From NCBI GenBank assembly GCA_005792635.1, contig SXRF01000062.1:1-39563 (forward strand): DNA of 39,563 bases, in the 5' to 3' direction. The notes under the pieces are model-generated. The model had not been told where the DNA came from and ran no database searches. It saw only the letters and a list, made by a program, of their open reading frames with translations. Source of the stretch: Rickettsiales bacterium. Its GTDB lineage: Bacteria > Pseudomonadota > Alphaproteobacteria > Rickettsiales > SXRF01. Shown piece after piece: positions 1 to 39,563 of this stretch. The position numbers and the translations under genes are program-made. Numbering within the stretch: the stretch's first letter is position 1; every line of letters starts with the position of its first letter.

Positions 1-1155
1 GCCCATGCCGCCGCCGATACACAGAGTAGCAAGAGCTTTTTTCGCATCACGACGCGCCATTTCATAAAGCAAACCTGTTAGCACGCGTGCACCCGATGCC
101 CCCACAGGGTGACCTAGCGCAATTGCGCCACCATTAACATTGACCTTCGTCAAGTCCCAGCCCATATCGCGGTTCACCGCAATTGCCTGCGCGGCGAAAG
201 CTTCATTGGCTTCAATGAGGTCAAGGTCATTTATTGTCCAGCCAGCTTTTTCCAAAGCTTTTTTGCTAGCAGGAATCGGCCCCGTCCCCATGATTTCTGG
301 AGCAACGCCCGACTGCGCCCAAGATTTGATGCTCGCCATGATTTTTAATCCACGCTTGTTTGCTTCGGCGCGAGTCATCAACATAACCACCGCTGCGCCG
401 TCATTAATGCCAGAAGCATTACCAGCCGTCACCGTGCCTTCTTTGTCGAAGGCTGGCTTGATTTTCGCCAGTGATTCGGCGGTGGTGTCCGCCTTTGGAT
501 GTTCGTCGGTGTCAACAGTCACATCACCTTTGCGACCAGCGATAACAACTGGCACGATTTCGTCCTTGAACTTGCCAGCTTGCATTGCCGCCGCGGTTTT
601 TTGTTGTGAAGCGAGGGCGAAAGCATCTTGCTCGGCGCGGGTGATGCCATATTGTTTCGCCACATTTTCCGCCGTAACACCCATATGAACATTGCTAAAT
701 GCGTCAATCAGCGCGTCATAAAGCATGGTATCAACCATGGTAACACTGCCCATTTTTGTGCCGCTCCTTTGAGGTACAGCATGTGGAGCTTGGCTCATGC
801 TTTCCTGACCACCAGCAATAACGATAGTGCTGTCACCAGCTTTAATCGCCTGCGCTCCAAGGCACACAGCGCGAAGACCAGAGCCGCAAAGCTGGTTCAT
901 GCCCCAAGCTGGAACTTCTTTAGGAAGCCCAGCACCAAGGGAAGCTTGACGGGCAGGGTTTGGTTTTGCGTGGGCGGTTAAAATCTGCCCCAAAATAACT
1001 TCGGAAATTTCCGCGCCCGCAACGCCCGTGCGGTTCAGCAATTCTTTAATTGCGATCTCGCCAAGTTTATGCGCGGGAACGCTGCTGAGTGCGCCGTTGA
1101 AAGTGCCGACTGGCGTGCGAACTGCGCCAACGATTACTATGTCATTTTCTGCCAT
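1..1155 (-). CDS. phaA: Acetyl-CoA acetyltransferase (thiolase II), 3' end cut by window edge
   Basis: This is a biosynthetic-type thiolase that condenses two acetyl-CoA to acetoacetyl-CoA, the first step toward polyhydroxybutyrate or ketone-body-type metabolism. The frame is open from an ATG at 1153-1155 to the window edge (385 codons). The family is usually 390-395 residues, so only the last few are missing. Visible signatures are the nucleophile region NQLCGSG (Cys near residue 90), the GHPVGASG loop and the C-terminal CIGGGMG motif (Cys near residue 379). An AGGAG Shine-Dalgarno lies a few bases before the ATG. The gene reads away from the putative origin on its right. Whether phaB follows cannot be seen, so the choice between phaA and atoB is inference. 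The family call is secure. Confidence 0.95.
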   Translation of the reverse strand, partial: MAENDIVIVGAVRTPVGTFNGALSSVPAHKLGEIAIKELLNRTGVAGAEISEVILGQILTAHAKPNPARQASLGAGLPKEVPAWGMNQLCGSGLRAVCLGAQAIKAGDSTIVIAGGQESMSQAPHAVPQRSGTKMGSVTMVDTMLYDALIDAFSNVHMGVTAENVAKQYGITRAEQDAFALASQQKTAAAMQAGKFKDEIVPVVIAGRKGDVTVDTDEHPKADTTAESLAKIKPAFDKEGTVTAGNASGINDGAAVVMLMTRAEANKRGLKIMASIKSWAQSGVAPEIMGTGPIPASKKALEKAGWTINDLDLIEANEAFAAQAIAVNRDMGWDLTKVNVNGGAIALGHPVGASGARVLTGLLYEMARRDAKKALATLCIGGGMG

Positions 1156-1186
1156 GATATTTTCTCCTGATAGTGATGGATTATAA

Positions 1187-1258
1187 GATGACGAGATTAC
1201 TAGATGACAAGAATTAAAATAAGCAACTCATCTCGTCATCCAGATTCCAGTCATCTAG
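1187..1258. repeat. Interleaved inverted repeats upstream of the thiolase gene
   Basis: Two perfect inverted repeats interleave here. GATGACGAGA at 1187-1196 pairs with 1231-1240, and CTAGATGAC at 1200-1208 pairs with 1250-1258. The order is A-B-A'-B', so both pairs cannot form a simple nested stem at once. The GATGAC/GTCATC word recurs four times. It could be a degenerate palindromic element or regulatory DNA. I see no ORF in it. Confidence 0.6.
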
Positions 1259-1380
1259 ATTATACTGCAACCTATGTAGGTAAGAGATTTACAAATGTCT
1301 AGTGCAATATACAAAAAATATCAAGGAAATCTGCGGGGTTTTTGCTGCATCGCACAATTATAAGCCATTTTGATACATGT

Positions 1381-1483
1381 ATAGCTGATTAAGCATATAA
1401 TTGCTTAATCAGCTATGAAAATCGCAAGCCGAAAGCGCGATTTTCCGCGCCGTAGGCAGCGTCAAAATGCTGAAGGCATTTTG
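1381..1483. repeat. Three consecutive hairpins at the left side of the putative origin
   Basis: Three stem-loops follow one another with almost no spacing between the first two. The first has perfect 15-bp arms at 1381-1395 and 1402-1416 with a TATAAT loop. The second has 9-bp arms, GAAAATCGC at 1417-1425 and its complement at 1437-1445. The third has 8-bp arms, CAAAATGC at 1463-1470 and its complement at 1476-1483, with a 5-base loop. None is followed by a long T run on the plus strand, so ordinary intrinsic termination is not the obvious role. They could be REP-like sequences, protein-binding sites at the origin, or a structured transcript. Confidence 0.7.
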
Positions 1484-1863
1484 TTAGTTAACTATAAAAA
1501 ATTACAACTGCTGTACCAATGCTATAGCTGAATAATTCTGTGGATAAGTTCGGTAATAAAAATGTTGAAATTGTTAGTAAAACGGTGAGGGCATTTTATC
1601 CAGATTTATGGCGGTTAAATGTTCGTATTTATACACAGGTGGAAAAGTTTTTTTATGCTGTCTTAAAAATCTGGATAAAATTTTTTATACTCATCTTTCA
1701 AATAGTAAAATTATACATATATAACAAATTGATATAAAAAATATTACAAAAAATACCCACAATTGCTTGTAAAAATATTTTTGGTGGATAATGTTGTGAA
1801 GAAAAAATAATCCCCGATAAACCGCGCATAACTATTACTACCACCTTTAAGTATATATATTTT
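1484..1863. other. Putative chromosomal replication origin (oriC) beside hemE
   Basis: This AT-rich noncoding stretch contains sites resembling the DnaA box TTATNCACA. Perfect matches are at 1539-1547 (reverse orientation, TGTGGATAA) and 1629-1637 (TTATACACA). One-mismatch sites are at 1596-1604, 1670-1678 (reverse) and 1783-1791 (reverse), with weaker ones at 1685-1693 and 1711-1719. Bases about 1640-1780 are extremely A/T rich and could act as the unwinding element. In Caulobacter, Rickettsia and rhizobia the mapped or predicted origin lies beside hemE, which begins at 1864 here. The flanking genes read outward on both sides. The hemE promoter must also lie here. A 65-codon frame at 1540-1737 is not credible as a gene. 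The origin call is an inference from position and motifs. Confidence 0.72.
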
Positions 1864-2907
1864 ATGAATTATAGTAGTAATATTTTTCTTTCCTTATTTG
1901 AGAATAAAAAGTCAGAGAAAGTTCCCTTTTGGTTTATGAGGCAAGCAGGGAGGTATCTTCCTGAATATCGTGCTGTTCGTAAGAATTTCTCTAATTTTCT
2001 AGAATTTTGCTATACACCAGAAGCGGCTTGTGAGGTGACTTTACAGCCGATAGATAGATTTGGCATGAGTGCGGCGATTATATTTTCTGATATATTGGTT
2101 ATTCCTGATGCGCTTGGTGTTGATGTGAAATTTTCGGAAGGTCATGGGCCGATTTTACAGCCAGTAACTGAACTTGCAAATCTTTCAAAAAATAATTTAT
2201 CAAATAATTTCTGGGAGAAACTTGCGCCAGTTTATGAAGCGATAAAGCTGACTAGAAAGTCGCTGGCGGATGATAAGGTCTTAATCGGGTTTTGCGGGCT
2301 TCCGTGGACGCTTGCTTGTTATATGGTGGAGGGTAAGGGAAGTCGTGACTTCGCGTCTGTACGGATAGTTGCTGCGCGAAGAAAAGAGTTTTTTTCTGGC
2401 TTGATTGAAATACTGACTGATGCAGTCATAAAACATTCATTGGCGCAAATTGAATCTGGTGCAAATGCAATACAATTATTTGACTCATGGGCAGGAGTTT
2501 TAAGCGAACAGGAATTTTACGATTATTCTATAATTCCCAGCCAAAAAATAACGGCGGCAATAAAAGAAAAATATCCGCAGATTCCTGTTATTGGTTTTCC
2601 GAGATTGGCGGGCAGCAAAATGGAGCAGTACGCAAAACTAACTGGTGTGGATGCGGTTAGTTTTGATGGATCGGTTAGCCTTGATTTTGCCAGCAGTAAT
2701 GTCTTAAAACACGCTATTTTACAGGGAAATTTGGATAATATTCTTCTCGCAGAAGATAGGCAAGAAGCTGTAAAACAAACGCAAAAAATACTTGGGTCTT
2801 TTGTGGGCAAACCATTTATATTTAACCTTGCTCATGGCATATTGCCACATACGCCAATTGAAAATGTTTATGCCATATGTGATGAGATTATGGCATATTA
2901 TAAGTAA
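1864..2907 (+). CDS. hemE: Uroporphyrinogen decarboxylase
   Basis: It decarboxylates the four acetate side chains of uroporphyrinogen III to give coproporphyrinogen III in cytosolic heme synthesis. At 347 residues it is full length. The N-terminal signature PFWFMRQAGRYLPEYR (near residues 21-36) holds the conserved arginines that bind substrate carboxylates. The internal GFCGLPWTLACYMVEG block and the C-terminal FNLAHGILPHTP motif are also family hallmarks. No strong Shine-Dalgarno is seen before ATG 1864, but the signature needs this N-terminus. The gene lies immediately right of the putative origin, as in many alphaproteobacteria. It is separated from hemH by a toxin-antitoxin module, where many relatives have the two heme genes close together. 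Confidence 0.97.
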   Translation: MNYSSNIFLSLFENKKSEKVPFWFMRQAGRYLPEYRAVRKNFSNFLEFCYTPEAACEVTLQPIDRFGMSAAIIFSDILVIPDALGVDVKFSEGHGPILQPVTELANLSKNNLSNNFWEKLAPVYEAIKLTRKSLADDKVLIGFCGLPWTLACYMVEGKGSRDFASVRIVAARRKEFFSGLIEILTDAVIKHSLAQIESGANAIQLFDSWAGVLSEQEFYDYSIIPSQKITAAIKEKYPQIPVIGFPRLAGSKMEQYAKLTGVDAVSFDGSVSLDFASSNVLKHAILQGNLDNILLAEDRQEAVKQTQKILGSFVGKPFIFNLAHGILPHTPIENVYAICDEIMAYYK

Positions 2908-2908
2908 C

Positions 2909-2956
2909 TTGCCATAAATGTAAAAATATGTCATATTTATGATTTAGTGACATATT
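2909..2956 (+). promoter_or_regulatory. Candidate vapBC promoter and operator
   Basis: A perfect 9-bp inverted repeat, AATATGTCA at 2925-2933 and TGACATATT at 2948-2956, lies just before the antitoxin gene. It fits an autoregulatory operator for the AbrB-fold antitoxin. A possible sigma-70 promoter is TTGCCA (2909-2914) with a 17-base spacer to CATATT (2932-2937), which overlaps the first arm. The repeat is seen directly. Its function is inference. Confidence 0.5.
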
Positions 2957-2978
2957 ATGGAGATTATGGAGGTTGGTT

Positions 2979-3224
2979 ATGATACAAACAGGAAAAATTG
3001 ATGGTAGTGGAAGGATAATTATACCTGCTGCAATCCGTAATGAAATGAAATTAGATGCTGGAGATAGAGTATTATTTTCTTGTGAAAATGGAGAATTGAG
3101 GATTTTTAATTCAGAAGATTTTATAGAAAAAATCCGCGAAAAGGCAGTTAAGCTTAAAGGTAAAGGTCAAAATATGACTGATGAGTTTATTAAGTGGCGC
3201 AAAAAAGATAGCGGAGATTTATGA
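2979..3224 (+). CDS. vapB: VapB-type antitoxin, AbrB/SpoVT fold
   Basis: This is an 81-residue antitoxin of the AbrB-like (swapped-hairpin) type. It would bind DNA with its N-terminal half and neutralise the VapC partner with its C-terminal tail. The diagnostic stretch KIDGSGRIIIPAAIRNEM is at the N-terminus, and the C-terminal half is charged and helical. The ATG at 2979 is preferred over the in-frame TTG at 2973, because GGAGG at 2968-2972 sits six bases before it. The stop overlaps the next gene's start by four bases (ATGA), so the pair is translationally coupled. The operator-like inverted repeat just upstream supports autoregulation. The pair is inserted between hemE and hemH, about 1 kb from the putative origin. 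Confidence 0.9.
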   Translation: MIQTGKIDGSGRIIIPAAIRNEMKLDAGDRVLFSCENGELRIFNSEDFIEKIREKAVKLKGKGQNMTDEFIKWRKKDSGDL

Positions 3225-3604
3225 GTAATGTTGTTTTAGATACATCGGTTATGGTTGCCTATGTCTATAAAGAAAAAGGTGGAGATGGTGCTAAAAATTA
3301 CCTATATGACGCAGTAATATCTACAGTTATTTATAGCGAATTTTTGTATGTTATGATTGACAAGGGTTTTACTCTTGATGAGTTAGAAAAATTCATAAAT
3401 TATTTCGGAATAGAAATAATAGATTTTGACGAGCAGCAAGCTCTCATAGCCGCTGAACTGGCTCAAAAAACCAAATCCAAAGGTTTATCATTTGGTGATA
3501 GGGCATGTTTGGCACTTGCAATTTACAAAAAAATTCCTGTTGTTACTGCCGATAAAATCTGGTCAAAGTTGGATATTGGTGTTAACATAAAACTTATCAG
3601 ATAA
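3221..3604 (+). CDS. vapC: VapC-type toxin, PIN-domain ribonuclease
   Basis: This is a 127-residue PIN-domain toxin, expected to be a Mg-dependent endoribonuclease held in check by the upstream VapB. The four acidic positions typical of active PIN domains are present: Asp7 in VVLDTSV, Glu40 in IYSEFL, Asp93 in FGDRACLALA and Asp111 in VVTADK. The toxin therefore looks catalytically intact. It overlaps vapB by four bases and ends 10 bases before hemH. The hemH start may thus depend on read-through from this module, and loss of the module could affect hemH expression. The RNA target cannot be read from the sequence. Confidence 0.93.
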   Translation: MSNVVLDTSVMVAYVYKEKGGDGAKNYLYDAVISTVIYSEFLYVMIDKGFTLDELEKFINYFGIEIIDFDEQQALIAAELAQKTKSKGLSFGDRACLALAIYKKIPVVTADKIWSKLDIGVNIKLIR

Positions 3605-3614
3605 CGAATAAAAA

Positions 3615-4634
3615 ATGAAAAAAACCGCAGTTATATTATTTAATCTTGGTGGGCCTGATGATCTAAAAGCGGTGAAGCCGTTTTTATTCAACCTGTTTTA
3701 CGATTCAGCGATTATTGGTTTGCCTAATAAGCTTCGTTGGTTGCTGGCAAAATTTATTTCCAGCAGTAGGGCAAAAAAGGCTCGGAAAATATATAGCCTG
3801 ATGGGTGGTAAATCGCCAATTTTGGAACTCACCAATCTGCAAGCTGCCGCTTTGGAAAAAAAGCTTTCTGAAAGCGCGAAAAATGGCAGTGAATATAAAG
3901 TTTTTGTGTCTATGCGCTATTGGCATCCGATGAGCGATACTGTGGTTCGTAATGTAAAAAACTATGCGCCAGATGAAATTATTTTGCTGCCGCTATATCC
4001 GCAATTTTCAACAACTACTACAGGTTCATCATTTAGTGACTGGGAAGAGTCGGCAAAGAAAATTGGTTTAGAAATTCCAACTAAAAAAATCTGTTGTTAC
4101 CCAACGGACTGGAATTTTGTGGCGGCACATGCCAAACTCATTCGCGATGCTTATTGGAAAGCTTCCGAGCAAGGAAAACCGCGCATTCTATTTTCCGCGC
4201 ATGGGCTTCCTGAAAAAATCGTGAAAGCTGGAGATCCCTATCAGTTTCAGGTGGAAAAAACTGTTGAGGCGGTGACAAAAATTTTGATGATTGAAGAGTT
4301 GGATTATAAAATTTGCTATCAAAGCAAGGTGGGAATGATGAAATGGCTAACGCCTTCCACCGAGGATGAAATTGTGGTGGCTGGTGACGCAAAACTTCCG
4401 CTGTTGGTTGTGCCGATAGCCTTTGTCAGCGAGCATTCAGAAACTTTGGTAGAGCTGGATATTGAATATCGTGAATTCGCTGAAAAACACGGTGTTCCTG
4501 AATATATCCGCGTTCCCGCCCTTGGTGTTGAACCGTTATTTATTGACGCACTGGCTGGGTTATGTGTGGATAAAAACGAACGAAAAAAAATCTGCCCAAA
4601 AACCTGTGGGAAATGTGATTGTAATTTATCATAA
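3615..4634 (+). CDS. hemH: Ferrochelatase
   Basis: It inserts Fe(II) into protoporphyrin IX, the last step of heme synthesis. At 339 residues it has normal length. Family blocks include the N-terminal [13 protein letters not shown], the central [27 protein letters not shown] with the metal-binding histidine, and [19 protein letters not shown] with a conserved histidine and glutamate. The C-terminus carries five cysteines at residues 317, 327, 331, 334 and 336. Some alphaproteobacterial and animal ferrochelatases hold a [2Fe-2S] cluster through C-terminal cysteines, so cluster binding is possible but not shown. The gene follows vapC after 10 bases and likely shares its transcript or that of hemE. 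Confidence 0.96.
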
Positions 4635-4653
4635 AAAAGTAAAAAACCCAACA

Positions 4654-4688
4654 CTTGCGAATAGCTGTAAAATCTATATATTCGTAAG
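4654..4688 (+). repeat. Near-perfect stem-loop between hemH and the DUF2066 gene
   Basis: CTTGCGAATA (4654-4663) and TATTCGTAAG (4679-4688) form a 10-bp stem with one wobble-type mismatch and a 15-base loop. It ends two bases before the ATG of the next gene and would occlude its ribosome binding site if folded. It might attenuate the downstream genes. No terminator-like T run follows. Confidence 0.45.
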
Positions 4689-4690
4689 CT

Positions 4691-5773
4691 ATGAAAAAGT
4701 TCTTCCTGTTTCTCATTCTTGTTCTGGCTAATTTCCAGTCGTTTGCTGGTGAGGCGATAGTCAATAGTCAGGTTGAGGTTGATGTGACGGGAAAGGATGC
4801 CGCAGATGCCCGTGAGCTTGGTATGGCAAAGGCGGAGGTGGAAGCACTTACCGACCTGCTCAATAAGCTCGCACCCGCTGGACAGACGCAGGATATTATG
4901 GCGACGCTGGACGCACGAAAAATCAGCAAAATGGTAAAATCCACCGAGGTTCTTGACGAAAAAGTAACTGGCAACCGCTATCACGCGCAGCTTACGGTTA
5001 GTTTTGATGGTGATGAGCTTTCAGAATTAATAGCCAAGGCTGGCGAGCAAGCAGCGGATACCAGCAGCAGTGTGGTTAACTCCTTCCTGATTATTCCTGT
5101 ATATCAAGAAGGCAATAATTCATTGCTTTGGGAAGAAAGCAACCCGTGGCGCAATGTCTGGCGCGGCGTTGGGCTGGAAATCACTTCTGGCGATGTTATC
5201 GTGCCGTATGGTGATGCTAATGATTCCAAGACTATTGATATAAAAAATTTTGCCGCGGCGACTTATGCCTCGCTAGTGCCGATGACCATTCGTTACGGCG
5301 TTAGCGATATTGTGATTTTGCAAGCCAAGCTGGTGACGAAACCTGACCTTGTTTTATCGGTGGTAAAGCGGCGAATTTCACGCGGAAAAAGAGAGGTTAA
5401 TGCTCTTAGTTACCGCGCTGACCCGCAGGAAACTCGTGATTTATTAATGGCGCGGGCGGCACGCGATATTGTTGCAGGATTGCAGCATAAAAAAAGCGAG
5501 GAGCTTTCCACCAACCAAACAGTAACCCGCGGAGAACGCGCTAAAGTCATGATGCTGGGCAGTATTTCTACCCTTGATTCATGGACGCAGCTGCGCAAAA
5601 AACTATCCGCGCTTCCTATGGTGGATAGGGTTGAAGTTCTTGCTATTTCTGCTAAACAGGTTGATATGATTGTGCATTATCGTGGCGCGGCGGATGCTCT
5701 GGCGCGGGCGGTGGTTTCACAAAAAATACGGCTGGTGCAAAACAAAGATTTTTGGGTGGTATCTCGTGACTAA
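4691..5773 (+). CDS. DUF2066 family exported protein
   Basis: This 360-residue protein belongs to the DUF2066 family, whose function is not known. Residues 1-19 form a signal peptide (MKKF, a hydrophobic core, then SFAG), so it is probably periplasmic. The region around residues 28-115, with GKDAADARELGMAKAE and the following helices, is the usual N-terminal part of the family. In alphaproteobacteria a DUF2066 gene commonly stands before a PerM-like permease and hda, exactly as here, which suggests one transcription unit. It overlaps the permease start by eight bases. A stem-loop just before the ATG may affect translation. Confidence 0.85.
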   Translation: MKKFFLFLILVLANFQSFAGEAIVNSQVEVDVTGKDAADARELGMAKAEVEALTDLLNKLAPAGQTQDIMATLDARKISKMVKSTEVLDEKVTGNRYHAQLTVSFDGDELSELIAKAGEQAADTSSSVVNSFLIIPVYQEGNNSLLWEESNPWRNVWRGVGLEITSGDVIVPYGDANDSKTIDIKNFAAATYASLVPMTIRYGVSDIVILQAKLVTKPDLVLSVVKRRISRGKREVNALSYRADPQETRDLLMARAARDIVAGLQHKKSEELSTNQTVTRGERAKVMMLGSISTLDSWTQLRKKLSALPMVDRVEVLAISAKQVDMIVHYRGAADALARAVVSQKIRLVQNKDFWVVSRD

Positions 5774-6860
5774 TTCAGCAACCGATTTGAAAAAAAATTT
5801 ACAACTGGCATCTTATAAATCAGCTTTGTTTTGGCTGTCGGTTGGGCTGCTGTTTTTTCTGTTTATATATTTGATAAAAGGGGTTTTGCTGCCGTTTGTT
5901 TTGGGTGCGATGATTGCCTATTTCCTTGACCCTGCGGCGGATAAACTGGAAACATGGAAATTTTCGCGCACTCTGGCAACCGCGCTTATAACGCTGATAT
6001 TTTTTACTATTATTGGCATTTTGGCGTTGCTGATTTTTCCGACTATCGTAAGCCAGCTATCGGGGCTTATTTCTGATTTGCCAAGCTATGTTATCGCTAT
6101 TGAAAAAAGTTACGAATCCGAAATAACAGGCTGGCTTCGTAAGCTACCCGCCAGCCATGTAGCGAGCATCAAAGAAGCCGCAAGCAATTTTTCTGGGGTG
6201 ATGATGGGAATTATCGGCGATATGGCGGGTGGGGTTTTTCATTCGGGACTTGCGATTTTCAACATGCTGTCGCTAATCCTGATTACGCCTGTTGTGGCGT
6301 TTTATTTGCTGCGTGACTGGGACTTAATTACCACCCGTTTTATTGCCCTTTTGCCGCGCAAACATGAACATACCATCCGCGCTCAACTGCAAATAATTGA
6401 TGCAACACTTGCGGGTTTTATCCGCGGGCAGCTTAATGTTTGCCTGTTGCTTGGCGCGGTTTATGCTATTGGGCTTACCATTGTTGGCTTGAAATTCAGC
6501 GTGCTTATTGGGCTGGCGACTGGCTTTCTGGTTATTATTCCTTATGTTGGTCAAGCGTTTGGAACGCTGGTTGGCTTGTGCGTTGCTTATTTCCAATTTG
6601 GCGAGGTTTCCTTGATGATTCCAACGATTATTGTTTTTGCCATTGGGCAATTGTTAGAAGGAAGCGTCATTACGCCAAAACTGGTCGGCGAAAAAGTTGG
6701 TTTGCACCCTGTGTGGATTATTTTTGGTTTGCTATCGGGCGCAGCACTTTTCGGCTTTGTTGGTGTGCTTATTGCAGTGCCTGTCAGCGCGGTGATTGGC
6801 GTTCTTATTCGCTTTTTCCTGTCAAAATATCTGCATAGCAGCTATTATCACGGCAAGTAA
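5766..6860 (+). CDS. AI-2E / PerM family membrane permease
   Basis: This polytopic inner-membrane protein of the AI-2E exporter (PerM, UPF0118) family has 364 residues from a GTG start. Hydrophobic segments lie near residues 22-60, 72-98, 155-180, 215-275 and 285-350. The family's conserved region near GFIRGQLNVCLLLGAVYAIG and the C-terminal GQLLEGSVITPKLVGEKVGLHP are present. The longer in-frame N-terminus from ATG 5670 would lie inside the DUF2066 gene. The GTG at 5766 overlaps that gene's stop by eight bases and begins at the usual family N-terminus, so I prefer it. The substrate is unknown; quorum-signal export is only a family name. Hda follows after two bases. Confidence 0.9.
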   Translation: MTNSATDLKKNLQLASYKSALFWLSVGLLFFLFIYLIKGVLLPFVLGAMIAYFLDPAADKLETWKFSRTLATALITLIFFTIIGILALLIFPTIVSQLSGLISDLPSYVIAIEKSYESEITGWLRKLPASHVASIKEAASNFSGVMMGIIGDMAGGVFHSGLAIFNMLSLILITPVVAFYLLRDWDLITTRFIALLPRKHEHTIRAQLQIIDATLAGFIRGQLNVCLLLGAVYAIGLTIVGLKFSVLIGLATGFLVIIPYVGQAFGTLVGLCVAYFQFGEVSLMIPTIIVFAIGQLLEGSVITPKLVGEKVGLHPVWIIFGLLSGAALFGFVGVLIAVPVSAVIGVLIRFFLSKYLHSSYYHGK

Positions 6861-6862
6861 AA

Positions 6863-7510
6863 ATGCCGCAATTATCGTTCTCCTTCGCCCTTCCCACGAT
6901 TTTTTCAGCAGATAATTTTTTTATCTCTGATTGCAACCGCGTTGCTTATCAAACGGTTATGAAACCAGAAAATTGGCAGAGTCACGCGCTATATTTATAC
7001 GGTGAAAAAGGTTCGGGGAAAAGCCATTTGGCGAATATTTGGGCGCGGGAAAACGCCGCCGAAATAATTTCCAAAAGCGACATAAAACCAGAAGCCATAA
7101 ATAAAAACTGTGTGATGGAAGATGTTGAAACTTGCAGCGATGAAGCCGCGCTTTTCCACCTGTTTAACCACTGCAAAGACATTGGTGTCAAACTGCTGCT
7201 TACTTCATCTTACGAGCCTTCTGCTTTGCCTTTCAAGCTGCCTGACCTCACCTCGCGCCTGCGCTCTTGCGCTCTTGCTAGTATCAATCCGCCTGATGAC
7301 AGATTGCTCGCGCTTGTGATGCGGAAGCAATTTTCTGATAAGCAATTATTGGTTGATGATGAGGTGGTGGATTATTTAACGCCGCGCATTGAGCGCAGCT
7401 TCGCCAGCATAAAAAATCTGGTGGAAAAAATAGATACACACGCACTCGCCGAGCGCAAAAATATTTCTATACCGTTTGTGCGGAAGCTTTTAGAAAGCCA
7501 GCAATCGTAG
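6863..7510 (+). CDS. hdaA: DnaA-related regulator Hda (HdaA)
   Basis: Hda proteins bind the DNA polymerase sliding clamp and stimulate ATP hydrolysis by DnaA (regulatory inactivation of DnaA), preventing re-initiation at oriC. This 215-residue protein begins PQLSFSF, which fits the N-terminal clamp-binding motif QL(S/D)LF. It has a Walker A, GEKGSGKS, at residues 47-54, and a Walker B-like VMEDVE instead of a DD/DE pair. Sensor-type arginines lie near LTSRLRS. It is shorter than DnaA and lacks the helix-turn-helix DNA-binding domain. It lies about 5 kb from the putative origin and follows the permease gene by two bases. Its last 44 bases overlap the 3' end of the convergent hydrolase gene. 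Confidence 0.92.
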   Translation: MPQLSFSFALPTIFSADNFFISDCNRVAYQTVMKPENWQSHALYLYGEKGSGKSHLANIWARENAAEIISKSDIKPEAINKNCVMEDVETCSDEAALFHLFNHCKDIGVKLLLTSSYEPSALPFKLPDLTSRLRSCALASINPPDDRLLALVMRKQFSDKQLLVDDEVVDYLTPRIERSFASIKNLVEKIDTHALAERKNISIPFVRKLLESQQS

Positions 7511-8345
7511 TAATTTGAGCGTCGTCCATAAGTGCGGGTGCATGACCAACATCTGGCACAGTAAGCAGTTGTAAATTCGGGTGAGTTTCCTGCATTTTTT
7601 TTGCTACGCCCGCTGGCAGAATATCCGATTTATCACCGCGAATAAGCAGCGTTGGAATTTTTTTTACCATTTCCCAGAGCGACCATAAATCAATGTCTTT
7701 AACATCATCGTTTTTTACAAAACCCTGTGCAATTGCTGGGTCATAAGCAAGGCGGAAACAGCAATCGCCAGTCTCTTCAATGCTGTGAACAAATAAATTT
7801 TGCCAGTGTTCTTCTGCCTGAATTCCATAAGCCGCACAGCGCGAACAAAGGGCAGCTTCCGCCTCGGCGCGAGTTTTGAAATTATTGGTACTCACATATT
7901 CAGCAATGCGTTTAAGCCCCGCCGCAGGGACTAAGCAACCAATATCGTTGATGGTTAGAGTTTTAAGGAATTGTGGAAAAGAATTGGCGACCATCATGCC
8001 GATAATTCCGCCCATGGAAGTGCCGATCCAGTGAGTTTTTATTAGTTTTAGTTGGGTAAAAATATGGGCAATATCCGCAACATAATCAACATAGTTGTAA
8101 TGCGCGTGGTCGGTGTGCCACTGGCTTTTTCCGCGCCCTACCATGTCCACTGCAATAACACGGTAGCTATCGCATAGCGAACTTGCCAGCACATCAAAAT
8201 CCCGCCCATTACGGGTTAAGCCATGCACACAAAAAACCGTCTCCTCTGCATTCGCATTTCCCCATTCATGAACCGCAATTTTATGTGTCCCATCTGCATT
8301 CAAAATGGGAATATCCAGAAAATAAGTTTGTGGCACGATAAGCAT
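7467..8345 (-). CDS. Alpha/beta-hydrolase fold protein
   Basis: This is a 292-residue cytosolic serine hydrolase of the alpha/beta fold. The oxyanion-loop motif VHGLTRNGRDF is at residues 40-51. The nucleophile elbow GTSMGG places the catalytic serine at residue 110. A likely acid is Asp241 in GDKSDIL, and the histidine is His268 in VGHAP. The triad appears complete. The substrate is not evident; esterase, lipase or C-C hydrolase activity are all possible. Its ATG overlaps the TAA of the upstream hypothetical gene (TAATG), so the two are coupled. Its 3' end overlaps that of hda by 44 bases. Confidence 0.9.
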   Translation of the reverse strand: MLIVPQTYFLDIPILNADGTHKIAVHEWGNANAEETVFCVHGLTRNGRDFDVLASSLCDSYRVIAVDMVGRGKSQWHTDHAHYNYVDYVADIAHIFTQLKLIKTHWIGTSMGGIIGMMVANSFPQFLKTLTINDIGCLVPAAGLKRIAEYVSTNNFKTRAEAEAALCSRCAAYGIQAEEHWQNLFVHSIEETGDCCFRLAYDPAIAQGFVKNDDVKDIDLWSLWEMVKKIPTLLIRGDKSDILPAGVAKKMQETHPNLQLLTVPDVGHAPALMDDAQITTIAGFLKASAQTV

Positions 8346-8866
8346 TAAGCACTATTTCCCGTCATTTCTTTTTCTAAATTACCCAAAAATCTTTCAAGGG
8401 CGGATATTTGCGTTTGCCAATTCCCAATTTGCCAAGACTGTGCGTATTTCATATTATCTTTTGCAGAATCAATCGCCACTTTGATTTTTTGTATATATTC
8501 TGAATCACTAGGAGTTGTATATACAATATCAGGTGCAGAAGCATCCATTTTATCAAGGTTTGACGGCGGATGGAATTGTATCATTAAGGTGAGAACATCT
8601 CCAAAGTCCATATCTTTTGTCGTGTCGTTCCAAGCTTTTTTCAAATTTTCTGATGCATCAGGAGGTGGAAAAGATGGTGATTTTGTATTTTCCTGCGGAG
8701 CGGCAATTTTTGCCGAAGAAGTATTATCTATTGGAGATTTTTTGGTTGTGTCTGGCTCTGCTACGAGCAAGGTAGCAAAAGATGGTGATATATCTTTGTC
8801 TTTCGTTGCGCCGTGAAACGCTGATGCAGAAATGAAACCAGCACTCGAACTAACAGACAAAGACAT
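8345..8866 (-). CDS. Hypothetical protein, Ser/Pro-rich N-terminal half
   Basis: I do not recognise this 173-residue protein. Its first half is rich in Ser, Ala, Pro and Lys and looks disordered (for example SPSFPPPDASENLKK). The second half is more ordered and ends in a probable amphipathic helix (QISALERFLGNLEKEM). There is no signal peptide or membrane segment. The second in-frame ATG (8864-8866) is preferred over the one at 8876-8878, because GGAG at 8873-8876 sits six bases before it. The frame is translationally coupled to the downstream hydrolase through TAATG, which supports its being real. A role with the hydrolase or at a surface structure cannot be decided. Confidence 0.7.
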   Translation of the reverse strand: MSLSVSSSAGFISASAFHGATKDKDISPSFATLLVAEPDTTKKSPIDNTSSAKIAAPQENTKSPSFPPPDASENLKKAWNDTTKDMDFGDVLTLMIQFHPPSNLDKMDASAPDIVYTTPSDSEYIQKIKVAIDSAKDNMKYAQSWQIGNWQTQISALERFLGNLEKEMTGNSA

Positions 8867-8939
8867 AAAATTCTCCATTTATTGTTTTGTGAAAAGCAAT
8901 AAAATTCAAGCAATTAATATGCCATAGCTTAGGTTCTGC

Positions 8940-9578
8940 CTAACATCTAAGCCCAAACAAGCGGTTTAGTAGCCAATAAACTATGGAGCGAACCAATAGT
9001 ATTTCAAACAACACTATGATAAAGCTATATAAAACATCCACAGGGAAATGCACGCCAAGGGCGATACGCGACCAAGCAACACCGAGAATAAGCGCAGCCC
9101 CGAACCATTTGAAATTACCGCTAAATGCTGGCCAGAGTGCAAGGATTATAGTTGTTATAATGGCGACATGTCCGCTGGGGAAGCTTTGGTTTGCCTTTTC
9201 TGCTGCTTGCGCCTCCAGATGGCGCACCTCGCCGCTTGCCAGTGTGGCATACGGGCGCGGATAGGAAAAATGATCCTTGAGATAGCTGATTGTAGAGTAG
9301 CTGACCACAAAACCAACGGCGAGTACGGCAAAAATACCAAACCACATTTCGGCATAATGTTTATTGCCCGCTTGCTTGGTAACTAGTCGTCCAATCATGG
9401 TGATAAGAGCGTAAGCCACTATCGCTGCCAAAAAATAGGGCAGTAATTTTTTATCGCCAAGCAAGGTTATATTCTGCATTGCGAGGTCATAATAGCCGCC
9501 GCTGATGGAATTTATTTGTTTGAACAGCCAAACATTGCCGCCCCACCAATCATATAACTGCTCTTTGCCGATTGTCAT
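8940..9578 (-). CDS. PAP2-family membrane phosphatase
   Basis: This 212-residue inner-membrane lipid phosphatase is of the type-2 phosphatidic acid phosphatase family. The three active-site motifs are present in order: KDHFSYPRP (K-x6-RP), FPSGHVA (PSGH) and SRIALGVHFPVD (SR-x5-H-x3-D). Several hydrophobic segments surround them. Such enzymes dephosphorylate phosphatidic acid, phosphatidylglycerophosphate or undecaprenyl pyrophosphate, and the sequence alone does not say which. It stands on the minus strand between dadA and the hypothetical-hydrolase pair, each with short gaps, and may be transcribed with dadA. Confidence 0.93.
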   Translation of the reverse strand: MTIGKEQLYDWWGGNVWLFKQINSISGGYYDLAMQNITLLGDKKLLPYFLAAIVAYALITMIGRLVTKQAGNKHYAEMWFGIFAVLAVGFVVSYSTISYLKDHFSYPRPYATLASGEVRHLEAQAAEKANQSFPSGHVAIITTIILALWPAFSGNFKWFGAALILGVAWSRIALGVHFPVDVLYSFIIVLFEILLVRSIVYWLLNRLFGLRC

Positions 9579-9608
9579 AAATATACCTTTGCACTTCTTC
9601 AGTTGAAA

Positions 9609-10871
9609 TTATGTATATCTTTCCAAGGTTAAACCATGCAGCAAAATCGCTGGTGGTTTATTTTCTATAATATCAGCAACGATGCTAGCACTTCCCGCTG
9701 CCTGCGTCCAGCCCAGTGTTCCATGTCCAGTATTGAGGAATAAATTGGCTATTGGCGTTTTGCCGATAATCGGCGGACCATCAGGCGTTGACGGGCGCAG
9801 ACATGCCCATTTGCCAATTTCCTGACTCCAGTCGGCCTTCGGAATTAACGCGCTTGCCGCCCGCACAATCGGCGTGATGCGGTGTTCTTTTACATCCTGA
9901 TTATAGCCTGCGAATTCCGCTGTTCCTGCTACGCGTAGCTTATCTCCCAGCCTGCTATAAACGATTTTATAAGTCCCGTCCGTAAGGCTTATGCTCGGGC
10001 AGAATTCATTGGCATTGATGGTGATGCTATAGCCCTTCATCGGATAGATTGGCACATCAATACCGATTTTGCGAAGATGAACGGAGCTATACGACCCCAT
10101 CGCCATAACGAAGGCATCCGCTGTCATGTCGCCCTTGCTGGTGCTAACCGCAACGATTTTACCATTGTTTTCTTGGCCTTCTTTTTTTAGCCCATTGATG
10201 CTCACACCATATTCAAATTTAACGCCATATTTTTGTGCGGCAATTTCTGCTAGTTTGGTGCAAAAAACATTAGCATCACCGCTTTCATCATGGCTGGCAT
10301 GAATACCGCCAACTATGCTGCGGCGGGTCAGGGCGAGGGTTGGCTCAATGGCAAACACCTCATCACGAGTCAGAAATTTTTCCTCACCGCCAAATTTTGC
10401 CTGAAATTCCGCTTGTCGCTTGCCCGCCTCTAAATCCGCCTGCGTGCCATAAATATGCAAAATACCCTTGTTGGAATAGGAAAAATCAAAGCCCGTTTCA
10501 CCCTTAATTACGCCCATGCGCTGCCTACTATATAACCCAAGACGCAGCAGATTAACCGTATTGATTTCCGCGCGGGAAGTGGTGCAGTTGCGGAGAAATT
10601 TCGCCCCCCATTTCATCATCTGCCAATCTGCCCTTGGGCGCAAAACCAGCGGTGAATCATCACGCATCATCCATTTTGGCAGTTTCGGAAGTACGGTCGG
10701 GCTTGCCCATGGTTCAGCGTGGCTATAGCTGAGCTGCCCGCCGTTGGCATAGCTAGTTTCCGCGGCGGATTTTTCGTTGCGCTCAATGACAGTGACGGAA
10801 AAACCGCGCTTGCCCAATTCATAAGCCGTGGTAACGCCTAGAAGACCAGAACCCAGAATAATTATTTTCAT
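9609..10871 (-). CDS. dadA: D-amino acid dehydrogenase
   Basis: DadA is an FAD-dependent enzyme, peripheral to the inner membrane, that oxidises D-amino acids (classically D-alanine) to 2-oxo acids and ammonia, feeding electrons to the respiratory chain. The 420-residue length is typical. The N-terminal dinucleotide-binding loop GSGLLGVTTAYELGKRG is followed by ETSYANGGQLSYSHAEPWASP, which is characteristic of DadA. The C-terminal block LRPSTPDGPPIIG and NTGHGTLGWT also fits. No racemase gene (dadX/alr) is next to it. The start is divergent from hemD, with a 137-base gap that should hold both promoters. Confidence 0.93.
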   Translation of the reverse strand: MKIIILGSGLLGVTTAYELGKRGFSVTVIERNEKSAAETSYANGGQLSYSHAEPWASPTVLPKLPKWMMRDDSPLVLRPRADWQMMKWGAKFLRNCTTSRAEINTVNLLRLGLYSRQRMGVIKGETGFDFSYSNKGILHIYGTQADLEAGKRQAEFQAKFGGEEKFLTRDEVFAIEPTLALTRRSIVGGIHASHDESGDANVFCTKLAEIAAQKYGVKFEYGVSINGLKKEGQENNGKIVAVSTSKGDMTADAFVMAMGSYSSVHLRKIGIDVPIYPMKGYSITINANEFCPSISLTDGTYKIVYSRLGDKLRVAGTAEFAGYNQDVKEHRITPIVRAASALIPKADWSQEIGKWACLRPSTPDGPPIIGKTPIANLFLNTGHGTLGWTQAAGSASIVADIIENKPPAILLHGLTLERYT

Positions 10872-11008
10872 GTTTTTACAAATTCATATTTAGTGTTGTG
10901 AATAAGCCAACTAATACCCCGCATAGAAAAAATATTCAAACTTTTTCCCCAAATTTTTCCAAAGATTTTTATTGTTGTTTTGCTTGGTTATTTATAGCTT
11001 ATGAAAAT

Positions 11009-11743
11009 ATGACACAAAAAACTATAGTTATAACCCGCCCGAAAGGCGACGAGGACGAGCTGCGTGAAGAGCTGCTCGCACTGGGACACCGCGTTATTTG
11101 CGAGCCGCTGACCGAGATTTTCCTGCGTCACACAGTTCGTATGGAGGTGGAAAACGCTCTTGAAGGCGATCCTGACGCCGTAATCATCACCAGCAAACAC
11201 GCGGTGCAAGCTCTTGCGATGCTCACCGAGCTGCGCGATGTGTTTTTGCTATGTGTTGGCGCGGCGACTAAAGAACTGGCGGAGGATTTAGGGTTTTTTC
11301 GCGTGAGCCTCGCTGGCGAAACAGCGGACGGAATGCTTGATTATATAACCGATTGTTACGATGAAGACGCAAGATTTTTACATATCTCTGGCGAGGATAT
11401 ACGGGTGGACTGGCGGGAAGTTTTGGGCAGTAGCGGCATGGAAGTCACCCGCATTGTCGCTTATGAAGCCATTGCCGCCGAAGCACTTTCTGACACGCTG
11501 GTTGAGCAGCTAAAGCGCGGGCAGATTGACGCGGTTTCCTTTTTCTCACCACGCGCCGCCGAGATTTTTTTAGAGCTAACTAAAAAAGCTGGGATTTTGG
11601 ATACACTCACCAAAATAGACGCTTTTTGTTTAAGCGCGAATATTGCCGTTGCCGCCGCACAGGGCGAATGGAAAAATATAAAATTTGCCGAGCAGCCAAC
11701 GCTTGCATCTTTGGTCGTTTGCGTGGATAATGGTTATAAATAG
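11009..11743 (+). CDS. hemD: Uroporphyrinogen-III synthase
   Basis: It cyclises hydroxymethylbilane to uroporphyrinogen III with inversion of ring D. From the ATG at 11009 it has 244 residues. The longer reading from 10898 adds a Phe/Lys/Cys-rich leader unlike the family, whereas IVITRPKGDEDEL is the normal start. HemD sequences are very divergent, but the two-lobe pattern is visible: AVIITSKHAVQAL, LCVGAATKELAEDLG, and the later DAVSFFSPRAAEIFLEL. The neighbours mic60 and the HemY-domain gene follow on the same strand, a conserved alphaproteobacterial arrangement. A palindromic repeat separates it from mic60. A two-codon frame overlaps the start (ATGAAAATATGA). Confidence 0.9.
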   Translation: MTQKTIVITRPKGDEDELREELLALGHRVICEPLTEIFLRHTVRMEVENALEGDPDAVIITSKHAVQALAMLTELRDVFLLCVGAATKELAEDLGFFRVSLAGETADGMLDYITDCYDEDARFLHISGEDIRVDWREVLGSSGMEVTRIVAYEAIAAEALSDTLVEQLKRGQIDAVSFFSPRAAEIFLELTKKAGILDTLTKIDAFCLSANIAVAAAQGEWKNIKFAEQPTLASLVVCVDNGYK

Positions 11744-11770
11744 TCAAGATGCTATGTATGACTTTGATTC

Positions 11771-11859
11771 TGTCATTCCGCCGCAGGGCGGAATCCATGC
11801 CAAACCATAAGCGAATAGCTAGTTGCATGGCATGGATACCAGCCTTCGCTGGTATGACA
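11771..11859. repeat. Palindromic intergenic repeat between hemD and mic60
   Basis: An 89-bp quasi-palindrome is bounded by TGTCAT (11771-11776) and ATGACA (11854-11859). It contains a perfect TTCCGCC/GGCGGAA hairpin on the left and an ACCAGC/GCTGGT hairpin on the right. The inner arms GGAATCCATGCC (11790-11801) and GGCATGGATACC (11829-11840) pair with one mismatch. It resembles the element at 18888-18955 and the half copy at 32455-32485. It is probably a nonautonomous MITE-like or REP-like family. Confidence 0.75.
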
Positions 11860-11894
11860 AGACTAAAAGTCAGTGTCTTATAATCAGGCAAAAA

Positions 11895-12713
11895 ATGACA
11901 GAAGAACAGGAAACTCTGGAGAAACCCAAACGCAGCCCATGGCACGGCGTGAAGGTGTTTTTTATTTGCATGGCAGTTTTGGCGGTGTTTGTGCCTGTGT
12001 TCGGTAAGCTTGTTCCGCGCTTGTTGTTCGCACCAGAGGTGGAAAAGCCAGTGGAAAAGCTAGAAAAACCAGAAGCAACTAGCGAAGCCGAAGCAATCCA
12101 GCAGCCATTGTCTACGGAAATTCCAGCTGAAACTCCTGCACCTGAACAGAACGAAATTACTAAAATTGATGATGAGCGAGTAAAAGAGCTGCAAGAAAAA
12201 ATTGAGCAACTGCAAAGCGAGCTAGCGGCGAAGTCCACGCTTATTGCCTTTGGCGAAATGAAGAGTAAAATTATAGATGGCAAACCATACGCTTATGAGC
12301 TGAACCAGCTTAAAAATTCTCTTAAAAACTCGTCGCCAGCGGAAGATATTATTAAAGAATTGGAAAAAAATGCGGATAGCGCAGCTATAACAAAATCTGC
12401 CATTGGAGAGCAATTTTCCAAGCTCATAAAGCCTGTTATTATTGGCGAAAGCCAAAGTTATGGCGCAAAGTTTTTGCAAAAATTTGTCACCATCCGCAAG
12501 GTTGGTGAGCAGGTGGGAACTAGCGACGAGGCGGTTATTGCCCGCGCAGAAGCCAAGCTCGCGGCGGGCGAAATAGCGGCGGCACTAGCCGAACTTTCCG
12601 CACTTTCCGAGCAGGGGCAGGAAATATTTGCTCCGTGGAAAAAATCGGCGCAGAGCTTTCTGGACACGCAAAATAAATTGGATGAACTGCAAACTATAGT
12701 TAGAAAACAATAA
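11895..12713 (+). CDS. mic60: Mitofilin/Mic60-like inner-membrane protein
   Basis: This is a 272-residue relative of the mitochondrial cristae-organising protein Mic60, known in alphaproteobacteria as a gene adjacent to heme genes. The expected order is visible: one transmembrane helix near residues 19-42 (VFFICMAVLAVFVPVFG), a Pro/Glu-rich spacer, a coiled coil near residues 95-115 (RVKELQEKIEQLQSEL), and a C-terminal mitofilin-type domain with QKFVTIRKVGEQVGTSDEAV and the ALAELSAL helix. The start at 11895 is chosen because the upstream in-frame part (from 11823) lies in a palindromic repeat. It sits between hemD and the HemY-domain gene. Confidence 0.85.
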   Translation: MTEEQETLEKPKRSPWHGVKVFFICMAVLAVFVPVFGKLVPRLLFAPEVEKPVEKLEKPEATSEAEAIQQPLSTEIPAETPAPEQNEITKIDDERVKELQEKIEQLQSELAAKSTLIAFGEMKSKIIDGKPYAYELNQLKNSLKNSSPAEDIIKELEKNADSAAITKSAIGEQFSKLIKPVIIGESQSYGAKFLQKFVTIRKVGEQVGTSDEAVIARAEAKLAAGEIAAALAELSALSEQGQEIFAPWKKSAQSFLDTQNKLDELQTIVRKQ

Positions 12714-12723
12714 TTAAAACACC

Positions 12724-13413
12724 ATGATTCGTTTTATAATATTTTTATTATTCGTTGCTGGCGTTGGCTTTGCTTCGGTGTGGCTTGCGGAAAATTCGGG
12801 CAGTGTCACCATGTACTGGCTGGATTACCGCATTGACACCAGCGTGGTTTTTGTCGTGCTGGCTGGCTTTATGCTTGCCATTTTCGCTGGAATAATTATC
12901 CGCATTTTATTCGCTCCTGCCCGCTTTTGGGATCGGCGCAAAACCGCGCATTTACAGCAAGGCATCACCGAAATCACCTATAGCATCGCCGCCATCGCCG
13001 CTTCTGACCTTGCGGCGGCGGAAGCGCATAACCGCAAAGCGCAATCAATGCTTGGGCGCACACCGCTTACCACACTGCTTTCCGCGCAAATCGCCAAATC
13101 GCGCGGTGATGAGGGCGGTACGCAAATATTGCTGGAAAAATTATTGGATTATAAGGAAACTAAATATCTTGCGGCGCGGTCGCTTAGTGATAGCGCGGAT
13201 GTCCATAATAACTTGCCAAAAGCCCTTGCTCTGGCGCAGCAAGCCGCCGAAATGAACAAGCGCGACACCGAAACAGCAGCGAAGGTTATTGACCTGCAAA
13301 TCCGCCTGAAACAATGGGACGCAGCACTGGAAACCATAGATAAATCAAGACTTCCCCGTCGCGAAAAACGCCGCCTGCGTGAGCTTGTGAAAACACAGAA
13401 TATGGCTTTTTGA
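12724..13413 (+). CDS. HemY N-terminal domain membrane protein
   Basis: This protein of the HemY-N family has two membrane segments (residues 3-20 and about 40-62) followed by helical TPR-like repeats. Despite the name it is not the FAD-dependent protoporphyrinogen oxidase also called HemY, and its role near heme genes is unknown. The conserved N-terminal pattern NSGSVTMYWLDYRIDTS is present. At 229 residues it is clearly shorter than most relatives, which often exceed 350, and it ends before a full TPR array. No continuation appears after the stop, because a convergent gene begins seven bases later. It may be a natural short form or a truncated gene. It starts 10 bases after mic60. Confidence 0.85.
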   Translation: MIRFIIFLLFVAGVGFASVWLAENSGSVTMYWLDYRIDTSVVFVVLAGFMLAIFAGIIIRILFAPARFWDRRKTAHLQQGITEITYSIAAIAASDLAAAEAHNRKAQSMLGRTPLTTLLSAQIAKSRGDEGGTQILLEKLLDYKETKYLAARSLSDSADVHNNLPKALALAQQAAEMNKRDTETAAKVIDLQIRLKQWDAALETIDKSRLPRREKRRLRELVKTQNMAF

Positions 13414-13419
13414 TGCTAG

Positions 13420-13959
13420 TTATGGGAAAGTACGGACTGTTTTTGGATTGCTGTTAGATGAAAAAGATTCTGCGAAAATTTCTTGCCCTGTTTTTATAGT
13501 TTTTTGCACATATTCACCTTTTTCAATAGCATTCATGTCATCGCCTAATCTATCACTTCCAAAAGCATCCGCCCTTAATTTCTGTAAAACAGCTTCTATA
13601 GGGGCATGGATAGTAATGGTGTTATTGCCTTTAATATATGGGGCTACCGTTAATATTCCAGTAATATTTACAAATGAATTTGCGATATCTAAAAAAGTTT
13701 TAATTTCAAGCGCATCATGTCCTGTAATTTTTATTTTAGTATAAAAATCAGAGGCTTGTTGCAAGCCAAGATGTTTTCTTACAAAGTTGTGTTTAACAAT
13801 GGATTCATCTGGCGATTCTGAGATTTTAACTTGGTGCTGTTCTATTAGCAGTTCATCGGGCTGCAAGCTTGGAATAGCAAGCTTTAGTGCATCAAACAAT
13901 TTATCATGTAATTTTTTTACAGAACCTTCATCGTAGGTTGATGCTTCATGTTCATTCAT
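13420..13959 (-). CDS. Hypothetical protein, acidic, 179 residues
   Basis: I do not recognise this protein. It has no signal peptide or membrane segment. The middle (residues about 60-140) looks like a folded alpha/beta region with ITGHDALEIKTFLDIAN, then ILTVAPYIKGNNTITI, then a helix (PIEAVLQKLRADAF). Both ends are charged or Ser/Asn-rich. An AGGAG Shine-Dalgarno at 13968-13972, eight bases before the ATG, makes it a credible gene. It is convergent with the HemY-domain gene, and its codon use is more AT-rich than its neighbours. It could be lineage-specific or host-interaction related, but nothing in the sequence proves a function. Confidence 0.7.
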   Translation of the reverse strand: MNEHEASTYDEGSVKKLHDKLFDALKLAIPSLQPDELLIEQHQVKISESPDESIVKHNFVRKHLGLQQASDFYTKIKITGHDALEIKTFLDIANSFVNITGILTVAPYIKGNNTITIHAPIEAVLQKLRADAFGSDRLGDDMNAIEKGEYVQKTIKTGQEIFAESFSSNSNPKTVRTFP

Positions 13960-14199
13960 ATATTTAACTCCTATTGTGTTACTAATTAACAGCTGTTATT
14001 GTATAACAAGTGTAATTGCAACTGAAAATTATTAAATTATAGAAATATAGATTTTCATAAAATTTTCCTTGATAAGCTGCGCGGAGATTTCTATGTCGTG
14101 TAAAAAACCCATCAGCAGCCAATTTTTGATTAAAAGCTTTACCTTACGCGGATTTTTTAGTAATAAAGTGAATATAAAAATCCTTAAAGGCAAAATAAA

Positions 14200-14673
14200 A
14201 TGGAAAAATTCCCGATTACGGCGGCGGGCTATGCTCGCTTGGAAGCCGAGCTAAAACAACGCAAATCTGTTGATCGTCCTGAGGTTATTGCCGCAATTTC
14301 GGAAGCGCGGGCGCATGGCGACTTAAAGGAAAACGCTGAGTATCACGCAGCGAAGGAAAAGCAGAGCTTCATCGAAGGGCGGATTAAAGAGCTAGAGGCG
14401 GTTATTTCGCGCGCCAATGTGATTGATGTAAAATCGCTGCAAAGTGATACGATAAAATTCGGCGCAACCATCAAATTGATTGATGAGGATAGCGAGGAAG
14501 AAAACAGCTATCAAATAGTTGGAGAGCATGAAGCGGATATTAATATGCGCTTAATTTCCATCACCGCGCCCATCGCCCGCGCCCTAATCGGCAAGAAAAA
14601 AGGCGACAGCATAGAGGTAAAAACCCCAAAGGGCGAAAAAAACTACGAAATATTGGATGTGAAGTATTTGTAG
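14200..14673 (+). CDS. greA: Transcription elongation factor GreA
   Basis: GreA enters the secondary channel of RNA polymerase and stimulates cleavage of backtracked transcripts. The 157-residue length is standard. The N-terminal coiled coil carries the acidic tip motif in [18 protein letters not shown] (near residues 34-51), with the conserved Asp and Glu. The C-terminal FKBP-like domain contains [21 protein letters not shown]. The gene is preceded by a 240-base noncoding gap in which I see no gene. It is followed by a hairpin shared with the convergent glnA. Confidence 0.97.
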
Positions 14674-14679
14674 TTAGCG

Positions 14680-14742
14680 GTGTCAGTGTCGGTGGGCTGT
14701 GTCAAAACAAAAATTAACGACACTGACCACTGACACTGACAC
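14680..14742. terminator. Long stem-loop with CACTGAC heptamers between greA and glnA
   Basis: Sixteen-base arms at 14680-14695 and 14727-14742 pair with a single mismatch around a 31-base loop, between two convergent genes. It may stop transcription from both sides, though there is no strong T run. The right arm is built of heptamers: CACTGAC at 14721-14727 and 14728-14734, then ACTGAC, so the structure probably arose by inverted duplication of a tandem repeat. Confidence 0.55.
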
Positions 14743-14748
14743 AATAAA

Positions 14749-16155
14749 CTAAACGCTATAATACATCTCAAGCTCACCAGCGGTTGGTGTATGTTCCCAT
14801 TTATAAACTTCCTGCATTTTTAGGTCTATATAGCTGTCGATAAAGTCATCGGTAAATACATCACCTTTTTTCAGGAAGGCGCGGTCTTTATCAAGGCTTT
14901 CCAACGCTTCACGAAGCGAGCCGCACACAGTTGGAACATTTTTTAGCTCCTCTGGTGGCAGGTCATAAAGGTTTTTATCCATTGCATCCCCCGGATGGAT
15001 TTTATTTTCAATGCCATCCAAGCCCGCCATCAACATCGCCGCGAATGACAAATATGGGTTAGCAGTTGGGTCAGGGAAGCGAACTTCAATGCGCTTGCCT
15101 TTTGGTGAGGCAACATACGGAATGCGGATAGAAGCCGAGCGATTACGCGCTGAATAAGCCAGCAATACAGGAGCTTCAAACCCCGGAATCAGGCGTTTAT
15201 AGCTATTGGTGGAAGCATTGGTGAAGGCGTTAAGAGCCTTCGCGTGCTTAATAATTCCGCCAATGTAATAAAGGCACATTTCGGAAAGGTCAGCGTAGCC
15301 ATTGCCCGCAAATAGAGGCTTGCCAGCTTTCCAGATTGATTGGTGGGTGTGCATGCCCGAACCATTATCGCCAGAAATTGGCTTCGGCATAAAGGTCACC
15401 GATTTACCATAAGAATGCGCGACATTATGCACCACATATTTATATTTCTGCACATTGTCAGCGGTGGTAACTAGGGTAGAGAACATTGTCCCCAATTCGC
15501 ACTGCGCGGGCGCAACTTCATGGTGGTGAAGCACTGGCTCAACGCCAACAACTTTAAGGGTTGAAAGCATCTCGCCGCGCAAATCAGCGAGGGAATCGAC
15601 GGGTTGCACAGGGAAATAGCCGCCTTTGGTTGCTGGGCGATGCCCCATATTGCCCGCTTGATAAACGCGGTCGCTGTTATGTGGCATTTCTTCGCTGTCT
15701 AATTGGTGGAAGCTAAAATTTCCGCCAGTTTTGAAGCGCACATCATCAAACACGAAAAATTCTAGTTCAGGGCCAAAATAAGCCGTGTCGCCAATGCCTG
15801 TATAAGCCAAATAAGCTTCGGCACGGCGGGCAACTGAGCGCGGGTCACGACCGTAAGGCTGCATGGTCGAAGGCTCAACCACATCGCAGAAAATAACCAG
15901 AGTTGGCTGCGCGGCGAACGGGTCAACAAAAGCTGAAGCCGCATCAGGCATAAGAATCATGTCCGATTCATTAATGGATTTCCAGCCAGAAATTGACGAG
16001 CCGTCAAACATAATTCCGTCTTCAAAGCTGCTTTCATTCACTTGTTCCGCCACATAGCAGGTATGTTGCCATTTGCCTTTCGGGTCAGTAAAACGGAAAT
16101 CAACGAATTGAATATCGTTGTCTTTTATCATAGCAAATACATCTTTAACTGACAT
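14749..16155 (-). CDS. glnA: Glutamine synthetase type I
   Basis: It makes glutamine from glutamate, ammonia and ATP and forms a dodecamer in the cytosol. The 468 residues match the GSI-beta class. Landmarks are FDGSSISGW near residue 50, [13 protein letters not shown] with metal-binding glutamates, [12 protein letters not shown], and the C-terminal NLYDLPPEE. In that motif Tyr397 is the adenylylation site, so GlnE-type control is likely. In many alphaproteobacteria glnB stands directly upstream; here the upstream gene is the divergent rnr, so PII is encoded elsewhere. A Shine-Dalgarno-like AGAAAGG precedes the ATG. Confidence 0.98.
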
Positions 16156-16257
16156 AGAAAACCTTTCTTAAACACTAGATTTTAATCAAAAAACACCTGT
16201 GACTTTTTGTCGAATTTTTTCGTTTATTAAAAATGATTTATAGCAGCTTGAAAAGCT

Positions 16258-16286
16258 TTGTAAAGAGGCAGGTTTTGCGTTATCAT
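16258..16286 (+). promoter_or_regulatory. Candidate sigma-70 promoter of rnr
   Basis: TTGTAA (16258-16263) and TATCAT (16281-16286) are separated by 17 bases. Initiation about seven bases downstream would fall near 16292-16294, only a few bases before the rnr ATG at 16297. No Shine-Dalgarno is visible before that ATG. Together these suggest a leaderless or nearly leaderless mRNA, which is inference. Confidence 0.45.
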
Positions 16287-16296
16287 AGCGACCATT

Positions 16297-18420
16297 ATGC
16301 CAAAAACAAAAAAACCAACCGCCAAAAAACCGCCACGCCAGCCAGAAAAAAAATCTGGTAAGAAATTTATGGCGAGCTTTGATGGTTTGCCAGAAATCTG
16401 CACGCTTTCTATTACCAGCGCGAGCAAGGACGGCGATTTACTAGCCGAACCTCTGGTTTGGAAGGGGAATAAAAAACCGCCGCATATTGTGGTGCTGGAA
16501 TCAGGGCGCGGCAAGGCGGCAATTATTGGCGACCGCATCCTTGCTAAACTTAAAAAAATCTCCGCCCATCTTTATCAAGCCTCGGTTATTCGCGTGCTGG
16601 AAAGCGAGCTGGCGCAGCCGATAATAGGTGCGTTTATCCCAACTGGTGGCGGTGGCGGAATAATTGAGCCAATTTCGCGCAAAAGCAAAGAAAGTTTCAT
16701 GGTGCTGGCGGCGGATACGGCGGGCGCAGAGCATGGCGAGCTGGTAAGTGGCGAAACCTTGCCCAATATGCCGTCTATGGGTATGAGCTATGCTAAAATT
16801 ACCGAGCGACTTGGACGGGTGGATGCGCCGCGAGCAGCGAGCCTGATTGCCGCGAGTATTCATAATCTACCGCAAGTTTTTAGCGAAGAGGCATTGGCGG
16901 AAGCCGCCGCTGCGCCGCTGCCCAAACTGACTGCTGACCGCACCGATTTACGCGCTATTCCGCTGGTGACCATTGACGGCGAGGATGCGCGGGATTTTGA
17001 CGATGCGGTATTTGCGGAAAGTGATGGCGACGGCTTCCATCTTGTAGTTGCCATTGCCGAAGTCGCTTTTTATGTGAGCGAGGGCAGCGCACTTGACAAA
17101 ACCGCATTTGAACGCGGAAATTCGGTTTATTTTCCCGACCGCGTAATTCCTATGCTGCCTGAGCGATTATCAAACGGGCTTTGTTCGTTGAACCCAAACG
17201 AAGATCGCTATTGCCTCGCCGTGCATATATGGATTGACGCTGGCGGTGCAATCCAGAAATATGAGTTTGTGCGCGGCATCATGCGCTCAGTGGCAAGGCT
17301 GACTTATGAGCAGGTGGAAGCGCAAACAACCAATAACCAACAACTAATAACCAACCTCCGCCGTGCCTACGCCGCCCTCGCCTCTGAACGCGACGCGCGT
17401 GGTGCGCTGGATTTGGATTTGCCAGAATATAAAATACATTTTGACGCAAGCGGCAATGTAGCGAATATACTTCCCAAAGCCCGCCTTGCCAGTCACCAAC
17501 TAATCGAATGTTTTATGATTGCCGCCAATGTCTGCGCGGCGGATTTCTTGCTCAAACATAAGGCAGCTGGCGTCTACCGCGTGCATGAGCCACCGAGCGA
17601 AGAAAAATTGGAAGAGCTGCGGACGATGCTCACCATGTCGGATTATCGCTTGCAAAAAGGCGCGGTGACCGCCAAGCATTTTAACCGCGTTTTGCGTGCC
17701 TCAAGAGACGATCCGCGCAAGGCAATGATCCACACGGCGGTTTTGCGCTCGCAGATGCAGGCATTTTACAGCGCGGAAAACACAGGGCATTTTGGGCTAG
17801 CACTACAAAAATATTGTCACTTTACCTCGCCCATCCGCCGCTATGCTGATTTGATGGTTCACCGCGCTATTGTTGGAATTTTGGAGAATGAAAAGCACCA
17901 CAAACCAAATCTGGCGGAAATCGCGCTCCACATCTCCGAAACTGAACGCCGTGCGATGCTCGCCGAGCGCGACGCGGCGGATAGGTACAAAGTTTCCTTC
18001 ATGTCGCGGGAAATCGGCAATGTATTTTCTGGCGTAATCAGCGGCTTAAATGAATATGGTTTATTCATCACCATAAATACCACAGGCGTTACGGGCTTTG
18101 TTCCTGTGCGAAATCTCGGGCGTGATTTTTTCTCGTTTGACCGCAAACATAAGCTGTTCAAAGGGCAGAGAAGCGGCGCGGTTTTCGCGTTGGGCGATGC
18201 TATCACCATCCGCGTGCAGGAAGCCAACGCCATGACAGGTAGCCTAATTTTCGCGCCAGAAATGCCAGAATTTGCCAGCCTGCCGCCACTGCGCGAAAAA
18301 TATGAGCATAAAAAGAAATCGCCAAAACATCGTGGCAAGCCACAGAAAACACCAGATAAATCATTAGGCAGAGCCAATAAAAAACCGCGCAAAAAAACTG
18401 GCAAAAAGCACAAAAACTAA
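16297..18420 (+). CDS. rnr: Ribonuclease R
   Basis: This is a 3'-5' exoribonuclease that degrades structured RNA. The 707-residue protein starts with a Lys/Pro-rich stretch, then cold-shock-like RNA-binding regions, then the catalytic RNB domain from about residue 205. The signature IDGEDARDFDDAV (residues 226-238) holds the catalytic aspartates. HFTSPIRRYADLMVHR lies further on. An S1 domain follows (VISGLNEYGLFITINTTGVTGFVP), and the protein ends in a strongly basic Lys-rich tail, as usual for RNase R. A heptamer-patterned tract inside the RNB domain (17332-17355) encodes an Asn/Gln/Thr-rich loop. The NDUFS4-like gene follows after 37 bases. Confidence 0.96.
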   Translation: MPKTKKPTAKKPPRQPEKKSGKKFMASFDGLPEICTLSITSASKDGDLLAEPLVWKGNKKPPHIVVLESGRGKAAIIGDRILAKLKKISAHLYQASVIRVLESELAQPIIGAFIPTGGGGGIIEPISRKSKESFMVLAADTAGAEHGELVSGETLPNMPSMGMSYAKITERLGRVDAPRAASLIAASIHNLPQVFSEEALAEAAAAPLPKLTADRTDLRAIPLVTIDGEDARDFDDAVFAESDGDGFHLVVAIAEVAFYVSEGSALDKTAFERGNSVYFPDRVIPMLPERLSNGLCSLNPNEDRYCLAVHIWIDAGGAIQKYEFVRGIMRSVARLTYEQVEAQTTNNQQLITNLRRAYAALASERDARGALDLDLPEYKIHFDASGNVANILPKARLASHQLIECFMIAANVCAADFLLKHKAAGVYRVHEPPSEEKLEELRTMLTMSDYRLQKGAVTAKHFNRVLRASRDDPRKAMIHTAVLRSQMQAFYSAENTGHFGLALQKYCHFTSPIRRYADLMVHRAIVGILENEKHHKPNLAEIALHISETERRAMLAERDAADRYKVSFMSREIGNVFSGVISGLNEYGLFITINTTGVTGFVPVRNLGRDFFSFDRKHKLFKGQRSGAVFALGDAITIRVQEANAMTGSLIFAPEMPEFASLPPLREKYEHKKKSPKHRGKPQKTPDKSLGRANKKPRKKTGKKHKN
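17332..17355 (+). repeat. Heptamer-patterned tract inside rnr
   Basis: AATAACCAAC occurs at 17332-17341 and again at 17346-17355, a 14-base period. The surrounding bases read as heptamers CAATAAC, CAACAAC, TAATAAC. The tract encodes a short Asn/Gln/Thr-rich segment in the RNB domain. It resembles the GAACTAC heptamers in ruvA. Confidence 0.6.
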
Positions 18421-18457
18421 ACTTGCATTCTTGTAAAAATCTTGTAGTTTCCAGCGC

Positions 18458-18754
18458 ATGAAAACTGCAAAAATATACCAACCAGCGAAAAATGCTATGC
18501 AATCGGGCAAGGCAGAGAAGTCTTGGCTGCTGGAATATATTCCCGCCACGCCGTTTGTCATTGATGGTCTGATGGGGTGGAGCGGAATGCAGGACACTCT
18601 GCGTGAGATACGCCTTAAATTCCCCAGCAAAGAAGCAGCTATCGCCTATGCGACTAAGAAAAAACTGAATTTTGAAGTTTTTGAGCCGCTTGCCGCCGCC
18701 GAACGCCGCAAGGCTTATGCCGATAATTTTGCTTTTAGCCGCGTTCGGGCTTAG
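18458..18754 (+). CDS. NDUFS4-like NADH dehydrogenase accessory subunit
   Basis: This 98-residue protein resembles the ETC complex I subunit conserved region (NDUFS4, 18 kDa type), an accessory subunit of respiratory complex I shared by alphaproteobacteria and mitochondria. Typical features are the N-terminal KTAKIYQPAKNAMQSGKA, the central WLLEYIP, the GWSGMQDTLREIRLKFPSKEAAIAYATKK block and the final FAFSR. The length is right for the bacterial form. It is alone, as usual, away from the nuo operon, and may be cotranscribed with rnr 37 bases upstream. There is no signal or membrane segment; it would attach to the matrix-equivalent (cytosolic) arm. Confidence 0.9.
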   Translation: MKTAKIYQPAKNAMQSGKAEKSWLLEYIPATPFVIDGLMGWSGMQDTLREIRLKFPSKEAAIAYATKKKLNFEVFEPLAAAERRKAYADNFAFSRVRA

Positions 18755-18887
18755 GTATTGGCGTCTTTTCCACAATAACCCAAGGAATTTTGTTAAGTTT
18801 GGCAGTTTTTGCACTTTCTTTGATATTTTGGCTTTTCTTACGAGGAAAACACGCTATATTCCGCACAAAATAGCAAAAATCATAGCT

Positions 18888-18955
18888 TGTCATGCCAGCG
18901 CAAGCTGGCATCCAGAAGGAAAGAAATCTGGATACCAGCCTATACTGGTATGACA
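18888..18955. repeat. Palindromic intergenic repeat before ppdK
   Basis: A 68-bp inverted repeat begins TGTCATGCCAGC and ends in its approximate complement, ACTGGTATGACA. Inner arms TCCAGA (18911-18916) and TCTGGA (18927-18932) pair around a short spacer. Each half can also fold by itself (GCCAGC/GCTGGC on the left, ACCAGCCTATACTGGT on the right). It belongs to the same family as 11771-11859. It lies 19 bases before the ppdK start. Confidence 0.75.
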
Positions 18956-18974
18956 AAGTATTAGGAGAAAAAAA

Positions 18975-21635
18975 ATGAACGCTACTGCAAACACTGCAAA
19001 AAAAGAAAATATAGCAGAAAAACTGGTTTATAGCTTCTCTGGAGGGGCTTCTGACGGCAATGGCACGATGCGTAATTTGCTGGGTGGCAAGGGCGCGAAT
19101 TTGGCGGAAATGTGCAGCCTCGGGCTTCCCGTCCCTCCTGGTTTTACCATAACCACCGAGGTTTGCGTGGGCTATTATGCCAATGGCAAAAAGCTGCCTG
19201 CCGACCTTGAAAATCAGGTGAATGCGGCAATGGCGAAGGTGGAAAGCGTCGTTGGTGCGAAATTTGGCGATTCAGAAAACCCACTGCTGCTTTCGGTGCG
19301 TTCGGGCGCACGGGCTTCTATGCCGGGGATGATGGACACTGTGCTAAACCTTGGGCTGAATGACACCACTGCTGAAGCAATCGCCAAAAAAACAGGAAAT
19401 GTTCGTTTTGCTTATGACAGCTATCGCCGTTTTATCCAGATGTATAGCGATGTGGTGTTGGAGCTGGATCATTATCATTTTGAAGAAATTCTTGAGCAAA
19501 AGAAGGCGGATAAAGGCGTTGAGCTTGACACTGAATTAGAAGCTGAAGACCTAAAAGACCTTGTAAAACAATATAAGGAAAAGGTTTTGGAAGAGCTGAA
19601 AAAACCTTTCCCAGATAGCCCGAAAGAGCAGCTTTGGGGCGCGATTTCTGCGGTGTTTAATTCGTGGATGAACCCGCGGGCGAACACTTATCGCCGTTTG
19701 CATGACATTCCTGAAAGCTGGGGAACGGCGGTGACTGTGCAGTCTATGGTGTTTGGCAATATGGGCGACACTTGCGCGACTGGCGTTGCTTTCACGCGTG
19801 ACCCATCCACTGGCGAGCGCAAATATTATGGCGAATTTTTGGTGAACGCGCAGGGTGAGGATGTGGTGGCGGGAATTCGCACACCTCTAGCCCTCTGCGA
19901 AATGCCTGCGGTTATGCCTGAGGTTTATAAGCAACTAACCGCGGTTTTTGATAAGCTGGAAGCGCATTACCGCGATATGCAGGATATTGAATTCACCATT
20001 CAAGACCACAAGCTTTGGATGTTGCAAACGCGCAACGGCAAGCGCACTGCGGCGGCGGCGGTGAAAATCGCGGTGGATATGGTGCGTGAAGGCGTGCTGA
20101 CCAAAGCGGAAGCGTTAAAGCGCATTGACCCGCTATCGCTTGACCAATTGCTGCACCCAACTCTTGACCCAAAAGCCAAAAAAACTGTGCTAACCACGGG
20201 CTTGCCAGCCTCACCGGGGGCGGCGTCGGGCAAGGTGGTGTTCACCGCCGAAGACGCGGAAGCAATGGCGCTTGACCACAAGGAAAAAGTGATTTTAGTG
20301 CGCATTGAAACTTCACCAGAAGATATTCACGGAATGCACGCCGCGCAAGGGATTCTCACTGCTCGCGGGGGCATGACCAGCCACGCAGCGGTGGTAGCGC
20401 GTGGTATGGGCAAACCTTGCGTTTCTGGCGCGGGTGAGCTGCGGATTGACCACGCGAAAAAAGAAATGAAAATCGGCAGCTATTCCATCAAAGAAGGCGA
20501 CATAATCACCATCAATGGCGGCACGGGCGAGGTGATGCTCGGCGCGATTGCGACCGTTCAGCCGCAGCTTTCTGGCGATTTTAATGAGCTGATGGGCTGG
20601 GCGGATGAAACCCGCAAGCTTCGCGTGCGTACCAACGCGGAAACGCCGATGGACGCGGAAGTTGCACGCAAATTTGGCGCGGAAGGCATCGGGCTATGCC
20701 GCACTGAACATATGTTTTTTGACGCCGAGCGCATCATCGCTATGCGCGAAATGATTGTGGCGCAGAGTGTTGAAGGGCGCAAAACCGCGCTGGCGAAACT
20801 TCTGCCAATGCAGCGCAATGATTTTACCGAGCTTTTCCGCATCATGCACGGCTTGCCAGTTACCATCCGCTTGCTTGACCCGCCCTTACATGAATTTTTA
20901 CCACATACCGAGGAAGATATTAAACAAGTGGCGACGGCGGCGGGCGTGAGCGTGGAAACTGTGCGCCACCGCGCCCATGAGCTTAAAGAGCAAAACCCGA
21001 TGCTTGGGCATCGCGGGTGTCGCCTTGGCATCACCTATCCAGAAATTTATGAAATGCAAGCTAATGCGATTTTTGAAGCAGCGGCGATTATCATAAAAGA
21101 AGGCAAGGAGAATGTAATTCCTGAAATTATGATTCCGCTGGTTATGATGCCAAAAGAGCTAGAGATTTTGAAGGCTTTGGTGGATAAGGTGGCAGCCGAA
21201 GTGATGGCGAAAACTGGCACGAAGATAGAGTATATGGTGGGGACGATGATTGAGCTTCCGCGTGCTGCCCTTCGCGCCGCAGAAATCGCGGAAATGGCGG
21301 AGTTTTTCAGCTTCGGCACGAACGACTTAACCCAAACTACTTTGGGCATCTCGCGCGATGATTCTGCATCATTCATTGAAGCCTATCGCAAGCTGGGCAT
21401 TGTGGAGCAAGACCCGTTTGTTTCTCTGGATCAAACAGGGGTTGGCGAGCTGATTGAGCTAGCTGCGCAGCGCGGAAAACAAACCCGCCCCGAGCTTAAA
21501 ATGGGCATTTGCGGCGAACATGGTGGCGACCCCGCCTCTATCGCCTTCTGCCAAAAAGCTGGCCTCACCTATGTTTCCTGCTCGCCATACCGCGTTCCTG
21601 TGGCAAGGCTGGCGGCGGCACAAGCCGTTTTGTAG
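18975..21635 (+). CDS. ppdK: Pyruvate, phosphate dikinase
   Basis: It interconverts pyruvate, ATP and phosphate with PEP, AMP and pyrophosphate. The 886 residues include an N-terminal ATP-grasp domain (NLLGGKGANLAEM near residue 33), a swivelling phosphohistidine domain with GGMTSHAAVVARG (His470 carries the phosphate), and a C-terminal PEP/pyruvate barrel ending in GICGEHGGDP and SCSPYRVPVARLAAAQA. AGGAG precedes the ATG by a good distance. It stands alone, with a palindromic repeat upstream and the mazEF module directly downstream. It may serve gluconeogenesis or PPi-based glycolysis. No regulatory kinase gene (PDRP) is in the window. Confidence 0.98.
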   Translation: MNATANTAKKENIAEKLVYSFSGGASDGNGTMRNLLGGKGANLAEMCSLGLPVPPGFTITTEVCVGYYANGKKLPADLENQVNAAMAKVESVVGAKFGDSENPLLLSVRSGARASMPGMMDTVLNLGLNDTTAEAIAKKTGNVRFAYDSYRRFIQMYSDVVLELDHYHFEEILEQKKADKGVELDTELEAEDLKDLVKQYKEKVLEELKKPFPDSPKEQLWGAISAVFNSWMNPRANTYRRLHDIPESWGTAVTVQSMVFGNMGDTCATGVAFTRDPSTGERKYYGEFLVNAQGEDVVAGIRTPLALCEMPAVMPEVYKQLTAVFDKLEAHYRDMQDIEFTIQDHKLWMLQTRNGKRTAAAAVKIAVDMVREGVLTKAEALKRIDPLSLDQLLHPTLDPKAKKTVLTTGLPASPGAASGKVVFTAEDAEAMALDHKEKVILVRIETSPEDIHGMHAAQGILTARGGMTSHAAVVARGMGKPCVSGAGELRIDHAKKEMKIGSYSIKEGDIITINGGTGEVMLGAIATVQPQLSGDFNELMGWADETRKLRVRTNAETPMDAEVARKFGAEGIGLCRTEHMFFDAERIIAMREMIVAQSVEGRKTALAKLLPMQRNDFTELFRIMHGLPVTIRLLDPPLHEFLPHTEEDIKQVATAAGVSVETVRHRAHELKEQNPMLGHRGCRLGITYPEIYEMQANAIFEAAAIIIKEGKENVIPEIMIPLVMMPKELEILKALVDKVAAEVMAKTGTKIEYMVGTMIELPRAALRAAEIAEMAEFFSFGTNDLTQTTLGISRDDSASFIEAYRKLGIVEQDPFVSLDQTGVGELIELAAQRGKQTRPELKMGICGEHGGDPASIAFCQKAGLTYVSCSPYRVPVARLAAAQAVL

Positions 21636-21636
21636 C

Positions 21637-21673
21637 TTGCAATTTGCAATAAAAATGTATATACTTTGTATAT
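21637..21673 (+). promoter_or_regulatory. Candidate mazEF promoter and operator repeat
   Basis: TTGCAA (21637-21642), a 17-base spacer and TATACT (21660-21665) form a good sigma-70 promoter, starting just after the ppdK stop. The direct repeat TGTATAT at 21656-21662 and 21667-21673, spaced by one helical turn, overlaps the -10 and the expected start site. It is a plausible autorepression site for the antitoxin. Confidence 0.55.
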
Positions 21674-21698
21674 CCAAAATTATTATTGCAGGCAAAAA

Positions 21699-21974
21699 AT
21701 GGAAACACATATAAATAGCTGGGGAAATAGCCTTGCGGTTCGTTTGCCTAAAAGCCTTTCAGAGCTTTATGGGCTTTCGAAAGGTGCGTCTGTTGACATA
21801 TCAGCGATAGAGGGTGGAATTTTTCTGCGACCAATAAAAGAACCATTGGAAACAATGAAAGAAATGGTGGCTGATGTCGATATTGAGGCGATGTGCGCGG
21901 CAATTACTGATGAAAACCGCCCTAGCCCAGAAGATTTTGATTTTGGCGCACCTGTTGGTAAAGAAATATGGTGA
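21699..21974 (+). CDS. mazE: MazE-type antitoxin
   Basis: This 91-residue antitoxin has an AbrB/MazE-type N-terminal DNA-binding fold: INSWGNSLAVRLPKSLSELYGLSKGASVDI is the standard pattern. The acidic C-terminal tail would block the toxin. The ATG at 21699 is chosen. The in-frame TTG at 21666 would put the promoter -10 inside or next to the gene and adds residues unlike the family. The stop overlaps the mazF start by seven bases, so translation is coupled. The module lies in the gap between ppdK and mutL with its own candidate promoter. Confidence 0.92.
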   Translation: METHINSWGNSLAVRLPKSLSELYGLSKGASVDISAIEGGIFLRPIKEPLETMKEMVADVDIEAMCAAITDENRPSPEDFDFGAPVGKEIW

Positions 21975-22303
21975 AGCTCTATATTCCTGAACGAGCGGAT
22001 ATAGTTTGGCTTGATTTTTCGCCACAAGCAGGTCAGGAGCAAGCAGGCAGAAGACCTGCTTTAGTTTTGTCACCATCCAGTTATAATAAAAATGGGATGG
22101 CGTTAGTTTGCCCAATCACCAGCAAGGTAAAAGGCTATCCATTTGAAGTCACAATAAAAACAGATAAAATAAATGGAGTTGTGCTTTCGGATCATATAAA
22201 GAATCATGATTGGAGAGCAAGAAAGCTTCATTTTATTAGCAAAGCTAATTTTGATGTTTTACAAGCCGTTTCAAAAAATATATTTGCTTTATTGATAAAA
22301 TAA
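21968..22303 (+). CDS. mazF: MazF/PemK-type endoribonuclease toxin
   Basis: This 111-residue toxin is of the MazF/PemK family, a ribosome-independent, sequence-specific mRNA interferase. Diagnostic parts are the N-terminal ERADIVWLDFSPQAG, then QEQAGRRPALVLSP with the conserved arginine and the RPALV motif, then CPITSKVKGYPFEV with the threonine/serine position, and the SDHIKNHDW region. It appears full length and intact. The cleavage site cannot be predicted. It ends 13 bases before mutL, so mutL probably receives some transcription from the module promoter. Confidence 0.93.
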   Translation: MVKLYIPERADIVWLDFSPQAGQEQAGRRPALVLSPSSYNKNGMALVCPITSKVKGYPFEVTIKTDKINGVVLSDHIKNHDWRARKLHFISKANFDVLQAVSKNIFALLIK

Positions 22304-22316
22304 AATGAACTCATAA

Positions 22317-24146
22317 ATGATCCGCATTCTGCCCACAACTTTGATTAATCGTATCGCCGCTGGTGAGGTGATTGAACGTCCAGCCAGTGTGGTGAAAGAA
22401 CTGATGGAAAACGCGCTGGACGCGGGCGCGACGCGCATTGAGGTGGTGCTGGAGCAAGGCGGGAAAAACCGCATCAGCATCATTGATAATGGCAAGGGCA
22501 TGACACGCGATGAGTTGATGCTAGCGGTGCAGCGACACGCGACTTCCAAGCTGCCGTCGGATGATTTGCTGGATATTCGTTTTCTTGGTTTTCGTGGTGA
22601 GGCATTGCCGTCTATCGGTTCGGTGAGCCGTATGAGCATCACCAGCCGCACAGCGGGCAGCGAAAATGCTTGGCAAATTTCGGTGGAGGGCGGCGATGTG
22701 CATGAGCCAACACCAGCAACGCTGGCGCATGGCACAACAGTGGAAATCCGTGATTTATTTTATGCCACCCCTGCCCGCCTTAAATTCCTGAAAACTGACC
22801 GCACCGAGGTTGGACAAGTGGTGGATATGTTGGAACGCCTCGCAATGGCAAACCACAGCGTTGCTTTTTCGCTGGTATCTGACGCTAAAAAAATGCTGCA
22901 ATTTTCGGCGGCTTCTGACCGCCTGTCGCGCCTGCGTGAGGTTATGGGCAAGGAGTTTGCCGATAACGCCCTCGCCCTGTCGCACACACGCGAAAATGCA
23001 CAGCTTACAGGCTTTGCAGCCTTGCCCACTTTTAATCGCGGAACGAGCGCGGCGCAATATTTATTCGTGGGCGGCAGACCAGTGCGCGATAGGTTGCTGC
23101 TCGGCGCAGTGAAAGGCGCGTATCAGGATGTGCTGGCGCATGACCGCCACCCTGTGGTCGCGCTGTTTGTGGATGTGCCAAGCAGTGAGGTGGATGTCAA
23201 TGTTCACCCAGCCAAGGCGGAGGTGCGGTTTCGTGATAGCCAGAATATTCGCGGGCTGATTGTCGGCGCGATTAAAAACGCACTGGCGCAGGCGGGATTT
23301 CGGGCGTCAAACACAGTTGGCGCGGGCGCGTTGGAACGCTTCGCCGCCACTTCGCAAGCAAGTTCACTGGCAAATAATTATTCGCCGTCTTATGCTTACT
23401 CGCCGCCATCATCATATCAAGCTTCCTATGCTTCTGCTGCTTCCGCGCCATCTTTTCATGAAACTGCGGCGCGGGTTTATGAGCCATTATTCGCGCCAGA
23501 AATGACCCCGCCGCTAGCGCGACCAGCGGAGGCGGCAAGCCAGCAAGTTGCTGATTATACTCACTATCCTCTGGGTGCAGCGCGATCACAGCTTCATAAA
23601 ACCTATATCGTGGCGGAAACGGTGGATGGGTTGGTGATTGTTGATCAGCACGCCGCACATGAACGGTTGGTGATGGAAAAAATGAACGCAGCACTGGCGC
23701 AGACGGGCATTGTGCGGCAAAAGCTGCTGATTCCTGAAATTGTGCCGCTGGATGAAGCAATGGCAGAAGCCATAATTTCCCGCGCGGATGAGTTGTTGGA
23801 GCTGGGATTTGCTATTGAAAGTTTCGGTAGCGGAACGGTTATTGTGCGTGAAACCCCAGCCATGCTCGGCGAGATGGATGTGCAGGGGCTGGTGCGCGAA
23901 CTGGCGGATAATATCCGCGAATATGGCGAAACTCTGGCACTTCGGGCGAAAATTGAGGAGCTTTCAGGGACAATTGCCTGTCACGGCAGTGTGCGGGCGG
24001 GGCGTGCGCTCAATATCCACGAGATGAACGCGCTGTTGCGCCAGATGGAGCAAACTCCGCGCTCTGGGCAGTGCAACCACGGTCGCCCAACCTATATTGA
24101 GCTAAAACGCAAAGACATTGAAACCTTGTTCGGGAGACGCGGATGA
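22317..24146 (+). CDS. mutL: DNA mismatch repair protein MutL
   Basis: MutL couples mismatch recognition by MutS to strand incision. The 609-residue protein begins with the GHKL ATPase domain: motifs ASVVKELMENALDAGA, DNGKGM and GFRGEALPSIGSV. After a Ser/Ala/Pro/Tyr-rich linker (about residues 350-400) comes the C-terminal dimerisation and endonuclease domain. The metal-binding motif DQHAAHERLVME and CNHGRPTY are present, so it should nick DNA itself, as in bacteria lacking MutH. It overlaps the next gene by four bases (ATGA). No clear Shine-Dalgarno precedes ATG 22317. Confidence 0.97.
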   Translation: MIRILPTTLINRIAAGEVIERPASVVKELMENALDAGATRIEVVLEQGGKNRISIIDNGKGMTRDELMLAVQRHATSKLPSDDLLDIRFLGFRGEALPSIGSVSRMSITSRTAGSENAWQISVEGGDVHEPTPATLAHGTTVEIRDLFYATPARLKFLKTDRTEVGQVVDMLERLAMANHSVAFSLVSDAKKMLQFSAASDRLSRLREVMGKEFADNALALSHTRENAQLTGFAALPTFNRGTSAAQYLFVGGRPVRDRLLLGAVKGAYQDVLAHDRHPVVALFVDVPSSEVDVNVHPAKAEVRFRDSQNIRGLIVGAIKNALAQAGFRASNTVGAGALERFAATSQASSLANNYSPSYAYSPPSSYQASYASAASAPSFHETAARVYEPLFAPEMTPPLARPAEAASQQVADYTHYPLGAARSQLHKTYIVAETVDGLVIVDQHAAHERLVMEKMNAALAQTGIVRQKLLIPEIVPLDEAMAEAIISRADELLELGFAIESFGSGTVIVRETPAMLGEMDVQGLVRELADNIREYGETLALRAKIEELSGTIACHGSVRAGRALNIHEMNALLRQMEQTPRSGQCNHGRPTYIELKRKDIETLFGRRG

Positions 24147-25060
24147 CGGAAATTGTAATACTCGCCTTTGCGGCTTTTTTTATCGCGCTGATTGGCACAA
24201 AGCTCACGATTTTTTCTTTGCGAAATCGCGCCGTTTCCCCTGATATTGATGTATTGATGGGCAAACGCAAAGCTCCGCCGCTGGATGAGGCGGGAATTGC
24301 CATCACCTTCGCGCTGATTATTGGTTTGCTTGGTGCGGAGGTTAGCTACGCCATAGTTTCACCTATGTTTTTTCTGGCGGGAATTGCTTTGCTCAAAAAA
24401 CTGGTGAAGATTCCTAAATTCATCAAATATTGCGTGTGGATTTTTTCTGTCGCTATTGGGCTGACGGCGTTTCCCGATCCTATATTTTCTGGAAATATTT
24501 CGCCTGTTATGGACAAAATTATGGCGGGTGGTTTCTGGCTGTTGCTCATATATTCTTTTTCCAAGTTAGAAAAAACCGAAAGTTTGCTGCCTACCCATAT
24601 CATTGCTTTTGGGCTTGGTCTGGCGATAATTCATATTCTGGCGGAAAAAGATTTTTCGCCGTTTTTTACAGATAGCCTAGTTTTTGCCTGTGCTGGTTTT
24701 GGTTTTTTAATGTGGAATTTGCGCCCTGCAAAAATATTTGCTGGTGAAATCGGCGCAGTTCCCGCTGGTTTTATTGCTGGCTATTTGCTCATCCTCGCGG
24801 CAACTAGTGGCTACTTTGCTGGTGCTATGATTTTACCCGCCTATATTTTCGCCTATAGAGGCGTAAAAACCGCGCATCACGCGACATTTGACATGGAGTG
24901 GATTTGCCGCTTAATCGCAGGTATCAACATGTTGCTGGTGTATCTTGCCGCTGGGGCGACCATCTATCCTGAAATGGCGGGGTTTAATATTGTAATTGCT
25001 TATGCTATGTCGTTTGGATTAGAATTTTTTCTGTCTAAAAACCAACGCAAATCATTATGA
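24143..25060 (+). CDS. Degenerate WecA/MraY-like (GT4 family) membrane protein
   Basis: This 305-residue polytopic membrane protein looks like polyprenyl-phosphate sugar-1-phosphate transferases (WecA, MraY). The match is best at FLMWNLRPAKIFAGEIGA (residues 188-205), equivalent to the family's N-x5-FMGDxGS block, and at KRKAPPLDEAGIAI for the substrate loop. The paired aspartates after the third helix and the NxxDGxDG motif are not visible, and the loop Asp is replaced by Glu201-type chemistry. It could be a pseudoenzyme, a divergent transferase or a scaffold. It overlaps mutL and is followed nine bases later by a PglF-like gene, suggesting a surface-glycan pair. Confidence 0.7.
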   Translation: MTEIVILAFAAFFIALIGTKLTIFSLRNRAVSPDIDVLMGKRKAPPLDEAGIAITFALIIGLLGAEVSYAIVSPMFFLAGIALLKKLVKIPKFIKYCVWIFSVAIGLTAFPDPIFSGNISPVMDKIMAGGFWLLLIYSFSKLEKTESLLPTHIIAFGLGLAIIHILAEKDFSPFFTDSLVFACAGFGFLMWNLRPAKIFAGEIGAVPAGFIAGYLLILAATSGYFAGAMILPAYIFAYRGVKTAHHATFDMEWICRLIAGINMLLVYLAAGATIYPEMAGFNIVIAYAMSFGLEFFLSKNQRKSL

Positions 25061-25069
25061 GATTATCTT

Positions 25070-26968
25070 GTGAAAATAATCCTGTTTAATCGCTCATTCA
25101 GAAGTCTAATCGCCGCTTTTCATGACGCTGTTATGGCGGCACTCAGTTTTTTGCTGGCAATTTATATCAGGCTTGGCGATGAATACCCCGAACAGGTTAT
25201 TCCTTACCTAAAATTTGGCACGATTATTTTCACTGTTATTTGTGTTATTGTGTTTATCTTCATGCGTTTATATCGCGGCTTGTGGCGTTATGCTTCCATG
25301 CGCGATTTAATCGCCATTGTCAAAGCCGTTAGCCTTTCCATCATAATTTTTGCCGCACTTATCTTCATCTTTAATCGCTCGGAAGGTTTGCCGCGTTCGG
25401 TTTTATTTATCAACTGGATGTTGCTGCTGGTTATGCTGGGTGGGCCGCGCTTCATTTATCGCGCAATTAGGGACAAAACCCTTGTCTGGAATTTATCAAT
25501 CAATGAAACGCCAAAAATTCCCGTTTTATTAATCGGCGCGGGCGATGCAAGCGAGCAGTTTATCCGCAGCAACCAACGCGATTATACCGCTCCCTATGAG
25601 GTTGTGGGCTTGGTTGCCGATGACCCAGCGCAAAAGGGGCGCACTATCCACCGCGTTCCGATTTACGGCAACCGCGAGGCAATACCAAATATCATCCGCA
25701 AACTAGAGCGCAAAGGTCGCAAACCGCAAAAAATAATCGTAAGTGACGAAGCTTTATCAGGCGAAGATATGCAGGAATTTTTAGCACTCGCCGATAGTTT
25801 TGGGATGCCGCTAGCAAGGCTTCCGCGTTCTAATGAAGTAAAACAGGGAATTGCCGAAAAACTAGAGGTGCGCCCGATTGCGGTGGAGGATTTGCTCGGT
25901 CGCTCGCAGCATGTTTTAGACCGCAAGGCGATGCGTGAACTGGTGGAGGGCAAGCGGGTTTTAATAACAGGCGCGGGCGGCACAATTGGCGGCGAGCTGG
26001 CGCGGCAAATCTCCTCATACCACCCAAGCAAGCTTATAATTATTGAGCAGTGCGAGCTAAATCTTTATAATATAGAACGCGAGCTGGTAAGTGCCTATCC
26101 CAATTTGCAGATAATTTGCGTGCTTTGTGATGTTCGTGATGGCGCACATATAAATCAAATATTTGCTGAATATTCGCCAGAATTGGTGTTCCACGCGGCG
26201 GCGGTGAAGCATGTGCCGATTGCCGAATATAATATTGAGGAAACCATCCTCACCAATGTTTTTGGCTCGCGCAATCTTGCCGAGGCTTGCCTTGCTCATA
26301 AGGTCAAAGCAATGGTGATGATTTCCACCGATAAGGCGGTGAATCCCACCAATGTTATGGGTGCGAGCAAGCGGCTTGCTGAGAGTTTCTGCCAAGCTTT
26401 GGGGCGTGAATCGGCGGAAAAAACTACAAAATTTATCACAGTACGGTTTGGCAATGTCCTTGGCTCAACGGGTTCGGTTGTGCCGCTATTTCGGGAACAA
26501 TTGGCGAAAGGTGGGCCAATCACCGTCACCGACCCAGAGATGACCCGCTATTTCATGACCGTGCGCGAGGCGGTGGAGCTGGTGTTGCAAGCCTCGGTGC
26601 TTGGGCGCGATATGGCAGAAAAGCAAGAATATATTTTTGTGCTTGATATGGGCAAACCGATGAAAATTCTGGATCTCGCCGTTAATATGATAAAGCTTGC
26701 TGGGCTTAAACCCTACGAAGATATTGACATCGTTTTTACAGGGCTGCGTGCTGGCGAAAAGCTGTATGAAGAATTATTCCACGACGGCGAAAGCATGAAT
26801 AAAACCAAACATGAAAGCATCTTCCTCGCCGCACCGCGCGAAGCTGATCTGCAAAATTTGCGGCAAAAACTAGCGGCACTCTACGAAGTCTGCACCAGCA
26901 GAAAATCCAAAGAAGCCCTTGAGTTACTTAAAGAACTCGTTCCAGAATTTAGCAGTAGAGTTGGGTAA
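25070..26968 (+). CDS. Membrane-anchored NDP-sugar 4,6-dehydratase (PglF/CapD/FlaA1 type)
   Basis: It is expected to make UDP-4-keto-6-deoxy sugars (for example from UDP-GlcNAc) for surface polysaccharide or glycoprotein. The 632 residues comprise an N-terminal four-helix membrane region (about residues 10-135), a first nucleotide-binding-like domain (PVLLIGAGDASEQFIRS), and the catalytic short-chain dehydrogenase domain with VLITGAGGTIGGELARQ near residue 300 and STDKAVNPTNVMGASKRLAE near residue 420. In PglF-type enzymes the usual YxxxK is replaced by this M/K arrangement. The GTG at 25070 is the first possible start after an in-frame stop. It is probably cotranscribed with the WecA-like gene and mutL. 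Confidence 0.92.
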   Translation: MKIILFNRSFRSLIAAFHDAVMAALSFLLAIYIRLGDEYPEQVIPYLKFGTIIFTVICVIVFIFMRLYRGLWRYASMRDLIAIVKAVSLSIIIFAALIFIFNRSEGLPRSVLFINWMLLLVMLGGPRFIYRAIRDKTLVWNLSINETPKIPVLLIGAGDASEQFIRSNQRDYTAPYEVVGLVADDPAQKGRTIHRVPIYGNREAIPNIIRKLERKGRKPQKIIVSDEALSGEDMQEFLALADSFGMPLARLPRSNEVKQGIAEKLEVRPIAVEDLLGRSQHVLDRKAMRELVEGKRVLITGAGGTIGGELARQISSYHPSKLIIIEQCELNLYNIERELVSAYPNLQIICVLCDVRDGAHINQIFAEYSPELVFHAAAVKHVPIAEYNIEETILTNVFGSRNLAEACLAHKVKAMVMISTDKAVNPTNVMGASKRLAESFCQALGRESAEKTTKFITVRFGNVLGSTGSVVPLFREQLAKGGPITVTDPEMTRYFMTVREAVELVLQASVLGRDMAEKQEYIFVLDMGKPMKILDLAVNMIKLAGLKPYEDIDIVFTGLRAGEKLYEELFHDGESMNKTKHESIFLAAPREADLQNLRQKLAALYEVCTSRKSKEALELLKELVPEFSSRVG

Positions 26969-26972
26969 AAAT

Positions 26973-27419
26973 TCAGACGGGGCGTACCACTACCAAAACC
27001 ACAATGCCAACCATAAGCAAAGTCGGAACTTCGTTTAAGATGCGGTAAAATTTGGTTGAGCGGGTGTTTTTATCATTGGCAAATTGGCGGCGACACCTAG
27101 CCATCATCGCGTGTGCTAGCTGCATAACAACCAACAGCAACAATTTATAATGCATCCACACGCCATTTTGCTGTGCGTCCAGCGCGTTGGTATAGTGCAT
27201 CAGCCAGCCACCAGCCAGCCACGCAACAATCATCGCAGGGTTGATAATAAAGCGCAGCAACCGCCGTTCCATTATTTTGAACAGCTCAGAAGCTTCACTG
27301 CCGATTTTCACCTGCGTGTGATACACAAAAAGCCGCGGGAGATAGAGCATCCCCGCCATCCACGCCATAACCGCGATGATGTGCAACGCCTTCACCCAAT
27401 GATATATTTCACCGTTCAT
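26973..27419 (-). CDS. hemJ: Protoporphyrinogen IX oxidase HemJ
   Basis: HemJ is the heme-binding membrane protein that oxidises protoporphyrinogen IX to protoporphyrin IX in many alphaproteobacteria, the step just before HemH. The 148 residues contain four hydrophobic helices. The N-terminal pattern YHWVKALHIIAVMAWMAGMLYLPRLFVYH holds the conserved histidine and arginine, and RRLLRFIINPAMI follows. It overlaps the xerD stop by four bases (ATGA) and is therefore coupled to it. With hemE, hemH and hemD it gives the window four enzymes of the late heme route. Confidence 0.93.
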   Translation of the reverse strand: MNGEIYHWVKALHIIAVMAWMAGMLYLPRLFVYHTQVKIGSEASELFKIMERRLLRFIINPAMIVAWLAGGWLMHYTNALDAQQNGVWMHYKLLLLVVMQLAHAMMARCRRQFANDKNTRSTKFYRILNEVPTLLMVGIVVLVVVRPV

Positions 27420-28366
27420 GTTTCGTTCCTATTCGCTAATGGATGATAAGTTTGTACCAGCTTGTTCAGGCGGTCGCCAGCAATATGTGTATAAATTTGG
27501 GTGGTGGAGATGTCGGAGTGACCGAGCAGTTCTTGGATAACTCGTAAATCCGCGCCGCCTTCTAGCAAATGGGTGGCGAAAGAATGGCGCAGCGTGTGCG
27601 GCGATATTTTTTCTGGGTTGATACCCGCCGCCGTCGCCAGCTCTTTTAGCATAACGCCGAATTGCTGGCGGGTGATATAGCCTTCCGCCTTGGTATAGGG
27701 GAACAGCCAAACCGATTTTTCTTTTTCGCGCAGAAACTGCTCGCGCACCACCAAATAGCGCGAGAGGGCGGCGCGAGCATTGTCATTAATCGGAACAATG
27801 CGCTCTTTGCCTCCCTTCCCGTGCACGATGATAAACTCCACCATTACATTCTGCCCGCTGGTTTTAAGTTGCAGCGCGGAAAGTTTTAGCGAAACCAGCT
27901 CTGAAACCCGAAGCCCACCGCCATAAGTTAGCTCGAGCATCGCCTGCATCCGCAGTCCGCTTGCGCTGTCATCGCGCTTTGCTGTTTCTATCAGCGCGAG
28001 AATATCCGAGTGCGACAGCGTGCTAGGCAGCTTTCTGGGCAGCCTTGGTGTGTCCAGTGTGGTGCTGGGGTTGTCGGTGCGCTCACCTTCGCTATAAAGA
28101 AAGGCGAAAAGCTGGCGGATGGCGGAAAGTTTGCGGGCAACGCTTGGCGCACTGATGCCCGCCTTGCTCAATTGTGCGGTGAAATTTTCAATATGCGGCC
28201 GCTGAATGCGTGACAGGCGTTTTTTAATGGTTTGGCAATATTCCAGAAAACTGAGCAAATCACGGTTATACGCCTCAAGCGTATTCTTTGATGCGCCGCG
28301 CTCCGCCGCCATCATCTCTAAAAACTGCTCCACGAGCATAAAATCAGCTTGGTTATGTTTGGGCAT
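27416..28366 (-). CDS. xerD: Tyrosine recombinase XerD
   Basis: XerD acts with XerC at dif to resolve chromosome dimers at division. The 316-residue protein has an N-terminal SAM-like core-binding domain (to about residue 110) and a C-terminal catalytic domain. Catalytic residues are Arg153 (GGGLRVSEL), Lys187 (GKGGKERIV), His257 and Arg260 (HTLRHSF), His283 (LLGHSDIST) and the nucleophile Tyr292 (TQIYTH). All are present, so it should be active. The THIAGDRL ending and the lack of neighbouring phage genes favour XerD over an integrase. HemJ is coupled downstream. A roughly 84-base gap separates it from the divergent decayed TA module. Confidence 0.93.
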   Translation of the reverse strand: MPKHNQADFMLVEQFLEMMAAERGASKNTLEAYNRDLLSFLEYCQTIKKRLSRIQRPHIENFTAQLSKAGISAPSVARKLSAIRQLFAFLYSEGERTDNPSTTLDTPRLPRKLPSTLSHSDILALIETAKRDDSASGLRMQAMLELTYGGGLRVSELVSLKLSALQLKTSGQNVMVEFIIVHGKGGKERIVPINDNARAALSRYLVVREQFLREKEKSVWLFPYTKAEGYITRQQFGVMLKELATAAGINPEKISPHTLRHSFATHLLEGGADLRVIQELLGHSDISTTQIYTHIAGDRLNKLVQTYHPLANRNET

Positions 28367-28446
28367 AGGGGTTATATATTCGATATTTTCTTTTACATAA
28401 TCATGATTTGATACTATTGCTACTCAAAATGCGTAGGAAAACATAG

Positions 28447-28465
28447 AAAAATGCCGCCAAAACCA
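28447..28465 (+). repeat. Copy of the parC 5' end upstream of the TA remnant
   Basis: Bases 28447-28465 match 29004-29022, the parC start region, at 18 of 19 positions including the ATG and the codons for MPPKP. In between lie exactly the BrnT-like remnant and its antitoxin. The layout looks like a target duplication or recombination scar left when the module entered at the parC start. The match is seen; the mechanism is inference. Confidence 0.55.
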
Positions 28466-28749
28466 TACCACCAGAACAATTTGAATGGGATAGCGCGAAA
28501 GACTCAGAAAACCAGAAAAAACATGGTTTGTCGTTTAGTAGTGCGATCCAAGCTTTTTATGATGATTTTAGCGTTATCACAGGCGACCCTGCACACTCTA
28601 TTGAATAACAAAGATTTTTCTGTTATGGTAAGATAAACGGTGAGGTTGCAACTGTGCGTTTTATTTATAGAAGTGATAAAATCCGTATAATTGGCGCAGC
28701 TTACTGGAGAAAAGGAAAGAAAATATATGACCAAAAAAATAATATATGA
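28465..28749 (+). pseudogene. BrnT-type toxin remnant with lost start and internal stop
   Basis: One frame reads PPEQFEWDSAKDSENQKKHG, then LSFSSAIQAFYDD, a TAA stop at 28606-28608, and then on in the same frame with VRFIYRSDKIRIIGAAYWRK. This is the BrnT ribonuclease pattern (FEWD-x-K-x2-N-x2-KHG near the start and RIISARxA-like near the end). The codon where an ATG would be expected (28465-28467) is ATA, and no other start lies between it and the stop at 28444-28446. The toxin thus carries two lesions and is probably dead. A 61-codon ORF in another frame from 28451 is only an artefact. The intact antitoxin overlaps its 3' end. Confidence 0.75.
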
Positions 28750-29005
28750 AGAAAATCCTTGGGATGATGTAAAAGATTTTAATCTTGAAGATTTTAAGGT
28801 GGTTAGCGATTTATTGCCCAGCCCTTCGGAGTTAAAAAAGGCAAAGGTGGTGGTGGATGATAGCGAGATTTTACTGGTACATCTTTCAGAAACCGATATG
28901 AAATCACTGCGCGATATGGCAGAAAATGATGGGATTAACTATCCCGATTTAGCAGCTTCTGTACTCCATCAATTTGTTATTAATAATGCAAGCAGACAAC
29001 AATAA
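28727..29005 (+). CDS. CopG-type antitoxin partner of the BrnT remnant
   Basis: This 92-residue protein has an acidic N-terminal half and a C-terminal ribbon-helix-helix-like part: [37 protein letters not shown] resembles the CopG-antitoxin group that commonly pairs with BrnT toxins. The ATG at 28727 follows a purine-rich AAAGGAAAG stretch and is preferred over the in-frame start at 28691, which lies in the toxin remnant. The order toxin then antitoxin, with overlapping frames, fits BrnTA. With the toxin broken it would be an orphan antitoxin, perhaps kept as an autoregulator or to counter a related toxin. It ends two bases before parC. Confidence 0.8.
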
Positions 29006-29007
29006 AA

Positions 29008-31239
29008 ATGCCACCAAAACCACCATCAAAAATAAATCCTGAACAAATCAACCAAGTTTCCTTCCGCACGACGCTGGAGGAAAAATATTTGGCGTACGCG
29101 CTTTCCACCATTACGGCGCGGTCGTTGCCTGATGTGCGCGATGGTTTGAAGCCTGTGCATCGTCGGTTGTTATATGCGATGTTGATGCTCAAGCTTGACC
29201 CAAAATCGGGCTATAAAAAATGCGCCCGCGTGGTGGGTGATGTGATTGGTAAATACCACCCGCATGGTGACAGCGCGGTTTATGAGGCGATGGTGCGCCT
29301 CGCCCAGAATTTCGCGGTGCGCTATCCGCTGGTGGATGGGCAGGGGAATTTCGGCTCGGTGGACGGCGATAACGCGGCGGCGATGCGTTATACCGAAGCG
29401 AAACTCACCGAAGTTGCCATGGCGATTTTGGACGGCATTGACGAAGACACAGTTGATTTCCGCCCGACTTATGACGGACAGGACGAAGAACCGATTGTTA
29501 TGCCCTCGGCATTTCCGAATTTGCTGGCGAATGGATCGGAGGGCATCGCGGTGGGCATGGCGACCAGCATTCCGCCGCATAATGTGGGCGAGCTGTGCGC
29601 GGCGATGCAGTATATCATCAAACACCCAGATTGCGGCGTGCCAAAGCTGATGAGCTTTGTGGCGGGGCCTGATTTCCCGACAGGCGGGATAATCGTTGAG
29701 CCAGCCGCGAATATCCAAGCGGCTTATGAGGCTGGTCGCGGCGCAATTCGCATTCGCGCCAAGTGGCACAAAGAGGAATTATCGCACGGGCTGTATCAGG
29801 TTATCATCACCGAAATTCCTTATCAAATTCAAAAATCGCGCCTGATTGAGCGCATCGCCGAGCTGTTTAAGAATAAAAAACTGCCGCTGCTGGGGAATAT
29901 TTTGGACGAATCGGCCGAGGAAATCCGCATCGTTCTTGAGCCAAAAAACCGCAGCGTTGACGCGGAAATGTTGATGGAGTCGCTGTTCCGTGCGACCGAC
30001 TTGGAAACGCGCTTTAACATGAACCTGAATGTGCTGAACGCACACGGCGCACCGCAGGTGATGAATCTAAAGGATATTCTCCTTGCTTTCCTTGACCACC
30101 GCATGGAAGTTTTGGTGCGGCGCACTAATTTCCGCCTTGCGAAAATCGCGCACCGACTGGAGGTTTTGGGCGGGTTACTCATAGCGTACCTCAATCTTGA
30201 CGAGGTTATCCGCATCATCCGCACCGAGGATGAGCCAAAGCCGATTATGATGAAAAAATGGAAGCTTACGGAAGTACAGGTGGAGGCGATTCTCAATATG
30301 CGCCTGCGTTCGCTTCGCAAGCTGGAAGAGTTTGAAATCCGCCGCGAACATGACGAGCTATCCAAAGAACAGGCCGAGCTGCAAGAGCTTCTCGCCTCGC
30401 CAGAAAAACGCTCTGCACGGATTAGCGATGAAATCGGCGAAATCCGCAAGAAATTTGGTGAAAAAACTATCCTCGGCAAGCGGCGCACGGATTTTGCTGA
30501 TGCGCCAATTGGCAAAATTATTGACATTGAAGCCTTTGTGGAAAAAGAGCCGATAACCATTTTATGCTCCAAAATGGGCTGGCTGCGGGCGGTTAAGGGG
30601 CATGTTTTTGACACTTCCGACATGAAACACAAAGAAGGCGACGAGGAGAAATTCACCCTCACCGCGCAGACGACGGACAAGCTGTTGCTATTTGCCTCGA
30701 ATGGGCGGTTTTATACCCTGCCCTGCGATAAAATCCCGCGCGGGAAAGGTTTTGGTGAGCCTGTGCGTCTGATGATTGATATGGAAAATGACGCGGATAT
30801 TGTGGATATTTCCATCTTCACACCTGAACAAAAATTGTTGATTGCTGCCAGTAACGGCAAGGGTTTTGTGGTGGAGGCCGCCGATGTGGAGGCGCAAACC
30901 AAAAACGGCAAGCAAATTTTGAATGTGATGGACGGCGCAAGGGCGTTGATTTGCGTTCCTGTTGCGGGGGATTTCGTGGCGGTTATTGGTGAAAACCGCA
31001 AGTTACTACTGTTCCCGCTATCGCAAATCCCGATTATGAAAAAAGGGCAAGGCGTAACTCTGCAGAAATATAAAGATTGCGAGCTGGCGGACGCAAAATG
31101 CTTCACCTACGCCGAGGGGTTAAGCTGGGCTTTGGGCGGTAAAACCCGCACAGAAACCGACCTAAAACCATGGACAGGCAACCGCGCCGATGCAGGTCGC
31201 CTGCCGCCAACTGGATTTCCAAGGACGAATCGGTTTTAG
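29008..31239 (+). CDS. parC: DNA topoisomerase IV subunit A
   Basis: ParC cleaves and rejoins DNA to decatenate sister chromosomes, with ParE. The 743-residue length and the ending ([14 protein letters not shown]) are typical of alphaproteobacterial ParC rather than GyrA, which has a longer beta-propeller and a GyrA box. The N-terminal region has [20 protein letters not shown] and [25 protein letters not shown], the quinolone-region motif. The catalytic tyrosine is Tyr128 in [10 protein letters not shown]. The start is set by [14 protein letters not shown], two bases after the antitoxin stop, so it may be transcribed from the TA promoter region. Its stop overlaps a convergent small ORF by four bases. 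Confidence 0.96.
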
Positions 31240-31451
31240 TTGAAAGAATTTCTATAATTTGAATGCTTACAAAGTGAATGCCCCAATCTATTCATAAGTG
31301 GAATCTCGTATTTTTCATCTTTATATAAACCAGCATCTTCTAATTTTTGCTTAAAAGAATAGAAATCTTCCATTTGTTTAGAGAATTTAGCCTCATCGCT
31401 TTTTGACTTGTAGTTACCAATTACATCTTTTAGCTGTTCTGCAATGCTCAT
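31236..31451 (-). CDS. Small hypothetical protein downstream of the SDH-type protease
   Basis: This 71-residue charged protein is not recognised. The first half is predicted helical ([23 protein letters not shown]) and could form a coiled coil. There is no signal peptide. AGGAG stands about nine bases before the ATG, a good ribosome binding site. It begins 20 bases after the protease gene on the same strand, so the two are probably one operon, and it overlaps the parC stop by four bases. A role as partner or regulator of the protease is a guess from position alone. Confidence 0.6.
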
Positions 31452-31470
31452 ATAATCTCACTCCTTATGT

Positions 31471-32349
31471 CTAGTGAATATAACTGCTATACAGGAAAAA
31501 TCTTGTTCCATTTCTTCCAAGGTAATCTGCTAGTGTATCGCTGTATCTGCGAACCATGATATGTAAATTACTGTTCTCTGCTAAATCATCTATAACTAAT
31601 TGCAAATTACGCAGCTTATTTATTCCTATCATCCTCCCATGAGAGTGCCACTCTTCGTTACTTGACAAAACCTCTGCTATTTTTTTAGCTCTTTCGTCTT
31701 TTTCTTGCAGAGTAACATTATTCCCGACATTGTTGGTTTTGTGTACTGTCCAATCTTTGAATTTGTACTTTACCAACCATTCTTTTAGCAACGCTATAGA
31801 TAGCTCTCTTGCCTGCTCATACAGCCTAAGCATAGCAAGATCTTGCTTTTCAAGCAATCTAAATTCTGCAGCTGTAATAGTTCCATTCCTTGATTTTTCT
31901 ATAAGCTCTTGAATTTTATCTAAATACCCAAGAGCTGGAACAAGAAAATTATTTTCTTTATCAGGAACTTGTGGGTCTATCGGTCCAAGCGAAGAGGAAT
32001 AATCCATATATATTTTATCACCAGACATACAAAAAATAGTTCCAGCAGACATAGCCATGTCTGGCACAATAAAATAAACTTCACTATAGTGATGTCTTAT
32101 TATTTCAACCATTTTTTCTACTGCTTCAGCAGAACCGCCGGGAGTGGTTAAAACTATAGAAATACGATTTTTCTTTTCCTGCCGTTCAGCAAGTTTTTCT
32201 ATAAAATTACGAAATAACTGAACGGCTTCTACACGAATTTCGCCATAAAAATACATCACATCAGAATCTAAAATCTTCTCTAGCTGCTTTTCACTTTCTT
32301 TGATTACATCAAAGATGACTGTGTCCAGTAATTGTAGCTTATTAAGCAT
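31471..32349 (-). CDS. SDH-type Clp-fold serine protease (SppA/ClpP-like)
   Basis: This 292-residue protein is of the ClpP/crotonase fold, most like the serine dehydrogenase proteinase (SDH_sah) group. Visible motifs are ISIVLTTPGGSAEAVEKM (about residues 63-80, oxyanion-loop glycines), the nucleophile motif MAMSAGTIF (Ser near residue 101) and SSLGPIDPQVP, which normally carries the downstream catalytic region. The C-terminal half is helical, with an HGRMIGINKL stretch. There is no signal peptide or membrane helix, so it is probably cytosolic or membrane-associated. ATG 32347-32349 is preferred over the adjacent TTG, with AGGA seven bases upstream. Its biological role is not known. Confidence 0.8.
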   Translation of the reverse strand: MLNKLQLLDTVIFDVIKESEKQLEKILDSDVMYFYGEIRVEAVQLFRNFIEKLAERQEKKNRISIVLTTPGGSAEAVEKMVEIIRHHYSEVYFIVPDMAMSAGTIFCMSGDKIYMDYSSSLGPIDPQVPDKENNFLVPALGYLDKIQELIEKSRNGTITAAEFRLLEKQDLAMLRLYEQARELSIALLKEWLVKYKFKDWTVHKTNNVGNNVTLQEKDERAKKIAEVLSSNEEWHSHGRMIGINKLRNLQLVIDDLAENSNLHIMVRRYSDTLADYLGRNGTRFFLYSSYIH

Positions 32350-32721
32350 CAAAAATTCCTACATGGAGTTGTTGTATAATTTCTTCTAAATTATAGTGAG
32401 CATAATGTAATAGCAATAAAAAATATTCCGTTCATCTCTCAGTGCGAATTTCTTGGCATGGATGCCAGCCTGTGCTGGCATGACAATTAATCCCCCAAAC
32501 AGGTATTTTTTGTCCCTAAAAGTACCGTTTTTTACTTTAAGTTCTGCTTGTAAGGCTTTGATATTATTGAATTCACTGCAAGAATAGGCGGTGATTTTTT
32601 GCTATATGCAATTTTTTTATTTTACCCACTTCCTGAACAATTTCGCTTGCGATATGATCATAGTTAACGGATATTACACGCTCTACAAGAATTCAGAGAC
32701 GCTGGGCAGGATTTTGTTGGT
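32350..32721. other. Noncoding gap with a half repeat
   Basis: This 372-base stretch contains no convincing complete gene. It holds the half-copy palindromic repeat (32455-32485), presumably the SDH-protease promoter near its left end, and several T-rich runs. A 39-codon minus-strand frame around 32572-32690 has a plausible amino-acid composition but no recognisable family. The plus-strand frame of the next gene is open back to 32668 without a start codon. Confidence 0.5.
32455..32485. repeat. Solo half of the palindromic repeat family
   Basis: GGCATGGATGCCAGC followed by CTGGCATGACA matches the right half of the elements at 11771-11859 and 18888-18955, including the terminal ATGACA. No left half is found nearby, so it is a degraded or recombined copy. 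Confidence 0.65.
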
Positions 32722-33120
32722 GTGGTTAGAGGCAGCAAACTTGATGGCTGTGGGGAAAAAGCGAATGAACTGGAAGCTGCCTTAAATGCTGCTGCAACTT
32801 CTATTGCTACCAGCCATAAATTGGCTAGTGATGAAATTGCGGTTGGTGATACAATTGGAGAACTAGATACGATAACACGATATATATCCGCATTGCATGA
32901 TGCTTGGAAAGAAAAAACCGCTGCTAAAAAACCAATTGTGTCTGGAATTGCACCTAAATCTCCACTTTCCGTTGTTGATACGCTGATTAAATCCATTAAA
33001 GAAATGGTAGGTAGCGAGAAAATTTTTGCCGAAATATTACAAGGAAATCACGGAATTGATATTGAAAAGGTAGGAGCAGCAGTTGCTTCTCTAAATACCT
33101 CACCCTCACCTTCTCGCTAG
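32722..33120 (+). CDS. Hypothetical protein with uncertain start, possibly a gene remnant
   Basis: This frame of 132 codons from a GTG at 32722 is not recognised. The product is Ala-rich and helical (ANELEAALNAAATSIATSHK, then DTLIKSIKEMVGSEKIFAEIL). The same frame is open and protein-like upstream to 32668 (ALQEFRDAGQDFVGVVRG), but no ATG lies there, so the original 5' end may be lost. There is no clear Shine-Dalgarno. The last 15 bases overlap the 3' end of ruvA in a tail-to-tail arrangement, and the final SPSPSR may be acquired from ruvA antisense. I regard it as a truncated or decaying accessory gene. Confidence 0.45.
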   Translation: MVRGSKLDGCGEKANELEAALNAAATSIATSHKLASDEIAVGDTIGELDTITRYISALHDAWKEKTAAKKPIVSGIAPKSPLSVVDTLIKSIKEMVGSEKIFAEILQGNHGIDIEKVGAAVASLNTSPSPSR

Positions 33121-33726
33121 CTCTTTAAGGCTAAGGCGGATTAGGGTGTCGAGGCTTTGGTTTTCTTGGTTGTTTTGTGCGGCAAGGCTGGCAGCAGCGA
33201 AAGCGTCGCTGCGGGTATAGCCAAGATTGGTCAGGGCGGAGATGGCGTCCTCTAGATGCGTAGTTCGTAGTTCGTAGTTCGTAGTTCGTGTTTTAGAATT
33301 GCTTTGTGTAAATTCCTCACTGGGCATTTTGGCGACTTTATCCTTCAGCTCAGTGACGATGCGTTCGGCGAGTTTGGGGCCGATGCCGCTAATTGCCTTG
33401 AACGCCGCGATGTCCTTGGCGAGAATGCTTTGCACCAAGCGCGTTGGCGCGTAAGCGGCGAGAATGGCAAGCGCGGTTTTATTCCCCACCCCTTGCACAG
33501 TGGCAAGCAAGCGAAACCAATCGCGCTCAACGATATTGGGAAAGCCGTATAGATGGATATGATCCTCGCGGACATTCATCTCAATGGTGAGCTTTGCTTC
33601 CTGCCCGAGCGTTAATTCGGAAAGCAGGCGCGAGGAGGCAAAGATATGATAACCAACGCCGCCGACATCAAGAATTAGGCTATCATCCTCAATTTCTTCA
33701 ACAATACCGCGCAACTTCCCGATCAT
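33106..33726 (-). CDS. ruvA: Holliday junction branch migration protein RuvA
   Basis: RuvA forms a tetramer on Holliday junctions and loads the RuvB motor. The 206-residue protein has the N-terminal OB domain (MIGKLRGIVEEI, GVGYHIF), helix-hairpin-helix motifs (VQGVGNKTALAIL and ISGIGPKLAERIV) in domain II, and the C-terminal RuvB-binding domain III (LEDAISALTNLGYTRSDAF). The linker between domains II and III is encoded by four copies of a 7-base tandem repeat giving an RTTNYEL-like peptide. It overlaps ruvC by four bases. RuvB does not follow, although it usually does. Confidence 0.96.
   Translation of the reverse strand: MIGKLRGIVEEIEDDSLILDVGGVGYHIFASSRLLSELTLGQEAKLTIEMNVREDHIHLYGFPNIVERDWFRLLATVQGVGNKTALAILAAYAPTRLVQSILAKDIAAFKAISGIGPKLAERIVTELKDKVAKMPSEEFTQSNSKTRTTNYELRTTHLEDAISALTNLGYTRSDAFAAASLAAQNNQENQSLDTLIRLSLKELARR
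33260..33287 (-). repeat. Heptanucleotide tandem repeat in the ruvA linker
   Basis: Four perfect copies of GTAGTTC on the plus strand (GAACTAC on the coding strand) run from 33260 to 33287, with a partial fifth. Seven is not a multiple of three, so gain or loss of one unit would shift the frame before RuvA domain III. The present number keeps the frame open. Confidence 0.9.
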
Positions 33727-34256
33727 GCAATTTTCCCCTTAATGCCATTAATCCCGATGATGGAGTTTATCTCCCTGTGATGGGCGTGGCAAATGGCAAC
33801 GGCGAGCGCGTCTGCGGCATCTATTCCTGACGCTGCGGCATTGCTCGCGGGCAGGATGGTTTTTACCATCATCGCCACCTGCGCTTTATCAGCGTGACCG
33901 CTGCCCACCACACTTTTTTTCACCATATTCGCGCTATATTCCGCGCATTGCAAGCCAGTAATTGCCACTGACAGTATAATCGCCCCCCTCGCCTGCCCTA
34001 GCTTCAAACTACTGGCATTATTTTTATTGACGAAGGTTTCCTCAATCGCGGATTCATCTGGTTTATATAGCTCGATAACCCGTTGCAAGCCGTTATGCAG
34101 TGCGAGCAGCCGCGCCGCCACTGCGTCTTTGGCATTGGTGTGAATAATTCCGCAAGCAACGAATGAAACTTGCCCAGCGCGGGCGGAAATCACCCCCCAA
34201 CCCGTATGTTGCAAACCAGGGTCTATTCCGAGGATGATATTATTATTTGATGACAT
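33723..34256 (-). CDS. ruvC: Holliday junction resolvase RuvC
   Basis: RuvC is the dimeric endonuclease that cuts Holliday junctions. At 177 residues it has normal length. The RNase H-like active site is present: Asp12 in GIDPGLQHTGWG, Glu72 in AIEETFVNKN, and Asp146 and Asp149 in GIDAADALAVAICHAH, with the usual spacing. It overlaps ruvA downstream by four bases (ATGA). Its own start lies 14 bases inside the preceding toxin gene, so its translation is likely coupled to the toxin. YebC, which usually precedes ruvC directly, is separated from it by that TA module. Confidence 0.97.
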   Translation of the reverse strand: MSSNNNIILGIDPGLQHTGWGVISARAGQVSFVACGIIHTNAKDAVAARLLALHNGLQRVIELYKPDESAIEETFVNKNNASSLKLGQARGAIILSVAITGLQCAEYSANMVKKSVVGSGHADKAQVAMMVKTILPASNAAASGIDAADALAVAICHAHHREINSIIGINGIKGKIA

Positions 34257-34563
34257 ATATAGTGCTGGGTTTTAGCTTAAGGAGAGTTGCATGAATCGCT
34301 GGAGCAAGTGATAGCAGGTCGTTATAACTATTGGTTTCTGCGTGAAGAACGAGGATTGAGATATTGGTGCTTTGTAAATTTTGTTGATATTGTAAATTCT
34401 GATCAACAGTAACGAACACATCAAACTTGGCTTCTGTCATTAATCGAAGCAGCTCGCCATTCTTTTTACCTGACCAGCCCATATAGGGAACACTCATCGC
34501 CTCATATTCAGCAAAAATACTGATGAGGCGACGGGGAACACATTCGTCAATGAGTACGCGCAT
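34243..34563 (-). CDS. DUF5615 PIN-like toxin
   Basis: This 106-residue PIN-like protein is of the DUF5615 (Mut7-C-like) type and is thought to be a ribonuclease toxin paired with DUF433. It begins MRVLIDECVPRRL with the expected acidic pair and contains FVTVDQNLQYQQNL, where the Asp is another candidate metal ligand. The start overlaps the end of the DUF433 gene by 17 bases, and the stop lies 14 bases inside ruvC. This tight nesting on both sides shows that the module is embedded in the repair operon. Toxicity is inferred from the family pairing. Confidence 0.85.
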   Translation of the reverse strand: MRVLIDECVPRRLISIFAEYEAMSVPYMGWSGKKNGELLRLMTEAKFDVFVTVDQNLQYQQNLQSTNISILVLHAETNSYNDLLSLAPAIHATLLKLKPSTIYVIK

Positions 34564-34762
34564 GGAGCAAAGATTGTTCGGCGGCTTGTAAAATCATCAT
34601 TGTTTGCTCTCTTGATACTGTCGGGAAATCATCAAGAAAAACATCGATTGTGTTGCCTTTCTCCAAATATTCCCACAAAGCATGCACAGGAACTCGCGAC
34701 CCAGCAAATACGGGCATTCCACCAAGTACCATAGCATCTTCTGTTATTAATTCCTTCGCCAT
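34547..34762 (-). CDS. DUF433 antitoxin
   Basis: This 71-residue DUF433 protein, with a winged-helix or HTH-like fold, is the usual antitoxin of DUF5615 PIN-like toxins. The typical phrase GGMPVFAGSRVPVHALWEYLEKGNTIDVFLDDFP is complete, ending with the helix SREQTMMILQAAEQ. It lies 30 bases after yebC and overlaps the toxin by 17 bases. No strong Shine-Dalgarno or dedicated promoter is obvious in the 30-base gap, so it is probably read from the yebC transcript. Confidence 0.9.
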   Translation of the reverse strand: MAKELITEDAMVLGGMPVFAGSRVPVHALWEYLEKGNTIDVFLDDFPTVSREQTMMILQAAEQSLLHARTH

Positions 34763-34792
34763 GCCAAGATTTTATCACAAACAAAACAAAAA

Positions 34793-35542
34793 TCAAGCAC
34801 TCAGCTTTTGCATCACAGCTTCGGAAATTTCAAAATTAGAAAAAACTTCCTGCACATCGTCGTTGTCTTCCAGAGTATCAATGAGTTTTAGCAAGGACTT
34901 GGCTTGCTCTTCGTCCACGGGAACGGTGTTTTTCGGTTGCCAAATCATTTTTGCTGATTCGGGCGCACCGTATTTTTTTTCTAGCCCCTCGCGGGCATGA
35001 ACGAATTGTTCCAGAGTGCAGGTTATGATATGGTGTTCGCCGTCAGTTTCGCAATTTTCCGCGCCGACATCAATTGCGGTTTCAAACATGCCGTCAGCGG
35101 TGGAAATCGCCAGTGGATAGACGATGCGCCCCACATGGTCAAACATGAAGCTGACGCTGCCTGTTTCGCCCATTGCGCCGTTATATTTGCTGAATGCCGA
35201 ACGAATGTCAGGCGCGGTGCGGTTGCGGTTATCGGTGAGGGCTTGGACGATGATTGCTGCCCCCCCTGCCCCATAGCCTTCATAGCGGATTTCCTCGAAA
35301 TTGTCGGAATCGACATTGCCGCTACCGCGCTTAATGGCGGCTTCGATGCGGTCTTTGGGCATATTTTCCTCGCGCGCCCAGAGGATAGCTGCTCGCAGTC
35401 GGGGGTTGGAAGCGGGGTCGGAACTTCCTGTCTTGCAGGCGGAAATAATCTCGCGCCCGACTTTGGTTAGGATTTTACCTTTTTTTGCATCCTGCGCACC
35501 TTTGCGGCGCATGATGTTCTTAAACTGTGAATGACCAGCCAT
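34793..35542 (-). CDS. yebC: YebC/PmpR family protein (TACO1-like)
   Basis: YebC-family proteins act as translation factors or transcriptional regulators, and recent work links them to synthesis of proline-rich or otherwise stalling proteins. The 249 residues start MAGHSQFKNIMRRKGAQDAKK (typically GHSKW-x-NI) and include DRIEAAIKRG, YEGYGAGGAAIIVQALTDNRNRT and the C-terminal VPVDEEQAKSLLKLIDTLEDNDDVQ. It is normally followed by ruvC; here the DUF433/DUF5615 module intervenes. Next to it is a strongly proline-rich OmpA-like protein gene, which ends six bases upstream and is probably cotranscribed. Confidence 0.95.
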   Translation of the reverse strand: MAGHSQFKNIMRRKGAQDAKKGKILTKVGREIISACKTGSSDPASNPRLRAAILWAREENMPKDRIEAAIKRGSGNVDSDNFEEIRYEGYGAGGAAIIVQALTDNRNRTAPDIRSAFSKYNGAMGETGSVSFMFDHVGRIVYPLAISTADGMFETAIDVGAENCETDGEHHIITCTLEQFVHAREGLEKKYGAPESAKMIWQPKNTVPVDEEQAKSLLKLIDTLEDNDDVQEVFSNFEISEAVMQKLSA

Positions 35543-35548
35543 GGCAAA

Positions 35549-36925
35549 TTACTTCCCGTCGCTTAAGAAAATATCGACGCGGTCTGGCTCGCCACCAGTG
35601 TTTTTGCTGCCTTCGGCTTGCACAGTGATGCTAAGTTTATCGACATCATGCTCAATCAAATAAGCGCGCACAGCAAGAGCGCGAGACAGGGAAACTCGCC
35701 GCGCCGTGGTGGTTTGGTCGCCAGTGCCAGAAGCATAGGCAACGAGGGTGGCTCGCTGCTTGCTGGCTTTCATTTTTTCCACCAGTTTTTTTAGCTCTGG
35801 CTCAACAGAAAGCGGAACATTGGTCTCTGTGCTGAGGAAGGGAATGCGAAGGTCTAGCTTGCCAGCCGTAACGGCAGTGGCTGACACTGGCGCAGAGCTG
35901 GCGGTTGGTTGTTCCTCTGGTTTTGCCTCAGTTTTTGTTTCTGTAAGTGATGGTAGTGGTGGCAGTTCGGCTGGTTTGTCCGCTTCTGGTGCGCTTTCTG
36001 GTTTTGCAGCTGACGGCGATTTCAAAGCCGAAAGCGCAGGAAGCTCAGGCTCAGCTTCGGTCTTTGGCGTTGATGCAGGAGTTGGCGCAGCGACAGGAGG
36101 AGCAACTTCCGCTGGTTTTTCCTCAGGTTTTTTCTCTATAACCACAGGAGCGGAAACAGGAGCAGCAACAGGCGGTGTTGGCTGAGCAGGCTCATTCAGC
36201 GATTTTGCAAATTCTGCGACTGGTGGTTGTGGAACAAATTCCGCATCCGCTGGCAGTGGTACAGATGCTGGCGGCGCAGATTCCGCAGCTGTTGGAACAG
36301 GCGGTGGTGGGTTGATTGCGCTGAGTTCAGAAAGTGGGGCAAGAGCTTTTTGTGCCTCTTGCTTATCCACTGGTGATAGCTCGGCTTCATTAGTTTTTGG
36401 CTTTTCCGCGCCCTTAAGAGCATCCTCAACAGGCACTGGCAAAGGTTGATTTAGCTTTGGTTCAACAAGTGGCGCAGGCGCGGGCGCAGCTTCCTCGACC
36501 ACGGTTGGCGGTGGTGGCAAAGGTATCTGCACATCGCTTTTGAATTCGCTTTTTGGTGCTTCTTTTGGTGGTTCATTTTTAACCGCTGGTTTTGTCGGGG
36601 CTTTTTCTGGCGCAACAAGCGTTGGCGCGGCTGGTTTTTTCTCTACTGGTTTAGCTACAACAGGTGCAGGAGCTGGCTTCGGCGCAGCAGCGGGTTTCTT
36701 TTTAGCAATTGTTTTTTGTTTGCTGGTTTTTTGCGGCGCGGGAGTTGGCTTGGTGGCAAAAGGTGAATGCGCGGGCGTGGCTGGCTGTGCGCTTTCCAGC
36801 AAGCTATCCAAAACTTCAAGATGAAGCTCAATCGTCGGTAGCTCATCTTTATTTGCCGCGAATGCGAACGGCGCAACCAGCGATATAGCGGAAGCAATTA
36901 AGAGAGCTGATAGTTTGGGTGACAT
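35549..36925 (-). CDS. Proline/alanine-rich exported protein with OmpA-like C-terminal domain
   Basis: This is a 458-residue protein from the ATG at 36925 (an in-frame ATG at 36955 adds ten residues before the signal peptide). Residues 1-23 form a signal peptide (LSALLIASAISLVAPFAFA). Residues about 50-360 are a low-complexity Pro/Ala/Lys/Glu region that could span the periplasm or peptidoglycan. The last ~90 residues look like an OmpA/MotB-type peptidoglycan-binding fold: LVAYASGTGDQTTTARRVSLSRALAVRAYL is the characteristic helix region. It is likely a periplasmic anchor protein. It is placed before yebC in the same direction. The family beyond the OmpA-like fold is not clear. Confidence 0.85.
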   Translation of the reverse strand: MSPKLSALLIASAISLVAPFAFAANKDELPTIELHLEVLDSLLESAQPATPAHSPFATKPTPAPQKTSKQKTIAKKKPAAAPKPAPAPVVAKPVEKKPAAPTLVAPEKAPTKPAVKNEPPKEAPKSEFKSDVQIPLPPPPTVVEEAAPAPAPLVEPKLNQPLPVPVEDALKGAEKPKTNEAELSPVDKQEAQKALAPLSELSAINPPPPVPTAAESAPPASVPLPADAEFVPQPPVAEFAKSLNEPAQPTPPVAAPVSAPVVIEKKPEEKPAEVAPPVAAPTPASTPKTEAEPELPALSALKSPSAAKPESAPEADKPAELPPLPSLTETKTEAKPEEQPTASSAPVSATAVTAGKLDLRIPFLSTETNVPLSVEPELKKLVEKMKASKQRATLVAYASGTGDQTTTARRVSLSRALAVRAYLIEHDVDKLSITVQAEGSKNTGGEPDRVDIFLSDGK

Positions 36926-37013
36926 ATTTATTCTTTCATTGATGTTTATTTGCATACAACTTAAGAAAAAATCGCCATTTAAGCAACTGAAAAATCACTA
37001 GACAAAACATATT

Positions 37014-37946
37014 CTAAGCAGTGCGATCGGCGGCGGCACGATTTAGTCTATCATTTATGGCAACTCCTAAGCCGTAATTGGGGATGGGTTGTACGGCGAT
37101 TGCGCTTGGGTTTTTTGCGTCAAGCAAGCGCAACATGCGAAATAGATTCGCCGCCGCTTCTTCGAGATTTTCGCCAGAACTTAAATTTTCGCTTAAATTT
37201 TCCCCCTGCCCTGCCAGCGGCTTGCCAAAAGCCAGCAAAGCCTCCCCTGCCCTGACTTCGGTTGCGTTCAGGCGCACTTTGGATTTTGGCGCGTAATGGC
37301 TTTTTAGCATCCCCGCGGCTTTTATTTCACCCGTGTTGCTATCGCCAATTTCTATATAGTTTTCCAGCTCCTCGCGGGTTATTTTCCCATGGCGCAGGAT
37401 GGTAGCGGGTGTCACCGTCAGGTCAAGAATAGTCGACTCAATCCCCACTGCGCACGCGCCTCCGTCAATAATCATCGCCAGTTTGTCCCCCAATTCCTCG
37501 CGCACATGTTCGGCAAGGGTTGGGCTTATGCGCCCTGAGCGGTTGGCACTAGGGGCAGCAAGCGGCAAACCTGATTTTTCCAGTAATTCAAGGGCGACGG
37601 GGTGTGATGGCATCCGCACCGCCACACAGTCTAACCCCGCGCTCACCAACAGCGACAGCCCGCAATCTTTTTTTCGTGGCAAGACAAAGGTCAGAGGTGC
37701 AGGCCAAAATTTTGCGGCGAGTTTTTCAGCGCGTTCGTCCCACTGAACGAATTTTTTCGATGCCTCCACCGAGTGAATATGCACTATCAGCGGGTTAAAT
37801 TCTGGGCGGTTTTTCACCGCGTAAATCGCCGCTACCGCCGCGTCTGACAACGCGTTCGCACCCAACCCATAAACCGTTTCCGTTGGGAATGCGACCAGCT
37901 TGCCAGCTTTTAATAACTCAGCAGCGCGATTAATTTCATTATTCAT
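37014..37946 (-). CDS. sua5: Threonylcarbamoyl-AMP synthase (Sua5/TsaC type)
   Basis: It makes threonylcarbamoyl-AMP from threonine, bicarbonate and ATP for the t6A modification of ANN-decoding tRNAs. At 310 residues it has the long Sua5 form: an N-terminal YrdC domain with LVAFPTETVYGLGANA, KNRPEFNPL and SGLPLAAPSANRSGRISPT, a linker, and a C-terminal Sua5 domain (AAGMLKSHYAPKSKVRL begins the linker; ANLFRMLRLLDAKNPSAIAV lies in the domain). All YrdC signature positions look intact. It begins 15 bases after the flavin oxidase gene on the same strand and may share its transcript. Confidence 0.95.
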   Translation of the reverse strand: MNNEINRAAELLKAGKLVAFPTETVYGLGANALSDAAVAAIYAVKNRPEFNPLIVHIHSVEASKKFVQWDERAEKLAAKFWPAPLTFVLPRKKDCGLSLLVSAGLDCVAVRMPSHPVALELLEKSGLPLAAPSANRSGRISPTLAEHVREELGDKLAMIIDGGACAVGIESTILDLTVTPATILRHGKITREELENYIEIGDSNTGEIKAAGMLKSHYAPKSKVRLNATEVRAGEALLAFGKPLAGQGENLSENLSSGENLEEAAANLFRMLRLLDAKNPSAIAVQPIPNYGLGVAINDRLNRAAADRTA

Positions 37947-37961
37947 GTTTTTGGCGAGTTT

Positions 37962-39446
37962 TTATATGGTGTAGCTAGCTCCAACACTAGCGGTTGTATT
38001 GCCATTTGCAAATATTTTATACACCCAATTGGGGATATGGTTTTCGGTTGGTTTTTCGGCTTTTTGCTCTACTAGCGGCGAATTTAGCATTTGTGCCGCT
38101 CGCTGTGCCGATGCTGCGCCGCATTCCATAAACCCGACAGATGAGCATTGTCCTTCGCGCAGAGGCAAAAATGTTCCCGCAATCGCAATGCCATTTTGTG
38201 CCATGCGTTCCATCGCGCCGAATAAATCCCCTAGCTTAGTCGCTTGACCCATGGCGGGTGAGGCATAGCAAGGGCGTTTGAGGTCAGGCGCACCCAAAAC
38301 CATTTTGTCAGGTGCAACTTCAAACAGCTCATCCACTCGCTTGCCATGCGCTTTGGCATATTCACCCAGACAATGATTGATTAGCTCTATGCCTTTGTGT
38401 TTGTTGATATTTTCACCGCCAGCCAGAAAGGTCATCATCCCTTTTTCAGAAATCCAAGCTTGAAAGCCATCATTTGAGAAAAAGCAAGCATTATCAACTT
38501 CTACGCCGTCTTTAAGCTTCACAAAAAACTTTGAACTATGGCAATATTGCGTATTATTCAGCAGCTCGCGCTCTTCGGGTTTCATCCCCAGCGCTTCCAG
38601 CCCCTCAATTTTTCCAAGGGCGTATGCAGGAAGAGCGAGCGTTACTTTGTCAAATTTCTCCACACCTTTTTCGGGAGTGACTTCAAAACCAAGCTGGAAT
38701 TTGCCATCTTCTTTGCCAAGTTTGGTCACCTTCGCGCCTGCTTGAAATTCCACCCCCCTGCCCTGTAAATACAAGCGCAGAGCATCAATCAGTTGATGTG
38801 TTCCGCCTGCAACGCGGTAGCCGCAATCGCTACTTAAAAAACTGCCCAGCTCGTCGCTGGCTTCATTGACAAACTGCAAGGCGTTGATTTTTTCAGGATT
38901 TCTACCACCTTCCGAACCATAGACCCGTGCCACAGTTTCTATAATTTGTGGGTCGACGGGCGGCTGCGCTTTTGCCGCCAGTTCCTGTAAATAATCGGTG
39001 AGCGAAATATCATTGAGGTGTAAAGCCAGCTGCGTATATTTCCCGTCCACAATAAGGCACTGTTTATCCGCAATAATCTGCTCGGCGATTGGTTTATAGT
39101 CTTTGTGAAACGCCTCACCAGAAATAAGCCGCCCATCTGGCAGGTGAAACTGCTCGGTGGCTTGGTCAGTTGCGGGGATTAGCTCCACCCCAAGCTCTTT
39201 GCACAGCGCAATCAGCCGCGTGTTTTTGGCATCAATGAATTCCGCACCCAGATTTATCGGTTTTCCGTCCAGCGCACCATTTTTAATTTTCCCGCCATAT
39301 TGGTCAGTTTCCTCAAAAACAGTCACTTTGAAGCCGAGCTTATCCGACTCATACGCGGATATTAAGCCCGTAATCCCCCCACCAACAACCGCTAAATTCT
39401 GCCCATTTGCCACATTTTTACCATGTATAGTGACTTTATTTAACAA
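37962..39446 (-). CDS. Flavin-containing amine oxidase-like protein
   Basis: This FAD-dependent oxidoreductase of the amine oxidase / protoporphyrinogen oxidase-like superfamily has up to 494 residues. The FAD-binding loop is VVGGGITGLISAYESDKLGFKVTVFEE (near residues 20-46), followed by QYGGKIKN. A C-terminal FAD-binding GIAIAGTFLP region lies near residue 430. The substrate is not evident. HemJ already supplies protoporphyrinogen oxidation, so a HemY-type role is not needed. The TTG start at 39446 lies in IS-derived sequence. A GTG at residue 12 (39411-39413) is an alternative. The 5' end and promoter were probably altered by the adjacent insertion. Confidence 0.8.
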   Translation of the reverse strand: MLNKVTIHGKNVANGQNLAVVGGGITGLISAYESDKLGFKVTVFEETDQYGGKIKNGALDGKPINLGAEFIDAKNTRLIALCKELGVELIPATDQATEQFHLPDGRLISGEAFHKDYKPIAEQIIADKQCLIVDGKYTQLALHLNDISLTDYLQELAAKAQPPVDPQIIETVARVYGSEGGRNPEKINALQFVNEASDELGSFLSSDCGYRVAGGTHQLIDALRLYLQGRGVEFQAGAKVTKLGKEDGKFQLGFEVTPEKGVEKFDKVTLALPAYALGKIEGLEALGMKPEERELLNNTQYCHSSKFFVKLKDGVEVDNACFFSNDGFQAWISEKGMMTFLAGGENINKHKGIELINHCLGEYAKAHGKRVDELFEVAPDKMVLGAPDLKRPCYASPAMGQATKLGDLFGAMERMAQNGIAIAGTFLPLREGQCSSVGFMECGAASAQRAAQMLNSPLVEQKAEKPTENHIPNWVYKIFANGNTTASVGASYTI

Positions 39447-39563
39447 TTATACATTTTGATGATTTGTTCTAGCGTGGTATTTTGTGGTGCAAAGATGCGC
39501 CTTTTTTTGATGTTAGCGAAATCTTGTTCTATGGGGTTATAATCTGGAGAATAAGGTGGTAGA
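39425..39563 (-). mobile_element. IS630-type insertion sequence, one end inside the window
   Basis: The transposase 3' end (39440-39563) is followed by a short AT-rich sequence ending near TATAGTGAC (39426-39434), which is a plausible terminal inverted repeat next to a TA target dinucleotide. The other end is outside the window, so the boundary at about 39425 is an estimate. The element abuts the start of the flavin oxidase gene. Confidence 0.6.
39440..39563 (-). CDS. IS630 family transposase, C-terminal part
   Basis: Forty codons are visible, beginning with LPPYSPDYNPIEQDFANIK and ending KMYNC with a stop at 39440-39442. The PYSPDLNPIE-type motif contains the last acidic residue of the DDE catalytic triad of IS630/Tc1-like (DDE_3) transposases. 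The rest of the gene lies outside the window, so whether it is intact is unknown. The stop is only a few bases from the TTG start of the following oxidase gene (39446), and the two frames overlap slightly. Confidence 0.9.
   Translation of the reverse strand, partial: LPPYSPDYNPIEQDFANIKKRRIFAPQNTTLEQIIKMYNC

Follow-up and report, generated by a model that had tools for sequence, protein, structure and literature searches.

The window analyzed here, 39,563 bp of DNA from an uncultured alphaproteobacterium, begins within a thiolase gene that is cut by the contig end. Between the start of this gene (position 1155) and that of hemE (1864) lies a noncoding gap of 708 bp (1156–1863), the length given in a preliminary description of this DNA, which had also placed a putative chromosomal origin of replication here. 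The gap directly adjoins hemE on one side and holds a cluster of DnaA boxes in A/T-rich DNA, both of which are membership features of the hemE-type alphaproteobacterial oriC; the individual elements are collected in the table. The nearest named records are two metagenome assemblies, KLAP23 and KLAP47, with hemE identities of 74 and 72%, respectively. No RNA family reached its gathering score in the window, and a plasmid origin was rejected, the gap having no match in a plasmid collection of 72,556 records. Beyond hemE, a pair encoding a MazE-type antitoxin and a PIN-domain protein (2973–3604) lies between hemE and hemH, two genes that are adjacent in three congeners. Further on, 5 kb from the putative origin, positions 6863–7510 encode an Hda-like protein comprising an Hda lid and a DnaA ATPase domain, which is likely a regulator of DnaA.

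Table. Elements of the putative origin region and its flanks, in window coordinates.
Feature	Position	Strand	Remarks
Thiolase gene	1–1155	−	Cut by contig end; new left neighbor of the origin
Second dispersed repeat	~1178–1261		Between thiolase gene and origin; partial copies (74–96%) on other contigs
Dispersed 116-bp palindromic repeat	1381–1496		Outside the origin; 97% copy at C88:2085–2200 (L046)
DnaA box TTATCCACA	1539–1547	−	Left-hand anchor; aligns across the 14 origins, substituted in some
Left arm of perfect 15-bp inverted pair	1593–1607	+	Carries box TTATCCAGA (1596–1604, +)
DnaA box TTATACACA	1629–1637	+	90 bp from left anchor
Right arm of perfect 15-bp inverted pair	1667–1681	−	Carries box TTATCCAGA (1670–1678, −)
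A/T-rich stretch	1677–1776		80–90% A+T in 40-bp steps
IHF consensus WATCAANNNNTTR	1722–1734	−	Exact match; weak evidence
DnaA box TTATCCACC	1783–1791	−	Upstream box of the proposed unwinding module
Degenerate DnaA box TAATCCCCG	1808–1816	+	Three mismatches; alone near chance level
Three DnaA-trio-like triplets	1832–1840	−	CTA TTA CTA on + (3′-GAT AAT GAT-5′ on −)
A/T tract	1846–1863		17 of 18 A/T; triplets to hemE start codon; proposed first-melting DNA
hemE, uroporphyrinogen decarboxylase	1864–2907	+	PF01208

Two dispersed repeats occupy the thiolase side of the gap. The 116-bp element starts with a perfect 15-bp inverted repeat and folds into several hairpins at −48.4 kcal/mol, against −26.4 kcal/mol for shuffled sequences; as a dispersed repeat of this kind, it was rejected as origin DNA. 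A partial copy (85%) is also present in the congener G013 (L073 1205–1251). Homology to the congeners becomes evident in the alignment from about position 1530, and the left limit of the origin, previously set at 1381, is placed there instead.

The DnaA boxes were largely as first described. All five boxes, the three with one mismatch (1596–1604, 1670–1678, and 1783–1791) included, lie at the reported places; the count of two perfect boxes holds for TTATNCACA and fails for TTATCCACA, which is matched perfectly at 1539–1547 only. The 15-bp inverted pair flanks the middle box (1629–1637) on both sides; inspection of the alignment by eye revealed no such pair in the relatives. Box-like words are in excess throughout the genome, where TTWTNCACA occurs 291 times versus 105 for the reversed control, and the window contains 28 words within one mismatch versus 8.3 in shuffles. 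Single boxes therefore mean little, and it is the cluster that constitutes the evidence: five of the 28 words fall within 244 bp, an event seen in 0.07% of random trials (0.0007) under uniform placement. The densest 360 bp contain five words at this origin and nine at the G013 origin, with at most three elsewhere in each of 23 other stretches of 7–20 kb (three from the window's genome and 20 from G013). The genome-wide excess of box-like words would also suit a DnaA-binding regulatory site that is not the chromosomal origin; set against the synteny, the conserved layout, and the skew switch in relatives described below, this reading is very improbable indeed.

The A/T-dominated stretch noted earlier around 1640–1780 is real, with 70–90% A+T in 40-bp steps over 1637–1776 and a peak of 90% at 1717–1756. 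It contains an exact match to WATCAANNNNTTR, which we take to be the IHF consensus; the same site also fits WATCAN5WTR as printed in the available text of PMC1914354. Besides the window, an exact match occurs only in G013, and 11 of the 13 relatives have one-mismatch matches or none. Scans of the origin region for CtrA and GANTC sites returned nothing firm: there is no exact CtrA site (TTAA-N7-TTAA) in the region, and one with a single mismatch lies at 1652–1666. The sections of PMC1914354 at hand give zero to seven CtrA sites among Rickettsiales.

Fourteen origins, that of the window and those of 13 relatives, could be aligned. The left (−) and middle (+) boxes are separated by 79–80 bp in 10 of the 13 relatives and by 90 bp in the window; the additional 10 bp correspond to about one helical turn, so that the two boxes would still face the same side of the helix. 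At that stringency the pair is absent from G005, G002, and G004. G005 does have a pair at 90 bp, formed by other boxes and not treated as an equivalent spacing; G013 and G010 have further box pairs within the spacing range. Searched genome-wide, the pattern of two outer boxes with 60–90 bp between them occurs at one place in the window's genome, with none for the reversed control. It matches nine of 16 family genomes and is missing from seven; one further place away from hemE was found in each of G013 and G005, and in G006, an incomplete genome without a hemE hit, the pattern lies at a place unconnected with hemE.

Gene order provides a second line of evidence. The genes hemE and PF03618 (RP001/COG1806-type) were each found in 14 of the 16 family genomes, the window's own genome included. 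In all 13 relatives that have both, the two genes are divergent neighbors 302–1058 bp apart, with the alignable region between them. In the window's genome, PF03618 is not opposite hemE but on contig C123, where it begins 2 bp past the stop codon of the preceding gene, with about 31 kb to the contig end on that side; this bears out the rearranged left flank that had been suspected. The preceding gene presumably belongs to the DUF2336 family. In G013 and G014, this gene and a paralogue share the orientation of PF03618 and are found some 42 kb away from the origin, on the same side of it as PF03618; the gene behind them there is a different one, which we take to encode NAD kinase. In G015, the gene pair is not on the contig of hemE. 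Because the gene pair of C123 is about 42 kb from the origin in G013 and G014, it is PF03618 that moved in the window's genome, most simply by relocation along its own arm. PF03618 moved off, and the origin remained with hemE.

In each of the 12 relatives that yielded both genes, the thiolase orthologue and hemE are on separate contigs, and in three congeners the orthologue adjoins what is presumably a reductase-like gene. The thiolase–origin join could represent a mis-assembly, since it falls at the 116-bp repeat, which has its 97% copy on C88; such an error would concern the flank only. We consider it unlikely: PF03618 is separated independently by its position on C123, none of the 10 places matching the repeats of the gap is on that contig, and the gene coming right after hemH in three congeners is found 22 kb further on in the window, so that the region is rearranged anyway. 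In G013, an extra 171-aa reading frame (L047 9851–10366) lies between PF03618 and the origin, and this edge therefore varies there too.

The window's own genome is in 128 draft contigs, which leaves its skew minimum out of reach; GC skew was therefore followed in relatives. In G013 (contig C5), skew was negative in 10 of 13 samples to the left of the origin and positive in eight of nine to the right. In G010 (contig C13), all seven readable left samples were negative and all 11 right samples positive, three wholly masked samples being left out. A similar switch is present in G021, which belongs to another family of the order and has a 1.85-Mb contig (nine of 11 left samples negative, eight of nine right samples positive). 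Over at most 20 kb, five of eight further relatives change sign, and G011, G003, and G009 do not. Within the window, where the DNA left of the origin amounts to 1.5 kb, mostly one gene, skew was −0.074 over 1–1380 and +0.063 over the 10 kb from hemE. C123 gave negative values (−0.12 and −0.09), in keeping with the left arm provided that PF03618 has retained its orientation away from the origin.

Alongside the box cluster and a recurrent box–triplet module described below, the synteny in 13 of 13 relatives, the box layout in 10 of 13, and the skew switch in three relatives with long contigs support the placement of the origin beside hemE. Thus, on sequence evidence, we propose that the segment from about 1530 to 1863 is very probably the chromosomal origin, of hemE type, of this uncultured alphaproteobacterium. 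The origin of an uncultured lineage is located in this way, which also shows that a hemE-type origin can stay intact beside hemE after the loss of its usual left gene.

The locus fits a hemE-type origin except for the moved neighbor gene. Like the hemE/COG1806-type origins of Caulobacter (Cori) and Rickettsia, as treated in the available sections of PMC1914354, it has hemE on one side, a DnaA-box cluster, A/T-rich DNA, and an IHF-consensus match, and some of its relatives display the skew switch; unlike them, it has neither a COG1806-type (PF03618) gene opposite nor an exact CtrA site. Boundary genes are an origin criterion in those sections, which also include a predicted Wolbachia origin with hemE beside a CBS-domain gene (PMC1914354). 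The window resembles that prediction in keeping hemE while the other boundary gene has changed, and differs from it in that a thiolase gene is the new neighbor, separated from the origin by two dispersed repeats. Since the same source predicts an origin with a changed boundary in Wolbachia, the missing PF03618 boundary lowers, but does not bar, the filing of the window as hemE-type.

Toward hemE, the elements follow one another in the order box 1783–1791, 16 bp, TAATCCCCG (1808–1816), 14 bp, the ACN run ACTATTACTACCACC (1831–1845), and the A/T tract. The triplets at 1832–1840 fall inside the ACN run and provide at least three of the form 3′-NAN-5′, the BUS criterion, which is loose in A/T-rich DNA. 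The region within 110 bp of hemE was compared across several sets: a family set (the window plus 13 relatives); an order set, consisting of 14 of the 21 best-scoring non-family loci among 82 non-family genomes with hemE; a set of 20 named records with PF03618 upstream, in one case 4.7 kb away; and a control set of 50 hemE loci from other or unassigned bacteria, out of 51 of which one was too short. The remaining seven of the 21 order loci had no PF03618 in the retrieved DNA, and one of these was too short to test. At least three of four triplets were ACN in 13 of 14 family loci (mean in shuffles, 0.97), eight of 14 order loci (0.64), 12 of 20 named records (1.70), and none of the 50 control loci (0.97), a comparison that is not blind because the patterns were chosen after the family and distant origins had been viewed. 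Among loci without PF03618, the run was present in one of six from the order and in four of seven from Acetobacter and Commensalibacter. Three exact ACN triplets were found in 10/14 family, 4/14 order, 11/20 named, and 0/50 control loci, and, without PF03618, in 1/6 and 0/7 loci, respectively. The simpler word CTAYYA separates the sets less well, with 14/14, 9/14, 10/20, and 3/50 occurrences (shuffle means 3.80, 2.68, 1.91, and 2.58) and, without PF03618, 3/6 and 0/7 (1.03 and 0.46).

DnaA boxes accompany the run. A minus-strand box with up to two mismatches, 16–60 bp before the run, is present in 11 of 13 family, five of eight order, and 10 of 12 named loci, where 0.88, 0.85, and 0.42, respectively, are expected after shuffling; in nine of the 13 run-bearing family origins, the distance from the end of the minus box to the run is 36–40 bp. 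Outside the family, a forward box with up to two mismatches occurs in three of eight order and 11 of 12 named loci (expected, 0.43 and 0.48), and at L185, L188, L201, L107, L111, L118, and L125 it has 0–1 mismatch and lies 2–15 bp from the run. Within the family, such a forward box occurs in three of 13 origins, barely above chance (shuffle mean 0.85, largest 5), and the best forward word, with 2–4 mismatches, lies 11–15 bp before the run in 10 of 13. With words so degenerate and so little above shuffles, the forward box of the family has either decayed or was never there; its putative homology is based on the alignment.

Lying no more than 40 bp from the hemE start codon, the ACN run and A/T tract might instead form a hemE promoter or leader element unrelated to replication. 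That the run is absent upstream of all 50 hemE genes of other bacteria, and that DnaA-box-like words stand before it much more often than shuffling would produce, leaves this explanation decidedly unlikely. An element common only to alphaproteobacterial hemE genes might also account for the conserved run.

The triplets invite comparison with the DnaA-trio, whose consensus and motif definition are given in PMC8287927 and PMC10721633. According to the available text of the latter, the central A of Bacillus trios can be replaced by cytosine, while activity is reduced by G and T. In the runs of all sets taken together, the base following AC on the plus strand is T in 49 cases, C in 38, and A in 26, and a central A on the opposite strand is thus present in fewer than half; for part of the set, this speaks against a strict trio interpretation. 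The first three triplets of the window itself fit the trio form. As described in the accessible part of PMC8287927, the BUS box rule allows two mismatches for a sole 9-bp box and three in a further case, with a limit of 16 bp between box and triplets; the nearest box in the window (1808–1816) is 15 bp off and has three mismatches. The window therefore resembles BUS, as a likeness of sequence, in its box, 15-bp spacer, three central-A triplets, and A/T-rich DNA, and departs from it in the three mismatches of the adjoining box and, over the runs of all sets, in the scarcity of the central A. Helical phasing of a distal box is also reported for BUS in the portion of PMC6669920 at hand. No trio at a hemE-type origin was found in the available portions of the DnaA-trio and hemE-origin literature (PMC8287927, PMC6669920, PMC10225481, PMC10797057, PMC10721633, PMC10671737). 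In the tree figure of PMC8287927, Proteobacteria are shown by class; because the paper's supplementary table may list such origins, we make no claim to a first report.

By analogy with these systems, the origin probably opens at 1783–1863, with its DnaA box and three DnaA-trio-like triplets followed by an A/T tract, rather than in the A/T stretch at 1640–1780. Were the origin to open in 1677–1776, its most A/T-rich part (up to 90%), the triplets near hemE would be incidental. Yet this stretch is poorly conserved in the alignment and largely gapped in G007, G008, and G004, whereas the triplet block is well kept within the family and the box–triplet module recurs in part of the distant origins; opening there thus seems rather improbable. 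For opening beside hemE, we envisage that DnaA would bind the outer boxes at 1539 and 1629 and the weaker boxes at 1596 and 1670, and that IHF might bend the DNA at 1722–1734. A DnaA filament would then be guided to the lower-strand triplets at 1832–1840 by the box at 1783, with possible help from the degenerate box at 1808. By likeness to BUS as presented in the available text of PMC8287927 and PMC6669920, the filament on the triplets would open the A/T tract at the hemE start, where the helicase would be loaded; the order of these events is likewise conjectural.

More tentatively, hemE-type alphaproteobacterial origins may share an ancestral unwinding module abutting hemE, composed of a DnaA box, a forward box that has decayed in the family, an ACN run with a relaxed center, and an A/T tract. 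Opening would then start no more than about 30 bp from the hemE start codon and not in the longer A/T-rich stretch, and the outer boxes would act via a loop that may tolerate a length change of one helical turn (80 to 90 bp). We regard this generalization as possible, although somewhat short of probable. The box–triplet module offers a short target for studying how hemE-type origins open.

Some further observations concern hemE and dnaA. In three genomes of the order (G099, G112, and G110), the hemE matches contain internal stop codons, which may reflect gene decay. A PF08299 search was empty for the window's genome. That the genome is dnaA-less was nevertheless rejected: the full-length DnaA of a congener matches, over residues 1–266, at the very end of contig C110, and dnaA is therefore cut by the contig end. 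On C110, dnaA (2–805) lies about 6.7 kb from, and in the opposite direction to, a gene at 7468–8580 that we take to be dnaN; in G013, dnaA is intact and dnaN follows it directly.
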